A stretch of 53,874 nucleotides of DNA. It comes from Rariglobus sp. (GTDB taxonomy: Bacteria; Verrucomicrobiota; Verrucomicrobiia; Opitutales; Opitutaceae). The stretch lies in NCBI GenBank assembly GCA_029266495.1, contig JAQSWS010000015.1, positions 1 to 53,874 of the forward strand, written 5' to 3'. Made by a program: the position numbers and the translations under genes. Of the stretch, positions 1 through 53,874 are shown piece after piece. The notes under the pieces were generated by a model. The model had not been told where the DNA came from, ran no database searches, and was given only the letters and a program-made list of their open reading frames with translations. The stretch's first letter is position 1; every line of letters starts with the position of its first letter.

Positions 1-14
1 AGGCCGTCGGGTAA

Positions 15-524
15 TCAGCTTTCGGCGGTCTCAGGGAGCGTGTGCCAGTAGCGCGGGTATTTGTGACGTCGAGTGGTGCGATGATAGACAACTGCGATGG
101 CGATCAGCATGAGTGTGCCTGCGAGGGTGGAGGAAACCAGAAAGCCCCAGCTTGGCTTGGCGAGAAAAACAATGATTGCGTTCGATCCCGCCGGCGGGTG
201 CACCGTGCGGGTGAGCATCATAAAGCCCACGCCAAGTCCGGTGGCCATGCCGACGGCCCACCATTCGGGGCCGAAGACCGCCAGGCACCCCAGAGCGATG
301 ACCGAGGCCGAGAGATGGCCGACCACCACGGAGCGAGGCTGTGACAACGCCGCCTCGGGCAATGCAAATAACAACAGAGCCGAGGCACCGAAGGACCCCA
401 GCAGCATCAATCCCTCCGTCGACATGGCGACAAAGGACAGCGCGGACACCGCAACCAAGGCTCCGAGGCTGGCGAGGACGATCTGTGATTTACGAAAAAC
501 GGGGGACATGGAAAAGCCGTTCAT
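15..524 (-). CDS. HPP family integral membrane protein
   Basis: This is a 169-residue protein with about five hydrophobic segments (roughly residues 14-34, 39-54, 66-84, 88-104 and 127-147). It carries the family signatures: a GSFGASALLLF stretch at 42-53, PRSVVVGH at 63-70 and the name-giving HPP at 109-111 in VHPPAGSNA. HPP proteins are small inner-membrane proteins; some are linked to nitrite transport, but the substrate here cannot be told. A second ATG at 509 (residue 6) is an equally possible start, because neither has a clear Shine-Dalgarno sequence. The gene stands alone; the next gene on the same strand begins more than 1 kb upstream. The family call is secure and the function is open. 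Confidence 0.85.
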   Translation of the reverse strand: MNGFSMSPVFRKSQIVLASLGALVAVSALSFVAMSTEGLMLLGSFGASALLLFALPEAALSQPRSVVVGHLSASVIALGCLAVFGPEWWAVGMATGLGVGFMMLTRTVHPPAGSNAIIVFLAKPSWGFLVSSTLAGTLMLIAIAVVYHRTTRRHKYPRYWHTLPETAES

Positions 525-556
525 GAAAACGATTCATCCGGGGCCGGCCAGCATTT

Positions 557-571
557 TATCGTATCACGATA
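557..571. promoter_or_regulatory. short inverted repeat upstream of the HPP gene
   Basis: Arms TATCGT and ACGATA are separated by ATC, in an AT-rich patch that continues as ATATAT, about 33-47 bases upstream of the HPP gene start. The size and place suit a repressor operator overlapping a promoter. This is inference from symmetry only, and no regulator gene is adjacent. Confidence 0.25.
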
Positions 572-638
572 TATATGGGGAAAACCAGGCGCGCGGAGTC
601 GGAGGGTGCTTTGGCCGCGGTGCCGGCCGGGGCGTTGA

Positions 639-1706
639 TTACCAGTGCAGGTATTCGCCTTTTTCCAGACCGAGGGCGAACTCAACGAAGAGCTGCACGG
701 TGCGTTCGACGTCTTCGAGATCCACGATCTCGCTCGGAGTATGCATATAGCGCAGCGGGATGCTCACCAGGCCGGTTGCGATGCCGCCGCGCCCCACCTG
801 AATCGCGCGGGCGTCGGTGCCGGTCGGACGTGGATCGGCTTCGAGTTGATAGGGGATTTTAAGTTTCTTCGCCGCCTTCACCAGGCGCTCAAACACCTTT
901 GGGTTGATGTTGGGGCCGCGGCAGATGATCGGACCTCCGCCCAGCTTCGTCTCGCCGTATTTACGCTGGTCGCAATCGGGATGATCGGTGGCGTGGCCCA
1001 CGTCGACGGCGAGCGCGATGTGAGGGTTGACGGCGTAGGCTGCGGTGATCGCGCCGCGCGTGCCGATCTCCTCCTGCGCGGTGGCGACGGACACGAGTCT
1101 GGCGGTGAGTTTTTTCTTTCCGGCGGCGAGGCGGATCAAGGTTTCGCCAACGACGTAGGCGCCGACTTTGTTGTCGAAGGCGCGGGCGGTGCCGACGCTG
1201 CCATGGATCAATTCAAACTCATGATCGTAGGTGACCGTGTCGCCGATCGAGATGCGTTCGAGCGCTTCTTTTTTGGAGCGGGCGCCGATGTCGATCCAGA
1301 TCTCGTGAATTTCAGGGACCTTCTTCCGGTCGGATTCGTCCATGAGGTGGATGGCGCGCTTGCCGGTCACGCCTTTGACCGGGCCGTTTTCCGTCTGGAT
1401 CACCACGCGACGCCCGGAGATGACCGTGCGATCGTGGCCGCCGATGGTGTCGAAGTAGATAAAGCCGTCTTTGTTGACGTAGGTGATGATGAGGCCGAGT
1501 TCGTCCATGTGGCCGGCGAGCATAAGCACGGGATCGCCCTTGGGGTTGAGCGTGGCGATGCGATTGCCCATCGCGTCCTTGTCATAGGTGGCGGCGGCGG
1601 GTTTGACGTAATGGTCGAAGACTTTTTGGGCTTCGAACTCCGCGCCGGACGGCGAGCGGGCGTGGAGCAGATCGACGAGGAACGCGGGGGCTTGGTATTT
1701 CGACAT
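639..1706 (-). CDS. M42 family metallopeptidase (glutamyl aminopeptidase-like)
   Basis: This 355-residue protein has the usual length of M42 cytosolic aminopeptidases (PepA/FrvX/TET type), di-metal enzymes that trim peptides as large oligomers. The metal and catalytic residues are visible: H66 and D68 in AGHMDELG, D178 in RAFDNKVG, E212/E213 in QEEIGTRGA, D235 in VDVGHATDHPD and H322 in MHTPSEIVDLEDV. There is no signal peptide, so it should act in the cytoplasm. It begins with ATG at 1706. It lies alone between an HPP gene and a repeat remnant. The family call is very reliable, but peptide specificity cannot be read from the sequence. Confidence 0.93.
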   Translation of the reverse strand: MSKYQAPAFLVDLLHARSPSGAEFEAQKVFDHYVKPAAATYDKDAMGNRIATLNPKGDPVLMLAGHMDELGLIITYVNKDGFIYFDTIGGHDRTVISGRRVVIQTENGPVKGVTGKRAIHLMDESDRKKVPEIHEIWIDIGARSKKEALERISIGDTVTYDHEFELIHGSVGTARAFDNKVGAYVVGETLIRLAAGKKKLTARLVSVATAQEEIGTRGAITAAYAVNPHIALAVDVGHATDHPDCDQRKYGETKLGGGPIICRGPNINPKVFERLVKAAKKLKIPYQLEADPRPTGTDARAIQVGRGGIATGLVSIPLRYMHTPSEIVDLEDVERTVQLFVEFALGLEKGEYLHW

Positions 1707-1725
1707 GTTAAGGAGAAAGGGTTGA

Positions 1726-1755
1726 AACCACGAAATACACGAAACACATGAAAAG
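1726..1755. repeat. ACGAAA-type intergenic repeat remnant
   Basis: An A-rich quasi-periodic stretch (AACCACGAAATACACGAAAC, then ACATGAAAAG) lies just upstream of the M42 gene. Repeats of this style occur in many verrucomicrobial and related genomes, often near GxxExxY genes (recalled, not searched). Only one short copy is present here, with no gene attached. Confidence 0.4.
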
Positions 1756-1797
1756 AAGACCGAAAAGGCCGGCCGGCATTATTCGGTTTTTTTCCGC

Positions 1798-1829
1798 AAA
1801 AAAAAACGCCTCACGGTGAGTGAGGCGTT
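1798..1829 (-). terminator. Rho-independent terminator of the GH16 gene
   Basis: A perfect 10-bp stem (AACGCCTCAC at 1805-1814, GTGAGGCGTT at 1820-1829) with a 5-base loop is followed on the minus strand by a run of T (A at 1798-1806 on plus). It lies about 40 bases past the stop of the GH16 gene, the expected place. Confidence 0.85.
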
Positions 1830-1867
1830 GCAGGTGGCGGGAGGCCAGGCCGATGGTGGCTGAGAGA

Positions 1868-3358
1868 CTATGGCGTCCTTCGCTGCCAGATGCGGATGTA
1901 GTCGATGACGTAGTCCCAATTGGATTCGTCCGCAGTGACGTGTTTCATGGCCTCCTTGGCGAATTCGATGCCGATCTGATTGGTCACCAGCACGTGGGCG
2001 GGCGGGGCGTTCCACTCGTAGTAGACCTGTTTGATCGGATGGCCATCAAGCAGCCAGATCGGGCGGTTCTCATGCCAGTCCAGTGCGAACACGTGGAAGT
2101 CCTCCGAGAAGTCCATGCCCGGGACGTATTCGTTGTCCTTGTTCAGGGCGGAGAAGATGGCGTAAGGGTTGCCGTATTTTTGAGGTTGTTTGTTGGTCTG
2201 AATGTTCACCGCAAGCTCGCGGGTTTTCTCGCGGCCCTGCCAGTTGAAGAACTCGAAGATGTCGATTTCAGGGGGCCAGGGGAGCGCGGAGAACGTGCCG
2301 TCGGGATACTGGACGCCGGGATTGAGCCAGAAGGCGGGCCAGGCGCCGATGCCGCGGGTCAGCTTGGCGCGCATCTCGACATACATGCCGGGAACGACGG
2401 GGAACTTGCCCCGGAGCATGCCCGATTCGATTCCGCCCTTGCGAAGGCCGCCGCCTTCCGGGATCCGGGCCTTGAGGGTCAGGGTGTCGGGTCCGAAAAC
2501 GTGGAGGGACTTGGGGCTGTCCTCCGGGTAATCACGGTGGATGGTCCAGTAGGTGGACAACGTGTCGAGCCGGCCTTTGTCGTAAATGTAGCGGTAGAAA
2601 AATTCTTTATCCAAATCATCGCGGTTGCGGATCGTCGCATCCGGCCGGCTCTTGCCGAAGGTCCAATCCTTTACGAGGACCAGATCCTGCCCGTAAGGCC
2701 GTTCGTGATTGGTGGGAGAGGTGGTGCGGGTGATGTAGGGCTTGGATGCGCCGGCCGCCACTTTGGGGGCGCTGCTGGCGGCGGCCGCAGCGGAGGCTTT
2801 GTAAGCGCGGAGGTTGGTGAGCAACACCGAGAACGGCGTTTTGACCGGATCGGTGAATAGTTTGATCGAGGTGATCCGGCCGGGATCGAGGGCGTATCCG
2901 GCTTTCCCGAATTCTTTTCCAAACGGCACCTTGAGCGTCTTGGTTTCGCCCGGCTGGAGCCGGAGCACGTCGACACTCCACGCGTTGCCTTCAGCCGTGT
3001 TGCCCACGCGGAGATATACGGAGACATCCGTCTTTCCCGGGTTGTTGACGTCGATTTGAACGCCGGAAAACCCGGAGAGGTCCCAGCCAGGAGAGGCGGG
3101 AAAGTTAATGCCGGGGTAACCCTTGGATGCCGGGAAATCGACCTTGATCATCGGCCGGCTGCTGGTCGCGGACGTGCTGATCCCAAACGCCGCGTTGGAG
3201 TCGGCGGTGATGCCCTCCAGGCTGAGCGTGCCTTCGTAGCTATACAGTTCCCCGGTCTCGGGGGGCTTGGAGGCGGCACCGAGTGTCGCCGGGGCAAACA
3301 GCAGGGTGAAACCGACGAACAGCGACGGCAGGATCTTATGCAAGAATGGAGGGATCAT
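1868..3358 (-). CDS. secreted glycoside hydrolase family 16 protein
   Basis: This 496-residue protein begins with a signal peptide (hydrophobic core about 9-24, likely cleavage near TLGAAS). Residues 35-190 form a beta-rich accessory domain of the carbohydrate-binding kind, followed by an Ala/Ser linker (188-205). The C-terminal half is the GH16 jelly-roll catalytic domain with the retaining-enzyme motif EIDIFE: nucleophile E364, helper D366, acid/base E369. Later motifs such as FHVFALDW and PIWLLDG also fit GH16. The enzyme should cut beta-linked galactans or glucans outside the cytoplasm; agarase, porphyranase, carrageenase and laminarinase cannot be separated here. It has its own terminator. 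A PEP-CTERM-like gene and a LacI regulator lie next to it, suggesting a small glycan-related locus. Confidence 0.9.
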   Translation of the reverse strand: MIPPFLHKILPSLFVGFTLLFAPATLGAASKPPETGELYSYEGTLSLEGITADSNAAFGISTSATSSRPMIKVDFPASKGYPGINFPASPGWDLSGFSGVQIDVNNPGKTDVSVYLRVGNTAEGNAWSVDVLRLQPGETKTLKVPFGKEFGKAGYALDPGRITSIKLFTDPVKTPFSVLLTNLRAYKASAAAAASSAPKVAAGASKPYITRTTSPTNHERPYGQDLVLVKDWTFGKSRPDATIRNRDDLDKEFFYRYIYDKGRLDTLSTYWTIHRDYPEDSPKSLHVFGPDTLTLKARIPEGGGLRKGGIESGMLRGKFPVVPGMYVEMRAKLTRGIGAWPAFWLNPGVQYPDGTFSALPWPPEIDIFEFFNWQGREKTRELAVNIQTNKQPQKYGNPYAIFSALNKDNEYVPGMDFSEDFHVFALDWHENRPIWLLDGHPIKQVYYEWNAPPAHVLVTNQIGIEFAKEAMKHVTADESNWDYVIDYIRIWQRRTP

Positions 3359-3480
3359 CTGGAGGAGGGGTCAGGCCTTCGGAGGCGATGGGTAATCAAC
3401 GAAAGAAGGACGCATCCGCCGCAAGGGAAAGGCTGTTGAACAGTTGCGCACCGGGCTTGAGCCCGGCCGGAGGTGGAAAC

Positions 3481-3514
3481 AAAAAATGCGTAGTTAAAGT
3501 TAACTACACATTTT
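3481..3514 (-). terminator. terminator after the PEP-CTERM-like gene
   Basis: A 14-bp stem with one G-T wobble (3483-3496 with 3501-3514, core GTAGTTA / TAACTAC) and a 4-base loop has A runs on its left and T on its right, so it may work in both directions. It sits 16 bases beyond a TAA at 3531-3533 that closes the alternative frame of the PEP-CTERM-like gene, but 57 bases beyond the stop actually in frame. Confidence 0.7.
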
Positions 3515-3571
3515 CAACGGATCGTTTTCCTTAAACCGGCCGGGCGGTGCGTTTGCCTCGCCGGCGGGCGA

Positions 3572-4390
3572 TCATGGTTCCGGCCAGAGCGACGGCTCCG
3601 GCAAAGGCGGTGTAGAAGCCGCGAGCTGGAGAAACCGTGTGGAAGAAAACACGAAGCTGCTGGAGGTCGTGCTTTGGGAAAACGAGGCAACGTCGTAGGC
3701 GCCCATGGTGGCGGTGGTGCCGTCGCCGTTCTCCAGCCAGCTTTCGTAGCCGTCCAGGGTGAAAATCCAGGTTGTCGCCACACCTGCGCCGGCGCCGGCG
3801 GAGAGGGTCGTGCCGACATTCACAAAGCTGTTGACGAACAAGTAAGTCGCATCCGTCACCAGGTTGGTCGTGGTGGACGACGACGCGGAGGTGCCGAAGC
3901 TTACCGTGGAGGAATTGCCACCGCCCGCTTTCGCATTCGATTGAAAATAAGATGAACCACCGCCCGTGGTAACGCCCGTGTTGATACGCAGCGAACCGGT
4001 TCCGGCCGAGGTTCTCGAATTAATCTGGACGAGATAACTATTATAAAGCGTCCCGGTCTGCGCCGCCACGTTCAGGCTCGCCCCGAGGATCGCCGTGCCG
4101 CCGTTGCCGGTGGTGGCGATTGCGTTCACGGTCAAGGCGCCGCCGTTCGTAGTCAGGAATGAAGAACCAAACGAGAGCCCGGTGCTCTTGTAGTTCGCAC
4201 TGCCGCTGGCGCCGTTGCTGCCGGTGGTTACCAGCGAGTAATTGCCGGCGAGCCCCGTCGCGTTGGTGGCAACGCCACTCATGGTCGCTCCGTTGGCCAG
4301 TCCATAATCGAAGTCTTCATAGACAAGAAGGGCGGCCTGGCTGACGGGAGGGACGCTGAGCGCGAGGAGCGGGATGAGTATTTTTTTCAT
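3572..4390 (-). CDS. PEP-CTERM-like secreted protein, C-terminus probably frameshifted
   Basis: The reading frame gives 272 residues. I chose the ATG at 4390 because it starts a signal peptide (MKKILIPLLALSVPPVSQAA) followed by LLVYEDFDYGLANG, the common opening of verrucomicrobial PEP-CTERM surface proteins. An upstream ATG at 4486 would overlap the divergent regulator. The body is Gly/Ser/Thr-rich and beta-like. It ends with PPLPEPSLWPEP and a stop, without the membrane segment and Arg cluster a sorting tail needs. Those elements (AFAGAVALAGTMIARRR, then GKRTARPV) exist in another frame of the same strand, ending at 3531, just before the terminator. This points to a frameshift or small deletion, or to a sequencing error. 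PEP-CTERM tails are processed by exosortase; no exosortase gene is in the window. Confidence 0.7.
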   Translation of the reverse strand: MKKILIPLLALSVPPVSQAALLVYEDFDYGLANGATMSGVATNATGLAGNYSLVTTGSNGASGSANYKSTGLSFGSSFLTTNGGALTVNAIATTGNGGTAILGASLNVAAQTGTLYNSYLVQINSRTSAGTGSLRINTGVTTGGGSSYFQSNAKAGGGNSSTVSFGTSASSSTTTNLVTDATYLFVNSFVNVGTTLSAGAGAGVATTWIFTLDGYESWLENGDGTTATMGAYDVASFSQSTTSSSFVFSSTRFLQLAASTPPLPEPSLWPEP

Positions 4391-4475
4391 GGGGGTGGAT
4401 TGATTGCAACGACACCCGCAGGAACCCGGCAGACGGACCTTGACGCAAAACTGATTTCTCCTGAACAGTTCAAAT

Positions 4476-5477
4476 ATGGGAGTCACGCAACGACAGCTGG
4501 CAAGGGATCTGGGCCTGTCGCTCGCGTGCGTTTCGATGGCATTGGCGGATAACCCGGCAATTTCAGCCGCGACGCGCCTCAGGGTGAAGACGCATGCCGA
4601 AGCCGCCGGCTATCGTGCAGACCCGTTTGTTTCCGAGGGGATGTCACGCATCAGTCGCCGCACGGTTTTCCGGGAGGTTCTCCATGTGATCGGCGATGTT
4701 CCACTGGACCGGCAAGGCCCCCGCGCGCTGCTTTGGGAAAGCCTGAACCGGCGGGCCGAGCATCTGGGGTATCACGTGGATTACCGGTGCCTGAACCTGA
4801 CAAATCCGGATGCGATCGCGCGCTGGCATCGGGTTGCGCACAGCCGCGGGGTGCGCGGGGTATTTATCTATCCGCTTTCACAGGTTTACGCGTCCATCAA
4901 ACTCAAGTGGAGCCGTCACGTGTGGGTGGCGATCGGGGACTCGTTGCGCTATCCCGATCTGCATCGCAGCGGTCGCGACTACGTGCGGGATACCCGGAGA
5001 GCGCTGACTTATCTGGGCCAACGGGGCTGTCGTCGGATTGGGTTCGCCAATTTTTGGGACCACGAGGCCCGTGTGGGCTATCCGCTGCTGCAAGCCTCGG
5101 CCTTGCAAAACCAGCTTCAGGGCGGGGTGTTGAAGCGTCCGTTTCACGACATCACATCCGCGGATCAATCGGAGTTGCTCGTGTGGAGCCGCAAGGAGCG
5201 CCTCGACGGCATGGTCCTTGGATTTGACGGAGACCACATCTCGAAAAATCTGCGGGCCTGGTTGAAGGATCATCCGCACGCGTTTCTGGCCGCGCCGGAT
5301 CAGAACGGACCTGCCCCGGCGTTCTGGCCCAATTACGAGATGATCGGCCAGGAGGCGGTCAACCTGATGCACCGCATGATCGCCAGCAATGGTTTCGGCA
5401 TTCCGGTGTATGAACAAACCGTGCTCTCGACCTCGCGGTGGCTGGGTGAGACCGGCATCCCCGAGCCTTTGGTTTAG
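4476..5477 (+). CDS. LacI family transcriptional regulator
   Basis: This 333-residue protein has the usual LacI length. It opens directly with the helix-turn-helix (MGVTQRQLARDLGLSLACVS, then hinge-like AATRLRVKTHAEAAGY), followed by a periplasmic-binding-protein-like sensor domain from about residue 65 to the end. Regulators of this type sense sugars and control glycan-use genes. It is divergent from the PEP-CTERM-like gene with 85 bases between starts. That gap holds a weak dyad (AACTG at 4449-4453, CAGTT at 4466-4470), a possible autoregulatory site. The GH16 gene just beyond is a reasonable target, but this is inferred from position. No strong Shine-Dalgarno sequence precedes the ATG at 4476. 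Confidence 0.9.
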   Translation: MGVTQRQLARDLGLSLACVSMALADNPAISAATRLRVKTHAEAAGYRADPFVSEGMSRISRRTVFREVLHVIGDVPLDRQGPRALLWESLNRRAEHLGYHVDYRCLNLTNPDAIARWHRVAHSRGVRGVFIYPLSQVYASIKLKWSRHVWVAIGDSLRYPDLHRSGRDYVRDTRRALTYLGQRGCRRIGFANFWDHEARVGYPLLQASALQNQLQGGVLKRPFHDITSADQSELLVWSRKERLDGMVLGFDGDHISKNLRAWLKDHPHAFLAAPDQNGPAPAFWPNYEMIGQEAVNLMHRMIASNGFGIPVYEQTVLSTSRWLGETGIPEPLV

Positions 5478-5495
5478 CCGCCTGGCGCCGGCGGT

Positions 5496-6884
5496 TCACT
5501 TCTGAATCTGATCGGCGATCTCCTCCAGCGGATAGGTGAGAATCTCGGCGAGGGTGGGGTGATACCACGGAGCGCGGAGCAGATCGAAAACGGTGGCATT
5601 CATCGCGAGCGGTCCGTTGAAGATGTGGATCAACTCGCCGGCGTGTGGGCCGACGATCTCGGCGCCGAGGATGCGGCCGCGTCGCGGCTCGGCGATGACT
5701 TTCACGTAGCCGTAATTTGCGTCCATGAGGATGGACTTGCCGTGGTCGTTGAACGGGTAGGACGAGACGAGGAATTTTTCACCGTGTTCAACCAAGTCGC
5801 GTTCCTGCAGTCCGATCGTGGCGAGTTGCGGGTCGGTGAAAACGACGTTGAGGAGCAGCCTGTGGTCGATCGGCTTTGGCTTTTTGGAACCGAAGGCATG
5901 ACGGGCGGCGAGTTCTCCCTGGGCGACGGCGAGATGGACGATATCGTGGGGACCGCAAACATCGCCGCCGGCGTAAATATGACTGGCGGTGGTTTGCTGC
6001 CAGCGGTTGATCCGCACGCGACCCTCCGGCGAGAGCTTCACGCCGGCGGCGGCGAGGTTGAGGCCGGCGGTGTTGGGCTCGCGTCCGAGGGCATTGAAGA
6101 GGTAACGCGCACGGCGGGTGACGGTTTTGCCACCCGTGATGAACTTGACCGCGACGCCTTTGGCATCACCCGAGACGCTCTCGATTTTGGTGTCGGAGTG
6201 CAGCTCGATGCCTTCGTCGCGAAAGGCCTGTTGAACCACCGCGCTCGCATCGGGCGAGTGGTCACGAAGGATGTTTTTGCTCCGTTGGACGAGAATGACC
6301 CTGGAGCCGATCCTGCGGAGAAACTGGGCGAGTTCGCAGGCGACGATGCCTCCGCCGAGCACGATCACGCTTTCGGGAACGAAATCGAGGTCGAGCACGT
6401 CGTCACTGGTCCAGAACGGAGTCGACGCGAGGCCGGGCACCGGCGGGACGCTGATTTTGGAGCCGGTGCCGATGAGGAATTTTTTAGCGGAGAGGGTGCG
6501 TCCGTCGGAGAGCTCGACCGTATGCGGGTCGAGGAAGCGGGCATGGCTGCGGTGGATCTCGTAGTTGCCGGAGGCGAGGGCTTGTGCGCGGTAGTCGGCG
6601 AAACCGCCGATGATCTTTTTTTTGCGCGCATGGAGCGCCTTCATGTCGGCCTTGGCGGAGGGAATGCGCAGGCCGAAGGTTTTTCCCTTCTGGGCGAGGT
6701 GGAGGACTTCGGTGGAATAGAGGAGCGTCTTCGACGGCATGCAGCCGTTGAGGATGCAGAGTCCGGCGATTTTTTTTGCACCGTCGACGATTGCGACGCG
6801 TTTACCGAGACTCGCGGCAACTCGCGCGGCATTAAAGCCGGCGGAGCCGCCGCCGATCACGAGAAAATCGTAGGGCTTGGACAT
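5496..6884 (-). CDS. dihydrolipoyl dehydrogenase-like flavoprotein disulfide reductase
   Basis: This 462-residue FAD/NAD(P)H disulfide reductase starts with a GGGSAG dinucleotide fold at 11-16. The redox pair C43/C48 lies in LCILNGCMPSK. A second Rossmann motif (VIVLGGGIVACELAQ) lies near 173-190, an FAD-binding YAGGDVCG lies in the third quarter, and the dimerisation domain ends with HPTLAE (H442, E447), the His-Glu pair of lipoamide dehydrogenases. The chemistry should be electron transfer between NAD(P)H and a disulfide. No 2-oxoacid dehydrogenase genes are nearby, so whether it serves lipoamide, a mercuric-reductase-like reaction or another disulfide is open. It starts 17 bases after the last gene of the polysaccharide locus and may be read from the same transcript. 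Confidence 0.85.
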   Translation of the reverse strand: MSKPYDFLVIGGGSAGFNAARVAASLGKRVAIVDGAKKIAGLCILNGCMPSKTLLYSTEVLHLAQKGKTFGLRIPSAKADMKALHARKKKIIGGFADYRAQALASGNYEIHRSHARFLDPHTVELSDGRTLSAKKFLIGTGSKISVPPVPGLASTPFWTSDDVLDLDFVPESVIVLGGGIVACELAQFLRRIGSRVILVQRSKNILRDHSPDASAVVQQAFRDEGIELHSDTKIESVSGDAKGVAVKFITGGKTVTRRARYLFNALGREPNTAGLNLAAAGVKLSPEGRVRINRWQQTTASHIYAGGDVCGPHDIVHLAVAQGELAARHAFGSKKPKPIDHRLLLNVVFTDPQLATIGLQERDLVEHGEKFLVSSYPFNDHGKSILMDANYGYVKVIAEPRRGRILGAEIVGPHAGELIHIFNGPLAMNATVFDLLRAPWYHPTLAEILTYPLEEIADQIQK

Positions 6885-6901
6885 GGGCGGAGAATACCCG
6901 T

Positions 6902-8236
6902 CTAGCGGCCTTTGCCAAACAGCATGATGTGGATTGTCTTCAGGACGATGGCCGCATCGATGAGGAAGGAGAAATGCCTGATGTAGTAGAGGTCATATTC
7001 CAGCTTGCGCAGGGTGTCATCAAGATTGGCCCCGTAGGGGTAGTTGACTTGGGCCCATCCCGTGATGCCGGGTTTCACGAGATGACGGAAATGATAACAG
7101 GGGATCTTTTCCTCGTAGTGATCGACGAGCTTGTCCCATTCGGCGCGGGGGCCGATGAGGCTCATGTCGCCGAACAGAACGTTCAGCATCTGGGGGAGTT
7201 CATCAAGACGGCTTGCGCGGAGGAATTTTCCGATGCGCGTGATGCGCGAGTCGCCGACCTGGGTGTAGGAATCCTTCCCGTCGTTCGGGCGCATGGTGCG
7301 GAACTTAAAAATGCGAAACGGCACTCGATTCCTGCCGATGCGCGTCTGCCGGAAAAGCACGGGACCCCGGTCATCGACCCAGACGGCGAGTGCAATGGCG
7401 CCGAAGAGCGGAGCACCAGCCGTGAGTGCAAACAGTGAAAGCAGGATGTCGCTCAGGCGTTTCAGGCGCTCGAATACGGGCTCGCGGGTGATTTTGAAAC
7501 CCTCTTGGAAGAGCCAGGTCTGGTTGAGGCGGTAGAGGGGGATCTTGCGCCAGTAGACCTGGTGGAAAAGTTCGAGCGTATAGGTGGGCACGCCGCGGAA
7601 ATAGAGGTCAACGAGACGGTGGGAGAGACGGGCGCGGAGTTCGCGATTATTCTCCCGGAGGATGATGGCCTCCACCTCCATGCCGCCGCTTTCAATTTTT
7701 GCGAGAAGCTCATCCACAACGGCATCGTCCTCGGGGGAGACTGAAACGATGGGGTGGGTGCAGTCCATCCGGACGCACTCCCGGGAGAAGACCTCGACGT
7801 TTACGGGATCGCCGACGAAGACCAGCGAGCGATGACGGCGGGCCGCGATATTGGCCGAATACGCCGTTCTCCGGTAGGCCAGCGAAAGAGGTGTGTAGAT
7901 AAAAAAGCTGAGGGCGATCACGCCGCGGCTTTGCTGGAGAGGGTAACCACCGGTGAAAAAAACGAACGTGAACAGCAGGGTTCCTACCAAGGCGGCGAGC
8001 AGGGCGATGATGTGCTCGCTGGTGTAGTCGAGGCTCATCATGTCGGTCTGCGGCTTGTAGCCGTCGATGAGGAAAAAAGCGGTCACGACCAGCAACACCG
8101 GCAGGGCGAGCGGCCAGAGAATCCATTCACCGAAGACGATGATGCCGCGAAACCAGGCGACCGTGTTGAAGACCGCCATGAGCACGCCTATGTCCAGCAG
8201 AAGAATGCCGAGGGTGGCTTTGCGATGCGTGTGCAT
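6902..8236 (-). CDS. polyprenyl-phosphate sugar-1-phosphate transferase (priming enzyme)
   Basis: This 444-residue protein has the full architecture of WcaJ/WbaP-type initiating transferases: about four N-terminal membrane segments (residues 10-110), a middle CoA-binding-like domain, a hydrophobic hairpin (LLSLFALTAGAPLFGAIA) and a C-terminal bacterial sugar transferase domain with RQTRIGRNRVPFRIFKFRTM, SRLDELPQMLNVLFGDMSLIG and GITGWAQVNYPYG. It should transfer a hexose-1-phosphate from a UDP-sugar to undecaprenyl phosphate at the inner membrane, the first step of repeat-unit or chain synthesis. It is the last gene of the 33-kb minus-strand locus. Versions tied to exosortase/PEP-CTERM genomes are common, fitting the PEP-CTERM-like gene nearby. 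Confidence 0.93.
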   Translation of the reverse strand: MHTHRKATLGILLLDIGVLMAVFNTVAWFRGIIVFGEWILWPLALPVLLVVTAFFLIDGYKPQTDMMSLDYTSEHIIALLAALVGTLLFTFVFFTGGYPLQQSRGVIALSFFIYTPLSLAYRRTAYSANIAARRHRSLVFVGDPVNVEVFSRECVRMDCTHPIVSVSPEDDAVVDELLAKIESGGMEVEAIILRENNRELRARLSHRLVDLYFRGVPTYTLELFHQVYWRKIPLYRLNQTWLFQEGFKITREPVFERLKRLSDILLSLFALTAGAPLFGAIALAVWVDDRGPVLFRQTRIGRNRVPFRIFKFRTMRPNDGKDSYTQVGDSRITRIGKFLRASRLDELPQMLNVLFGDMSLIGPRAEWDKLVDHYEEKIPCYHFRHLVKPGITGWAQVNYPYGANLDDTLRKLEYDLYYIRHFSFLIDAAIVLKTIHIMLFGKGR

Positions 8237-8284
8237 GAGACGTCGGCTGCAGCGAAGCGGGTTTAGGCGGATACGGCCAGCCGT

Positions 8285-9124
8285 TTACGGTGCAGGCGCC
8301 TTATCGACGGAGGCTTGCAGGTGTCGAATCTCCCGTGAAATGGCCTGTTCGTAATCCGCCAGAAGCCGGCAGTAGGCGAAGCCGGGCGCTCCATCAAGAA
8401 AGCCGCGGCGAAGGAAATATTGATAGGCGAAGCGCAGTGCGCCGCGTGCCGGCAGGTGATAACTGGCCTCCTTCATGGCGCGGCGACGTGCGAGCGGGTC
8501 CCGGCCAAAGAGGGCCTGCCACAACAGCCGTGCCGGGCGGCGCGCCGTCATGAAGGCGGTGGCTTCCGCCCTGGCGTAGCGGGCGTGCTTGGCCCTGATT
8601 TCGTCCTCACCCTGCGAGGAGAGGTTATGGAAATACGCCTGTTTCAAGCGCTCCATTCTCAGTCCGGGGGCCTCGCGCTGACCATGGCCTGCCTGAACAA
8701 AACGGAACCGCCGGGTGTGGACGAAGCGCGCCTGCCAGGCGGGATAGTCGGTGCAATGGGGAATCCAGCGGCCGCGGAACATCATGCGCGGGGCGGCAAA
8801 AAAACCGTCGAGTTTGTCCGTTTCCGGCGAGGCGGCGCGGGCGGCGCATTCGGCGACCAGCGCGGGCGTCAGGGTTTCGTCCGCATCGAGGTGGAAAACC
8901 CAGTCGTGACGGAAGGCGATCGCGTCGTGGGCATGGTTGCGCTGCTGGGCGAAGTTCTCGAAGCGGTTGACGACCACCCGCGCGCCGGCCGCGAGCGCGA
9001 TCTCCGCCGTGCGGTCGGTCGAGCCGGAATCGAGGACCACGACGTCGTTGCAACCGGCGGTGCTGGCCAGGCAGGCGGGCAGGTTTTGCTCCTCGTTGAG
9101 GGTCAGGATGACGATGGAAAACAT
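8285..9124 (-). CDS. glycosyltransferase family 2 (WaaE/KdtX-like)
   Basis: This 279-residue protein starts with the GT2 GT-A fold (FSIVILTLNEEQNLPACLAS, VVVLDSGSTDRT). It has the nucleotide/metal motif DADE in FHLDADETLTP near residue 87 and the short FENFAQQRNHA segment typical of the WaaE/KdtX group that adds glucose-like residues to lipopolysaccharide core. The Arg-rich C-terminal third ends in an amphipathic region that could touch the membrane. Sugar specificity is not readable. It lies 9 bases before the gene for an O-antigen-ligase-like protein in the same direction of reading. Confidence 0.88.
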   Translation of the reverse strand: MFSIVILTLNEEQNLPACLASTAGCNDVVVLDSGSTDRTAEIALAAGARVVVNRFENFAQQRNHAHDAIAFRHDWVFHLDADETLTPALVAECAARAASPETDKLDGFFAAPRMMFRGRWIPHCTDYPAWQARFVHTRRFRFVQAGHGQREAPGLRMERLKQAYFHNLSSQGEDEIRAKHARYARAEATAFMTARRPARLLWQALFGRDPLARRRAMKEASYHLPARGALRFAYQYFLRRGFLDGAPGFAYCRLLADYEQAISREIRHLQASVDKAPAP

Positions 9125-9133
9125 GGGCTTTTA

Positions 9134-10552
9134 TCAGGCTCCGGACGGGGTCGCCCCTTCTTGAAGGCGTGCGTAGCGCACCGCGGAGAAGTAGACGGTC
9201 CAGAAGGTGACGAGCACCGCGCCGCTGGCGAAGGGGAATTCGATCCAGGCGTAGAGCGCGATCAGTATGCATCCAAAGAGTGGATACCCGACAAGGGGAT
9301 GGGAAAGCGTTCGCCAGGGAACGGAAAGAAAGGGGACGAGCGTCATCAGCAACAGGAGGGTGGTGCCGGCGAAGCCTGTTTCCGCGACGGACTGAAGCCA
9401 GTCGGAATGGGCCTCAAGGTAGCTGGTTTCATACTGACGGTTGGATTCAAGCGGGCGGGGGCGGATGAGCATGAAGGCGGTTTCATAGCTCTCGAGACCC
9501 CAGCCAAAAACGGGTTTTTTCATGGCGAGGGTCCAGGTGTCCCGGTAAAGTTCGCTCCTGTCCTCGAAGACCGACTGGTTTTTCCCAAGGGCGACGAGGG
9601 TTTCGGTGTAGCGTTCGTGAATGGACCGGTGAGCCAGCCAGCCAACCGCGCCCAGGGTGAGGGCGGCAAGCACGACCAGGGCGAGCACCGGCGGCCATGC
9701 CGGCCGCCGTTGGGCGCGACGATGCGCGATGATGCGGGCAAGGGCATGAACAAGCACCAGCGTGACGACGACGGCGGCCATGCCGGTGGCCGCCCGCGAG
9801 GCGCTGACGGGCGCGCTGGCCGCGAGCAGCAGCACGCCAATGATCACGAGGGTAAAAGGCGAATGCCACAGGTCGCGGGCCCGATGGTTCAGGGCGTGGT
9901 AGAAAACGAGTCCCGCCGCGGTGGTGAGCCACAGGATCATGAAGGCGCCCCAGTGATTGTAGTAGATGAACGTGGAAAAAAACCGTTTGTTGGGCGAGGT
10001 CGCCGCACCGAAATAGAATCCTTGGGCGGACAATTTTTGAATCGTGCCGAACACCGCGAGCAGCACGGCGCTGGTGGCGCCAACGACCAGCAGCCGGCGC
10101 AAGGCGCGACGGCTGCGCACGACGAGCAGCAGGTTGAACGCGGCGAGATAAACGCCTGCGCCAAACGCGAGCTCCTGAAGGCTGGCCCCGGGATTGACTG
10201 TGCTGGGCCATCCCGGGTGGACGGCGCCGCGATGCACGAGAAGCGTTTCGTCCGCGGCTTTCATGGGGACGAAGCTGGGGTTGAAGCTGCTCGCGACGAC
10301 AAGGATGACAAAGAGCAGCCACGGAAGCAGCCACCAGGCCTTGCGACGCGCTTCACGGCCGCCATCACCCGGCTGAAAAAAAGCGGCGAGGGTGAGGCAT
10401 GCGCCCACATCCGCCCAAACGGTGAGCGCGGAGCGCATCCACCAGATGTTTCCTCCATAGATCCATCCCGCGGCGAGCAGCAAGATGCCGAGGTGGACCA
10501 GGACGGCGGTTTCGAGCCGTGATGAGGGAGTGGCTGACGAGACGCGTGTCAT
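9134..10552 (-). CDS. O-antigen ligase (WaaL/Wzy superfamily) membrane protein
   Basis: The start is placed at ATG 10552, which overlaps the preceding stop by 4 nt and gives 472 residues; the frame stays open further upstream inside the neighbouring gene. It has about 11 membrane segments and a large periplasmic loop (after IHERYTETLVALG) containing FGWGLESYETAF and the SDWLQSVAETGFAG stretch characteristic of the O-antigen ligase/polymerase (Wzy_C) domain. Such proteins join undecaprenyl-linked glycans to lipid A core, to protein, or to another repeat unit. Which reaction occurs cannot be told. A second, unrelated polymerase-like membrane protein lies at 14596-16026. Confidence 0.85.
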   Translation of the reverse strand: MTRVSSATPSSRLETAVLVHLGILLLAAGWIYGGNIWWMRSALTVWADVGACLTLAAFFQPGDGGREARRKAWWLLPWLLFVILVVASSFNPSFVPMKAADETLLVHRGAVHPGWPSTVNPGASLQELAFGAGVYLAAFNLLLVVRSRRALRRLLVVGATSAVLLAVFGTIQKLSAQGFYFGAATSPNKRFFSTFIYYNHWGAFMILWLTTAAGLVFYHALNHRARDLWHSPFTLVIIGVLLLAASAPVSASRAATGMAAVVVTLVLVHALARIIAHRRAQRRPAWPPVLALVVLAALTLGAVGWLAHRSIHERYTETLVALGKNQSVFEDRSELYRDTWTLAMKKPVFGWGLESYETAFMLIRPRPLESNRQYETSYLEAHSDWLQSVAETGFAGTTLLLLMTLVPFLSVPWRTLSHPLVGYPLFGCILIALYAWIEFPFASGAVLVTFWTVYFSAVRYARLQEGATPSGA

Positions 10553-11676
10553 CCGGCGGAGGCGCGTAGCTCCTGGTAGAAGCCGGCGAGAGTCCCGGCG
10601 GTTTTCATCCAGGAGAATTCTTTGCGTGCCCAGGTGAGCCCGCGCTGCCCGCGGGCGTGGAGGGATTCCTCGTTTTCGGCGAGAAGGGCGTCGAGTGCCG
10701 CTCCATAGGCGGGCCATCCCACGCAACGACCGGCTCCCGTTGAGTTGAGCTCCTGCCAGGGGGCCGTGTCGGTCGAGAGCACGGGCACGCCACGCACAAG
10801 GGACTCGGCCACCACGAGGCCAAAGTTTTCGGAGTGGGAGGGCAGCAGAAAAAGCGAAGCAACCGCATAGGGTGGCGGGGTGTCAGTGCCATCATGGATG
10901 AGCACCCGGTCGCCGCCTCCCTGGCGAAGAGCGTAGGCTTCAAGTTGCGCCACGGAGTATTCCTCCGGGATGCCGACGAGCAGAAGGATCCAGTCGCCGC
11001 GCGCGGAGGAAAGCCAGAGGTCGATGAGTTCAAGCACCCGTTTTTTTGAGTGAAACCGGGAGTGGAACAGGGCGACGCGCCGTCCGTGGAGTGACGGGCA
11101 GGCGGCGCGCCAATGGAGCGTCGCGGAGCGTTCTTCCTCCGGATCGGGGACGGTGACACCGTTCGGGGCCACGCAGACGGGCTGGGTGAACCCGAGCCGG
11201 CGGATATCGCCGGCTTCATCCTCCGAGGTCACATGCCAGCCGGCGGCGGTGCTGAATGCCCCCGGATGAATCCATCGCGCGGCGAGTGATTTTTTCAGGC
11301 GGTGATGATTCCACGCCCATGCACTCATCATGCCGCGCGGTGAAATCACCAGGGGGGCGGATCTCCGGGCGGCGGCGCGGCGGGCATAATGAAGGGGGCG
11401 CAACCAGAGACCGTGGTGATGGACCACGTCGTGATCATTGCCGAGCAGGTGTTCGAGCAACGAGGCGGACGGTGAAATCATCTGTGGCCATTCGCGGGAG
11501 AAAATCCGGGTGGTCAGGCCATCGTCAACCCGGGCGGTGCCGTCGCCATCGGGAGCGGTGCTGAGCAATTCGACGGTGTCCCCGGCTTGGGCCAGGCCGG
11601 CGGCGAGTCCGCGGACGGATCGCGAAGGGCCGCCATGACGAGACTCGAGGCTGGCGACGATCTGGGTGATCCTCAT
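10549..11676 (-). CDS. glycosyltransferase family 4
   Basis: The ATG at 11676 overlaps the previous stop by 4 nt and starts MRITQIVASLESRHGGPSRS, a typical GT4 opening, giving 375 residues. The frame is open 16 codons further upstream, but that would lie inside the neighbour. The C-terminal GT-B domain has the EX7E motif ENFGLVVAE followed by GVPVLSTDTAPW, which binds the nucleotide-sugar. It should be a cytoplasmic, membrane-associated retaining transferase of the cluster. Donor and acceptor are unknown. Confidence 0.88.
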   Translation of the reverse strand: MRITQIVASLESRHGGPSRSVRGLAAGLAQAGDTVELLSTAPDGDGTARVDDGLTTRIFSREWPQMISPSASLLEHLLGNDHDVVHHHGLWLRPLHYARRAAARRSAPLVISPRGMMSAWAWNHHRLKKSLAARWIHPGAFSTAAGWHVTSEDEAGDIRRLGFTQPVCVAPNGVTVPDPEEERSATLHWRAACPSLHGRRVALFHSRFHSKKRVLELIDLWLSSARGDWILLLVGIPEEYSVAQLEAYALRQGGGDRVLIHDGTDTPPPYAVASLFLLPSHSENFGLVVAESLVRGVPVLSTDTAPWQELNSTGAGRCVGWPAYGAALDALLAENEESLHARGQRGLTWARKEFSWMKTAGTLAGFYQELRASAG

Positions 11677-12236
11677 TGCGGCTCGGGGCGGGGCTTGAGG
11701 GGACGGCAGGGGTGGCCGGCGCAAATCATGCGCGGAGGCTGGTCTTTCACCACGACGGAGCGGGCTCCGATGACGGCGAGTTCGCCGATGGTCACGCCGG
11801 GACCGACGAAGACTTCGGCGGCAATCCAGGCGTTTATCCCGATTACGATGGGCGCCGTGGTGAGAGGCATGCTCCAGCGAAGGAAATCATGCGAGCCGGC
11901 GCAAAGATGCACGCGCTGGCTGAGGTTGGCACCATAGGCGAGAGTGACCGGGGCGAGGTTGTAGATGATCACTTCGCGGCCGATCATGGAGCGCGGCGCG
12001 AGGTGGAGTTTCCACGGGAAAAAAATCTTCGCGGTGGGGAAGACGACCACTTGCGACGGGGCGGGGATATCCGCTCCCCAGAGCTGGAGCAGTCGTGCAC
12101 GAAAGCCGTGCCAGGGGCGCGGACTCCAGCGAAAGAGGGTGGCCTGCACGACGGTCCAGAGCGTGCGCAGAACAAGTTCGCGTCGCGAAAAAGGCGTGAC
12201 GCAGTTTTGACCGAGGTAGGGCGGTTCGCCGGACAT
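11673..12236 (-). CDS. WcaF-like hexapeptide-repeat acyltransferase
   Basis: The gene encodes 187 residues from ATG 12236; a TTG three codons earlier directly abuts the previous gene. The N-terminal part (SRRELVLRTLWTVVQATLFRWSP) and C-terminal left-handed beta-helix repeats (VIGINAWIAAEVFVGPGVTIGE, read as short hexads; then LAVIGARSVVVKD) match the colanic-acid WcaF/NodL-type O-acetyltransferases. The active His is likely in CAGSHD. It should acetylate a sugar of the polymer from acetyl-CoA in the cytoplasm. It overlaps the next gene by 4 nt. Confidence 0.87.
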   Translation of the reverse strand: MSGEPPYLGQNCVTPFSRRELVLRTLWTVVQATLFRWSPRPWHGFRARLLQLWGADIPAPSQVVVFPTAKIFFPWKLHLAPRSMIGREVIIYNLAPVTLAYGANLSQRVHLCAGSHDFLRWSMPLTTAPIVIGINAWIAAEVFVGPGVTIGELAVIGARSVVVKDQPPRMICAGHPCRPLKPRPEPQ

Positions 12237-12245
12237 GGGAAACAA

Positions 12246-13403
12246 CTATGGGGATGCTGCCCCGCGGTCGAGGGGGGAGACGAGCGACTGGAAGTCTTTC
12301 AGGAGCCGGTTGGCGTAAACGGGGAAATCGTAGGCCTGGGCGTCGATGCCGGCCTGGGTGGCGAGGCTTGCCCTCCGGGCGGGGTTGGCGATGAGGCCGG
12401 CAAGAATGTCAGCGAGAACCGCGGGGGCATCGGCGCGGGTGTGATCGAACCGTTCGCCGTTGATTCCGGGCCGCACGAAATCGCGAAAGCACATGAGATC
12501 GGAGACAACCGGCACCGCGCCTGCGGCCATGGCCTCGACGGCGGCGACACCAAACGTTTCACCCTGAGCAGCGAGGCTTGGGTAGCAGAAGAGATCAATT
12601 TCGCGATAGCGACGGGCCAGCGCGGTCTCGTCGAACTCGGCGGGAGCGAACGTTACCCGGCCGGACGGCAGCGCGCCGGCCAGTCTGGCGGCCAGTGCGT
12701 CGCGATATTCCGGGCCGGAACCGCCGCGGGCGACGTCGACCGGGCCGCAAAACAGCACGCGCCAGGGAGGCAGTTCGCGCGAGGCGAGAAGGACGAGCGC
12801 GTCGACGAGGAGATCGAGACCCTTCTCACGGTGAAGACGACCGATGAAGCCGACGGTTATTTCGTCGGTGGCGATGCGCGGGCCGGAGAAGGCGGGCACG
12901 TTGACGGGATAACCGTAGACGCGGGCGGATGCCGCCCACCGGGGGCTTTCGGCGAGGATGGCGGCGAGGACGGGCGTGCTGGTCGCCATGACCCGCGCCA
13001 CGTGATTGTAGGCGCGAAACTGACCCTTGGGCATGCGGCCGGGCATGACCACGACGCGCCCGACACCGGGTCGCAGCCATCCGAGCCAGCAAGGCAGGGC
13101 GACGGCGTTGACGACGGTGATGTCCGCCGGTGGCAGGCGGAAACAGACGCGCAGGCTCCAGATGAAATCGAGCACAAGGTTTCGCCAGAGTTTTTTCGTA
13201 TGGGCGAAGCCAGGTATCCGGAAATAGGTGACGCCGTCCTTTGCCTCCCGATCGGGCCAGCCCGGCCAGGAGCGCGAAACGAGGGTGACGTCGTGTCCGT
13301 GGCGGGCGAATTCCAGGGCGAGCCGGTGCCAGGATTTCTCGGCGGCTCCACCGGCGACGGGCGGGACGGGGAGAAAAAAGCCCATGACGATGGTGATCTT
13401 CAT
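12246..13403 (-). CDS. glycosyltransferase family 4
   Basis: This 385-residue GT-B protein opens with MKITIVMGFFLPVPPVAGGAAEK and has the C-terminal donor-binding block VGFIGRLHREKGLDLLVDAL and the EX7E motif ETFGVAAVE with AMAAGAVPVVSD. The start overlaps the previous stop by 4 nt. It follows another GT4 gene, and the two probably add consecutive sugars. Specificity cannot be predicted. Confidence 0.9.
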   Translation of the reverse strand: MKITIVMGFFLPVPPVAGGAAEKSWHRLALEFARHGHDVTLVSRSWPGWPDREAKDGVTYFRIPGFAHTKKLWRNLVLDFIWSLRVCFRLPPADITVVNAVALPCWLGWLRPGVGRVVVMPGRMPKGQFRAYNHVARVMATSTPVLAAILAESPRWAASARVYGYPVNVPAFSGPRIATDEITVGFIGRLHREKGLDLLVDALVLLASRELPPWRVLFCGPVDVARGGSGPEYRDALAARLAGALPSGRVTFAPAEFDETALARRYREIDLFCYPSLAAQGETFGVAAVEAMAAGAVPVVSDLMCFRDFVRPGINGERFDHTRADAPAVLADILAGLIANPARRASLATQAGIDAQAYDFPVYANRLLKDFQSLVSPLDRGAASP

Positions 13404-14587
13404 GAGGCGGGGAAGAGCGAGGCGAGGGCGAGGCGGAGGCCGGCGGTGGCGCTCTCGTAGGTGTAGCCGGCGATGCGTGCGGCGACCCGGGCGCGAAAAG
13501 CCGGTGCATGGTTCGCGAGATCGTTGAGCGCCCTCCGGAGGGCGCCGGTTAGCGCGCCAGGCCGGTCCGGATCGAACACCCAGCCGGTGTCACCGTCGGT
13601 GACGAGGTCGCGCTGGCAGCCGACGAGGTTGCTTACGAGGCACGGCACGCCGAGGTGCATGGCTTCGTTCACGGCGAGCCCCCAGGTTTCATAGTGACCG
13701 CGCGAAGGAAGCACGAAGAGGTCGGTCATGAGGTAACGCGCGGGCATTTCGCTCTGGTTGGCGAAGGGAAGGAAGCGCACCGGCAGATCCGGGCGAGTGG
13801 CGGCGAGGGCCTCGAGGGCGGGGCGTTCCCCGCCGTCGCCGACGAAAACGAGGGCGGTTTCCAAGGGCGCGAGTTCGATAAAGGAGCTGAGGAGCGCGAG
13901 GGGCTGTTTGGCCGGGACGAGTTTTCCGGCGAAAAGGATAATGCGCTTGTTTGCGAGACTGAGCGAGGCCCGCAGGCGATCCGCTTCGTTGCGGGTGTCC
14001 GGTGTGGCGGTGAAGCGGGCGGCATCCACGCAATGCGGGGCGACGAACAGCTTTTGGGGTGGCACGCCAAGGGTGAGGAAATAATCGCGGTTCGCGGCGC
14101 CGACGCAGGCGAAGGCGGAGAACTGGCGGTAGAGCAGCGCGAGTGGCAGACGTTTGATCCACGGTAATTGTCCGCGGCCGAGGAGGTGCGAGTCGCCGCG
14201 GAAGATGAGGGGGCATCGCGTGAGTCGCGCCCGCAGGATCAGCCGGAGATGGGAGGCGTAGTTGTATCCAAAAAGCATGACAGCGTCGGGCTTCCATGCC
14301 TCGAGCCGGGCGGGGAGCACGGGGTTGCGCAATCCATTGAAGTGGTCGGACCCCGGGCGGCGCGCGGTGTTGGGCACGAATTCGTGATCGTAGCCCGAGA
14401 GCAGGTCCACGTCCCAGGCGAAGGTCTGCCCGAATTGCGGATCACGGGACGGTTTAACCCCGGCGTCCCAGAGATAAAACACGCGCAAGGCCAGGTCGGT
14501 GTGCGCGGCCATCCAGCGGAACCACGGGCTGTAATACTGGACGGGGTGCGAAACGACAATCGCGAGGCGGGTGGGGGCCGGGTGCAT
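13400..14587 (-). CDS. glycosyltransferase family 4
   Basis: This 395-residue GT-B protein has an N-terminal acceptor domain (RLAIVVSHPVQYYSPWFRWM, a pattern seen in exopolysaccharide GT4 proteins) and a C-terminal donor domain (RIILFAGKLVPAKQP, then ETWGLAVNEAMHLGVPCLVSN with the paired Glu). RDSH near residue 132 and GYNYASH look like family-specific loops. It lies 8 bases after the polymerase-like gene and is coupled by a 4-nt overlap to the following GT4. Confidence 0.9.
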   Translation of the reverse strand: MHPAPTRLAIVVSHPVQYYSPWFRWMAAHTDLALRVFYLWDAGVKPSRDPQFGQTFAWDVDLLSGYDHEFVPNTARRPGSDHFNGLRNPVLPARLEAWKPDAVMLFGYNYASHLRLILRARLTRCPLIFRGDSHLLGRGQLPWIKRLPLALLYRQFSAFACVGAANRDYFLTLGVPPQKLFVAPHCVDAARFTATPDTRNEADRLRASLSLANKRIILFAGKLVPAKQPLALLSSFIELAPLETALVFVGDGGERPALEALAATRPDLPVRFLPFANQSEMPARYLMTDLFVLPSRGHYETWGLAVNEAMHLGVPCLVSNLVGCQRDLVTDGDTGWVFDPDRPGALTGALRRALNDLANHAPAFRARVAARIAGYTYESATAGLRLALASLFPAS

Positions 14588-14595
14588 GGAGTGGC

Positions 14596-16026
14596 TCAGT
14601 CGGCGCCAAAGAATTGTTTCCAGGCAAGCGGCACGCCGATGCTGATGGCGCAGGCTTGAAACAGGGAGGAGAGCCAGGTGGCCATGACCTGCTCGGCCTG
14701 AAAGCTCCAGGCGGTGAGGAGGATCATGAAAATCCCGATGGCGGAAAACAGAGGGGCTCCGCTGGAGCGAAGGACGATATGCTTAAACCCCACCCCGGTG
14801 AGCAGCCCGAGCAGCAGAACGCCGATGAAACCGAAATTGATAAAGGCTTCTGAAATGACACCGAAGGCAATCGATGTGGAGAAGGGGTCGTCGGGGTCGA
14901 CCAGGTTGAAATAGACCGCCAGGCGGATGTTGCTCATCAGGCTCGACGGTTTGTCAGGCCAGAGAAAACGTGGGATGACCTGGGCGGGGATGTCGATGTA
15001 GCTCTCTCCCTCAAGATGGGGATGGATTGAGGGAACCTGGTCGACTGACATGCAGAGCATCTGGAAGAGCGATGCCCGTTCGGCGAGTTTGGAGGCAAGC
15101 GAGGAGGAATCGGCCGGGTCGTTTTCTTGCAGGCCCAGCTCAATCCATTGGATGAAAAAAGCGGGCAACCCGGTGAGGGAGGGAAGCTCGACTTTATCGC
15201 GCCAGTAAATCTCGCGCATCTGACTTTTACCATTGTGGAGGATCGCGATGAGGGGAAGACAGAGAACCAGAATCAACCAAGGCACGTGTCGGCGGGTGGT
15301 GGTATAGCCGATCACTGAAAGAATCAGCATGGACATGCCGCTGATCAGGTAGAGGTGGGAAAACAGGATGATCACCTGGATCACCAGGGAGATCACAAAA
15401 AAGATTTTGATTTCCCGCGAGAGACGGTCCCGGCCCCATTCGCAGCAAAGAATAAAGGCCGTGATGGTTCCCAATCCGAAGCAGAGGGCCCGAATCGGAC
15501 CGAGTAGCTCGTGGGGAATGAGGGTCGTGAACCGGTCGATATACAAGTAGGCCATGTTAAGGAGCAGGCCTAGTGGCAGGTAGCGCTGGATATTATCGGG
15601 GAGAAGTTTGACTGTCGCCCAATAGGGCGCGTTGTGCGGAGCCCTCACACTATTGAATCCCGCAATCGCCGTCGTCAGATAGGTGACTACCAGAAATCCA
15701 GCGTTCTGTAGAACAGGATCGGAATAATGCTTCAATTCGTCGTGGCGGCTCAGGAGAGGCATTCCGTAAAACACCACGCAGGTAAGCGTGCTGATTTCGA
15801 AACACGGGAACCAGGGACGGCGATGGCGGGCCCAGAGCAGACTGGGCGTGCAGCCGAGCACGATGATTGCGATACCGGCGAGGAGTTGAAGCGGATCGGT
15901 AAGAGGCGATCTCCACCAGGCAAGCGCCACCACCGCCGTGAGGACGGCACAGCCTAGGCGGAATAATTTTTCCGAACTGGCCTCTTCGACGGCCAGATTA
16001 TTCTCGTATTGGGGCAAGTCGCTCAC
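14596..16026 (-). CDS. O-antigen polymerase-like multi-pass membrane protein
   Basis: This 476-residue protein has around 11-12 predicted membrane segments and a periplasmic loop near residues 285-360 (INDIPAQVIPRFLWPDKP-type region, seen as IDIPAQVIPRFLWPDKP). A conserved 'P-x-F-W-P-x-K' loop of this kind is common in Wzy-like and oligosaccharide-repeat polymerases. Sequence identity between polymerases is low, so the call rests on topology and its place among glycosyltransferases. It overlaps the preceding GT gene by 4 nt. Alternatives are a flippase or a polymer-length-related membrane protein. Confidence 0.65.
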   Translation of the reverse strand: MSDLPQYENNLAVEEASSEKLFRLGCAVLTAVVALAWWRSPLTDPLQLLAGIAIIVLGCTPSLLWARHRRPWFPCFEISTLTCVVFYGMPLLSRHDELKHYSDPVLQNAGFLVVTYLTTAIAGFNSVRAPHNAPYWATVKLLPDNIQRYLPLGLLLNMAYLYIDRFTTLIPHELLGPIRALCFGLGTITAFILCCEWGRDRLSREIKIFFVISLVIQVIILFSHLYLISGMSMLILSVIGYTTTRRHVPWLILVLCLPLIAILHNGKSQMREIYWRDKVELPSLTGLPAFFIQWIELGLQENDPADSSSLASKLAERASLFQMLCMSVDQVPSIHPHLEGESYIDIPAQVIPRFLWPDKPSSLMSNIRLAVYFNLVDPDDPFSTSIAFGVISEAFINFGFIGVLLLGLLTGVGFKHIVLRSSGAPLFSAIGIFMILLTAWSFQAEQVMATWLSSLFQACAISIGVPLAWKQFFGAD

Positions 16027-17336
16027 GGTGAGAGAGGGGCGTTGCCTGCCGCGGCGTCAAATGCCTTGGCGAGGAGACCGGTCATATTGGCGGCAGTATG
16101 AGAGGAAAGCCGGTCGAGATCACCTTGATTGACGGTCCTGCAGCCCTCGCCCGCAAACCATTCGGCGCAAACCTGTGCGGCCTGCTCATCGATGGACGTA
16201 TCTGCGGAGAAACCATAGACGGTGGAGATGTCCAAAGCCGCCGCGAGGGGAAGCATCTGGCTTTGCTCATGTGCGATGACGATCACGGGGCGTTTTGAGA
16301 AAAGATAAGGGAAGATCTTGGATGCGCTGTAGGTGGGATCGTTGGAGCCGACGACCATCAGGGCATCCGCACGGGTGAGATAGTGAAGAGCATCGAAATA
16401 GGGGATCCGGTAGCAATGCTCGGTGACATAATCACGAACCTGCTCCTGGTCGGCCACGGGCAGTGCCCAATAGCGTCCCAGCGGGGGCGGCGCGTAGTCG
16501 GTGCCGATGAAATGAAAACGATGACGGCCGGCCTCTTTTGGATGGCTGACGAGAAACTGTTTGAACGCCCGGAAAAGAATGGAGAGTGCGATCGTCATAT
16601 CCGGACCGCAACGCCCCGCATACACGTGATGGTAATTACCATCGCCAAAAGGAACCAAGGGTTGGGCCGGCGGATGGAGGCGGGCGATTTCGAGATCGTT
16701 GAGGGAGCAGCCGAAGGGAATCGTTTTTACCGCCTTGATTGAGAACCAAGGATAACGCCGTTGAAGCGAGGTGCCGTAGGCGGCTGAAACAGAAATGACC
16801 CCAGCGGCCTCGCGCAGCACTTTGGGTTCACGATATCGTGCGGTGAATTGTGAAAACCAGAATTTGAGGGCGCCGCCGGGCGGGCGGGTGTTGGTTTCAC
16901 GATAGTAATCGTTTACCCAAGGGTCCTGGTAATCGAGGAGGAATGGCACACCGAACCGCCGCCGCCACCGAGGTCCGAGCGTGAAGGCGTCGAATTGGGT
17001 GGTGGAAAAAAACACCAGATCGAAATGTTCACCGGCAAGCAGCGCATCCCCGGCCCGCCGCAACGCCCGTCCGCAGCGCCACCATAGACTGCCGATGCCG
17101 GCCCAACGGGTGTAGCGAGGCAAAAGACCTTTGACGCGGATTACCCGGATATCCGCCGGGTAGGTCTGCTCCAGCAGCGGGTCCAGAACGGCACCTTCCA
17201 CCGACCCGGGTTCGACCGCGAGCACCGTGGGCTCCCACCCCGATTTCTTAAAGTGGGGCAGGGCGAGACGGACGCGCTGCATGTCGGGCGCGTTAACCGG
17301 TGGAAAGTGAAGGCTGATCAGCAGGATTTTTTTCAC
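16023..17336 (-). CDS. GT-B fold glycosyltransferase (GT4-like)
   Basis: This 437-residue protein opens with MKKILLISLHFPPVNAPDMQ, typical of a subgroup of exopolysaccharide GT4-like proteins. LLDYQDPWVNDYY (about 133-145) and AAGVISVSAAYG fit the linker region. The donor site block is SASKIFPYLFSKRPVIVIAH, where the usual EX7E is replaced by a KIFPYL pattern as in several family relatives. It should transfer an unknown sugar. It is coupled by 4 nt to the downstream polymerase-like gene. Confidence 0.8.
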   Translation of the reverse strand: MKKILLISLHFPPVNAPDMQRVRLALPHFKKSGWEPTVLAVEPGSVEGAVLDPLLEQTYPADIRVIRVKGLLPRYTRWAGIGSLWWRCGRALRRAGDALLAGEHFDLVFFSTTQFDAFTLGPRWRRRFGVPFLLDYQDPWVNDYYRETNTRPPGGALKFWFSQFTARYREPKVLREAAGVISVSAAYGTSLQRRYPWFSIKAVKTIPFGCSLNDLEIARLHPPAQPLVPFGDGNYHHVYAGRCGPDMTIALSILFRAFKQFLVSHPKEAGRHRFHFIGTDYAPPPLGRYWALPVADQEQVRDYVTEHCYRIPYFDALHYLTRADALMVVGSNDPTYSASKIFPYLFSKRPVIVIAHEQSQMLPLAAALDISTVYGFSADTSIDEQAAQVCAEWFAGEGCRTVNQGDLDRLSSHTAANMTGLLAKAFDAAAGNAPLSP

Positions 17337-17356
17337 AGTATCGGATGGCCGTGATG

Positions 17357-18817
17357 TCAGGCGCGCAGGCGCAGGGTGCGGAGGTCCCAGGTCTTTCCGT
17401 TCGGAAGCGCAACCGTTCGTGTTTCAATAAAAATGAAGGAACGACTGAGCCGCCGCCAGAACGCAACATGGTTGGTTGACTGAAATTGAGAGACGATCAA
17501 ACAGCCTCCAGGCGCGAGTGAGGAGGCGAAACGGCGGGCCGTGCGCAAAGGATCAGCGGCATAGCCAAGGCACTCATTGAAGATGATTATGTCGAAGTGT
17601 CCGGGCTCCGGCGTCCATGTCTCAAAGTCTGCATGTTTAAAATGCGCGAACGGAAGGTGCAACGCGCGGGCGCGCTCAAGACCTGCGTGAGAGATGTCGA
17701 CCCCGAGATAATCCTGCAGAGAGGCTGGATCGAGAAGACTGGCGAGACGGCCGCTGCCGCATCCCGCATCAAGGAGGCGCGGGCGTGGTGAAGCCAGTCG
17801 GATGAGGTTTGTGAGGGATTGATGACGGGGCAGTTCCTCCGGTTCGAAAAAATGATTCCAGGCGCCGGATGAGTATTCGTGATCCAGAACAGACTCAGGC
17901 ACCGGCTGCCCCAAACCCAGGCGGCGTCCCCATAGTTGAAAACGGATACGGCGAAGAGCCCGGACGATCAAGGAAGGGGTGGTGGTATCGCGTGCGCTTG
18001 TGGTGGTTTCAAAGAAGAACTCCCCGCCGGAGGTAAACGCGGAATCAAAGCCCGCGGGCAGAACCGCGCGGGTCCATGGGAGGACGGGTTCAAATTGGGA
18101 TGCGTAAGCCGTGAGTGCATGATGTTTCGCGGCCAGACCGTCGGAGTGGCGTGGACCCCGCAAGATCGAGTGGCCGGCGAAGACCGCTCGTATGAAAAGC
18201 CGGGGGCTCCAGGCTGCCCAGACGGGAAACTCCAGGATGCGGGGGCGATCGTCCGCTCTCATTCCGGCGAGCGTCTTATGCACGAGCGTAAAGGCGGCTT
18301 CGTGCTCCGAACTGCCATCATGGCGCCAGGGCAGGAGCACGACGGCGGGCCGGAGTGCAATGAGCACGGTGCGAAGCGAAATGAGCGCACAGGCATTTTC
18401 CTCGTTGGCGAGATATGGAATTTCACCATCGGGAAGACCAAGAAAATGCAGGTTGTCCGTGTGAAGCCCCAGGCGGGCGGCGGCGAGCCGGGCTTCCGCT
18501 GTGCGACGCGCTACAAGGGCTTTGCGATCGAGCGCGGGGTGCCCGGGATGAGAGGCCCCTCCATCGGTGAGAAAAGCGATCTGGCAGGGGACTCCCGAGT
18601 GGACGAGATGATGGATAAGCGCACCACAACCCAAGGTTTCGTCATCGGGATGAGGCGCGATAATGAGCACGGGTCCTTCAAAGCCGGCTGTCAGCGGGCG
18701 GCTGCGGAGACGCAGGAGCAGTCTCACCATGGCGAGCGCACAACAACGCGAGGCGAGCTTGATTCGCGCCTCGGGCGGAACGGAAGGTGTGCCGCGTTCG
18801 GGGGGAATCATCATCAC
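17357..18817 (-). CDS. fused PIG-L/LmbE deacetylase and SAM methyltransferase
   Basis: A single 486-residue protein carries two enzymes. Residues 45-230 are a PIG-L (LmbE) zinc N-deacetylase with the PHPDDETLGCGA motif and the second metal/catalytic site WRHDGSSEHEAA. After a linker (about 265-330), residues 345-486 form a class I methyltransferase with LLDAGCGSGRLASLLDP (SAM motif I), DYLGVDIS and FDIIIFNECLGY. The fusion suggests that a GlcNAc-like residue is deacetylated and then methylated, or that two steps on the same intermediate are coordinated; this is inferred. It starts with a 4-nt overlap with the previous GT gene. Such fusions are known but uncommon. The substrate is unknown. Confidence 0.85.
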   Translation of the reverse strand: MMMIPPERGTPSVPPEARIKLASRCCALAMVRLLLRLRSRPLTAGFEGPVLIIAPHPDDETLGCGALIHHLVHSGVPCQIAFLTDGGASHPGHPALDRKALVARRTAEARLAAARLGLHTDNLHFLGLPDGEIPYLANEENACALISLRTVLIALRPAVVLLPWRHDGSSEHEAAFTLVHKTLAGMRADDRPRILEFPVWAAWSPRLFIRAVFAGHSILRGPRHSDGLAAKHHALTAYASQFEPVLPWTRAVLPAGFDSAFTSGGEFFFETTTSARDTTTPSLIVRALRRIRFQLWGRRLGLGQPVPESVLDHEYSSGAWNHFFEPEELPRHQSLTNLIRLASPRPRLLDAGCGSGRLASLLDPASLQDYLGVDISHAGLERARALHLPFAHFKHADFETWTPEPGHFDIIIFNECLGYAADPLRTARRFASSLAPGGCLIVSQFQSTNHVAFWRRLSRSFIFIETRTVALPNGKTWDLRTLRLRA

Positions 18818-20022
18818 GACAGCGCGCGCTTGACCGATTCGAGGAGGCGGAGCGATTCATGCTCCCAGCAATACCTCGATTCGGCGAGGCGGCGGGCGGC
18901 GAACTGGCGTGCGCGCAGAGCGGCGGGATCGGCCAGCAGATCCTCCAGCCGGGCGGAGAAGGCGGCGGTATCGTGCAGCGAAACGAGGATTCCGGCATTG
19001 GGATCGCGGGCGAGCACCTCGCTCTGGCCGGCCGTGTCCGAAGCGACGACGGCAAGACCGGCTCCGAGGTATTGGAATATCTTGTTGCTGGCGGTGAGAT
19101 TCTTGTTCTCCGGTTCGTTGAGTTCGAGGGCCAGGCCGATGTCATGACCGGCGATGACCCCGGGCAAGGCACCGGGGGACACGGGTGGCAAAAAGGAGAG
19201 GCGATGACGAAGTCCTTCGGGCAGCAGGGAGAGGAGGTGCCGATCATACCCGGCGCAGACTTCTCCGATGAGCACGACCTTGCTGGGACGGGAGACACGC
19301 GCCCATGCAGCCAAGAAAAACTCGAGCCCGCGACCGGGTCCGGTGGTTTGGGAAAACCAGAGGAACGAGCGGGGAGCGTTGGAATCGAACGGATCGAGGG
19401 TGCGCGGGTTGGATTGAAGAGGGAAGGAGTTGGTGATGACCGCGGGCCGGTGTCCACCATGGCGGGCGTGAAGCCCGGTTGCGAGGGCCTCCGATGTGGT
19501 GGTGACGTAGGCAGCGCGGTGGAGGAGGGTGTGTTCGACGCGGCGAATGAGGGCGATGGGGCGGCCGGCGCGGTCTGCGGGGAGCAGATCTTCGCTGTGC
19601 CAGTCTTCGAAATCGGCGGCGACGCGACGGCCTTCTCCGAGCAGGCGAACGCCGGCCCAGTGGGCGATTTCGTTATGAACGATCACGAGGTCGGCGGGCT
19701 GTGCGCGGGCGACGCGGAGGAGCGCGGAGGCCGGTCCAAGCGAATGAATGGATGGCAGGCGGAGGCGGTGGGCGGCATCTCGGGCGAGACGCACGGCGGC
19801 GCGCCGGATCCACGCCTGCGGACCGGAGAGAAGATCGATCCAACGATGCGTGAAAGGCGCGCCCACGGCGAGTTCCGCATCGAGCGGGACGGAGGCGGCG
19901 TGATTGCGAACCCCAAGAACGGTGACGGAGTAACCCGCCGCACCGAGGGCGGTCGCTTCTTTCACGACGCGTGGATTACGGGCAAGGGGACCGTTGGTGA
20001 GGATTAGAATACGGGCGCTCAT
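18814..20022 (-). CDS. GT-B fold glycosyltransferase
   Basis: This 402-residue protein has an opening (ILILTNGPLARNPRVVKEAT) that places it among GT4-like exopolysaccharide transferases with an NPRV motif. VAADFEDWHSEDLL marks the interdomain part. The C-terminal block NKIFQYLGAGLAVVASDTAGQSEV corresponds to the donor site in the KIFQYL style. The Arg-rich C-terminus may aid membrane contact. It lies 28 bases after a GT2 gene and overlaps the deacetylase-methyltransferase gene by 4 nt, so their products may act in sequence. Confidence 0.84.
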   Translation of the reverse strand: MSARILILTNGPLARNPRVVKEATALGAAGYSVTVLGVRNHAASVPLDAELAVGAPFTHRWIDLLSGPQAWIRRAAVRLARDAAHRLRLPSIHSLGPASALLRVARAQPADLVIVHNEIAHWAGVRLLGEGRRVAADFEDWHSEDLLPADRAGRPIALIRRVEHTLLHRAAYVTTTSEALATGLHARHGGHRPAVITNSFPLQSNPRTLDPFDSNAPRSFLWFSQTTGPGRGLEFFLAAWARVSRPSKVVLIGEVCAGYDRHLLSLLPEGLRHRLSFLPPVSPGALPGVIAGHDIGLALELNEPENKNLTASNKIFQYLGAGLAVVASDTAGQSEVLARDPNAGILVSLHDTAAFSARLEDLLADPAALRARQFAARRLAESRYCWEHESLRLLESVKRALS

Positions 20023-20050
20023 GGAGGCGTGAGGTCAAGGACGAGACGCA

Positions 20051-20992
20051 TTAGCGGCGGGCAGCGAGGCGGCGGGCGAGGCGCCAGCCGACCAGCCGGG
20101 CGAGAAGGCGGGCGCGAGAGCCGAGGGGGGGCGGGACTTCGGAACGACCCAGGGTTGCGGAACGGCGCCCGGCCTCGCGAGAAAGCCGGGGGGAGTCTGG
20201 ATAAAATTCGTAGCAAAGATGGCACCAATAATCGGAGAGGGCCTGCCGGGAGCGGGGGGAGTCCTCCATTGAGAGGAGATGGGTGCTGATGAGTTCCGCG
20301 GAACGGTAAAGCGAGGCCAGTGCGGCGGGCGAACGACGGCGGCTAAGGCTGCCGGCCAGTCCGGAGCGATAATAGGTGGCTGCTTCCGGCTCGGACGCGA
20401 AGGCCAGTCCCGCCGACGCGGCCGCCACCCGTGCGAAATACTCACCGTCGTCATTCAGCGAGAGCGACTCGTCCCAAGGGCCTGCGCGCTCGACGATGCC
20501 ACGAGGGACCAACCAGGCGGCGGGATGCATCATGCGAACGCCCGCAGTGTGGTGCAGCAGCCACTCGACGGGGGGGAAATCACGAAATACGTCATGGTCT
20601 GCAAACCGGGCCGCGGCGGGATCAGTTTCGAAGCGTCCCCAGCGGCAGGTGGCCAGGGTGCCCGGCGGACGCGTGGCGAGAAGGGCGAGCTGCAACTCCA
20701 GTTTGCGAGGAGAAAGCAGATCATCGGCATCGAGAAACTGGATGAAGTCGCCATCTGCGTGACGGAGGGCGTGATTGCGCGCGGAGGATGCCCCCGCATT
20801 CGACTGGGACATGACGCGCACTCCGCGTTGGATGAACGTGCGGGCCCTTGTCAGCGTTTCATCACTCGAGCCATCGTCGACCACGATGACCTGGATTTTT
20901 GGATGCGTCTGCCTGAGGGCGGATTCCAACGACGCATCGATCCACGGAGCGGCGTTGAATGCAGGAATGAGGATGCTGACGAGAGGCGTCAT
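20051..20992 (-). CDS. glycosyltransferase family 2
   Basis: This 313-residue GT-A inverting transferase opens with VSILIPAFNAAPWIDASLES, has VIVVDDGSSDETL near residue 40 and the DXD motif DADD in FIQFLDADDLLSP near 90. The region about 125-210 (QFETDPAAARF-like and RIVERAGPWDESLSLNDDGEYF-type sequences) matches the GT2 acceptor-side loop, with NDDGEYF as a catalytic-base candidate. The C-terminus is basic. It is coupled to the upstream GT-A-like gene by 4 nt. Confidence 0.9.
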   Translation of the reverse strand: MTPLVSILIPAFNAAPWIDASLESALRQTHPKIQVIVVDDGSSDETLTRARTFIQRGVRVMSQSNAGASSARNHALRHADGDFIQFLDADDLLSPRKLELQLALLATRPPGTLATCRWGRFETDPAAARFADHDVFRDFPPVEWLLHHTAGVRMMHPAAWLVPRGIVERAGPWDESLSLNDDGEYFARVAAASAGLAFASEPEAATYYRSGLAGSLSRRRSPAALASLYRSAELISTHLLSMEDSPRSRQALSDYWCHLCYEFYPDSPRLSREAGRRSATLGRSEVPPPLGSRARLLARLVGWRLARRLAARR

Positions 20993-21936
20993 CGTGCGAC
21001 GAAGGCGTGGCGCCAGGCGATGGTGTGATAACCATCGCGGGAGGTATCCACATAATGGTGCATCACGGCGGAAGGACTGGCGATCTCCGCCGCGGACGGC
21101 AGGGTGATGTAGTCGCCGGCGGGAGCGATTGCGCAGCCGTCCGGCTGACGGGCGGCGAGGAGGGCGACAAGTCCTTGCTCAAGGTAGTAACTGGTGCCGC
21201 ACTCGCGAATGAGCGTGGTGGCGGCGTGTTCAAGGAAGTCCCAATCGAGGAGGTCGGAACGCAGCCCGCAGAGGCCTACGTTGACAAGCGGGGGCACCGG
21301 CGCGCCGGCGAGGCGTTCAAGAAGGTTTCGCGGATAGCCGTAGTTTTCCGTGCAGTCCGTTGCATGGAGCAGCCGGTCGGGGGAGGCCGACCAATCGAGC
21401 AAAAAACGGGGCTCGCGCCAGAACAGGAGATCCGAGTCGAGGACGAGCCGCCATCCGGTCCGGCCGAGGTGAACATCGATGAGTTTCCGGATGTGAGGGT
21501 AATTTTTCCATCGTTCACGGAGCGTGGGAAAACGGGCGATGGGGAGAAACTGATCGAGGCGCGTGAGGAGATCGGAATGGTCGTGGATACGCGCTGCGGG
21601 ACAAATCCTGCCGAGGGAAGCGCGTGAGGCCGCATCGAGCGTGCCGTCATCGTAAAGCTCGGGTGCGAGAGCGGCGGGACAATGGTGACCAAGCGAGTAG
21701 AGGCAGAAGGCGGTCTGGTAGGCAAAGCGGCGGCCGGTGAGAAGGTGAACCGCAAACGGGGCGGACGTCACGGGGCGCGTCGGAAGGGGAGGCAGGAGTG
21801 CCGTGGCAGATTGCATGGCATCGCGTCCGCGAGCGGCGCGCCACTGGACAACCGGGCCGCCGTGGCGGCGGGAGCGGCGGACCGCCGCGACGGGCTGGTG
21901 CCAAAGGTGGTAAAGGATTCGACCGGGCAGGCTCAT
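20989..21936 (-). CDS. putative GT-A glycosyltransferase, family uncertain
   Basis: This 315-residue protein has no obvious GT2 opening. The segment VHLLTGRRFAYQTAFCLYSL (about 64-83), followed by a central LVLDSDLLFWREP, resembles nucleotide-diphospho-sugar transferases with a DSD in place of DXD, as in GT8-like families. LVNVGLCGLRSD and YYLEQGLVALLAA continue the fold. It is placed between two GT2 genes and coupled to both by 4-nt overlaps, so involvement in the same glycan is likely. The first 50 residues are Arg-rich and variable. I do not recognise a named family with certainty. Confidence 0.6.
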   Translation of the reverse strand: MSLPGRILYHLWHQPVAAVRRSRRHGGPVVQWRAARGRDAMQSATALLPPLPTRPVTSAPFAVHLLTGRRFAYQTAFCLYSLGHHCPAALAPELYDDGTLDAASRASLGRICPAARIHDHSDLLTRLDQFLPIARFPTLRERWKNYPHIRKLIDVHLGRTGWRLVLDSDLLFWREPRFLLDWSASPDRLLHATDCTENYGYPRNLLERLAGAPVPPLVNVGLCGLRSDLLDWDFLEHAATTLIRECGTSYYLEQGLVALLAARQPDGCAIAPAGDYITLPSAAEIASPSAVMHHYVDTSRDGYHTIAWRHAFVAR

Positions 21937-22964
21937 GGTGCAGGCAAGGCGGCGAGCAATTGTTGAAAGGTAGCGTCGTCCATCGTGCGGATTTTTTCGT
22001 AGGACGAGGTTTGATAAAGTTTGAGAAGGCGGGCGGCGTTAATCGGGCCGAGCATGCGGGCCAGCAGCTGAAAACCTCCTCCACCAAGGGCGGACAGCGG
22101 GGACCCAATCGCCAGCCGCCGAAAGAGTGCCAGTTCGCGGCTCTGGAACTCCGGTGAGAATCCCCGGGCGAGTTTGCGCCAGCTGTGGAAGGCGACTTGG
22201 CCGAGCAGCCGGCGGGCGTTCCTGGCCTCAGGTGTATCCGCCGGACAACTGCGCGCAAATGCCTCCATCACTCCAAGGGAGGCAGCGGCCAGGCGTTCCC
22301 AATGATTGGTCAGTCGTGCGCCCGGATGTCCGCCAATGATCGTGTGTGGACCAGGCACGCGCACAACGTGCCCGCGGCGGGGGGCGGCGTTTTGGTAAAA
22401 CCAGATTTCGGCCACGGGATTGTAGAGCGGTGATGGCGGGAAAAAGGCGTGATCGGAGAGGTCCCGGAGGTAGTCGGTTCGAAAAATCGGGGAATGAGGG
22501 GCAGGTTGCACCTGGAGAAAAAAGACCGCCGGATCGGTGGTGTCCTGCAGCGCTCCCTGGGGCGTGATCGACAAGGCATCATAATCGCCTCCCAGCGTGG
22601 TGTGTGCCTGATCGGTGTAGCTTACATCGGCACCGGTGGAACGCATGGCGTCGAGTTGCAGGCGAAATTTATTCGTGCTGACCAGATCATCGGAGTCCAG
22701 GAACAGCACGTGTTTGCCCGTGACATGGTGCAGTCCGGAAAGACGGGCAAGGAGCAGGCCTTGATTGTGCTGGCGGACCACTTTGGCCGGCTTATAGCCA
22801 AGCCGTGCGATGTCGTCGGCCGCAGGGGTGGTCGAGCCATCGTCGATGATAATGACTTCCACGGCCAGGCCAGTGGACGCGCGCTGCACGCTTTCCAGCG
22901 TGTAACGGATAAGTTCCCCGCGATTATAAACAGGAATGATGACGGATAGATCTGGGGCGTTCAT
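21933..22964 (-). CDS. glycosyltransferase family 2
   Basis: The ATG at 22964 overlaps the previous stop by 4 nt and begins MNAPDLSVIIPVYNRGELI, giving 343 residues; the 25 open codons upstream have no family character. EVIIIDDGSTTPAADD and HVLFLDSDDLVS (DXD-like DSDD near residue 90) define the GT-A core, and NPVAEIWFYQNA lies in the acceptor loop. The C-terminal 100 residues are helical and could be membrane-proximal. Sugar specificity is unknown. Confidence 0.9.
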   Translation of the reverse strand: MNAPDLSVIIPVYNRGELIRYTLESVQRASTGLAVEVIIIDDGSTTPAADDIARLGYKPAKVVRQHNQGLLLARLSGLHHVTGKHVLFLDSDDLVSTNKFRLQLDAMRSTGADVSYTDQAHTTLGGDYDALSITPQGALQDTTDPAVFFLQVQPAPHSPIFRTDYLRDLSDHAFFPPSPLYNPVAEIWFYQNAAPRRGHVVRVPGPHTIIGGHPGARLTNHWERLAAASLGVMEAFARSCPADTPEARNARRLLGQVAFHSWRKLARGFSPEFQSRELALFRRLAIGSPLSALGGGGFQLLARMLGPINAARLLKLYQTSSYEKIRTMDDATFQQLLAALPAP

Positions 22965-24166
22965 GCGAGCGCGGAACGTCGAAGAACGTTCCGGTAGAAG
23001 TTCGTGCTGGCCTCGACCAAGGCTTCGACGGAATAACACCGGCGCGCGTGTTCACGGCTGGCCTGGCCCAGGCGCGATCTCAGGGCCGCGTCGTCGGCGA
23101 TCCGGCCGATGGCGGACGCAAGCGCGGGGACGTCTTCGGGCGGCGTGAGCATGCCGGTGAGCCCGTCTTGGATGAGATCGATGGCGCCGGGCGCGCGCAA
23201 CGCAACGACTGGCAGCCCCCAGGACATGCCTTCGGCGAACATCAATCCGAAAGATTCATAACGGGACGGAGCCACCAGCACGTCTGCGTTCCGGTAATGG
23301 GCGGCGAGCGCGTCGTCGTCGACAACACCTGAAAAAACCACTTGGTCACGCACGGCAGGGGGCGCCTCCGCGCGCCATCGCGTTTCCCATGAGGCGTTGG
23401 CGTCTGATCCAACCAGAACGGCACGAACCCGGGGGCGCGTGGCCAGCACCGACGGGAGTGCCGCGAGCAGCAGATCCACTCCCTTGCGGGTTTCAAGCCG
23501 CCCGACATAGAGCAGGGTGACGGTTTCGCTGGCGGTGCGTGTCGGTTCGGCTGGAATCGGGATACCGTGAGGAATGACGGGGATGTCCGCCGGATTCAGG
23601 CCGAACTCCCGCGCAATCACGGTCCGGTGGCCCTCGGAATGTGTAATGATGGAATCGCTCGCCTGCACTGCCCTTCGTTCCCACTGTTCGTGGACGCGAC
23701 CGATCCAGGTTTTCGGCCCTTGGTTGGTGTTTCGCAATTGAGAGGCCGTGGTTGAGACGCGAGTGACGACGGGAGAGCGCCCGGCTCGTTTTAAAAAATT
23801 CAGAGCAGGCGCACCTGTGCTGGTGGTTTCCCAAATATCAACGTCCTGAACCCTGGCAGCGGCGCGGCTTCCGGCCAGAAGAACGGTGCGTTCGCAGAGC
23901 CACTGGTGGAGTTGCCAATGGAGGCGGCCTGCGGCCCACGCGATTGAAGGCACGGAGGGAGTCACCACCTGAACGTGACCGGGAATGTGTCCGGGCAGAA
24001 CTTTCGCCTGCTCTGTCGCGACAACGACAGTCACCGTGTGACCGGCCTCAATCAGTCCTCGGGCCAGATGGTGAAAGTGCACACCGATGCCGCTGCCGGG
24101 ACGGGTGACACCGGCATAGGCAGGGGTGAGCAGGCCTACGTGGAGAGAGGCGGACGAGTAGTTCAT
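22961..24166 (-). CDS. glycosyltransferase family 4
   Basis: The start at ATG 24166 overlaps the preceding stop by 4 nt and opens with MNYSSASLHVGLLTPAYAG, giving 401 residues; the frame remains open 48 codons upstream but those lie within the neighbour. The GT-B core is clear: GIGVHFHHLARGLIEAGH in the acceptor domain, TLLYVGRLETRKGVDLLLAA at the domain start and ESFGLMFAEGMSWGLPVVAL with the paired Glu of the retaining GT4 site. It should be one of the chain-extending enzymes. Confidence 0.92.
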   Translation of the reverse strand: MNYSSASLHVGLLTPAYAGVTRPGSGIGVHFHHLARGLIEAGHTVTVVVATEQAKVLPGHIPGHVQVVTPSVPSIAWAAGRLHWQLHQWLCERTVLLAGSRAAARVQDVDIWETTSTGAPALNFLKRAGRSPVVTRVSTTASQLRNTNQGPKTWIGRVHEQWERRAVQASDSIITHSEGHRTVIAREFGLNPADIPVIPHGIPIPAEPTRTASETVTLLYVGRLETRKGVDLLLAALPSVLATRPRVRAVLVGSDANASWETRWRAEAPPAVRDQVVFSGVVDDDALAAHYRNADVLVAPSRYESFGLMFAEGMSWGLPVVALRAPGAIDLIQDGLTGMLTPPEDVPALASAIGRIADDAALRSRLGQASREHARRCYSVEALVEASTNFYRNVLRRSALA

Positions 24167-25110
24167 GGTGCGAGGGCGGACTTGCTTTCGTTGATATCCG
24201 CCTGACCAAGGAAGCGTCCGTGGATTCCACGCCAGCGGACCCGATTTGCGGAACCTGCCCAGGCCCGCAGGCGAAACCAGGCGCGAGCGCTGCGAAGCGG
24301 CACAGTCCATCGAGGGATGGGGCGCCAGGGATGCCGGCCGTGAATATGAAGCACACGCACCCAGGAACGCTGAATACCTTCATTCAACCTGGAAAGGTAG
24401 TCGGGCTCGAGTCGGCCGGGAGGAATAAAATGGGAGAGGAACAGGGCGGGAAAATAACCGACGTCCCATCCGCCATGCAGAATTGTGAAGACGAGGTCGT
24501 TGTCGCCGCCCGAAGCGAGTGACCGGCCGTTGCGGTCGAAGCCCTGGCGGGCATGGTCGTGCCCGAGTGCTTCGACGTAGAGGGCGGCGGCTTCACGTCG
24601 CACGCACAACCCGGCCCCGACCGGGGCAAAGGCCGGCCAGTCTGCTTGAGGCGAGCCGCCGGCGATCAGCGGTGCGCCACCGTGCTCATGCAACGCGAGC
24701 AGGCCGTGAAATTCGGAGGTCCAATCGGGTGCGTGTTTCTCGAATTCAGGGCGCACCGGTCCTCCGGCCGCGCCGAGTCGCGGGTGTTGTTTGAAGCAAT
24801 CAACCGCATTGGAGAAGAATTCGGGTGAAAGGAGATTGTCGTCGTCAATGAACACGAGCACGGGACCGCGAGCCTCGGCGATTCCTCGTAATCGCGCCGG
24901 GGTGAGACCCGGCTGGCTTTCCACCACAATCCGTGCGGACGGGTGCCAGGAGAGGTCGATTGAAACCGGGACGCGTGAGCGGTTGTCTACGATGATCAGC
25001 TCCCATTGCTGCGCCGGCAGGGTTTGCCGGCGCAGGCCATCGAGCGTTCGAGCCAGGAAATCGAGGCGGGGATTATAGGTGCAGATGATGGCGGAAAGGG
25101 CGGGTGTCAT
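24163..25110 (-). CDS. glycosyltransferase family 2 (paralog A of three)
   Basis: The start is set at ATG 25110 (MTPALSAIICTYNPRLDF), giving 315 residues; upstream codons run into the acyltransferase gene. The GT-A core shows WELIIVDNRS near residue 37 and the triple-Asp metal motif VLVFIDDDNLLSP near 90. Its architecture closely matches the proteins at 26203-27117 and 29073-30071: NPR/NPH opening, WEL-IVDN, DDD motif, an Ala/Gly-rich AGLCVRR or AGLVVRR step and a late LSHFIPP/LTHLMPA-type His motif. The three look like duplicates that diverged in specificity. Confidence 0.9.
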   Translation of the reverse strand: MTPALSAIICTYNPRLDFLARTLDGLRRQTLPAQQWELIIVDNRSRVPVSIDLSWHPSARIVVESQPGLTPARLRGIAEARGPVLVFIDDDNLLSPEFFSNAVDCFKQHPRLGAAGGPVRPEFEKHAPDWTSEFHGLLALHEHGGAPLIAGGSPQADWPAFAPVGAGLCVRREAAALYVEALGHDHARQGFDRNGRSLASGGDNDLVFTILHGGWDVGYFPALFLSHFIPPGRLEPDYLSRLNEGIQRSWVRVLHIHGRHPWRPIPRWTVPLRSARAWFRLRAWAGSANRVRWRGIHGRFLGQADINESKSALAP

Positions 25111-25120
25111 GGCGACAAGG

Positions 25121-26206
25121 TCATTGTGACGTGATCCTGTGGCGGAGGCGTTCGAGCGGTTTTTCCAACAGGTGCCAGCTGGCGGCTGAGACAACGATGG
25201 TGAGCGCCACGTAATACAGCACATGCATCCATTCTTGCGTGAAGTAACGTTCGCCGGTGAGGCGTCCTAGAATGCCGGGCCCCGCCCAATGAGCAAAATT
25301 ATGATACAGGTAGATGCCATAGCTGATGCGACCGAGGTAAACGAAAGCCGGCTGGCGCAGACCGACCTTGATCCATGAATCACGCGGGTCGGTGCAGTGA
25401 CGGATCAATAGTAATGAAGCCAGTGCGAGCAACACCCCTTCGATTGCGGGCCAGAGCACGGGGAACGATTTTGCGCCATAGTGAAAGCTCACCAGGCATA
25501 TGATGGCCAGCAGCCCCGCCAGCCATTCGGGTCTGCGGACAGCAATTCCGGGACTATTTGTTTTGGACGCGGTCCATGCGAGAAGACCTCCCCACGCGAA
25601 ATAATCTACGCACGAGGGGAGTTGGACGAAATGGACATTTACGCCCAAACCCCAAGCCACCTCTGCCATCCGGAACACCGGGCCGGCGATGATCAGCAAC
25701 CACAGTCCGGCAAGGATGCCCCTCGGCGGTGCCATCAGGATGAGGACGGGCCATAGCACATAAAATTGTTGCTCCACCGCCAGGGTCCAGAGGTGGGACA
25801 TGATGGTCGGCCAGTGGTCGTTCACGACGACGTAATAGTTGCCGACGAATAGCAGGTTCCACGGGAGCATGTCCTGTGCATAGGCCAGCCCAAGCGCGGC
25901 CGCTCCGGCGGTCGCGAGAAAATAGGACGGCCAGAGCCGCAATGCGCGCCTCACGGAGAAACGAATGTATTCCACCGAGGCGCTGGTCCACCCGTCGTCC
26001 ACACGAGTGCGGGCGGAAATCAGAAGCTGGGTGATGAGAAAGCCACTCAAAACGAAGAAAAACCGGACACCCCATGCCCCCCAAGGCCCCATTTCTCCCA
26101 GCCAATTTGGAGAGAAATGCACCGCCATTACGCCGAGCACTGCAAAAAAACGCAGGCCGTCGAGCTCGGTGCACCGGGAGAAAAAGACGGGGCGGGTTCC
26201 GTTCAT
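25121..26206 (-). CDS. acyltransferase family 3 (OafA/YrhL-like) membrane protein
   Basis: This 361-residue integral membrane protein has about ten hydrophobic segments and the acyltransferase-3 signatures: an N-terminal ELDGLRFFAVLGVMAVHFS with the essential-type His, WGVRFFFVLSGFLIT, then SHLWTLAVEQQFYVLWPV and a late GRISYGIYLYHNFAHW. Such enzymes move acetyl groups across the inner membrane onto polysaccharides. It overlaps the upstream GT2 gene by 4 nt and is followed 10 bases later by another GT2. There is no extra SGNH domain. Confidence 0.92.
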   Translation of the reverse strand: MNGTRPVFFSRCTELDGLRFFAVLGVMAVHFSPNWLGEMGPWGAWGVRFFFVLSGFLITQLLISARTRVDDGWTSASVEYIRFSVRRALRLWPSYFLATAGAAALGLAYAQDMLPWNLLFVGNYYVVVNDHWPTIMSHLWTLAVEQQFYVLWPVLILMAPPRGILAGLWLLIIAGPVFRMAEVAWGLGVNVHFVQLPSCVDYFAWGGLLAWTASKTNSPGIAVRRPEWLAGLLAIICLVSFHYGAKSFPVLWPAIEGVLLALASLLLIRHCTDPRDSWIKVGLRQPAFVYLGRISYGIYLYHNFAHWAGPGILGRLTGERYFTQEWMHVLYYVALTIVVSAASWHLLEKPLERLRHRITSQ

Positions 26207-27117
26207 TGATTGGAGAGTTCGGCCAAGGCCGAGGATTCACCACGTTGCAATGCGTCGTCCAACCGGCGTCCGACGGCATCCAGGTGACGGCGGTAGCGCC
26301 AATGGCGCAATCTCGCCATCCAACCCGTGCGCCGGTGAGTCGTCCGCCCGTGCAGGTGATGCAGGAACACGGTTGACGACGCATGTCCCTCGGCAAGCCG
26401 CAGCAGGTAGGACTCCTGCACCCGGCTGGCAGGCATCAGATGGGTGAGGCGCAGAGATGTGAACACCCCGGTGCCAAATCCCAGAGCGATGGCCGTAAGC
26501 CCCAGGTCAAAGTCTTCGCATGCACCCAGGCTGCCACCCTTTCGACCCAGACGCAGACGACGGGGATCCGATGTCACTTGCTCCCGATAGCGCTGTGCGA
26601 CCGGTGCTCGCACGCACAGGCCCGCGCCTGCCGGCATCGTTTGGTAGTCGAAGGGGTGATTGCTCCATGCATCACGTTCCCGCCGGCCCACCGCCAGGTA
26701 AGCGAGGTAGGGCTTGAAGTCCGCCGGAGGCGGCGTTTCCCACTCCGGAATGAATTCCCCGCAACCCCACACCCCAAGCATTGGCCAGTCACGGCTGATG
26801 CGCGAGGCCTGCTCAAGGTAGTCGGCCGCGAGCACATTATCATCGTCGACAAAGAGCAGAGTGTCCGAAATCGCCGTGGCAATGGCACGCCTGCGGGCGG
26901 CGGTGAGCCCGAGTTCCTCTTCACGCACCACGCGGGCGGCCGGGTGCCAGGTCGTGAGGGCGGCATTCACCGGAAGCGTCGAGGCGTTGTCCACAATGAG
27001 TAATTCCCATTCGGATACCGCCAGGGTTTGGGCACGCAGTGCCGACAGTGTGCGGTCGAGGTAGTCGGCCCTCGGATTATGCGTGCAGATGATGACGCTG
27101 ATCCCGGTTTTTTTCAT
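26203..27117 (-). CDS. glycosyltransferase family 2 (paralog B of three)
   Basis: This 304-residue protein opens with MKKTGISVIICTHNPRADYL, has WELLIVDNASTLP near residue 40 and the metal motif TLLFVDDDNVLAADY near 92. PAGAGLCVRAPVAQRY and CEDFDLGLTAIALG fall in the acceptor half. It shares its whole layout with the GT2 proteins encoded at 24163-25110 and 29073-30071. It is tied by 4-nt overlaps to a methyltransferase gene before it and an acyltransferase gene after it. Confidence 0.9.
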   Translation of the reverse strand: MKKTGISVIICTHNPRADYLDRTLSALRAQTLAVSEWELLIVDNASTLPVNAALTTWHPAARVVREEELGLTAARRRAIATAISDTLLFVDDDNVLAADYLEQASRISRDWPMLGVWGCGEFIPEWETPPPADFKPYLAYLAVGRRERDAWSNHPFDYQTMPAGAGLCVRAPVAQRYREQVTSDPRRLRLGRKGGSLGACEDFDLGLTAIALGFGTGVFTSLRLTHLMPASRVQESYLLRLAEGHASSTVFLHHLHGRTTHRRTGWMARLRHWRYRRHLDAVGRRLDDALQRGESSALAELSNQ

Positions 27118-27818
27118 ACAGCAGCTTCGAGCACGAGTGTTTCCATCCGGTTATTGGCGTCGCCAATAACGCGACCGTGGTGTTCGAGCTTGCACATCGC
27201 GGGTCGTGAACTTTCACCCGGTTGACGACGTTCAACAGAGTGGAAACCCGCTTCGCGCAACACCGCCGCGAGAGTTTCTTCGTCGTAGATGAAACGATGG
27301 CCATGCCCGTAAAAAAGCGAATTGATCACATGGCAACGATCTGCGCCCGGGCCTGGAATGGCATGTCGCGGCCGGGACCACGCCAGATAGGAGATCACGT
27401 CCGCCGGAGCGGGGGTCACATAAAGGCCTACCACCTTTGCGAGATCGGGCGTGGCGATGCGGATGATTCCGCCGGGTCGCAGGATGCGCCGGCATTCGGC
27501 CAGCATGCGGCGGGCGTCGACGAACGAAACATGTTCGATCATGTGCTCGCTGAAAATGTATTCGAACGATGCGTTCGGAAACGGAAATCGACGAGTGACG
27601 TCGAGCGGGAGGATGGATGACAACTCCGGAGACAGATCCGAATTCAGCCATCCTTCGAGTTGGTTCAGGCCGCACCCGATGTGAATCGAGGGCCGGGTCG
27701 AACCGGCCAGATAGCGGGCGATGGCGCGGCTGCGAAGAAGACGGGAGCGAAGATGGAGTGCACCGCGCAGGCCGGGCACGTGGTTTTTGATCCAGACTTT
27801 GGTTGCTGGCGTGATCAT
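27114..27818 (-). CDS. class I SAM-dependent methyltransferase (methyltransf_11 type)
   Basis: This 234-residue protein has a SAM-binding motif IHIGCGLNQLEGWLNSD near residue 47, a PFPNASFEYIFSEHMIEHVS stretch typical of the small-molecule group with the EHMIEH motif, and GGIIRIATPDLAKV after it. It is probably a sugar or lipid-linked-glycan methyltransferase, judged from its place between an acyltransferase and a GT2 gene, with 4-nt overlaps on both sides. Confidence 0.88.
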   Translation of the reverse strand: MITPATKVWIKNHVPGLRGALHLRSRLLRSRAIARYLAGSTRPSIHIGCGLNQLEGWLNSDLSPELSSILPLDVTRRFPFPNASFEYIFSEHMIEHVSFVDARRMLAECRRILRPGGIIRIATPDLAKVVGLYVTPAPADVISYLAWSRPRHAIPGPGADRCHVINSLFYGHGHRFIYDEETLAAVLREAGFHSVERRQPGESSRPAMCKLEHHGRVIGDANNRMETLVLEAAV

Positions 27819-28990
27819 GATTGTTGGTGCCGTTCACCGGCCGGGTTGCGGGCACGTATATACCTACCGGGCTCTTTGAGCTTACAGATGAAACTCGCGA
27901 TGAGGAAATGCCGGGCTCCGTGAGAGTTTTTGAAAGTGAGGACCGGGCGCTCCAGCCAATGCCAGCTGGCGAGGGCACATAAAAGAGCAAGGGTCAGGTT
28001 GAAAAAGAAATATGGACCGTAGCCCCAGCGTTGCATCTCGAAAAAGGAGAGGAGTTGGGCCACCGGATAAGCATAAAGATAAAGTCCGTAGCTGTAGTCA
28101 CCGCCAACGAGCGATTCCCATCGGCTGAGCGGCAGGTGCAGTGAAAGCGAAAGCACGACCGGAGGGAGAAGCAGGGGCGACAGGGCCGGACCTGCACCCA
28201 GTTTCCACGCCAGGGCGAGTAGCACCGCAGCCGTGAAACCGGCGGTTTTGCACGTGAGCCGGGATTTCCAGGTGCCAGGGGCAAGCACGATGGCCATGCC
28301 GGCGGCGAAAAGCAGGCACAGGTTCTTGCCGGGCGTATCGAAGAGCCAGGCGATGGCGGAAGGGTGTGCCGTCGATTGCCAGAGTGCATGGAAAACGAGC
28401 AGCAAGAGAATGGCGCCGAAGCCCCAGTGTGCGCGGCGTTGGAGAAGTCCCATCAGGCCGGCGGTCGCCAGGAGCAGATAAGACGCGCCTTCATAGAAAA
28501 GCGTCCAGAGAGAGCCGTTCCAGTCAGAGCCCCAAGGATTCGTCGAGAGGGTGTGGCCGATGGCAATTTGCGAGCGAGGGAAAAACAAGTTTCTCCAGAT
28601 GTAAGCAGCCGGTCCCGGCTCTTGCGTCCAAAATCCGGTGGCCGGATGCGCCGTGAAAAACACGAGAGGTGCGAACATGAAGGCTGTAACCGCCAAACAA
28701 CACCACCACGCGGGTAGCATACGGAGAGCTCGGTTCCGCAGATACGGCAAGAGCATCGGTTGGCGCAGCCACGAGGACGTCAACAGCCAGCCACTGATCA
28801 CGAAAAAACTTTGCACCGCCAGGGTGCCAAGGCTCAGTCGACCATCAGTCCAGATATGCACCGGCTCCGGAGGAAAGCCACCCAGGAAGTGGGCGTGTGA
28901 ATAGACCACCAGCGTCGCCAGGATGACCCGCAGGAAACCAATGGCATTGGGTGGCGGAGCGAAGGAGCCGGGAGCGACGGGATTGCTCAT
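27815..28990 (-). CDS. acyltransferase family 3 membrane protein
   Basis: This 391-residue protein has about ten membrane segments and acyltransferase-3 motifs: AIGFLRVILATLVVYSHAHF near the N-terminus, LAVQSFFVISGWLLTSSW, then GSLWTLFYEGASYLL (the usual Trp-Glu block) and YSYGLYLYAYPVAQLL. It should acylate sugar hydroxyls with a donor from the cytoplasm. It is the second acyltransferase-3 of the locus; the two are only moderately alike, so they may modify different positions. The 82-base gap before it is the longest inside the locus. Confidence 0.9.
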   Translation of the reverse strand: MSNPVAPGSFAPPPNAIGFLRVILATLVVYSHAHFLGGFPPEPVHIWTDGRLSLGTLAVQSFFVISGWLLTSSWLRQPMLLPYLRNRALRMLPAWWCCLAVTAFMFAPLVFFTAHPATGFWTQEPGPAAYIWRNLFFPRSQIAIGHTLSTNPWGSDWNGSLWTLFYEGASYLLLATAGLMGLLQRRAHWGFGAILLLLVFHALWQSTAHPSAIAWLFDTPGKNLCLLFAAGMAIVLAPGTWKSRLTCKTAGFTAAVLLALAWKLGAGPALSPLLLPPVVLSLSLHLPLSRWESLVGGDYSYGLYLYAYPVAQLLSFFEMQRWGYGPYFFFNLTLALLCALASWHWLERPVLTFKNSHGARHFLIASFICKLKEPGRYIRARNPAGERHQQS

Positions 28991-29072
28991 GCGACATGGT
29001 CGGCCCGGTCGATTTCATCAGCGCGCTGGGTCTTTCGCATTGGCTGGCGCATCCACCCGGTGATTTTTGTCA

Positions 29073-30071
29073 TCAATGGATCGGGTAGCGGAACGGATCG
29101 TTGTAATTGGCGGCGAGCCCGTTGAAGGAGCCACAGGCGGCGCGCCAGGCGAGATAACCGGCAGGACCGGAATAAGCCCTTAGTTTGAACCACGCCTTGA
29201 GCTTCCGGGGTGCGACAGACCACGGGGAAATCGGAGGACGATCATCAAGGCCATAGGCATGAAGGGTGCGCATCCACATTTCCTGCAAAGCCGGCAGGAG
29301 ATCGGCGAAATAGCCGGCCTGTAGCCGACGGGCCGGGATGAGGTGGGTCTGCCGTAGCTCCGGGCAATATCCGGTGGACCAGCCGGCACGGATCAGGCAG
29401 AGAACGAGATCCTTGTCTTCCAGGCTGCCGATGCCTTGTCCGCGCCAGGAACGTCGAAGGATCTGTTCAGCGGAGGTCTCCACGTGCCGGTAATAGGCGG
29501 GCAACGCATCGCGCCGGACCACCAGTCCGGCGCCTACCGCGGTCCAACTGGGAAGAGGGCCGCCGTCGGCGATGTTCCATTGAAGAGGCGTGTCGCCCCA
29601 TTCGCGCAAGGCCAGCGCCCAGCTTACCTCCTCAACCCAATCGAGTGGCGGGGACTCAAAACCAGGATGAATCCGACCTCCGGCAGTCGCGACATCCGGA
29701 TGCGCGGCCATGTAGTCCAGCACGGCCCGGGCGCTTTCCGGGAAAGGCACCGCATCGTCGTCAATACAAAGAATCACCGGAGCGCGGGCGGCGCGCAGCC
29801 CGGCAAGCCGGGCCCACAGCGTGCCGGGACGTGGCTCGACAATGATGCGTGCTCCAGGTTGTCCGGCCAGGACACCGAGTGAAGGGGGTGTCGAACTTCC
29901 ATTATCCACCAGAATGAGCTCCCATTTTTCGCTGGGGAGGGTCTGGGCGGCGAGCCCGGCGAGAACAGCCCCGAGACGTTCCGGATGCGGGTTGCGGGTC
30001 GGTATTACCACGCTCAGCCGGAGATCGGCTGCGGCGGGTGTGACGGGGGAAGCGATCGGGCGTGGCGTCAT
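29073..30071 (-). CDS. glycosyltransferase family 2 (paralog C of three)
   Basis: This 332-residue protein has LRLSVVIPTRNPHPERLGAV at the start, WELILVDNGSSTPPSLG near residue 55 and the DDD motif VILCIDDDAVPFPES near 105. GAGLVVRRDALPAYYRH and LEDKDLVLCLIRAG complete the acceptor half. It is clearly related to the GT2 proteins encoded at 24163-25110 and 26203-27117 and probably came from duplication. A single base separates it from the gene upstream. Confidence 0.9.
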   Translation of the reverse strand: MTPRPIASPVTPAAADLRLSVVIPTRNPHPERLGAVLAGLAAQTLPSEKWELILVDNGSSTPPSLGVLAGQPGARIIVEPRPGTLWARLAGLRAARAPVILCIDDDAVPFPESARAVLDYMAAHPDVATAGGRIHPGFESPPLDWVEEVSWALALREWGDTPLQWNIADGGPLPSWTAVGAGLVVRRDALPAYYRHVETSAEQILRRSWRGQGIGSLEDKDLVLCLIRAGWSTGYCPELRQTHLIPARRLQAGYFADLLPALQEMWMRTLHAYGLDDRPPISPWSVAPRKLKAWFKLRAYSGPAGYLAWRAACGSFNGLAANYNDPFRYPIH

Positions 30072-30072
30072 G

Positions 30073-31029
30073 TCAATGCGGGCTGCTCAGACCCAATCCG
30101 CCGAGCAAGCGATCATTGAGAGCCGGATGACGATCGTATTGGTGAATGAGGGGAATGGCCGTCCCCGATGAGGTGCGAATGATTCCCTGGTCGTCTGGCT
30201 GAAACTGGTTCACGTCGATCCCGCACATATTGAGAGCGAGGCCGTCACCATTTTCCCAGATCTGCGCTTCGGGGAGGCGGTCCGAATGGAGCAGGTAGTT
30301 GTGAACGCCTTGATCGAAGGAGTTTTCACCGGCGATGCAGGTGGTTTTGGGAATAAGCGCCTCTGTCATTGCATCAAGATAGCCGATGACACCTTCAATG
30401 GTTCCGTGAACCACGCCGGCGCAGGAAACTCGCCTGGAACCGAGTTGGGCGAGAGTCCGCTCACCGTAGAGCAGGCGGATCCAGCGCGCGTTATTGGGCT
30501 CCGCCTCCAGGGTGTTTTGCGGGGGCTCCAGAAAAACATTAAGCGGAGCGCCGGAGGTCCAGCGATCGGGCGCGGTTTGAAAGATCACATCGCGCACATC
30601 ACACAAGATGACGGTGTCGTAATCCTGCCGGCATTGGTCCAGCAACCGCCTGTAAAAAAACAGGCGCGCGCTCATAATGGGATGAAACCAGGTGGCCGCG
30701 AGGTCGCGTCGCCGGCGACGGCTGTGCATGCCGCCAGGCAGTGCGCCGGCGAGCATGGGCAGGCAGCGATGCAACCATCCCAGCCGACGATGAAAGCGCA
30801 CCTTGCGGATGCGTGCCGGGATTCGTGAAAGCCAAGGATAGATGCTCATGGTGCGGGCACCGGCTGCCTTGAAATGAGCGTGATCGGCGGGGGTCAGCCA
30901 TTTGTCTTCGACCAGCATCACCACGTCACCTTGATAGCCGGTGCGTTGCAGCGAGACAAAAAAAGGAGCCAGCACCGGCCATCGATAGGTTGTGGCGGTT
31001 GTAAGGATGAGGGTGCGATTTGCGACCAT
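30073..31029 (-). CDS. putative glycosyltransferase of unrecognised family
   Basis: This 318-residue protein opens with LILTTATTYRWPVLAPFFVS and contains YDTVILCDVRDVIFQTAPD in the middle, where a D-x-R-D element could serve as the metal site, plus CAGVVHGTIEGVIGYLDAM and NSFDQGVHNYLLH. The pattern 'climb to a DxRD block, then a loop with DQ' recurs in capsule-cluster transferases with a GT-A fold. It has no signal peptide or membrane helix. It is placed between two GT2 genes. No specific family is claimed; the role as a transferase is inferred from motif style and context. Confidence 0.55.
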   Translation of the reverse strand: MVANRTLILTTATTYRWPVLAPFFVSLQRTGYQGDVVMLVEDKWLTPADHAHFKAAGARTMSIYPWLSRIPARIRKVRFHRRLGWLHRCLPMLAGALPGGMHSRRRRRDLAATWFHPIMSARLFFYRRLLDQCRQDYDTVILCDVRDVIFQTAPDRWTSGAPLNVFLEPPQNTLEAEPNNARWIRLLYGERTLAQLGSRRVSCAGVVHGTIEGVIGYLDAMTEALIPKTTCIAGENSFDQGVHNYLLHSDRLPEAQIWENGDGLALNMCGIDVNQFQPDDQGIIRTSSGTAIPLIHQYDRHPALNDRLLGGLGLSSPH

Positions 31030-31050
31030 GCAGGGATGATGCAGCTGCGT

Positions 31051-32046
31051 TTAACGAGATGGTCCGAGGGAGTCGGGCATGACCGCCGCGGCGAGCCGCT
31101 GGAGCCGGCGATCAAGGGCATGGCGAAATCGAATGATACAGCCGGCGGTTCCTCCCGTCATGCGCCAGAAAAACCGACGGTTCGCCAGCTCGGCCTCCTT
31201 CTGATCGAGGCGGGAAAAACTCAGGGCTTGCCCGAGTGCGCGTTCACTGAGCCGGCTTCGTAGTTCGCGTGCGTCATAGCCCGGCTCCGTCGCGGCGATT
31301 TTTTGAGCCAGCCGGAGATAGTCCTCCAGATTTTCAGCCGTGCGGGCGAGCCTGCTGGTGTCGTTCCCCGCATGCACGCGGTAGCGCGCGAGCGGGCGGC
31401 GGCTCAGCACCAAACCTCCGGCCTGCACCGCCCGCCACCACATGTCCCAATCCGCCACATGCGGATAGGAGGGATTGAAGCCTCCCTGGGTTTCATAAAA
31501 ACTACGTCTTACCACCACGGTGGGGGTGGTGATGGGGTTTTCATACCAGAGAAGGGTGGCGTCTGTTTGCAGTCCTTCGGATTGGTAATCGGCCGAGACG
31601 GAGGTCACCGCATCTTGCTGATCGATGATCAGTGCCCGGCAGGCGAAAAGACCTGTGCGGGGATGCAGTTCCGCAAGTTCAGACATATGCCGGTAAAAAT
31701 CCGGTTCAACGGTGTCGTCGCCGTGCAGGATGTGGACGAGGTGTCCGCGTGAACGGGCGATGCAGGTATTGAAATTGGCGATGGCGCCGCCGTTGGCGGG
31801 CTGGCGATAAAAGACGACTCGTCCATTGGGCGACAAGGCACGCACGACGGCGGCCGGGTCGTCCTTCGTGGAGCAGTCGTCGATCACCTCGATCTGCATG
31901 TCTTCCGGGCCTGGGGCTTGAGCGAGCACGCTGGCGAGGGTGTCGCGCAGGTAGTTCGCGCAATTGAACGTCGGAATCATGACCGACCAACGCGGGCGCA
32001 CGGTGCCTTCGGGCAGCGAGGAGATGGGGGGTGCCGTTGTTGTCAT
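31051..32046 (-). CDS. glycosyltransferase family 2
   Basis: This 331-residue GT-A protein has WSVMIPTFNCANYLRDTLAS, IEVIDDCSTKDDPA near residue 55 and the HGDD metal motif in LVHILHGDDTVEP near 108. YPHVADWDMWWRAV carries the DWDMW acceptor-side motif frequent in exopolysaccharide GT2 enzymes. The Arg-rich C-terminus may bind membrane. The start overlaps the flavoprotein stop by 4 nt, so the two are translated together. Confidence 0.92.
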   Translation of the reverse strand: MTTTAPPISSLPEGTVRPRWSVMIPTFNCANYLRDTLASVLAQAPGPEDMQIEVIDDCSTKDDPAAVVRALSPNGRVVFYRQPANGGAIANFNTCIARSRGHLVHILHGDDTVEPDFYRHMSELAELHPRTGLFACRALIIDQQDAVTSVSADYQSEGLQTDATLLWYENPITTPTVVVRRSFYETQGGFNPSYPHVADWDMWWRAVQAGGLVLSRRPLARYRVHAGNDTSRLARTAENLEDYLRLAQKIAATEPGYDARELRSRLSERALGQALSFSRLDQKEAELANRRFFWRMTGGTAGCIIRFRHALDRRLQRLAAAVMPDSLGPSR

Positions 32047-33452
32047 TGCCAGCGTTCGAAGGGCCAGGGGTGGCGTTTGCTATTGGCGTGGTTCGGATCG
32101 GCCACGGTGATTTCCGGACGATTGTTCACAAGCCGTTCGATGATCTCAACGCCTTGCATGAAGGAGTGATCCTGGTTGCTGACTTCGTATTTCCACGCGC
32201 CAAAACGGCCGCGTGAATAGACCTCGTGCTGTTCGAAGAAAGGCAACAGCACGCCGAGTGCGCGATCACGTTCGAGTCCGGGAGTGGGATAGCCATAACC
32301 GGCCCGGTAATTCCACGTGGAGATGATATCTTCACGTCGTTCAATCAACCGGGTGTTCAATGCGCCTTGAATGATTTCCTCCGGCAGGGTTTTCAAGTTT
32401 ACCGGTTTGTCGGAGGATTCGGAGACCTCGGCCATGAGAGACCAGTGGCGCGTGCTGTCAGGGACATTTCCCGGGGAATAATTGCTGAAGACCGTCACCC
32501 GGTAGAACGGGCAGTTGTCCTCCGGAAAATACATCCAGCACTTGGTGGCGAGCTCCGCGGCCGGCTGGCCGCGCAGGCCGAGGCCGAAGATGTTGGAGCT
32601 TGAAAAGAGCAGGCCTTGCTCGGCGAGCGGGATGAACTGGTCCTGGCCGCTGAGGCGGATCAATTCGCGCAGCGGCAATGTCGAGATCAAGCGGTCATAT
32701 GTGAAGCAGCGACCGTCGGCCGAGTGGACCTCACGTCGATCAAGATCCACGCGGACGATGGTGGTGTTGAGGTGAATCCGTTCGGCGGGAAGGCGCGCGG
32801 CGCAGGCCTTCCAAATGGCCCCGGTGCCGCCTTGCTTGGGAAACTGGAAGGTATTGTTGGGGCCCCAGGAAAGATCGTCCCTGGCGTAAACCAGATTTTG
32901 CAGGACGCGACCGAGGTCGGTGACGGCGACGCGTTCGCCTACCCAGCGTGCGTTCATCTTTTCCGGCGGATAGGCCCAGACCTTGAAATTGTAGGGCCGC
33001 ATAAAAACCTCGGCCAGGCCGGGGCCGAATGTGGCGTCGATCCACTGGCCGAAGTTTTCGGGACGGGGGCGCGGCTCGCGGATGATCTGGATCAGTCCTT
33101 GCAGGCACTTGTCGAGATCGGCTGCGGGGAGACGGCGGATATTGTTTTGGAACGGGTAGGGTATGAAGCGATCCCGCATCCAGACCCAGGACTCGCGTTG
33201 ATGTCTCAGCCAGCCGTCCTCGCCGAGGAATTCGACCATCGCGCGGTCGAAATAGTCGTAGTGGGAAAACTGCACATGACCACCGATGTCCCAGGTGAAT
33301 CCCTGCTCATCGACAAACGATGAGGATAGTCCGCCAGCGTGTGCGGATCCCTCAAGAAGCGCCCAATCGGCATGGCCGAGTTCGTGCAACCGTCGCGCCG
33401 CCCCGAGGCCGGTCGGGCCGGCGCCAAGAATGAGAAAAGACTTTTTAGGCAT
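32043..33452 (-). CDS. UDP-galactopyranose-mutase-like FAD-dependent protein
   Basis: The start is set at ATG 33452, giving MPKKSFLILGAGPTGLGAAR and 469 residues; the frame is open 23 codons further. The N-terminal FAD fold is GAGPTGLG at about 9-16. The region around residues 60-100 (WDIGGHVQFSHYDYFDRA, then FIPYPFQNNI) and a later RLISTLPLRELIRL resemble the UGM/protoporphyrinogen-oxidase-like group that occurs in polysaccharide clusters. It may interconvert ring forms of a nucleotide-sugar or act on another sugar; this is inferred. It overlaps the methyltransferase gene by 8 nt. It could also be an amine-oxidase-like enzyme with a different substrate. Confidence 0.7.
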   Translation of the reverse strand: MPKKSFLILGAGPTGLGAARRLHELGHADWALLEGSAHAGGLSSSFVDEQGFTWDIGGHVQFSHYDYFDRAMVEFLGEDGWLRHQRESWVWMRDRFIPYPFQNNIRRLPAADLDKCLQGLIQIIREPRPRPENFGQWIDATFGPGLAEVFMRPYNFKVWAYPPEKMNARWVGERVAVTDLGRVLQNLVYARDDLSWGPNNTFQFPKQGGTGAIWKACAARLPAERIHLNTTIVRVDLDRREVHSADGRCFTYDRLISTLPLRELIRLSGQDQFIPLAEQGLLFSSSNIFGLGLRGQPAAELATKCWMYFPEDNCPFYRVTVFSNYSPGNVPDSTRHWSLMAEVSESSDKPVNLKTLPEEIIQGALNTRLIERREDIISTWNYRAGYGYPTPGLERDRALGVLLPFFEQHEVYSRGRFGAWKYEVSNQDHSFMQGVEIIERLVNNRPEITVADPNHANSKRHPWPFERWQ

Positions 33453-34401
33453 TTGATGGTGCGGCCTCGCAGATGAGCATGTCGAATGTCCATATGCCCG
33501 CGGGTATTTCCGGATGTGCAATCAGCCGTTGATCCAGCCACCCGGATATTCGGGTGATCAAGGGAAGCAGGAGGTTGGAAGAGCGGGGGTGTGAAATCGC
33601 GCGAAGAAGCCATTCCTGCACGATCAAGTGGGAGATTGCCATGCAGCGGCGGCGTTCCTGGACCAAAAAAATGCCGGCCATGTAAGCTTCCAATTCTCCT
33701 TTTGAGAACGGCATTTCTTTTGGGGAAGGACCGAAAGGGTGCACGCCCACATGCCGTTGCGCGATCAGTGCACGGACCTCGCTCTCTTGCTGGTTTTGAG
33801 TGCGCCATCCGGACAGCCTGCCGCGGTTGGCCAGCCGGGCCAGTTCGCGCAACAGGCGTTCACTTGCGGGAGAAGCTGCGGAGCTTTGCGTCGACTGCCG
33901 GAACGGTTCGAAAATAAAGAGATTTCCCTCCGGCTTCAGGTGTTGTCGCACCGCCAGCAAGGCGCGTTGAATTTCAGATCGGTTGAGGTGATGGAGAAAC
34001 CCGTGAATTATCACAGTATCAAACGCCGCCAGCGATTGGGGAACGGCGGTTCCATCCGCGCATATAAATTGAATTTGTCCGGAAAGCCCGGCGGTAACTG
34101 CTTGTTGTCGGGCAAGGGCGATCTGGGCTTCTGAAAAATCGATGCCAACGATCGTGCGTCGTTTGCCGAGTTCCGCCAGCAACCGGCACAGCCACCCCGT
34201 GCCACAACCGAGCTCGAGGATACGTCCGTCTGCAGGGGTGTGATCAATGATCGCTTTCAGATAATCACGGCGCAGCGTCCGCTGGACGGCGGGAGTCTGG
34301 ACCCAGCAATATTTGTCCTCGATTTCGGCAAATTTTTGCCACCACGCCCGTTCTTTAACTTCGATGTCGGCGGGGGTGGTATCAGGGCGAGTGATGTTCA
34401 T
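33445..34401 (-). CDS. class I SAM-dependent methyltransferase
   Basis: ATG 34401 gives MNITRPDTTPADIEVKERAW and 318 residues; an ATG 27 bases earlier is possible. RILELGCGTGWLCRLLAELG near residue 60 is SAM motif I, followed by TIVGIDFSEAQIALARQQ, FICADGTAVPQSLAAFD and GFLHHLNRSEIQRAL. The C-terminal 110 residues include a hydrophobic helix (about 235-265) and could mediate membrane or partner contact. It overlaps the Wzt ATPase gene by 20 nt. In ABC-export systems methyltransferases often cap the non-reducing end of the chain, so that is a fair hypothesis here, given the Wzt C-terminal domain. Confidence 0.82.
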   Translation of the reverse strand: MNITRPDTTPADIEVKERAWWQKFAEIEDKYCWVQTPAVQRTLRRDYLKAIIDHTPADGRILELGCGTGWLCRLLAELGKRRTIVGIDFSEAQIALARQQAVTAGLSGQIQFICADGTAVPQSLAAFDTVIIHGFLHHLNRSEIQRALLAVRQHLKPEGNLFIFEPFRQSTQSSAASPASERLLRELARLANRGRLSGWRTQNQQESEVRALIAQRHVGVHPFGPSPKEMPFSKGELEAYMAGIFLVQERRRCMAISHLIVQEWLLRAISHPRSSNLLLPLITRISGWLDQRLIAHPEIPAGIWTFDMLICEAAPSNA

Positions 34402-35650
34402 GTTTCCAATTATAGCTAAGATAGACATGGCCGACCCAGTGATTCCCCGGGGCGTGGGCCTGGTCGCTGGCGGCTGATAATACGTCCACCCCGATCATTT
34501 CATCGATATGATCGAAAACTTCGGAAGAACTGAAGATGGCCGCGCGGATATAGTAGCGTCCTGGGTTTAAAATCATGGGTTCAACCAGGCAGGAAAATTG
34601 ATGAACGCCCGCGGACAATTCATGAGAAATTCCTTCATCGGTCGCCGTGCTCCCCATGACTTCTACTCCATCCGCGGTGACAAAACTGAATCCAAAAGTA
34701 GCATTAGGAATCCGTTTGGTGGCATGAACGGAGATCGAGATGCGCACTGGCTCTCCGCGCAGGATTTCCGGCGAGGAACGGCCCTCGTGGTTGCGTAGCT
34801 CGATGTGGGTAAATCGCGCCACGCCGGTTCCCCGCCGTCCTACATCATTGCCAGTCAGATCACGTGAAGCCGTGGTTGGAGCGGACTGTTTGAGATATCC
34901 GTTGATAATGAGATGCGCGGGTCCGTCGGCTGCGATCATTCCATTTTGCATGACGATCGCCCGCGTGCAGAGTCGCTGAACTGCATTCATCTGATGGCTG
35001 ACAAACAGAACGGTCCGGCCGTCATTCTGGGCGACCGATTGTATTTTGCCCAGGCACTTTTTCTGAAACTGAGCGTCGCCGACTGCGAGCACCTCGTCGA
35101 CGATGAGGATCTCGGGTTCCAGGTGCGCGGCCACCGCAAAGGCGAGGCGCACATACATGCCGCTGCTGTAGCGTTTCACCGGCGTATCGAGAAAACGTTC
35201 CACCTCGGCGAAAGCGACGATCTCGTCGAACTTTTTCCGAATCTCGACACGGCTCATCCCAAGGATCGCACCGTTCAGGAAGATGTTGTCGCGACCGGTC
35301 AGCTCGGGATGAAAACCGGTGCCGACCTCAAGCAGGCTGGCGACGCGGCCCTTAAGGGTGATCCGCCCCGTAGTGGGCTCGGTGATACGCGAAAGGATTT
35401 TCAGCAGGGTGGACTTGCCCGCGCCATTGCGGCCGATGATGCCGACAACCTCGCCGCGCTTGATTTCGAAGTTTACGTCACGCAGAGCCCAGAAGTCTTC
35501 GCGGTTCAGCTTCGAGTTCCAGCGCAGGCGCCTCCAGGCCAGCCGGGCCATGTGATGCATCGTGTCGCGCAACGTTCCCTGTCCTGCGAGGTGGCTGATG
35601 CGGTAGCGCTTGGAGATGTTCTCGGCGCGAATGACAACGTCGTCGCTCAT
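34382..35650 (-). CDS. wzt: ABC polysaccharide exporter ATPase (Wzt) with C-terminal domain
   Basis: This 422-residue protein has an N-terminal ABC ATPase: Walker A GRNGAGKST near residue 74, signature YSSGMYVRL, Walker B ILIVDEVLAVGD, and the KNVSF-like opening found in KpsT/Wzt proteins. Residues from about 285 to the end form an extra beta-sandwich domain (SISVHATKRIPNATFGFSF, FSCLVEPMILNPGRYYIR) like the Wzt C-terminal domain, which reads a terminal modification of the O-polysaccharide before export. It partners the permease encoded 3 bases upstream and should power export of the whole chain. Confidence 0.93.
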   Translation of the reverse strand: MSDDVVIRAENISKRYRISHLAGQGTLRDTMHHMARLAWRRLRWNSKLNREDFWALRDVNFEIKRGEVVGIIGRNGAGKSTLLKILSRITEPTTGRITLKGRVASLLEVGTGFHPELTGRDNIFLNGAILGMSRVEIRKKFDEIVAFAEVERFLDTPVKRYSSGMYVRLAFAVAAHLEPEILIVDEVLAVGDAQFQKKCLGKIQSVAQNDGRTVLFVSHQMNAVQRLCTRAIVMQNGMIAADGPAHLIINGYLKQSAPTTASRDLTGNDVGRRGTGVARFTHIELRNHEGRSSPEILRGEPVRISISVHATKRIPNATFGFSFVTADGVEVMGSTATDEGISHELSAGVHQFSCLVEPMILNPGRYYIRAAIFSSSEVFDHIDEMIGVDVLSAASDQAHAPGNHWVGHVYLSYNWKHEHHSP

Positions 35651-35653
35651 GGT

Positions 35654-36490
35654 TTAAATGATGTCGGCAAAGGAACGTTCGGTGCGGCGGAAATACCAGA
35701 CACCGGTGACGACGAGCATCAGGGTCCAGGCAAGGCTGAGCGACAGGCTGTGCCACTGAAAGGCCGTGCCCGGGCCAAGCAGGCACCAGCGGTAGGCGTC
35801 GATCACGCCGGTCATCGGGTTGAGCGAGAGCAGCGCCTGCCAGTTGGGCAGAAAGTCGGTGCGATACCCCACCGGTGTGGCGAAGACGCCAATCTGAAGC
35901 AGGAACGGCACGACGATGCGGAAATCACGGAAGCGCACCGTGAGGGCCGCCAGCCATAATCCCGCGCCCAGCGCCAGCAACAGCGTGAGTATGACGAACA
36001 GGGGCAGCAGCAGGGCTCGGAACGTGGGCACGGTGCCAGTCCAGGCGAGCGCGATGACGTAGAGACCCAGAAGGATGGCGAAGTCCACCAGCGCAACCGC
36101 CACCGTGGAGAGCGGCACCGCAAGGCGGGGGAAGTAGACCTTGGCGATCAGATGGGAATTACCCACCAGACTTCCACTGGTGTTGCCGAGGGTATTGGCG
36201 AACAATTGCCAGGCCAGCTGGCCGGCCATGACCACAAGAAAATAGGGTTCGTTGCCCGAGGGCATCCTGGCGAGGCGGCCGAAGACAAAGGTGAAAATCG
36301 CCACCGAGGCCAGCGGTTGGACAAGGGCCCACGCCGCGCCAAGCAGCGTCTGCTGGTAGCGGACCTTGATGTCCCGCCAGGCCAGAAAACCCAGCAGCTC
36401 GCGATAACGCCACAGGTCGGCCCAGTAATGTCGTTCGGTGCGGCCGGCCTCAATGACGAGGGCGGGCGGTTCTCCTGCAGGTGAACTCAT
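35654..36490 (-). CDS. wzm: ABC polysaccharide exporter permease (Wzm)
   Basis: ATG 36490 overlaps the preceding stop by 4 nt and opens with MSSPAGEPPALVIEAGRTER, giving 278 residues. It has six membrane segments of the ABC-2 polysaccharide export type, with the conserved RYQQTLLGAAWALVQPL entry near residue 53, VYFPRLAVPLSTVAVAL and NPMTGVIDAYRW near the end. With the ATPase it moves undecaprenyl-linked polymer across the inner membrane, a route that does not need a Wzx flippase. Confidence 0.93.
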   Translation of the reverse strand: MSSPAGEPPALVIEAGRTERHYWADLWRYRELLGFLAWRDIKVRYQQTLLGAAWALVQPLASVAIFTFVFGRLARMPSGNEPYFLVVMAGQLAWQLFANTLGNTSGSLVGNSHLIAKVYFPRLAVPLSTVAVALVDFAILLGLYVIALAWTGTVPTFRALLLPLFVILTLLLALGAGLWLAALTVRFRDFRIVVPFLLQIGVFATPVGYRTDFLPNWQALLSLNPMTGVIDAYRWCLLGPGTAFQWHSLSLSLAWTLMLVVTGVWYFRRTERSFADII

Positions 36491-37566
36491 GCGGTAAGAA
36501 GGCGGTGGAGGTGTTCGCGAAACACTGGATAAGAAAACCGGCCGGCGCACGTCCGAATGACCTCGGCATCCCAAGGCCTGAGCAGCGCCGCCGCGGCCGC
36601 CCGGGCGAGTGCCGGGACATCGCCGTAAGGAACAAGCAGGCCACTTTCATGCGTGATGACTTCCGGCGCCCCGCCGGCGTCGGCTGCGATGCAGGGTTTG
36701 CCGTGGGACATCGCCTCCAGATAAACGAGGCCGAAACCTTCCTTCTGGCTGGGCAGCGCGAACACGGTGCAGCGTGCGAATTCGTGGCGAAGCTGACGGT
36801 CGTTCACGTAACCGGCAAACTCGACCGCCGTGTCGACACGATGCTCGCGAACGAGGTTTTGAAGGCGATGGATGTCGTCGCCGCGACCAACGATGCGCAG
36901 TTTGGTGCCGGGTGCGTCCCGCAGGATGGCAGGCATCGCCTCAATGAGGTGGTCGATGCCTTTGTAGCGGTCGAGCGAGGACAGTCGTGAGACCGCGAGA
37001 ATCACCGGCTGGCTGGCCGTGATTGTTGCCGAATCGATCCCGTCGGGCGTGAGTTCAGGGTCGAGTGCGTTGGGGAGCACGACCACGCGCGCCGGGTCCA
37101 GGCGAACGTTTTTCAGCAACTCATTGCGGGTAAATTCGCTCACGCAAAAAATCCGCCAGGCGCCCTTGAGCGCGCGGCGTTCGAGAAAGCTGAAGGGGCG
37201 CCACACCTCGATTCCATGCGCCACGAGGGCATAACGCAGGCCCGGGCGCCGCCAGCCCGCCAGCCATGCGACGGGCAACTGGGCGACGTGACCGCAGACG
37301 ATGAGGCGCACGCCGGCGCTCAGGCGAAGCACGGCGCCCGTGAAGCGGCGTTTGTCTCGATTGCACGCCTCCCAGCGGTCCAGCGAGTGGACCATGGTGT
37401 AGGGCCGCAAATCCGCCGAGTCGACCGAGACGTCGTTGAGCGTGACAAAACGCACGCAGTCGTTGTCGCCGGCCAGATCGCACAGTGCCTTGAGGTAAAG
37501 TCTCAGACTGCGCGGGATGCCGCTGTCGGTGGTGAAAAGCTCGGGGGCGAGCAGCAGCGAATTCAT
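36487..37566 (-). CDS. glycosyltransferase family 4
   Basis: The start is chosen at ATG 37566, which overlaps the preceding stop by 4 nt and gives MNSLLLAPELFTTDSGIPRS and 359 residues; the frame stays open about 135 codons upstream, where it is antisense-like and has no family character. VILAVSRLSSLDRYKGIDHL and EGFGLVYLEAMSHGKPCIAA (EX7E variant) mark the GT-B donor domain. It is translated just before the export permease. Confidence 0.9.
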   Translation of the reverse strand: MNSLLLAPELFTTDSGIPRSLRLYLKALCDLAGDNDCVRFVTLNDVSVDSADLRPYTMVHSLDRWEACNRDKRRFTGAVLRLSAGVRLIVCGHVAQLPVAWLAGWRRPGLRYALVAHGIEVWRPFSFLERRALKGAWRIFCVSEFTRNELLKNVRLDPARVVVLPNALDPELTPDGIDSATITASQPVILAVSRLSSLDRYKGIDHLIEAMPAILRDAPGTKLRIVGRGDDIHRLQNLVREHRVDTAVEFAGYVNDRQLRHEFARCTVFALPSQKEGFGLVYLEAMSHGKPCIAADAGGAPEVITHESGLLVPYGDVPALARAAAAALLRPWDAEVIRTCAGRFSYPVFREHLHRLLTA

Positions 37567-38384
37567 CGGGCGCGCGATCCTTTCGAAAAGATGCCGCTTC
37601 TGATCTTCCACGCGAGCATCCGGAAAATCGCGTTCAATAAGTCCGGCCAGCGCATGGTTTGTGGGTGGTGCAATATGCCGATTCCCGGGACATAGGCGCG
37701 CAGCGAGGTGCTTTTCGACGTGCGGGTTTTCATGCGGTGGAGGTTCTCGATGTTGCGCCCGTGCAACACGACCGCCTCGTTTTCCAGGATCGATGGGAAA
37801 TAGGGCATCAGGTTGTAGCCATGGGGAAGGGAGGTGATCCGCAGGTCGCTTTCGTAGAGAGCCACGCGCAGGCTTTTTTGATCCCAGGTGCGCCCGTTCG
37901 GCTCCATCATTTGTGTGTAGAGTTCCCGCCAGCGGGCGAAGAAGGCGCCGACACGGTCGTTCCGACGCCATGCGATCACGCCCGAGTTGAATTCCGGGAA
38001 AGAGTCGGGCAGTCCGGCGATCTTATAATGATGTCCGCCGCTGTGCTGCATGGCGGCCAGTTCGAAGCGATCGAGAAGGGCAAACGCGGGCTCGAGCGAG
38101 CCGACGATCAAGGTGTCCGTGTCGAGGAACAGGCAGCGTTCCCAAGGGGCTTGATCCATGTGAAGCTTCATCGCGCTGCCGGGCATTGTCGCTGTGATAA
38201 AGATGACCTTGTCCCAGAGCTCCTGATTTGCGGGCGCCGTGTCGGTGAGCAGGTAGATGGGCAAACCCGGATTGGTCTTGCGAACAGAAGCGGCGGAAAC
38301 CGTGGACTCCTCAACATAGCGCCGGCCAACCGCCACGTAGATGACACCCCGGGCGGAGGAAGAAGTGGTCGTTGAGGAGGACAT
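37563..38384 (-). CDS. putative nucleotide-diphospho-sugar transferase (GT8-like)
   Basis: This 273-residue protein opens with a Ser/Thr-rich stretch then GVIYVAVGRRYVEESTVSAA. The motif WERCLFLDTDTLIVGSLEPA, with DTD in place of DXD, and EFNSGVIAWRRND fit the GT8 and related GT-A families (glycogenin/LgtC-like layout). There is no membrane helix. It is the second gene after asnB, so it lies near the start of the transcription unit. Sugar donor unknown. Confidence 0.65.
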   Translation of the reverse strand: MSSSTTTSSSARGVIYVAVGRRYVEESTVSAASVRKTNPGLPIYLLTDTAPANQELWDKVIFITATMPGSAMKLHMDQAPWERCLFLDTDTLIVGSLEPAFALLDRFELAAMQHSGGHHYKIAGLPDSFPEFNSGVIAWRRNDRVGAFFARWRELYTQMMEPNGRTWDQKSLRVALYESDLRITSLPHGYNLMPYFPSILENEAVVLHGRNIENLHRMKTRTSKSTSLRAYVPGIGILHHPQTMRWPDLLNAIFRMLAWKIRSGIFSKGSRAR

Positions 38385-38417
38385 GGATAAGGCAGTCGTG
38401 CCGGGCCGGGAGCGGGC

Positions 38418-40304
38418 TTACGACGGGGGGCGACGATTCACAAAGACGACGAGGATGGCGAGACTCCAAACTCGCGACCATTCGAGCGTGTCGTTGCCGG
38501 CGAGAAATCCCCTCCAGTGCGCCTGCACGGCGGTCGTGTTGAAAAGGCCGCTGCGGCTCACGCTGGCGGGGGCGAAGGTATCCTCAAGAAAAGGCTTGAG
38601 CGGCCCTCTCATCCACACGGCGTAGGGCAGGGTGAAACCGCGTTTTTTGCGAGTGAGCAAACCGGGCGGCAACAGGTCCCCCACGGCGGCGGCCAGCGCG
38701 GCCTTGGGCTGGCCGGGCGTGTGTTTGAACGCGGTGGGCTGCCCCGCGAGCCAGCGCACCAGCGGGCGGTCGACGAAGGGCACGCGCAGCTCCAACGAAT
38801 GGCGCATGCTCATCACGTCGCTGTCGCGCAGGAGCACGTCCGCCATGTAGCCGCGCATCTCTGCCGCGCTCGTGACGGAGAATCGATCCGCATCGTGCAG
38901 GCCCTCGGCCAGGGCGGCGCTTTGCGGATGCGGCGAGTAGCCGGGCGCGGTGTCCGGAGCGAGCAGCGAGCGGCGAGTGGATTCCGCAAAGACCCGGCGT
39001 TGAAGGAGTGCGAGCGCCGCAGGCGAATCGGCGTGGCGCAGGGTGTCGGCGAGCTTGCGCAGACGGGTGTCGCCGCGATCCCAGCGGGCGAGCAGCAGGT
39101 TGCGCAGGGGCGAGGGCACCGAGGTCCAGATCGGAAGCCAGCGGGCGAGCCGGGGCATGTTGCGAAAGGACGGATATCCGCCGAAGAGTTCGTCCGCACC
39201 CAGGCCGGAAAGCGCCACCGTAACCCCACCCGCGCGCGCCGCCTGGCTCGCATAATAGGTGTTGATGCCGTCGCCCGTGGGGTGATCCAACGCGGCCAGC
39301 AGGGTGCCGATGTCCTCTGCCACACGCGTCCCGGTGAGCACGGTGGAGTGATGATCGGAGCCCAGGTGGCGGGCATTGGCCGCCGCCGTTTCGGCCTCGG
39401 AATAGCCGGCATCCTCGAAGCCGATTGAAAACGTTTTGAGTTGTGCGCCGCCGAGGCGGGTCATCAGCGCGACGAGGGCCGTGGAGTCGAGGCCTCCGGA
39501 GAGAAACGCCCCGACCGGCACGTCGGCGACCACGTGGGCGCGCACGGTGTCCTCGAGTTGCGCGCGCAGGCCGGCGGTGAATTCTTCGCGCGAACGAGCG
39601 GGGGTGGCATCCGCTGCGGGAGCCAGGAGATCGCGGGCACTGTCATAAGAGGAGATGACAAGCCGTCCATCCCGCCACACCGCGCAGTCACCGGCGCGAA
39701 GACTCTGCACGTGGCGATAAATCGTGCGCGGGGCCGGCACCGAGAGCCATGCCAGATAATCGCTGACCGCCCGCGGATCGATGTCGGCGGGCACGCGGCC
39801 GGAGGCGAGCAGCGCATTGAGTTCGGACGCGAAGAGCAGGCCTCCGTCTGCGCTGCTGTGAACGTAGAGCGGTTTGATGCCGAACGAATCGCGGGCGAGG
39901 AGCAGGGTGCGTTCACGGGCATCCCATGCGGCGAAAGCGAACATGCCGCGCAGGCGGGGCAGGGCGTCGCGGCCCCACCTGGCAATTGCTGCGAGTAACA
40001 CCTCCGTGTCGCATTCGGTTTTGAAGGTGTGCGATGCGGCGAGTTCCGCCCGCAGCGCACGGAAGTTGTAGATCGCTCCGTTGAAAACCAGGTGCCAGCG
40101 ACCATCCGCCGTGCTCATTGGTTGATGGCCGTGCGCAGGATCGAAAATGGCCAGCCGTCTCATTCCCAGCGTGGCCTCGCCTTGAGACTCGATTCCGGTG
40201 TCGTCGGGGCCCCGATGAACCATGAGCGCATTCATCCGCGCGACCACGTCGGTGCGTTGCTCGATCGATTGAGTAGGACTAATATAACCAGCTATGCCAC
40301 ACAT
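38418..40304 (-). CDS. asnB: asparagine synthase (glutamine-hydrolysing)-like amidotransferase
   Basis: This 628-residue class II amidotransferase begins with the catalytic MCGIAGY (Cys2 becomes N-terminal) and MVHRGPDDTG, with FNGAIYNFRALR in the glutaminase domain (about 1-210). The C-terminal synthetase domain has the PP-loop LSGGLDSTALVAL near residue 266, GLGADELFGGYP and RHSLELRVPFVD. Copies in exopolysaccharide loci are thought to amidate sugar acids such as uronates with glutamine nitrogen rather than make free asparagine; that reading is inferred from context. It is the first gene of the 30-gene minus-strand series, so its upstream region should hold the main promoter. Confidence 0.9.
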   Translation of the reverse strand: MCGIAGYISPTQSIEQRTDVVARMNALMVHRGPDDTGIESQGEATLGMRRLAIFDPAHGHQPMSTADGRWHLVFNGAIYNFRALRAELAASHTFKTECDTEVLLAAIARWGRDALPRLRGMFAFAAWDARERTLLLARDSFGIKPLYVHSSADGGLLFASELNALLASGRVPADIDPRAVSDYLAWLSVPAPRTIYRHVQSLRAGDCAVWRDGRLVISSYDSARDLLAPAADATPARSREEFTAGLRAQLEDTVRAHVVADVPVGAFLSGGLDSTALVALMTRLGGAQLKTFSIGFEDAGYSEAETAAANARHLGSDHHSTVLTGTRVAEDIGTLLAALDHPTGDGINTYYASQAARAGGVTVALSGLGADELFGGYPSFRNMPRLARWLPIWTSVPSPLRNLLLARWDRGDTRLRKLADTLRHADSPAALALLQRRVFAESTRRSLLAPDTAPGYSPHPQSAALAEGLHDADRFSVTSAAEMRGYMADVLLRDSDVMSMRHSLELRVPFVDRPLVRWLAGQPTAFKHTPGQPKAALAAAVGDLLPPGLLTRKKRGFTLPYAVWMRGPLKPFLEDTFAPASVSRSGLFNTTAVQAHWRGFLAGNDTLEWSRVWSLAILVVFVNRRPPS

Positions 40305-40337
40305 GGATTTGTAAAAATTCCGAGCTTCGCCCCGTCA

Positions 40338-40350
40338 CTTCCCGGGGAAG
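40338..40350. promoter_or_regulatory. GC-rich inverted repeat upstream of asnB
   Basis: CTTCCC and GGGAAG flank a single G, 34 bases upstream of the asnB ATG and between it and the terminator at 40390-40425. Its place suits an operator for the large polysaccharide unit, but only the symmetry supports it. Confidence 0.25.
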
Positions 40351-40389
40351 CAACCATGAGTTGGAAAGGAGGTCGGCGGGACCATGTGC

Positions 40390-40425
40390 AAAAACAGCGA
40401 CTAGGGTATAGACCCTAGTCGCTGT
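40390..40425 (-). terminator. strong hairpin terminator after the DJ-1/PfpI gene
   Basis: A perfect 14-bp stem (40394-40407, ACAGCGACTAGGGT, with 40412-40425) around a 4-base loop ATAG is followed on the minus strand by five T (A 40390-40394). It lies 61 bases past the DJ-1 gene stop and insulates asnB from it. Confidence 0.8.
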
Positions 40426-40485
40426 ATGAATTGACGAAATGGGAGGGGGTTCGGCAATGCCTATGTTTATGGCAGGTCCAGGAAT

Positions 40486-41028
40486 TTAAGCGCAAATGGA
40501 TTGGGCAATTTCCCGGGACTTTTCTTGGGACACGAGTTTCTCGACCAATAAAAGGCCAAAATCGGTGGCGGTGCCTGCGCCGCGCGAGGTGAGCAAGCGT
40601 CCGTCGGTGACGGTGCGTTCGTCGGCGAGGATCGCCGGCAGTTCATTGGCGACGGAAAAATGCGCGGTGTAGCGGCGCCCGGCGAGAAGACCGGCGTCGT
40701 GGAGCACGGTGGGCGCGGCGCAGATTGCGGCGAGCCAGCGGTCGGCGGCATGATGGGCGAGAACCGTGGTGCGCACCCGGGGATCGGCGCGGAGGTGGCG
40801 GACCCCGGGGCCGCCGGGCAGGAATAAAAGGTCGAAGAGGCGGCCACTCTCGATGGCGGCGAGCGTGGTGTCTGTATGAAGAGTGATGGCGTTGCGCCCG
40901 GTCACGCTGCGGTTATCCCCGAGCGAGGCGACGGTCACCTCGACACCGGCGCGACGCAGCAGGTCGATCGGGGCGACGGCTTCCAGTTCTTCGAAGCCTT
41001 CGGGGAGAATCACAAGAGCAGTGGCCAT
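40486..41028 (-). CDS. DJ-1/PfpI family protein (YajL-like)
   Basis: This 180-residue single-domain protein of the DJ-1 superfamily has ALVILPEGFEELEAVAPIDL at the N-terminus with the conserved Glu, PGGPGVRHLRAD, and the nucleophilic elbow WLAAICAAPTVLHDAG, in which Cys (about 103) is the active residue. The sequence GRGAGTATDFGLLLVEKL near the end is the usual closing block. Known members act as glyoxalase/chaperone-like proteins or in stress protection. It is in its own transcription unit with a terminator after it. Confidence 0.92.
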   Translation of the reverse strand: MATALVILPEGFEELEAVAPIDLLRRAGVEVTVASLGDNRSVTGRNAITLHTDTTLAAIESGRLFDLLFLPGGPGVRHLRADPRVRTTVLAHHAADRWLAAICAAPTVLHDAGLLAGRRYTAHFSVANELPAILADERTVTDGRLLTSRGAGTATDFGLLLVEKLVSQEKSREIAQSICA

Positions 41029-41211
41029 GAGCGGGTAAAATGCCGTTGGAACTACGACCCACGAACCGTATATGTCGGCGGCGATGGGTCAATTCCGCCT
41101 TGGTAATCTTAAGGGGCTGCACCTCGCGATGCCGTTGATAACCCTGATCTCGCGTGTGCGGAGGCGATCGCTTGATCGCTGATCTGAGAGATGCGGGGTT
41201 GCATCTGAATC

Positions 41212-41303
<92 letters not shown>

Positions 41304-41319
41304 AAAACGAAAACAGAAG

Positions 41320-41351
41320 CGAAGAAGCAAAGGCGCGGAGCGCAAAGTGCA
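41320..41351. repeat. CGCAAAG-type repeat remnant beside tRNA-Ser
   Basis: A short stretch with AGCAAAGGCGCGGAGCGCAA and AG continues the roughly 8-base CGCAAAG rhythm seen around the GxxExxY gene at 46.9-47.4 kb. It starts 16 bases upstream of the tRNA gene's 5' end and carries no gene. Probably a decayed solo copy. Confidence 0.4.
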
Positions 41352-41466
41352 AGGCCTTTCTCCCACGGTTTTGATTCACCGGGCGCCCAAGCTGCGCGCC
41401 GGAGCCGGCCACTTCGAAGCAGTCCGGCGGGTAATGTGCCTCCCGTCGGACACCGTCCCGAAAGGC

Positions 41467-42171
41467 TCAAGCCTCGTCTTCGTCTTCGGCCGGGCGTTCG
41501 AGTTCCTCGCGGCACTCGTTCATTACGCGCAGCCAGATTTCGCGCAGGTCGAAAAGACGAGGCAGCGCATCGTCGCGATAGCCCGTCACTGCCGGGAGCT
41601 TGGCCACGACGTTGGCATTGAGCAGGGCAAAGGTGCGGTTGAGTTCTCCGAGCGCCCGCTTGAAAAGGCTGATTGCCATCGCGTAGTCGCCGAAATCGAG
41701 CGCCTGGATCGCGAGCATGGCCTGTTCTTCGCCGCGATAAATCGATGCATGAAGGTCGAGCGCGAGGGCCTGAGGAACCTTGGTTCCGTTGGTCGCGATG
41801 CGTTCCCATCCACGCTTGAGGCTCAGGTAAATCGCCTTCGTCGAGATGAAAATCGGATTCTTGTGAAGCGTGTAAGGCTCATCCTTGCCCTCGTTGATTT
41901 CGGCGCCGGGTGCGGCCTCGGCTTCGGATTCATCGGTTTCGCGCGTATCAGAAGGATCCGCGCTCCAGGAATCCTCATCCCAGCCCATCAAATGCGCGGC
42001 TTCGTCGATACGGTCGTCCTTGCCCTTCAATTGCTCGTAAAAGGCGAGGTAACGATGAATGACATCGTCCTGCTCGCGCAGGTATTTTTCCCAATCAAAT
42101 TCATTCCAGGCGAGCTCACCACGATCTTCCCACTCGTTGTCCGAGGGGCCGTTAGTTTCAAAGTTGCTCAT
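41467..42171 (-). CDS. conserved-looking hypothetical protein, acidic
   Basis: This 234-residue soluble protein has no signal peptide or membrane segment. The first 100 residues are very acidic (for example AWNEFDWEKYLREQDD; a Glu/Asp/Ser-rich patch at about 65-95). The second half (TKAIYLSLKRGWERI onward) is mostly helical with FGDYAMAISLFKRALGELNR, which resembles a TPR-like helix pair, and an acidic tail. Codon pattern and the long open frame support a real gene. I do not recognise a family. It is read away from the acylphosphatase operon and is followed by tRNA-Ser; nothing nearby suggests a partner. Confidence 0.7.
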   Translation of the reverse strand: MSNFETNGPSDNEWEDRGELAWNEFDWEKYLREQDDVIHRYLAFYEQLKGKDDRIDEAAHLMGWDEDSWSADPSDTRETDESEAEAAPGAEINEGKDEPYTLHKNPIFISTKAIYLSLKRGWERIATNGTKVPQALALDLHASIYRGEEQAMLAIQALDFGDYAMAISLFKRALGELNRTFALLNANVVAKLPAVTGYRDDALPRLFDLREIWLRVMNECREELERPAEDEDEA

Positions 42172-42403
42172 TTATAGAGTGGGGTCTTGGGGACCTAGGG
42201 TGCAAGGTGCTCCGGAGGTCTCAAAATGCAACGAAAATTCCGCTTCGCCTCCGTGCTGCGGAAGGCTGAAGTCGGACGCACCGGACGGGTTTTTGCGATG
42301 ACGGAGGTTCTCACGCGCCGGATCGCATGCGCAGGAATTTCCGCCGGTTGACTTTGCGGATTGAATCACACGCGGGCGGCGCGCTAACTTTCCCGCTTTC
42401 CCC

Positions 42404-42679
42404 ATGGCAGACGTGCATCACGAGACGGTTTATTTCACAGGCCATGTGCAAGGCGTGGGCTTTCGCTACACCACGCTGCAGGTGGCAAAGGAGTTCGAGG
42501 TGACCGGCCGCGTGGCCAATCTCGCCGACGGGCGCGTGCATCTCGAAGTCGAAGGGAACCCGCGCGAGGTAAACGTTTTCATAGCCGCGGTGGAGGAGCG
42601 CATGCACGGCTACATCCGCCGGGTGGAGCGCAGTTCCTCCACAGGTCCCGCCCAGTATCACGAGTTTCGCATCCAATGA
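42404..42679 (+). CDS. acyP: acylphosphatase
   Basis: This 91-residue protein matches the family's usual length. The active-site P-loop is GHVQGVGFRYTT, with its Arg binding phosphate, and the conserved Asn is in GRVANLADGRVHLEVEG. It hydrolyses acyl phosphates such as acetyl phosphate or 1,3-bisphosphoglycerate in the cytoplasm. It overlaps the ABC ATPase start by 4 nt, so it is made from the same transcript as the transporter; a functional link is not obvious. The 232-base gap upstream to the divergent hypothetical gene should hold promoters, but none is clear. Confidence 0.95.
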   Translation: MADVHHETVYFTGHVQGVGFRYTTLQVAKEFEVTGRVANLADGRVHLEVEGNPREVNVFIAAVEERMHGYIRRVERSSSTGPAQYHEFRIQ

Positions 42680-43554
42680 CCCACCCCAATCCCGCCTCCG
42701 CGATCGAGATCACCGGTCTCACGAAGGATTTTTCGCTCAACCTTCGCGGCATTAAATTGCGCGCGGTGGAAAACCTCACGCTCAACATCCCCGAGGGGCA
42801 GGTCTTCGGGTTGCTTGGTCCGAACGGCTCGGGCAAGAGCACGACGATCAAGATCATCCTGGGCCTGCTCGAGCCCACCGTCGGCGAGTGCAAGGTCTTC
42901 GGCGTGCCGAGCGGGCGCGTCGATTCGCGTCTCAACGTCGGTTACCTGCCCGAGGCACCTTATTTCTATCGCTACCTGAGCGGCACGGAACTCGTGCGTT
43001 TTTATGGACGCATCTGCGGCGTGCCGCGCAAGCAGCTCGACGACCGCGTGCGCGAGGTCATCGACTGGGTCGGCTTGAGCGCCGCGGCGCATCGGCGCGT
43101 CGGCACCTATTCGAAGGGCATGCTTCAGCGCATCGGCCTTGCGCAGGCGCTCGTCCACGATCCGCGCCTGATCATTCTTGATGAACCCACCGCAGGCGTG
43201 GATCCGGTGGGTTCGGCGGAGATTTCCGAACTCATCCAGAAACTCAAAGCCCAGGGCAAAACCGTCCTGATCACCTCGCACCTGCTTGCGCAGATCGAGG
43301 ATATTTGTGACCGGGTGGCCATCCTGGACCGGGGCAAACTCATCCTCGAGGGGGCGGTCGACGATTTGGTGGGGCTGCGCGACCGGCAGTCGCTGATCGT
43401 CGATTCCCTGCCGCCCGCGGAACTGGACGAACTGCGCGGCTGGCTCGCGGCGCGCGGCCATGTGCTCAACGCCGTCGAGCAGCCGCGCACGCGGCTCGAC
43501 CAGTTGTTTCTCAGCAAAGTGTCGCGCCCGAAAAAAGAAGGAGACTCCCGATGA
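42676..43554 (+). CDS. ABC transporter ATP-binding protein
   Basis: This 292-residue ATPase has Walker A GPNGSGKSTTIK near residue 52, a signature YSKGMLQRIGLAQAL, Walker B LIILDEPTAGVDPVG and the downstream His in LITSHLL. The layout fits the ABC-2/gliding-type (GldA/NatA/CcmA-like) subgroup. The C-terminal 70 residues are a small extra domain. Its membrane partner is the next gene, overlapping by 4 nt. Substrate unknown; exporters of this type move drugs, lipids or polymers. Confidence 0.93.
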   Translation: MTHPNPASAIEITGLTKDFSLNLRGIKLRAVENLTLNIPEGQVFGLLGPNGSGKSTTIKIILGLLEPTVGECKVFGVPSGRVDSRLNVGYLPEAPYFYRYLSGTELVRFYGRICGVPRKQLDDRVREVIDWVGLSAAAHRRVGTYSKGMLQRIGLAQALVHDPRLIILDEPTAGVDPVGSAEISELIQKLKAQGKTVLITSHLLAQIEDICDRVAILDRGKLILEGAVDDLVGLRDRQSLIVDSLPPAELDELRGWLAARGHVLNAVEQPRTRLDQLFLSKVSRPKKEGDSR

Positions 43555-44417
43555 ACACCGCTTTTCCCTTTCCACTCGCGGGTCGCCCGGTCCCGTTTTC
43601 GCCCGGCCGCCTGGGCATCGTGGCCGGGAACACGTTTCTCGAGGCCGTCCGTCAGAAACTGTTCAACTTTCTCCTGCTGCTGGCCGTCGCCCTGGTCGCG
43701 AGCGCGCAACTTTTCCGCGAGTTTAACTTTGGTTCGTCGGAGCTGAAATTCATCTCCGATTTCGGCTTTGGCGCGATGGTCTTCTTTGGCTCCACGCTGA
43801 CGATCGCCGCGACCGCGCAACTCTTCTTCAGCGAGATCGAGAATCGCACGGCGCTGACAATCCTTGCGAAACCGATCTGGCGCACGGAATTCATCTTCGG
43901 AAAATTCCTCGGCGTGTTCGCGGTTGTGGGCGTGTTCTGCGCGTTGACCACGCTGCTGTTGCTTGCGCTGCTTTATCAACGTGAGACGGCGCTGATGAAC
44001 GCCAATCCGGAGGCGTTTGAACACGGACGCATCATTCACTACGGCGACCTCGTCTTGATGGGCGTGCTCCAATGGCTGAAATTCGGCGTGCTCGCGGCGA
44101 TCACGCTTTTGATCGCGAGTTTCTCCAACACGAACCTCTACACGGTCGTGATGGGGTTTTTCGTGCTGGTGATCTGCCACCTGCAATACCTGGCGCGCGA
44201 CGCCTACGGTCAGGTTGCCTCGCTTCCGTTGCGTCTGCTGGTGCGGATGCTCGGCTATGTGTTTCCGAACTTTCAAGTCTTCAATCTCGCCGACCAGATC
44301 GGCATCGGCGAAGGGATCGATCCGGGGATTTTTCTGCGGGTGGCCGGCTACGCGCTGATCTACATCGCAGTGATCGGCGGCCTTGCGGTCTATAGCTTCC
44401 GAAACCGTGAAATTTAA
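43551..44417 (+). CDS. ABC-2 type transporter permease
   Basis: This 288-residue protein has six membrane segments (about 29-50, 64-88, 110-140, 165-190, 195-215 and 255-280) and the early cytoplasmic GIVAGNTFLEAVRQKLFNFL helix typical of ABC-2 permeases (NosY/GldF-like). It pairs with the ATPase encoded upstream. The last codons overlap the start of the following gene by 11 nt, consistent with coupled translation. Confidence 0.88.
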   Translation: MNTAFPFPLAGRPVPFSPGRLGIVAGNTFLEAVRQKLFNFLLLLAVALVASAQLFREFNFGSSELKFISDFGFGAMVFFGSTLTIAATAQLFFSEIENRTALTILAKPIWRTEFIFGKFLGVFAVVGVFCALTTLLLLALLYQRETALMNANPEAFEHGRIIHYGDLVLMGVLQWLKFGVLAAITLLIASFSNTNLYTVVMGFFVLVICHLQYLARDAYGQVASLPLRLLVRMLGYVFPNFQVFNLADQIGIGEGIDPGIFLRVAGYALIYIAVIGGLAVYSFRNREI

Positions 44418-45231
44418 CCTCTCCGCTTTACGTCCGTTGTGGACGGGTCTCCTGGTGGTGACGGTTCTGGCCGTCACCGGCGCCGCCATCCGCCCTTTCG
44501 AGGACCCGGCGTGGCAATTCGTGCGCGCAAAGCAACCCGCGTTGAAACTGGACTCCTTGCAAGGCGCGCTGGGGCAGGGGGTGACCGTGGGCCTGCTCGG
44601 CGGTTTTCGCGCCATCGTGGCGGACTTTTTCTGGATCAAGACGAATTCGGTGTGGGAGGACAACGACCTGCCGGCCACGCAGACATTCATCAAACTGGTG
44701 ACTGCGATCGATCCGCGTCCGCTGTATTTCTGGCAGAATGGCGCGCGCATGATCGCCTACGACATGCCCAACTGGCGCATCGTGAAGGAAGGGGGGTATG
44801 ACGCCGTGCCCCAGGCGCGTCAGCGCCACATTGATGAGGAACAATCCGAAGTCGCCCTGAAGTATCTACGAGAAGCATTCGGCCATCATCCCAACTCCGC
44901 GCTGCTCCACATTGAAATCGCCAATGTTTACCTGAACCGGCTCAAGGACAACGTTTCGGCGGCCGAAGCTTACCGGAAGGCGGCCGCACTGCCCAGCGCG
45001 CCGTATTACGCCGCTCGTATTTACGCAGAGCTGTTGCGGCGCCAGGGGCGCCATCAGGAAGCGTATGCGTGGTTGAAGCAGCTCTATCCAACTTTGCCCC
45101 AAGTGGCCGATCCGGCCAAGGGGATCACCGAATTTCAGGTTCAATCAGCCATGGCTCCCGTGGTCCTCGATCGAATTCGCGAAGTGGAGGCGGAATTGAA
45201 GGTTCCTGAAAATAAGCGATTTAGGCCTTAA
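44407..45231 (+). CDS. membrane-anchored TPR-like protein of the ABC operon
   Basis: I chose the GTG at 44407, inside the end of the permease gene, giving 274 residues (MKFNLSALRPLWTGLLV); an in-frame TTG lies at 44383. An N-terminal signal anchor (about 9-30) is followed by a soluble domain with FFWIKTNSVWEDNDLPATQT and PRPLYFWQNGARMIAYDM, and helical pairs such as ALKYLREAFGHHPNSALLHI and YAELLRRQGRHQEAYAWLKQ that look like tetratricopeptide repeats. It is most likely a periplasmic partner of the ABC transporter. No named family is recognised. Confidence 0.75.
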   Translation: MKFNLSALRPLWTGLLVVTVLAVTGAAIRPFEDPAWQFVRAKQPALKLDSLQGALGQGVTVGLLGGFRAIVADFFWIKTNSVWEDNDLPATQTFIKLVTAIDPRPLYFWQNGARMIAYDMPNWRIVKEGGYDAVPQARQRHIDEEQSEVALKYLREAFGHHPNSALLHIEIANVYLNRLKDNVSAAEAYRKAAALPSAPYYAARIYAELLRRQGRHQEAYAWLKQLYPTLPQVADPAKGITEFQVQSAMAPVVLDRIREVEAELKVPENKRFRP

Positions 45232-45307
45232 TAGGTTTGGGGTTGCAGGAATTTATCTTGCACGGAAGTCAATACCTCCGGAAGTTTATCAACTTACTTA
45301 ACTATCT

Positions 45308-45928
45308 ATGGCCGCATCCACGCCCGAAAACCTCCACCCCATTTTTGACCGCGTGCTCGGCCGGGCGGAGAAAGAGGCGAAACTGCGGCAGCGCGGCCGG
45401 GTGATCTGGCTTTACGGTTTATCGGGCTCGGGGAAAAGCACGCTGGCGATTGCCTTGGAGCGCCGGCTGCATGCGGAAGGTGTGACCACGCATTTGCTGG
45501 ACGGCGACAACGTCCGCACGGGGCTTAATCGTGATCTTGGGTTCACTGACGCGGACCGCGCCGAAAACATCCGCCGTATTGCCGAGGTGGCGAAACTCTT
45601 TGTGCAGGCCGGCGTGGTCGTCATTGCCGCATTCATCACCCCGCAACGAGCCAATCGTCAGCTCGCCCGGTCGATCATTGGTGCCGGCGATTTTCTCGAA
45701 GTCTACGTGGCGGCCTCGTTCGACACCTGCGCCTCGCGCGATCCGAAAGGGCTTTATGCGAAAGCTCGCGCGGGCGGCGTGCAACAATTCACCGGTCGCG
45801 ACTCCTCCTTCGAGCCGCCTGCCGCGGAGGATAACGACGTGCTCGTGATCGATACCGAAGCCGGTCCGGCCGACGCGTCGCTCGCGCAGCTGCATGCCGC
45901 CGTCGTGCCCCGCATCCATTTCCAATAA
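45308..45928 (+). CDS. cysC: adenylylsulfate kinase
   Basis: This 206-residue stand-alone APS kinase has the P-loop GLSGSGKST near residue 39, the substrate-binding LDGDNVRTGLNRDLGF and the closing GLYAKARAGGVQQFTG, all typical of CysC. It phosphorylates adenosine 5'-phosphosulfate to PAPS with ATP. It precedes cysD by 6 bases, while the usual cysC is fused to or downstream of cysN. PAPS can feed sulfate reduction or sulfotransferases; no sulfotransferase or cysH is seen in this window. Confidence 0.95.
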   Translation: MAASTPENLHPIFDRVLGRAEKEAKLRQRGRVIWLYGLSGSGKSTLAIALERRLHAEGVTTHLLDGDNVRTGLNRDLGFTDADRAENIRRIAEVAKLFVQAGVVVIAAFITPQRANRQLARSIIGAGDFLEVYVAASFDTCASRDPKGLYAKARAGGVQQFTGRDSSFEPPAAEDNDVLVIDTEAGPADASLAQLHAAVVPRIHFQ

Positions 45929-45934
45929 CCCGTA

Positions 45935-46840
45935 ATGAGTTCCTATAATCTCACGCATCTCGCCCAGCTCGAACACGAGGCCATCTTTATCATGCGCGAA
46001 GTCGCCGCCCAATTCGAGCGGCCCGCCTTGCTGTTCTCCGGGGGCAAAGACTCCATCGTCATGGTCCGCCTCGCCCAAAAGGCCTTCGCCCCGGCCAAGA
46101 TTCCGTTCCCGCTCGTCCACATCGACACCGGCCACAATTTCGAGGAGACGATCACCTTCCGCGACTGGCTGGCCAAGGACACCGGCAGCCGTCTCGTCGT
46201 GCGTTACGTGGCGGACTCCATCAAGGCGGGCCGCGCCCAGGAGGAGAAGGGCCCGAATCCGTCTCGCAACGGTCTCCAGACGATCACGCTCCTCGATACG
46301 ATCGAGGAGTTCCGTTACGACGCCTGTTTGGGCGGCGCCCGCCGCGACGAGGAAAAGGCCCGCGCCAAGGAGCGTTTCTTCTCGCACCGCGACGAGTTCG
46401 GCCAGTGGGATCCGAAGAACCAGCGCCCCGAGCTCTGGAATCTGTTCAACGGCCGTAAAAATCCCGGCGAGCACTTCCGCGTGTTCCCGCTCTCCAATTG
46501 GACCGAGATGGACGTGTGGCAATACATCGCCCGCGAGAAACTCGACATCCCGTCGATCTATTTCACGCATCAACGCGAGGTCGTGAATCGCAACGGGGTG
46601 CTTCTCTCCAAGTCGCCCTACATCACGCTGCTTGAGGGCGAGAAATATGAGACCCGCACCGTGCGCTACCGCACCGTGGGCGACAGCACCTGCACGGGTG
46701 CGGTCGAATCCGACGCCGCCGATCTCGCGGCGATCATTCAGGAAGTCGCCTCCGCCCGCCAGACCGAGCGCGGCACGCGCGCCGACGACAAGCGTTCCGA
46801 AACCGCCATGGAAGACCGCAAAAAGGCGGGGTATTTCTGA
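45935..46840 (+). CDS. cysD: sulfate adenylyltransferase subunit 2
   Basis: This 301-residue small subunit of ATP sulfurylase has the PP-loop LFSGGKDSIVM near residue 34, HIDTGHNFEETI, and LGGARRDEEKARAKER, with the C-terminal RKKAGYF block. It forms APS from ATP and sulfate together with the GTPase CysN. Normally cysD and cysN are adjacent; here they are separated by 578 bases filled by the GxxExxY unit. Confidence 0.96.
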   Translation: MSSYNLTHLAQLEHEAIFIMREVAAQFERPALLFSGGKDSIVMVRLAQKAFAPAKIPFPLVHIDTGHNFEETITFRDWLAKDTGSRLVVRYVADSIKAGRAQEEKGPNPSRNGLQTITLLDTIEEFRYDACLGGARRDEEKARAKERFFSHRDEFGQWDPKNQRPELWNLFNGRKNPGEHFRVFPLSNWTEMDVWQYIAREKLDIPSIYFTHQREVVNRNGVLLSKSPYITLLEGEKYETRTVRYRTVGDSTCTGAVESDAADLAAIIQEVASARQTERGTRADDKRSETAMEDRKKAGYF

Positions 46841-46850
46841 GCGCGGAATC

Positions 46851-46886
46851 TTAACGCAAAGACGCGAAGACACAAAGGCCGCAAAG
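46851..46886. repeat. left inverted repeat of the GxxExxY unit
   Basis: The repeat starts TTAACGCAAAGACGCGAAG and continues as CACAAAG-type units to the base before the gene's start region (ATG 46888). The rhythm is close to 8 bases. The reverse complement of 47346-47381 matches it at 30 of 36 positions. Confidence 0.75.
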
Positions 46887-46887
46887 C

Positions 46888-47274
46888 ATGGAACTGGACG
46901 AAAACGCTCTCAGCCGGATTATCGTGGAAGCCGCGATAGAGGTCCATCGCGAGCTGGGTGGACCTGGCTTGCTGGAGAGTGTTTATGAGGAAGCGCTCGT
47001 ATGTGAACTTACTTTGCGCGGTCTCAGTGTTGAGCGTCAGCAGTTGGTTCCCATCATTTATAAGACGCATGTTCTCGCGACTCCTCTTCGTCTCGATCTT
47101 CGTGTGAACAAACTCGTGATCGTCGACCCCAAGGCAGTCACCGAATGGAATCCGATCTTTGAAGCTCAGATGCTCACCTACCTGCGTCTCACGGGGCTCA
47201 AGCTCGGCTTGGTAATCAACTTTGGCGAACGACTCGTCAAAGACGGCATCCATCGCGTCGTGAACCGTCTTTAG
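46888..47274 (+). CDS. GxxExxY family protein (PD-(D/E)XK nuclease-like)
   Basis: This 128-residue protein has the family's normal length. The naming motif is G27-L-L-E30-S-V-Y33. A putative PD-(D/E)XK site is D70 (RLDLRV) and D80-P81-K82 (VIVDPKAV); most relatives have E-L-K at the last position, so the Asp-Pro variant is unusual yet still fits the (D/E)XK pattern. Q94 in EAQMLTYL may complete the site. The family is assigned to the nuclease superfamily, but no activity is established. The ATG follows the left repeat by one base and there is no clear Shine-Dalgarno sequence apart from the purine-rich repeat. It sits inside the cys operon. Confidence 0.9.
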   Translation: MELDENALSRIIVEAAIEVHRELGGPGLLESVYEEALVCELTLRGLSVERQQLVPIIYKTHVLATPLRLDLRVNKLVIVDPKAVTEWNPIFEAQMLTYLRLTGLKLGLVINFGERLVKDGIHRVVNRL

Positions 47275-47291
47275 CCCACCCAATCCAATTG

Positions 47292-47315
47292 GCGCAAATA
47301 CGCAGAGGCGCAAAG
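47292..47315. repeat. internal CGCAAAG-type repeat after the GxxExxY gene
   Basis: GCGCAAATACGCAGAGGCGC followed by AAAG lies 17 bases past the gene's stop and is in the same orientation as the left terminal repeat, with the same 8-base rhythm. It may be an extra end or a regulatory copy. Confidence 0.55.
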
Positions 47316-47345
47316 CCCGCCAGCAACCATCTTCCTGATTTCGAT

Positions 47346-47381
47346 CTTTGCGTCCTTAGCACCTTCGCGTCCTTGCGTTAA
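47346..47381. repeat. right inverted repeat of the GxxExxY unit
   Basis: CTTTGCGTCCTTAGCACC and the following CGCGTCCTTGCGTTAA-type end are the inverted counterpart of the left repeat. It ends in TTAA at 47378-47381, mirroring TTAA at 46851-46854. Confidence 0.75.
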
Positions 47382-47418
47382 AACTCCTCAGTTCGACACC
47401 TTCCCCCTTTTCCATAAA

Positions 47419-48711
47419 ATGACCGCTGCCACTCCCGTTCACCAGCACACCGACCAGCACTACCTTGCGATGGACCTGCTCCGCTTCACGACGGCGGGCA
47501 GCGTCGACGATGGCAAATCCACCCTCATCGGGCGTCTGCTCTACGACTCCAAGGCGATCTTCGAAGACCAGCTCGAAGCCATCGAACGCGCCACCGAGCA
47601 GCGCGGCGAGGACCACCTCAACCTTTCGCTTCTCACCGACGGCCTGCGCGCCGAGCGCGAGCAGGGCATCACCATCGACGTCGCCTACCGCTATTTTGCC
47701 ACGCCCCGTCGCAAGTTCATCGTCGCCGATACGCCCGGCCACATCCAATACACGCGCAACATGGTGACGGGCGCCTCCACCGCCAACCTCGCCATCATCC
47801 TCATCGACGCACGCAAGGGAGTGATCGAGCAGACCTGCCGCCACTCCTTCATCGCCTCGCTCCTCCGGATTCCCCACGTCGTCGTGTGCGTGAACAAGAT
47901 GGACCTCGTTGAGTTTTCCGAGGCGCGCTTCAACGAGATCGTCGCGGCCTATTCCGAGTTCGCCTCCCGCCTGGAGATCCCCGACATCAAATTCATTCCG
48001 ATCTCCGCGCTTCACGGCGACAACGTCGTCGATCGCTCCCCCCGGACTCCCTGGTATCAGGGCAGCCCGCTGCTCTATACGCTGGAGACCGTTTACATCG
48101 GCAGCGACGTGAACCACATCGACGCGCGTTTCCCGGTGCAGACCGTGATTCGTCCCAACAACGACGAGCACCACGATTTCCGCGGGTTCGCGGGTCGCGT
48201 GGCCGGCGGTGTATTCAAACCCGGCGACGAAATCGTCTCCCAGCCCTCCGGCCTGACCTCCCGCATCAAGTCCATTCACGGTCCCGCCGGCGACCTGGAG
48301 GAGGCCTTTGCCCCCATGTCGGTCGTGATGACCCTGGAGGATGAGATCGATGTCTCGCGCGGCGACACCATCACCAAGGCCAACAACCCGCCGAACGTCA
48401 CGCAGGACATCGAGGCGATGATCTGCTGGTTCTCCGACAAAAAGCTCGTCCCGAACGGCAAATACATCATCCGCCACACGACGCGCGAAGCGAAGTCGGT
48501 GATCAAGGGCGTGCGCTACAAGGTGAATATCAACACCCTGCACAAGCTTGAGGGTGACACCGAGATCGGCATGAACGACATCGGACGCATCCAGTTGCGC
48601 ACGGCGGTGCCCCTGATCGCCGACGCCTATCAGCGGAACCGCAACACCGGCAGCTTCATCCTCATCGACGAATTCACCAACGCCACGGTGGCGGCCGGGA
48701 TGATCCTTTGA
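47419..48711 (+). CDS. cysN: sulfate adenylyltransferase subunit 1 (GTPase)
   Basis: This 430-residue GTPase subunit of ATP sulfurylase has the G1 motif GSVDDGKSTLIGRL near residue 28, DTPGH (G3) and CVNKMDLV (G4). Later domains (RFPVQTVIRPNNDEHHDFRG onward) are elongation-factor-like beta barrels. GTP hydrolysis drives APS formation with CysD. It has no fused APS kinase, in agreement with the separate cysC upstream. If the operon is still one transcript, it must read through the GxxExxY unit. Confidence 0.96.
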   Translation: MTAATPVHQHTDQHYLAMDLLRFTTAGSVDDGKSTLIGRLLYDSKAIFEDQLEAIERATEQRGEDHLNLSLLTDGLRAEREQGITIDVAYRYFATPRRKFIVADTPGHIQYTRNMVTGASTANLAIILIDARKGVIEQTCRHSFIASLLRIPHVVVCVNKMDLVEFSEARFNEIVAAYSEFASRLEIPDIKFIPISALHGDNVVDRSPRTPWYQGSPLLYTLETVYIGSDVNHIDARFPVQTVIRPNNDEHHDFRGFAGRVAGGVFKPGDEIVSQPSGLTSRIKSIHGPAGDLEEAFAPMSVVMTLEDEIDVSRGDTITKANNPPNVTQDIEAMICWFSDKKLVPNGKYIIRHTTREAKSVIKGVRYKVNINTLHKLEGDTEIGMNDIGRIQLRTAVPLIADAYQRNRNTGSFILIDEFTNATVAAGMIL

Positions 48712-48758
48712 CACGGGCTTGCGGGCGGCTATGAGTCGCAACCCGTTATCCTTTCAAA

Positions 48759-49418
48759 GTGATTGTCAACTTCTGGCTGCTGTCCATCGCGGTGCTTTTG
48801 CTCTGGCTTCCCCGCCAGTGGTTGCGATTTGGCGGCGAGTTCATCCCGCTGCCCAAGTCGTCCCGGCGGCGCAAGCGCGACAATTCGAATCCGCGAAACC
48901 CGGGTGATGTTTCGCTGCGCTTCAAGGAGGAGTTCAAGAAGCCGCGCAATTGGATCGATCTCATGCGCGCGGCCGCGGGCGCGGTGGCGATCGAGCACGG
49001 GTGTTTTGAAAAGGCGGTCGGGGCCCCCAAGGAAACCGCGACGCAGATCTTCGTGTGCGCCACCGCCATCTATGTAGTTGCCGTGTTGATACAGACGATC
49101 CGGATGGAGGGACGCCTCACCCTGGCGGCGCCGGTCTTTTTTGTCCTCGGGCTCAGCTTCGGGATCATCGGCGGGATGGCGGCGTTGTTTGCCTGCATCA
49201 TGGTGTGGGTGATCAATCTGGTGCTGCCGGGGTCGAGCATGTTCCTGGTCGCGTTCGCGGGCTTGCAGGTGTGCTTCGCCCTGTTGCTGGCGCGCCTCCC
49301 GGTGCGCGACGCGGCCCTGGCCGGCGGCCTGGCCGTCCTGCCGGTTGTGTTCAGCCTCGTGACCAAGCGGCGCCTGGTGCAATTGAGCAAAAAATCGAAG
49401 GCGCCCAGGAGCAGTTGA
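48759..49418 (+). CDS. hypothetical membrane protein next to menA
   Basis: This 219-residue protein starts at GTG 48759. It has an N-terminal hydrophobic segment, a basic stretch (KSSRRRKRDNSN), a soluble part, and three to four membrane helices from about residue 105 (IFVCATAIYVVAVLIQTIRM, FFVLGLSFGIIGGMAALFAC, and later FAGLQVCFALLLA). No family is recognised. Its stop lies 3 bases before the GTG chosen for menA, so the two are probably translated together. A role in membrane or quinone metabolism is only a guess from position. Confidence 0.7.
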   Translation: MIVNFWLLSIAVLLLWLPRQWLRFGGEFIPLPKSSRRRKRDNSNPRNPGDVSLRFKEEFKKPRNWIDLMRAAAGAVAIEHGCFEKAVGAPKETATQIFVCATAIYVVAVLIQTIRMEGRLTLAAPVFFVLGLSFGIIGGMAALFACIMVWVINLVLPGSSMFLVAFAGLQVCFALLLARLPVRDAALAGGLAVLPVVFSLVTKRRLVQLSKKSKAPRSS

Positions 49419-49420
49419 TC

Positions 49421-50323
49421 GTGGTTGCTTCCGACCGTCCCCCGGCCCTCTCGATCTGGATCGGCGCCTCGCGTCCGAGAACGCTGCCCGCCGCGGTTGC
49501 ACCGGTGCTGGCGGCCTCCGCGCTGGCATGGCGCGACGGCGACTTTGAACCGCTCGCGGCCCTGGCCTGCCTCGCGTTTGCGCTCCTCATCCAGATCGGG
49601 ACGAACTTCGCCAACGACTATTACGACTTCGTGAAAGGCGCCGACACCGCCGAGCGGGTGGGGCCGCGGCGCGCCGTCGCCTCGGGGCTGGTGCCTCCGG
49701 CGACCATGAAACGGGCGATGGGCGGGATGTTTGCCCTGGCCTTTGCCGCGGGACTCACGCTGCTCGGCTACGGCGGATGGCCCCTGCTGCTCATCGGTGT
49801 CGCCAGCATTGTCTGCGGCATCGCCTATACCGGCGGCCCCTATCCGCTCGGTTACAACGGGCTGGGGGACGTGTTTGTCTTCATTTTCTTTGGATTGGTG
49901 GCGGTGGGCGCCACTTATTTTGTGCAGGCGGGGGTGATCACCGCGGATGCCTGGCTGATTGGCGCCGGCATCGGCGCACTGGCCGCGAATATTCTCGTGG
50001 TGAACAATTATCGCGACGTGGAGACGGACGCCCGCGCGGGCAAGCGCACGCTGGTCGTGCGATTCGGGCGCCGGTTTGCGCGCGCGCAGTTTGTGGCTGC
50101 GCATGGCGTCTCGCTGGCGGCCCTGCTGGCGGTCGGGACGCCCGACTGGCATCCCGCGATGCTAGTCGCGGGGGCGGGGCTGTGTGTCGTGGCGGGAGCG
50201 TTGCAAACCCGGCGGCTTGCACGGGCGGCCACGCCCGCGGAGTTGATCCGGCTCCTTGGCACCACCGGGTCGTATCTGGCGATTTATGCGCTGATGCTGG
50301 CCGCCGGCTTGATCTTGGGCTGA
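49421..50323 (+). CDS. menA: 1,4-dihydroxy-2-naphthoate polyprenyltransferase
   Basis: I chose GTG 49421, 9 bases after AGGAG at 49407-49411, giving 300 residues; the open frame continues far upstream as a shadow of the previous gene. The UbiA-type transferase has eight to nine membrane helices and both Asp-rich motifs: NDYYDFVKGAD near residue 62 and NNYRDVETDARAGKRTL in the second half, with YPLGYNGLGD between. It attaches the polyprenyl chain to dihydroxynaphthoate in menaquinone synthesis at the inner membrane. Confidence 0.92.
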   Translation: MVASDRPPALSIWIGASRPRTLPAAVAPVLAASALAWRDGDFEPLAALACLAFALLIQIGTNFANDYYDFVKGADTAERVGPRRAVASGLVPPATMKRAMGGMFALAFAAGLTLLGYGGWPLLLIGVASIVCGIAYTGGPYPLGYNGLGDVFVFIFFGLVAVGATYFVQAGVITADAWLIGAGIGALAANILVVNNYRDVETDARAGKRTLVVRFGRRFARAQFVAAHGVSLAALLAVGTPDWHPAMLVAGAGLCVVAGALQTRRLARAATPAELIRLLGTTGSYLAIYALMLAAGLILG

Positions 50324-50477
50324 GGGGGCGTTTGGGATGATCCTGGATTGCTGTGCCTTGGCAGCACGGGTTGCTCCGCGCCGATTGGACTGAGCCGAAA
50401 TAAGCTGGCGCCTCACAACGGCTTTGGGTTTGCCTTGCGCGGGTCACGACCCAATTTGGCGTCACTACCCTCCCTCT

Positions 50478-50927
50478 ATGAGCAGCAGAACCCAAGGTAA
50501 TCCAGCAGCCTCGAAAATACCGCGCGAAGCGGTCTTGGTGGTGGATGATGAACGTCCGTTGCTGGATGTTTTTTCGGAAGCCTTGGGCATGCGTTTCGAT
50601 GTCACCACCGCCACCTCGGCCCGCGAGGCGGAGTTCATCCTGCGCAAAAAGTCCTTCAAGGTCGTCGTGGCCGATCATCTGATGCCTGGCGGCAATGGAA
50701 TGAGTTTTTTGGTCCGCGCACGTGAGGAGTATCCGCACATGCAGCGCATTCTGGTTACGGGTTACATGAAGCCTGAGATGCTGCTGCGCAGCGTGAACGA
50801 AGCGGCATTGTTTCGTTACCTGCTCAAGCCGGTGTCAGTGGTGGAACTCGTCAACGTGGTGGTCGAAGCGGCGAAGCTGCACGACGCGCTGCTCAAGGTG
50901 GCCGCGGAAACCGCCCCGCAGGAATAA
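50478..50927 (+). CDS. single-domain response regulator
   Basis: This 149-residue protein begins at ATG 50478 after a short leader and holds only a CheY-like receiver: acidic pair D23/D24, phospho-acceptor D66 in VVVADHLMPGGNG, switch T94 in ILVTGY and K117 in YLLKPVS. No output domain follows, so it should act through a partner kinase or by binding a target. No histidine kinase is nearby. The 154-base space before it contains no recognisable element. Confidence 0.9.
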   Translation: MSSRTQGNPAASKIPREAVLVVDDERPLLDVFSEALGMRFDVTTATSAREAEFILRKKSFKVVVADHLMPGGNGMSFLVRAREEYPHMQRILVTGYMKPEMLLRSVNEAALFRYLLKPVSVVELVNVVVEAAKLHDALLKVAAETAPQE

Positions 50928-51165
50928 GGCAGGGCGGAGCGGGGCTTCTTCCGAATTGGTGCGGTCGAACCGTGTCTGAGAGTGCGGGTTTGTTCGTTCG
51001 GACGAGCTGGCATGCGGCCTTGGGGCTGGCTGATGTCGAGCGGACGATGTCCGGTGGTTTTCCGGTAATTCCCCTATGTCTGCTTCGCGCGCAGTTCTTT
51101 TTCGGAGCGCCTACTTTTGCGTTGAAGAAGTGAGAGAGTTGGATTGGTTGGGGCGTATCCCCCTT

Positions 51166-51837
51166 ATGCATACCCTTGCACGTCCCTCCGTGCGTGTGGC
51201 CAACCTGAAGCGCCAGGCTGGCACCCGCGCCTTTACGCTGATCGAGTTGCTAGTGGTCATCGCGATCATCGCGATCCTCGCCAGCATCACCTTTGGCGTT
51301 ATCAAAGGGGTCAACGAGCGTGCGGCGATTGCGCAGGCAAAGACGGAGGTGGCGGTTTTGGCGCAGGCGCTGGAAGCCTTTAAGAAGCAGTATGGTGATT
51401 ATCCTCAAACTGGTGGTTTTACATCGGCCGGGATTAACGGAACTCCCACGATTGGCAGTATAACGACCGCTAGCGCTCAAGCGAAATTATTTAATGCGTT
51501 GGTCGGAAAGCTGGGGCCAACCTGTGTGGTAATGAAGCGGCCCGGTGGAAAAATGTGGGTGGATATCTCCAAGTTCTCTTTGGAGACGACGACAATGCCC
51601 GCAATTGAGCCTACGCCAATCACCGAGGACGTTACGCAGGCTGCAAACGCCTTTCTTGATCCATGGGGGCGCCGATATATGTATTACTACAAGACCGCAG
51701 GATCGACGACGTGGAAGCATCCCAGCTATTTTCTTTATTCGGTTGGCCCCGACGGACAGGATACACCACCTAGTGCTACCACCATTACCTACACGGATAC
51801 CAAAAACTTGGATAATCTTTATGCAAATAGGAATTAA
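51166..51837 (+). CDS. prepilin-like protein, GspG type
   Basis: ATG 51166 is chosen because it gives a short leader (MHTLARPSVRVANLKRQAGT), then the prepilin site RAFTLIELLVVIAIIAILAS; the frame is open for 30 more codons upstream. The 223-residue product has the long hydrophobic helix, a globular part with KTEVAVLAQALEAFKKQYGD and a DPWGRRYMYYY stretch like major pseudopilins. The residue before Phe is Ala rather than the usual Gly, which still occurs in this phylum. It begins a run of five prepilin genes and is processed by a prepilin peptidase not present here. Confidence 0.85.
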   Translation: MHTLARPSVRVANLKRQAGTRAFTLIELLVVIAIIAILASITFGVIKGVNERAAIAQAKTEVAVLAQALEAFKKQYGDYPQTGGFTSAGINGTPTIGSITTASAQAKLFNALVGKLGPTCVVMKRPGGKMWVDISKFSLETTTMPAIEPTPITEDVTQAANAFLDPWGRRYMYYYKTAGSTTWKHPSYFLYSVGPDGQDTPPSATTITYTDTKNLDNLYANRN

Positions 51838-52498
51838 TTATAATTTGGCCGGCTTTACTCTTGGGCAATCGCATGGCCGCACGAGGAAGGGATTTACGCT
51901 TATTGAACTTCTTACTGTTATTGCTATTATCGGTATTTTGGCAGGCATTATCATACCGACTGTGGGCTCGGTTAAAATTTCTGCCAACAAGGCCAAGAGC
52001 AAGACGCAGTTTACTCAATGGGCGGCGTCCACCGAGCTTTTTAAGCAAGAGTATGGATATTATCCCCGCTTGTCTTCAGCTGCCGGCTCTGGATTGATCG
52101 ACCCGACCAATTTTTTTGCTAATTTGACTGCAAGGAGTTATAACGGAACCGCTTTGACGGGGGGGGCGCTTGTAGATAATAAGCGGAAGTTATCCTTTTA
52201 TTCAGTTTCTGATAGTGAGCTTGCCAAGGATGGTTCCGGTGCTCCCATGAATCTGATTGTTGATGCTTTTGGTAATTCCGCGATTATGGTAATGCTTGAT
52301 GCCAATGGTGATGGGGTCATCAAGGACGGCGAGCGTAGGACGGATAAACTTGCCGGAGGTAATATCAGCGATCCAAGTAGTGAGTCGAGTGCCTTAACGA
52401 GCGGATCTGTGGATAGCGCAGACATCAGGTCGGGGGTGGCGTTTTATTCTGCGGGCAGAAACAATACTATAACCGATTATGTTTACAGCTGGAAATAA
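51821..52498 (+). CDS. prepilin-like protein, GspG type
   Basis: ATG 51821 overlaps the preceding stop by 17 bases and yields MQIGINYNLAGFTLGQSHGR followed by KGFTLIELLTVIAIIGILAG, giving 225 residues; an in-frame TTG at 51845 is an alternative. The globular domain has TQWAASTELFKQEYGYYPR and a calcium-loop-like DANGDGVIKDG near the end. It looks paralogous to the first prepilin gene. Base composition here is visibly more AT-rich than in the polysaccharide locus. Confidence 0.85.
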   Translation: MQIGINYNLAGFTLGQSHGRTRKGFTLIELLTVIAIIGILAGIIIPTVGSVKISANKAKSKTQFTQWAASTELFKQEYGYYPRLSSAAGSGLIDPTNFFANLTARSYNGTALTGGALVDNKRKLSFYSVSDSELAKDGSGAPMNLIVDAFGNSAIMVMLDANGDGVIKDGERRTDKLAGGNISDPSSESSALTSGSVDSADIRSGVAFYSAGRNNTITDYVYSWK

Positions 52499-53150
52499 TT
52501 CTCGCCGCCTTGCCCGCGGTTTTACTCTGATTGAGCTCTTGGTGGTGATTGGGCTCATTAGTATCTTGGCTGCGGGCATCGGAATATCGATGCGCGAAGG
52601 TAATCCTACTTCCTCGCTTCGAGGCGGTCAGAACACATTGGTAGGCCTGTTGTCGAGTGCACGGGGGCAGGCCGCTCTGAGTCAGGCGGATGCGATGATC
52701 ATCGTGGATGTCACCTCGGTGGAAGAAGAACTCTTTTTACGTTCATTGCAGGTGGTGGTGCGCTCCGGAGCAGGTTGGCGCCCGGTTGGCGCCCCTGTGA
52801 TGCTACCACCAGGGATATTTGTTGTGCCCCCGCAGGGAACTTCGTTAGTCACTTTTACAGGAACTTGGGACGCCAAAAGAAAATCATCAGGATTTGATTC
52901 CTCTATTAGTGGAGTTGATCCAGCCGACACCACGAATAATCAGCTCCTCGGGCGCACATATTTGAAATTTCAAAACTTCACGGCGCTTGGGACAACGAGC
53001 GGAACAGGTCGGATATTGGTTACACCCGGGAAACGCACAAGTTCAACTACGATTGAACTGGACAATCCTGAGATGCTTCGTGGGGTGACGGTGAGTCGTT
53101 ACGGAGTGCCTACCCTCATCAACGAAGCGGGGACATTTGATAATCTATAA
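52479..53150 (+). CDS. prepilin-like protein, Verru_Chthon cassette D type
   Basis: This 223-residue protein starts inside the previous gene (20-base overlap). The prepilin site is RGFTLIELLVVIGLISILAA followed by SSARGQAALSQADAMIIVDV, the GspH-like pattern of minor pseudopilins. The family link to cassette protein D is from recalled features of that family, not a search. It ends in TAATG, sharing a base with the next start. Confidence 0.75.
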   Translation: MFTAGNNSRRLARGFTLIELLVVIGLISILAAGIGISMREGNPTSSLRGGQNTLVGLLSSARGQAALSQADAMIIVDVTSVEEELFLRSLQVVVRSGAGWRPVGAPVMLPPGIFVVPPQGTSLVTFTGTWDAKRKSSGFDSSISGVDPADTTNNQLLGRTYLKFQNFTALGTTSGTGRILVTPGKRTSSTTIELDNPEMLRGVTVSRYGVPTLINEAGTFDNL

Positions 53151-53698
53151 TGAAATCGACGAACTTACATGTCAAAGCTGACGGTGCCCGTGCGGGCTTT
53201 TCATTGGTCGAGGTTGTAGTAGCTGTCGGCATTTTTGCACTGGCTATCGTAGGGGTCATTGGACTCTTGGTTCCAACGAGCAAAAATATTGCCGATGTCG
53301 CCGATTCTGATGCGGCGTCCCGCGTGATATCCGCAATTCAATCCGGTCTGCAGAAAAGTGGTGGTTACGCCGGCGTTCAAGCCGCCTTAAACGCGCCAAA
53401 CACAATATTTTACGCATCCAAAGATGGCAGCAAGGTTGGTGTGTCGACCGATCCGATGTGGACCACAGGTCAGAATCAGGAAAGGTTTTTTGAATTTAAG
53501 CTCGTTCGAAACGGCGACACCCCGGCTGTCGGCGATGGTCTTTCGCCTGCGGCCAACGACAATACGGCTGGGTTCTTGGCGTTCACTATTGTTTTGAAGT
53601 GGCCCGCGTTTGCGCCAACGGCCGATGGCCTAACTGGAACGGCGGTCGAAGATTCACAGAAAAGCGTTATGGTAGTGCCTGCTGCGATTACACGATGA
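53150..53698 (+). CDS. prepilin-like protein, Verru_Chthon cassette B type
   Basis: This 182-residue protein has the prepilin site RAGFSLVEVVVAVGIFALAI and a short globular part ending SVMVVPAAITR. The GFSLVEV start and GVIGLLVPTSKNIADVADSD segment resemble GspI-type minor pseudopilins and the cassette B proteins. Its stop is overlapped by the next start (ATGA). Confidence 0.75.
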   Translation: MKSTNLHVKADGARAGFSLVEVVVAVGIFALAIVGVIGLLVPTSKNIADVADSDAASRVISAIQSGLQKSGGYAGVQAALNAPNTIFYASKDGSKVGVSTDPMWTTGQNQERFFEFKLVRNGDTPAVGDGLSPAANDNTAGFLAFTIVLKWPAFAPTADGLTGTAVEDSQKSVMVVPAAITR

Positions 53699-53874
53699 GA
53701 TCCAAATCGATGAACAAACATCTCGATACCTTTCCTGCGGCGAGGAGTAAGCATGGTTTCACGCTCATCGAGTTATTGGTGGCGGTCGGTGTCACTGCTT
53801 TGCTTGTCAGCTTAATGCTCGGCATAGTGGTGAATATCACCAACGGGTGGAACCGTTCATCCGGGACGCTCGAA
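53695..53874 (+). CDS. prepilin-like protein, Verru_Chthon cassette C type, cut by window edge
   Basis: Sixty codons are visible from ATG 53695, which overlaps the previous stop by 4 nt. They encode a leader (MRSKSMNKHLDTFPAARSK), the prepilin site HGFTLIELLVAVGVTALLVS and the start of the globular domain with NITNGWNRSSGTLE. The GspJ-like helix and NGWNRSSG element match cassette C proteins as I recall them. The gene continues past the window. Confidence 0.75.
   Translation, partial: MRSKSMNKHLDTFPAARSKHGFTLIELLVAVGVTALLVSLMLGIVVNITNGWNRSSGTLE

Follow-up and report, generated by a model that had tools for sequence, protein, structure and literature searches.

A transposase-free unit with inverted 7-mer arrays and a GxxExxY gene between cysD and cysN: a candidate REPtron-like element

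The genes cysD and cysN, for the small subunit and the GTPase subunit of sulfate adenylyltransferase, are split in the DNA analysed here by 578 nt with another gene between them. What is this insert, and by what means did it come to lie within an operon? The window, as we call the whole analysed stretch of 53,874 nt, makes up contig C93 of genome G000, which totals 4.9 Mb in 172 contigs. All three genes are on the + strand: cysD at 45935..46840 (PF01507, E 3.4e-40), a gene for a GxxExxY protein of 128 amino acids at 46888..47274, and cysN at 47419..48711 (PF00009, E 2.1e-43). These coordinates and the family matches given below bear out the split reported in a preliminary description of the locus.

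The gene is bounded by two arms. The left arm (46845..46893, +) starts with GGAATCTTAA, continues with the 7-mers CGCAAAG (46855-46861), CGCGAAG (46863-46869), CACAAAG (46871-46877) and CGCAAAG (46880-46886), and reaches into the start codon. The right arm (47340..47387, -) carries the inverted units CTTTGCG, CTTAGCA, CTTCGCG and CCTTGCG, followed by TTAAAACTCC. Their alignment scores 22.5, against a mean of 8.55 and a maximum of 15.5 for 5000 resampled flank pairs, none of which (0/5000) scored as high. The preliminary description had delimited a unit of 531 bases with 36-base inverted ends, each made of about four 8-base CGCAAAG units. The match of 30/36 positions and the number of units hold, but the unit is larger (about 46845-47387) and its repeats are 7-mers of variant sequence with short spacers (1-2 nt in the left arm). 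The arms start with TTAACGC, and an outer CGGATTTTTAAC-like end is common, by eye, to several other copies in the window genome. Because these copies carry like outer ends and the alignment runs past the TTAA, this tetranucleotide is arm sequence; the idea that it is a target duplication is rejected, and no duplication was seen. On the 3' side of the gene, a pattern match with 2 mismatches revealed a second left-type array (CGCAAAT, CGCAGAG, CGCAAAG; 47293..47315, +). It pairs with the right arm as a separate gene-less palindrome, so the window copy is compound.

The gene product is a clear member of the GxxExxY family (TIGR04256, E 1.4e-38, 131.8 bits for a curated cut-off of 35; PF13366, PDDEXK_3, E 4.3e-36, 124.3 bits for a cut-off of 22). 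A Pfam search of the gene returned PF13366 as the sole match and no transposase family, and two overlapping ORFs in other frames had no match; no HUH/Y1 transposase was found between the window palindromes by these searches. The defence and phage collections PADLOC and PHROGs gave no match either. In the alignments the window protein shows E30, D70, D80, K82, Q94 and Y98. Among 48 aligned sequences E30, D70 and K82 are invariant and Q94 and Y98 occur in at least 90%; position 80 is E in at least 90% of the sequences and D in the window protein. The PD-(D/E)XK active-site set is thereby present, together with the Q94/Y98 pair that we take to be its QxxxY motif. The structure model (pLDDT 95.9) adopts a PD-(D/E)XK fold, and its best solved match is 4ic1 (SSO0001; Foldseek E 7.2e-4; Z 9.3 over 100 residues, 3.8 A), a Cas4-family nuclease. 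This is the only solved chain that reaches a Z of at least 8, the others remaining at 7.3 or below. The next Foldseek matches include lambda exonuclease, LHK-Exo and a tRNA splicing endonuclease; a sequence search for solved relatives found none convincing (best E 0.14). The protein is thus predicted to have a nuclease fold, and it may act as a nuclease on the arms.

Arms of this kind regularly accompany the gene family. With one procedure and a score of at least 13.5, inverted arms were detected at 81/94 GxxExxY genes, 48/73 S23 genes and 2/206 neighbour genes; the two families are represented by a sample of matches (fetched loci, strong matches favoured), and the neighbours are the longest ORFs of the same loci, among which false ORFs may occur. 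Three of the 13 GxxExxY genes that are arm-less by this threshold are fragments of less than 95 amino acids; the other 10 have at least 120. A cross-phylum sample gave arms in 58/77 loci. By record titles it includes Cyanobacteria, Bacteroidota, Acidobacteria, Planctomycetes, Nitrospirota and Chloroflexota, along with some loci of the window phylum; 80 loci were fetched, of which 78 entered one analysis (two with short flanks were dropped) and 77 the other (L262, L300 and L331 are missing).

The arm unit of GxxExxY genes is the 7-mer CRCNRAN, with a commonest period of 8-10 nt. It occurs at least twice on both sides of 69/94 GxxExxY genes, as compared with 5/94 for the opposite orientation, 8/206 neighbour genes and 3/73 S23 genes. 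Within one locus, the units agree at positions 2, 5 and 7 in 85-89% of pairs versus 44-73% for random 7-mers passed through the same filter, an agreement that is partly built in because the regular expression, which fixes positions 1, 3 and 6, also limits these three. Immediately outside the units, bases match in 31-40% of within-locus pairs and in 26-31% of between-locus pairs. Compensatory pairing of the arms was looked for in two families and not found. Complementarity of own versus cross-copy arms was 23.25 versus 23.96 for 16 copies of the window genome and 23.53 versus 23.88 for 15 copies of genome G042, in a test where the right arm of the window copy was taken with a one-base offset and the aligner permits end gaps. 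Since own arms are no more complementary than cross-copy arms, each arm appears to follow the 7-mer and not its partner. This uncoupling speaks for recognition of the arms via their units rather than for selection on an exact stem.

The 7-mer also varies together with the protein. When the last base of the unit was mapped onto a tree of 65 proteins from relatives, it required 7 changes, whereas shuffled labels required 29.2. This led to a prediction of the last base for newly fetched loci. Among 80 new loci fetched with a clade-1 query after the rule had been seen, the last base was G in 51/51 labelled loci. A clade-2 query of 288 genomes of the window phylum, 148 of which had a match, gave a base other than G in 34/35 labelled loci (50 fetched, 46 used; L339, L351, L358 and L363 were left out, their places being already in the first set). 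Over all loci the last base needs 11 changes against 61.2 with shuffled labels (151 labelled of 217). Loci with fewer than four agreeing units or an arm score below 12 were left unlabelled, namely 66/217 in all and 29/94 among the relatives. Positions 2, 4 and 5 also group on the tree, to a lesser degree (25, 21 and 26 changes, compared with about 50, 58 and 49). Between loci without homologous flanks, arm likeness rises with protein identity (Mantel r 0.276, 0/2000), and the same test on S23 gave r 0.232 (0/2000). Part of the co-variation is co-inheritance, since gene and arms are linked; neutral linked DNA at such protein distances would hardly be expected to retain one 7-mer amid scrambled spacers. 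Protein clade and 7-mer are paired in nature (G-type such as CGCAAAG with clade 1, A/T-type such as CACGAAA with clade 2), which opens the way to a direct swap test of specificity.

Similar arrays occur as palindromes devoid of a gene. One arm pattern, with up to 3 mismatches, matches 48 places in the window genome versus 2 for the reversed pattern. Around these matches 22 loci were inspected, and in 17 the limits of a paired palindrome (56-256 nt) could be set, mostly with TTAACGC-type ends. The copies lie at many unrelated junctions; homing, raised in the preliminary description, may or may not be involved. In addition, the palindromes inspected elsewhere in this genome hold no gene of the GxxExxY kind. 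In G042 (3.4 Mb), the arm found on either side of two GxxExxY genes of this genome has 370 matches with up to 2 mismatches and its reversed pattern 0. In 30 G042 loci inspected (L224-L253), these matches are often found nested among further small palindromes (GGATCCGGCTTCGCCGG, GGGGGACATTCCTGTCCCCC). The window genome seems to have a second GxxExxY gene, divided between the ends of contigs C13 and C9 (L003 1-250, L002 1-230); it lies between pyrB-like and pyrC-like genes, named by sequence reading, and has other 7-mer arms (CACGAAA/CACAAAA).

The abundance of such palindromes is associated with the resident gene. Counts of three arm patterns across 56 genomes gave 0-346 palindrome matches for the 40 with GxxExxY and 0-12 for the 16 without it (p 9.6e-7, for phylogenetically non-independent genomes and with the genes' own arms included). 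Palindromes of a given type are commoner where labelled resident genes have arms of that type (6 versus 29 genomes, p 0.008; 13 versus 22, p 0.0008; 8 versus 27, p 0.0007; kinship ignored, own arms included). Against the trend, G026 (81% complete) has 12 arm matches and no gene, and three gene-bearing genomes (G003, G034, G037) have 0 arm matches. Repeats scattered around unrelated genes, independently of GxxExxY, had been named in the preliminary description as speaking against its reading. The repeats are indeed widespread, but their abundance and 7-mer type track the resident GxxExxY gene.

Relatives were then compared at the cysD-cysN junction. A cysD match was obtained in 40/56 genomes, 30 loci were fetched and 18 junctions displayed. 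Among 10 readable junctions of the same genus, GxxExxY is present in 2 (G000, G002) and absent from 8. This comparison, proposed earlier, yielded no exact empty site: some of the eight gene-free junctions are short and some hold other sequence. The junction of G010 has a stretch that by eye resembles a decayed right arm, those of G009, G012, G017 and G034 have gene-less palindromes of other families (also by eye), and that of G032 has an S23 gene with weak arms (score 10.5). The palindromes of G009 and G012 (L036, L038) are of the type CCCAAACGCCAAAG. Ten of the 17 gene-less sites of the window genome were comparable with G010, G009 or G002. At 10/10 the palindrome is absent in at least one relative, and at 3/10 (L010, L018, L020) it is common to at least one. 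At L006, L008, L010 and L018 the place is taken in a relative by a different palindrome or by a GxxExxY element. Occupancy thus turns over at junctions that the relatives share.

Among the GxxExxY copies only a single clear and recent duplication was found. Two GxxExxY copies on one contig of G042 are 95.5% identical over 465 nt, gene and arms included, and have unrelated flanks; G042 also has an S23 pair, with 92.7% identity over 453 nt. Of the remaining loci, many are orthologous across a genus or family and vertically inherited. No target-site duplication was seen in the two G042 pairs or the 10 compared sites of the window genome, and because the intergenic flanks are too diverged, neither a duplication nor an exact empty site can be fixed. 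The GxxExxY copies of G000 and G002 give a dN/dS of 0.038 at a dS of 1.85 (near saturation), and cysD gives 0.029; the gene is under purifying selection. That a unit lacking a transposase is tolerated inside operons and bears signs of mobility, as had been suggested, is supported by the 2/10 junction occupancy and by the G042 copy. The related notion of a minimal mobile element built on a nuclease-fold gene survives in this sense, but not as a self-contained rarity, for gene-less palindromes occur elsewhere. With regard to spacing, the G042 pair lies about 2.3 kb apart, and a gene-less CACAGAG palindrome (L389, G002:C1:123407) is separated by about 7 kb from a GxxExxY element whose arm is almost the same (L077, G002:C1:116297). 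Short-range movement may be indicated by this proximity.

Because the 7-mer changes with the protein and fills the genome as gene-less copies, a transposase-free mobile system in many phyla is pointed to. We propose, with slightly better than even confidence, that the unit is a copy of a REPtron-like element in which a PD-(D/E)XK nuclease takes the place of the Y1 transposase. The GxxExxY nuclease would recognise its own 7-mer, CRCNRAN, in inverted arrays with units 8-10 nt apart, at the two ends of its gene as well as at the gene-less palindromes elsewhere. It would probably cut or nick at the arms, and the arm-bounded DNA could then be copied or moved into short intergenic gaps by host replication and repair. 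Direct binding of the 7-mer, catalysis and nuclease-driven spread are what we infer here. REPtrons consist of REP/REPIN palindromes and a TnpAREP (RAYT) gene (PMC8266576, PMC3116915). The likeness extends to a palindrome-bordered gene, many gene-less intergenic copies, a gene-specific recognition sequence and a gene kept more like a housekeeping than a transposase gene (PMC8266576, PMC3116915). The REPtron trait of dispersed gene-less palindromes matched to a resident gene is found here as a statistical association. In contrast, the GxxExxY protein has a PD-(D/E)XK nuclease fold where the REPtron protein is an HUH/Y1 transposase, the arms are arrays of 7-mers where a REP is one short hairpin with a GTAG or CGTC tag, and palindrome number here does not track Y1. 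MITEs of insertion sequences are gene-less inverted-repeat copies that share their ends with a gene-bearing copy. The gene-less copies described here do likewise, but the gene-bearing copy matches no transposase family and no target duplication was seen next to its diverged flanks.

The main rival places the element at the RNA level, like the intervening sequences of 23S rRNA. The arms would form a hairpin in the polycistronic mRNA, host RNase III would excise the insert and GxxExxY would be an RNA-binding or RNA-cutting partner, spread taking another route. The rRNA elements resemble the window unit in having one small ORF, inverted arms of heptameric repeats, a length of about 430-540 nt, no transposase and a place in a transcribed unit that tolerates them, and in the Coxiella example heptameric repeats precede the start codon of S23 and RNase III cleaves the element (PMC4990558). 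S23, the protein of these intervening sequences, is also found within inverted heptamer arms (the 48/73 genes above) and, in G032, between cysD and cysN itself. Moreover, co-directional placement prevails in tandem host gene pairs, with 41 co-directional and 14 antisense among 78 placed GxxExxY genes and 40 and 4 among 66 placed S23 genes (neighbours being the longest ORFs). The ORF of the rRNA elements is S23 (PF05635) and that of the window unit an unrelated protein (PF13366), the arm period is 7 nt or its double in S23 genes and 8-10 in GxxExxY, and the window unit lies in a protein operon, not in rRNA. The 14 antisense placements, the arms that follow the 7-mer and are no better matched to their own partner, and the type-matched gene-less copies, which RNA cutting alone leaves unexplained, argue against this rival. 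We consider it unlikely for GxxExxY; S23 elements are best compared with this RNA route.

It is also conceivable that GxxExxY is a passenger or helper and that a host Y1/HUH transposase of the RAYT type moves the palindromes. The architecture is like REP/RAYT, and Y1_Tnp is present in 41/56 relatives and in the window genome. Yet the number of palindromes goes with GxxExxY rather than with Y1: the six genomes with GxxExxY and no Y1 have 1, 7, 11, 45, 45 and 110 matches, and the seven with Y1 and no GxxExxY have 0, 0, 0, 1, 1, 2 and 12, although an absent Y1 may be unassembled since the genomes are mostly drafts. Co-variation with the 7-mer would be unexpected for a passenger, too, and a Y1/RAYT mover is thus unsupported and quite improbable. 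A domesticated host nuclease that removes or controls palindromes, as a cruciform guard or regulator, and had no part in spreading them would agree with vertical inheritance at several loci, with the dN/dS of 0.038 and with the presence of Holliday junction resolvases among the weaker structural matches (1gef, Z 7.0). A guard should reduce palindromes, yet gene-bearing genomes have more of them, and the gene itself sits inside such a palindrome and has been duplicated along with its arms; we regard this role as very improbable. Finally, intergenic hairpins are common and the palindromes inspected elsewhere in the window genome hold no such gene, as would suit ordinary inverted repeats or terminators with no special GxxExxY link. 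This is scarcely credible in view of arms at 81/94 GxxExxY genes versus 2/206 neighbours, of a 7-mer that co-varies with the protein, and of outer ends TTTTTAAC...GTTAAAAA which, by eye, have no 3' T-run of an intrinsic terminator.

The REPtron-like reading, if true, would give GxxExxY, a named family of unknown function encountered here in many phyla, a function in recognising CRCNRAN arrays and spreading arm-bounded DNA, and a large class of unexplained intergenic palindromes would gain an owner. The origin of the rRNA intervening sequences would also get a testable setting, because S23 proteins share the architecture in ordinary operons; arm-flanked S23 genes are likely the protein-operon counterpart of these sequences. 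A broader and more tentative idea, to which we give rather less than an even chance, is that bacteria harbour a distinct and widespread kind of transposase-free mobile DNA, built on a self-recognising pair of a small protein and a short word code (usually at least three 7-mers per end). GxxExxY and S23 would be independent versions, gene-less palindromes their dependents, and rRNA intervening sequences S23 versions that landed in rRNA. Since 7-mer and protein vary together, the family would hold a natural recognition code. S23 has a similar architecture and no nuclease fold, so what the two have in common may be something other than nuclease activity.

GxxExxY has been named as a gene beside a reverse transcriptase (PMC8934634). 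The literature searched, mostly without subscription journals and partly in excerpt, contained no function or arm association for GxxExxY, no mention of PDDEXK_3 or of the string CGCAAAGACGC, no joint treatment of intervening sequences and four-helix bundles, and no description of a GxxExxY-arm system.

Several minor observations may be added. The S23 four-helix-bundle genes examined (PF05635; L094-L123, L184-L223, L051) have, in 48/73 cases by the arm score, inverted arms of 7-nt tandem repeats such as AGGAGTC, GTTGAGA, AGTAGCG and AGGCTGT, and one of them (L207, G027:C18:10100-14500; arm score 23.0) lies directly 3' of a second cysD copy. Among three GxxExxY loci on viral contigs, one has CRCNRAN arrays and two have none, one of the latter bearing a strong inverted repeat of another type. 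A GxxExxY gene with CACAAAG/CACGAAG arms lies on an IMG/VR contig filed as viral (L334, IMGVR_UViG_3300032770_000220). Elsewhere in the window, positions 51076-53698 hold a row of four ORFs with, by eye, pseudopilin-like N-termini (FTLIELLVVIAIIAILA and similar).
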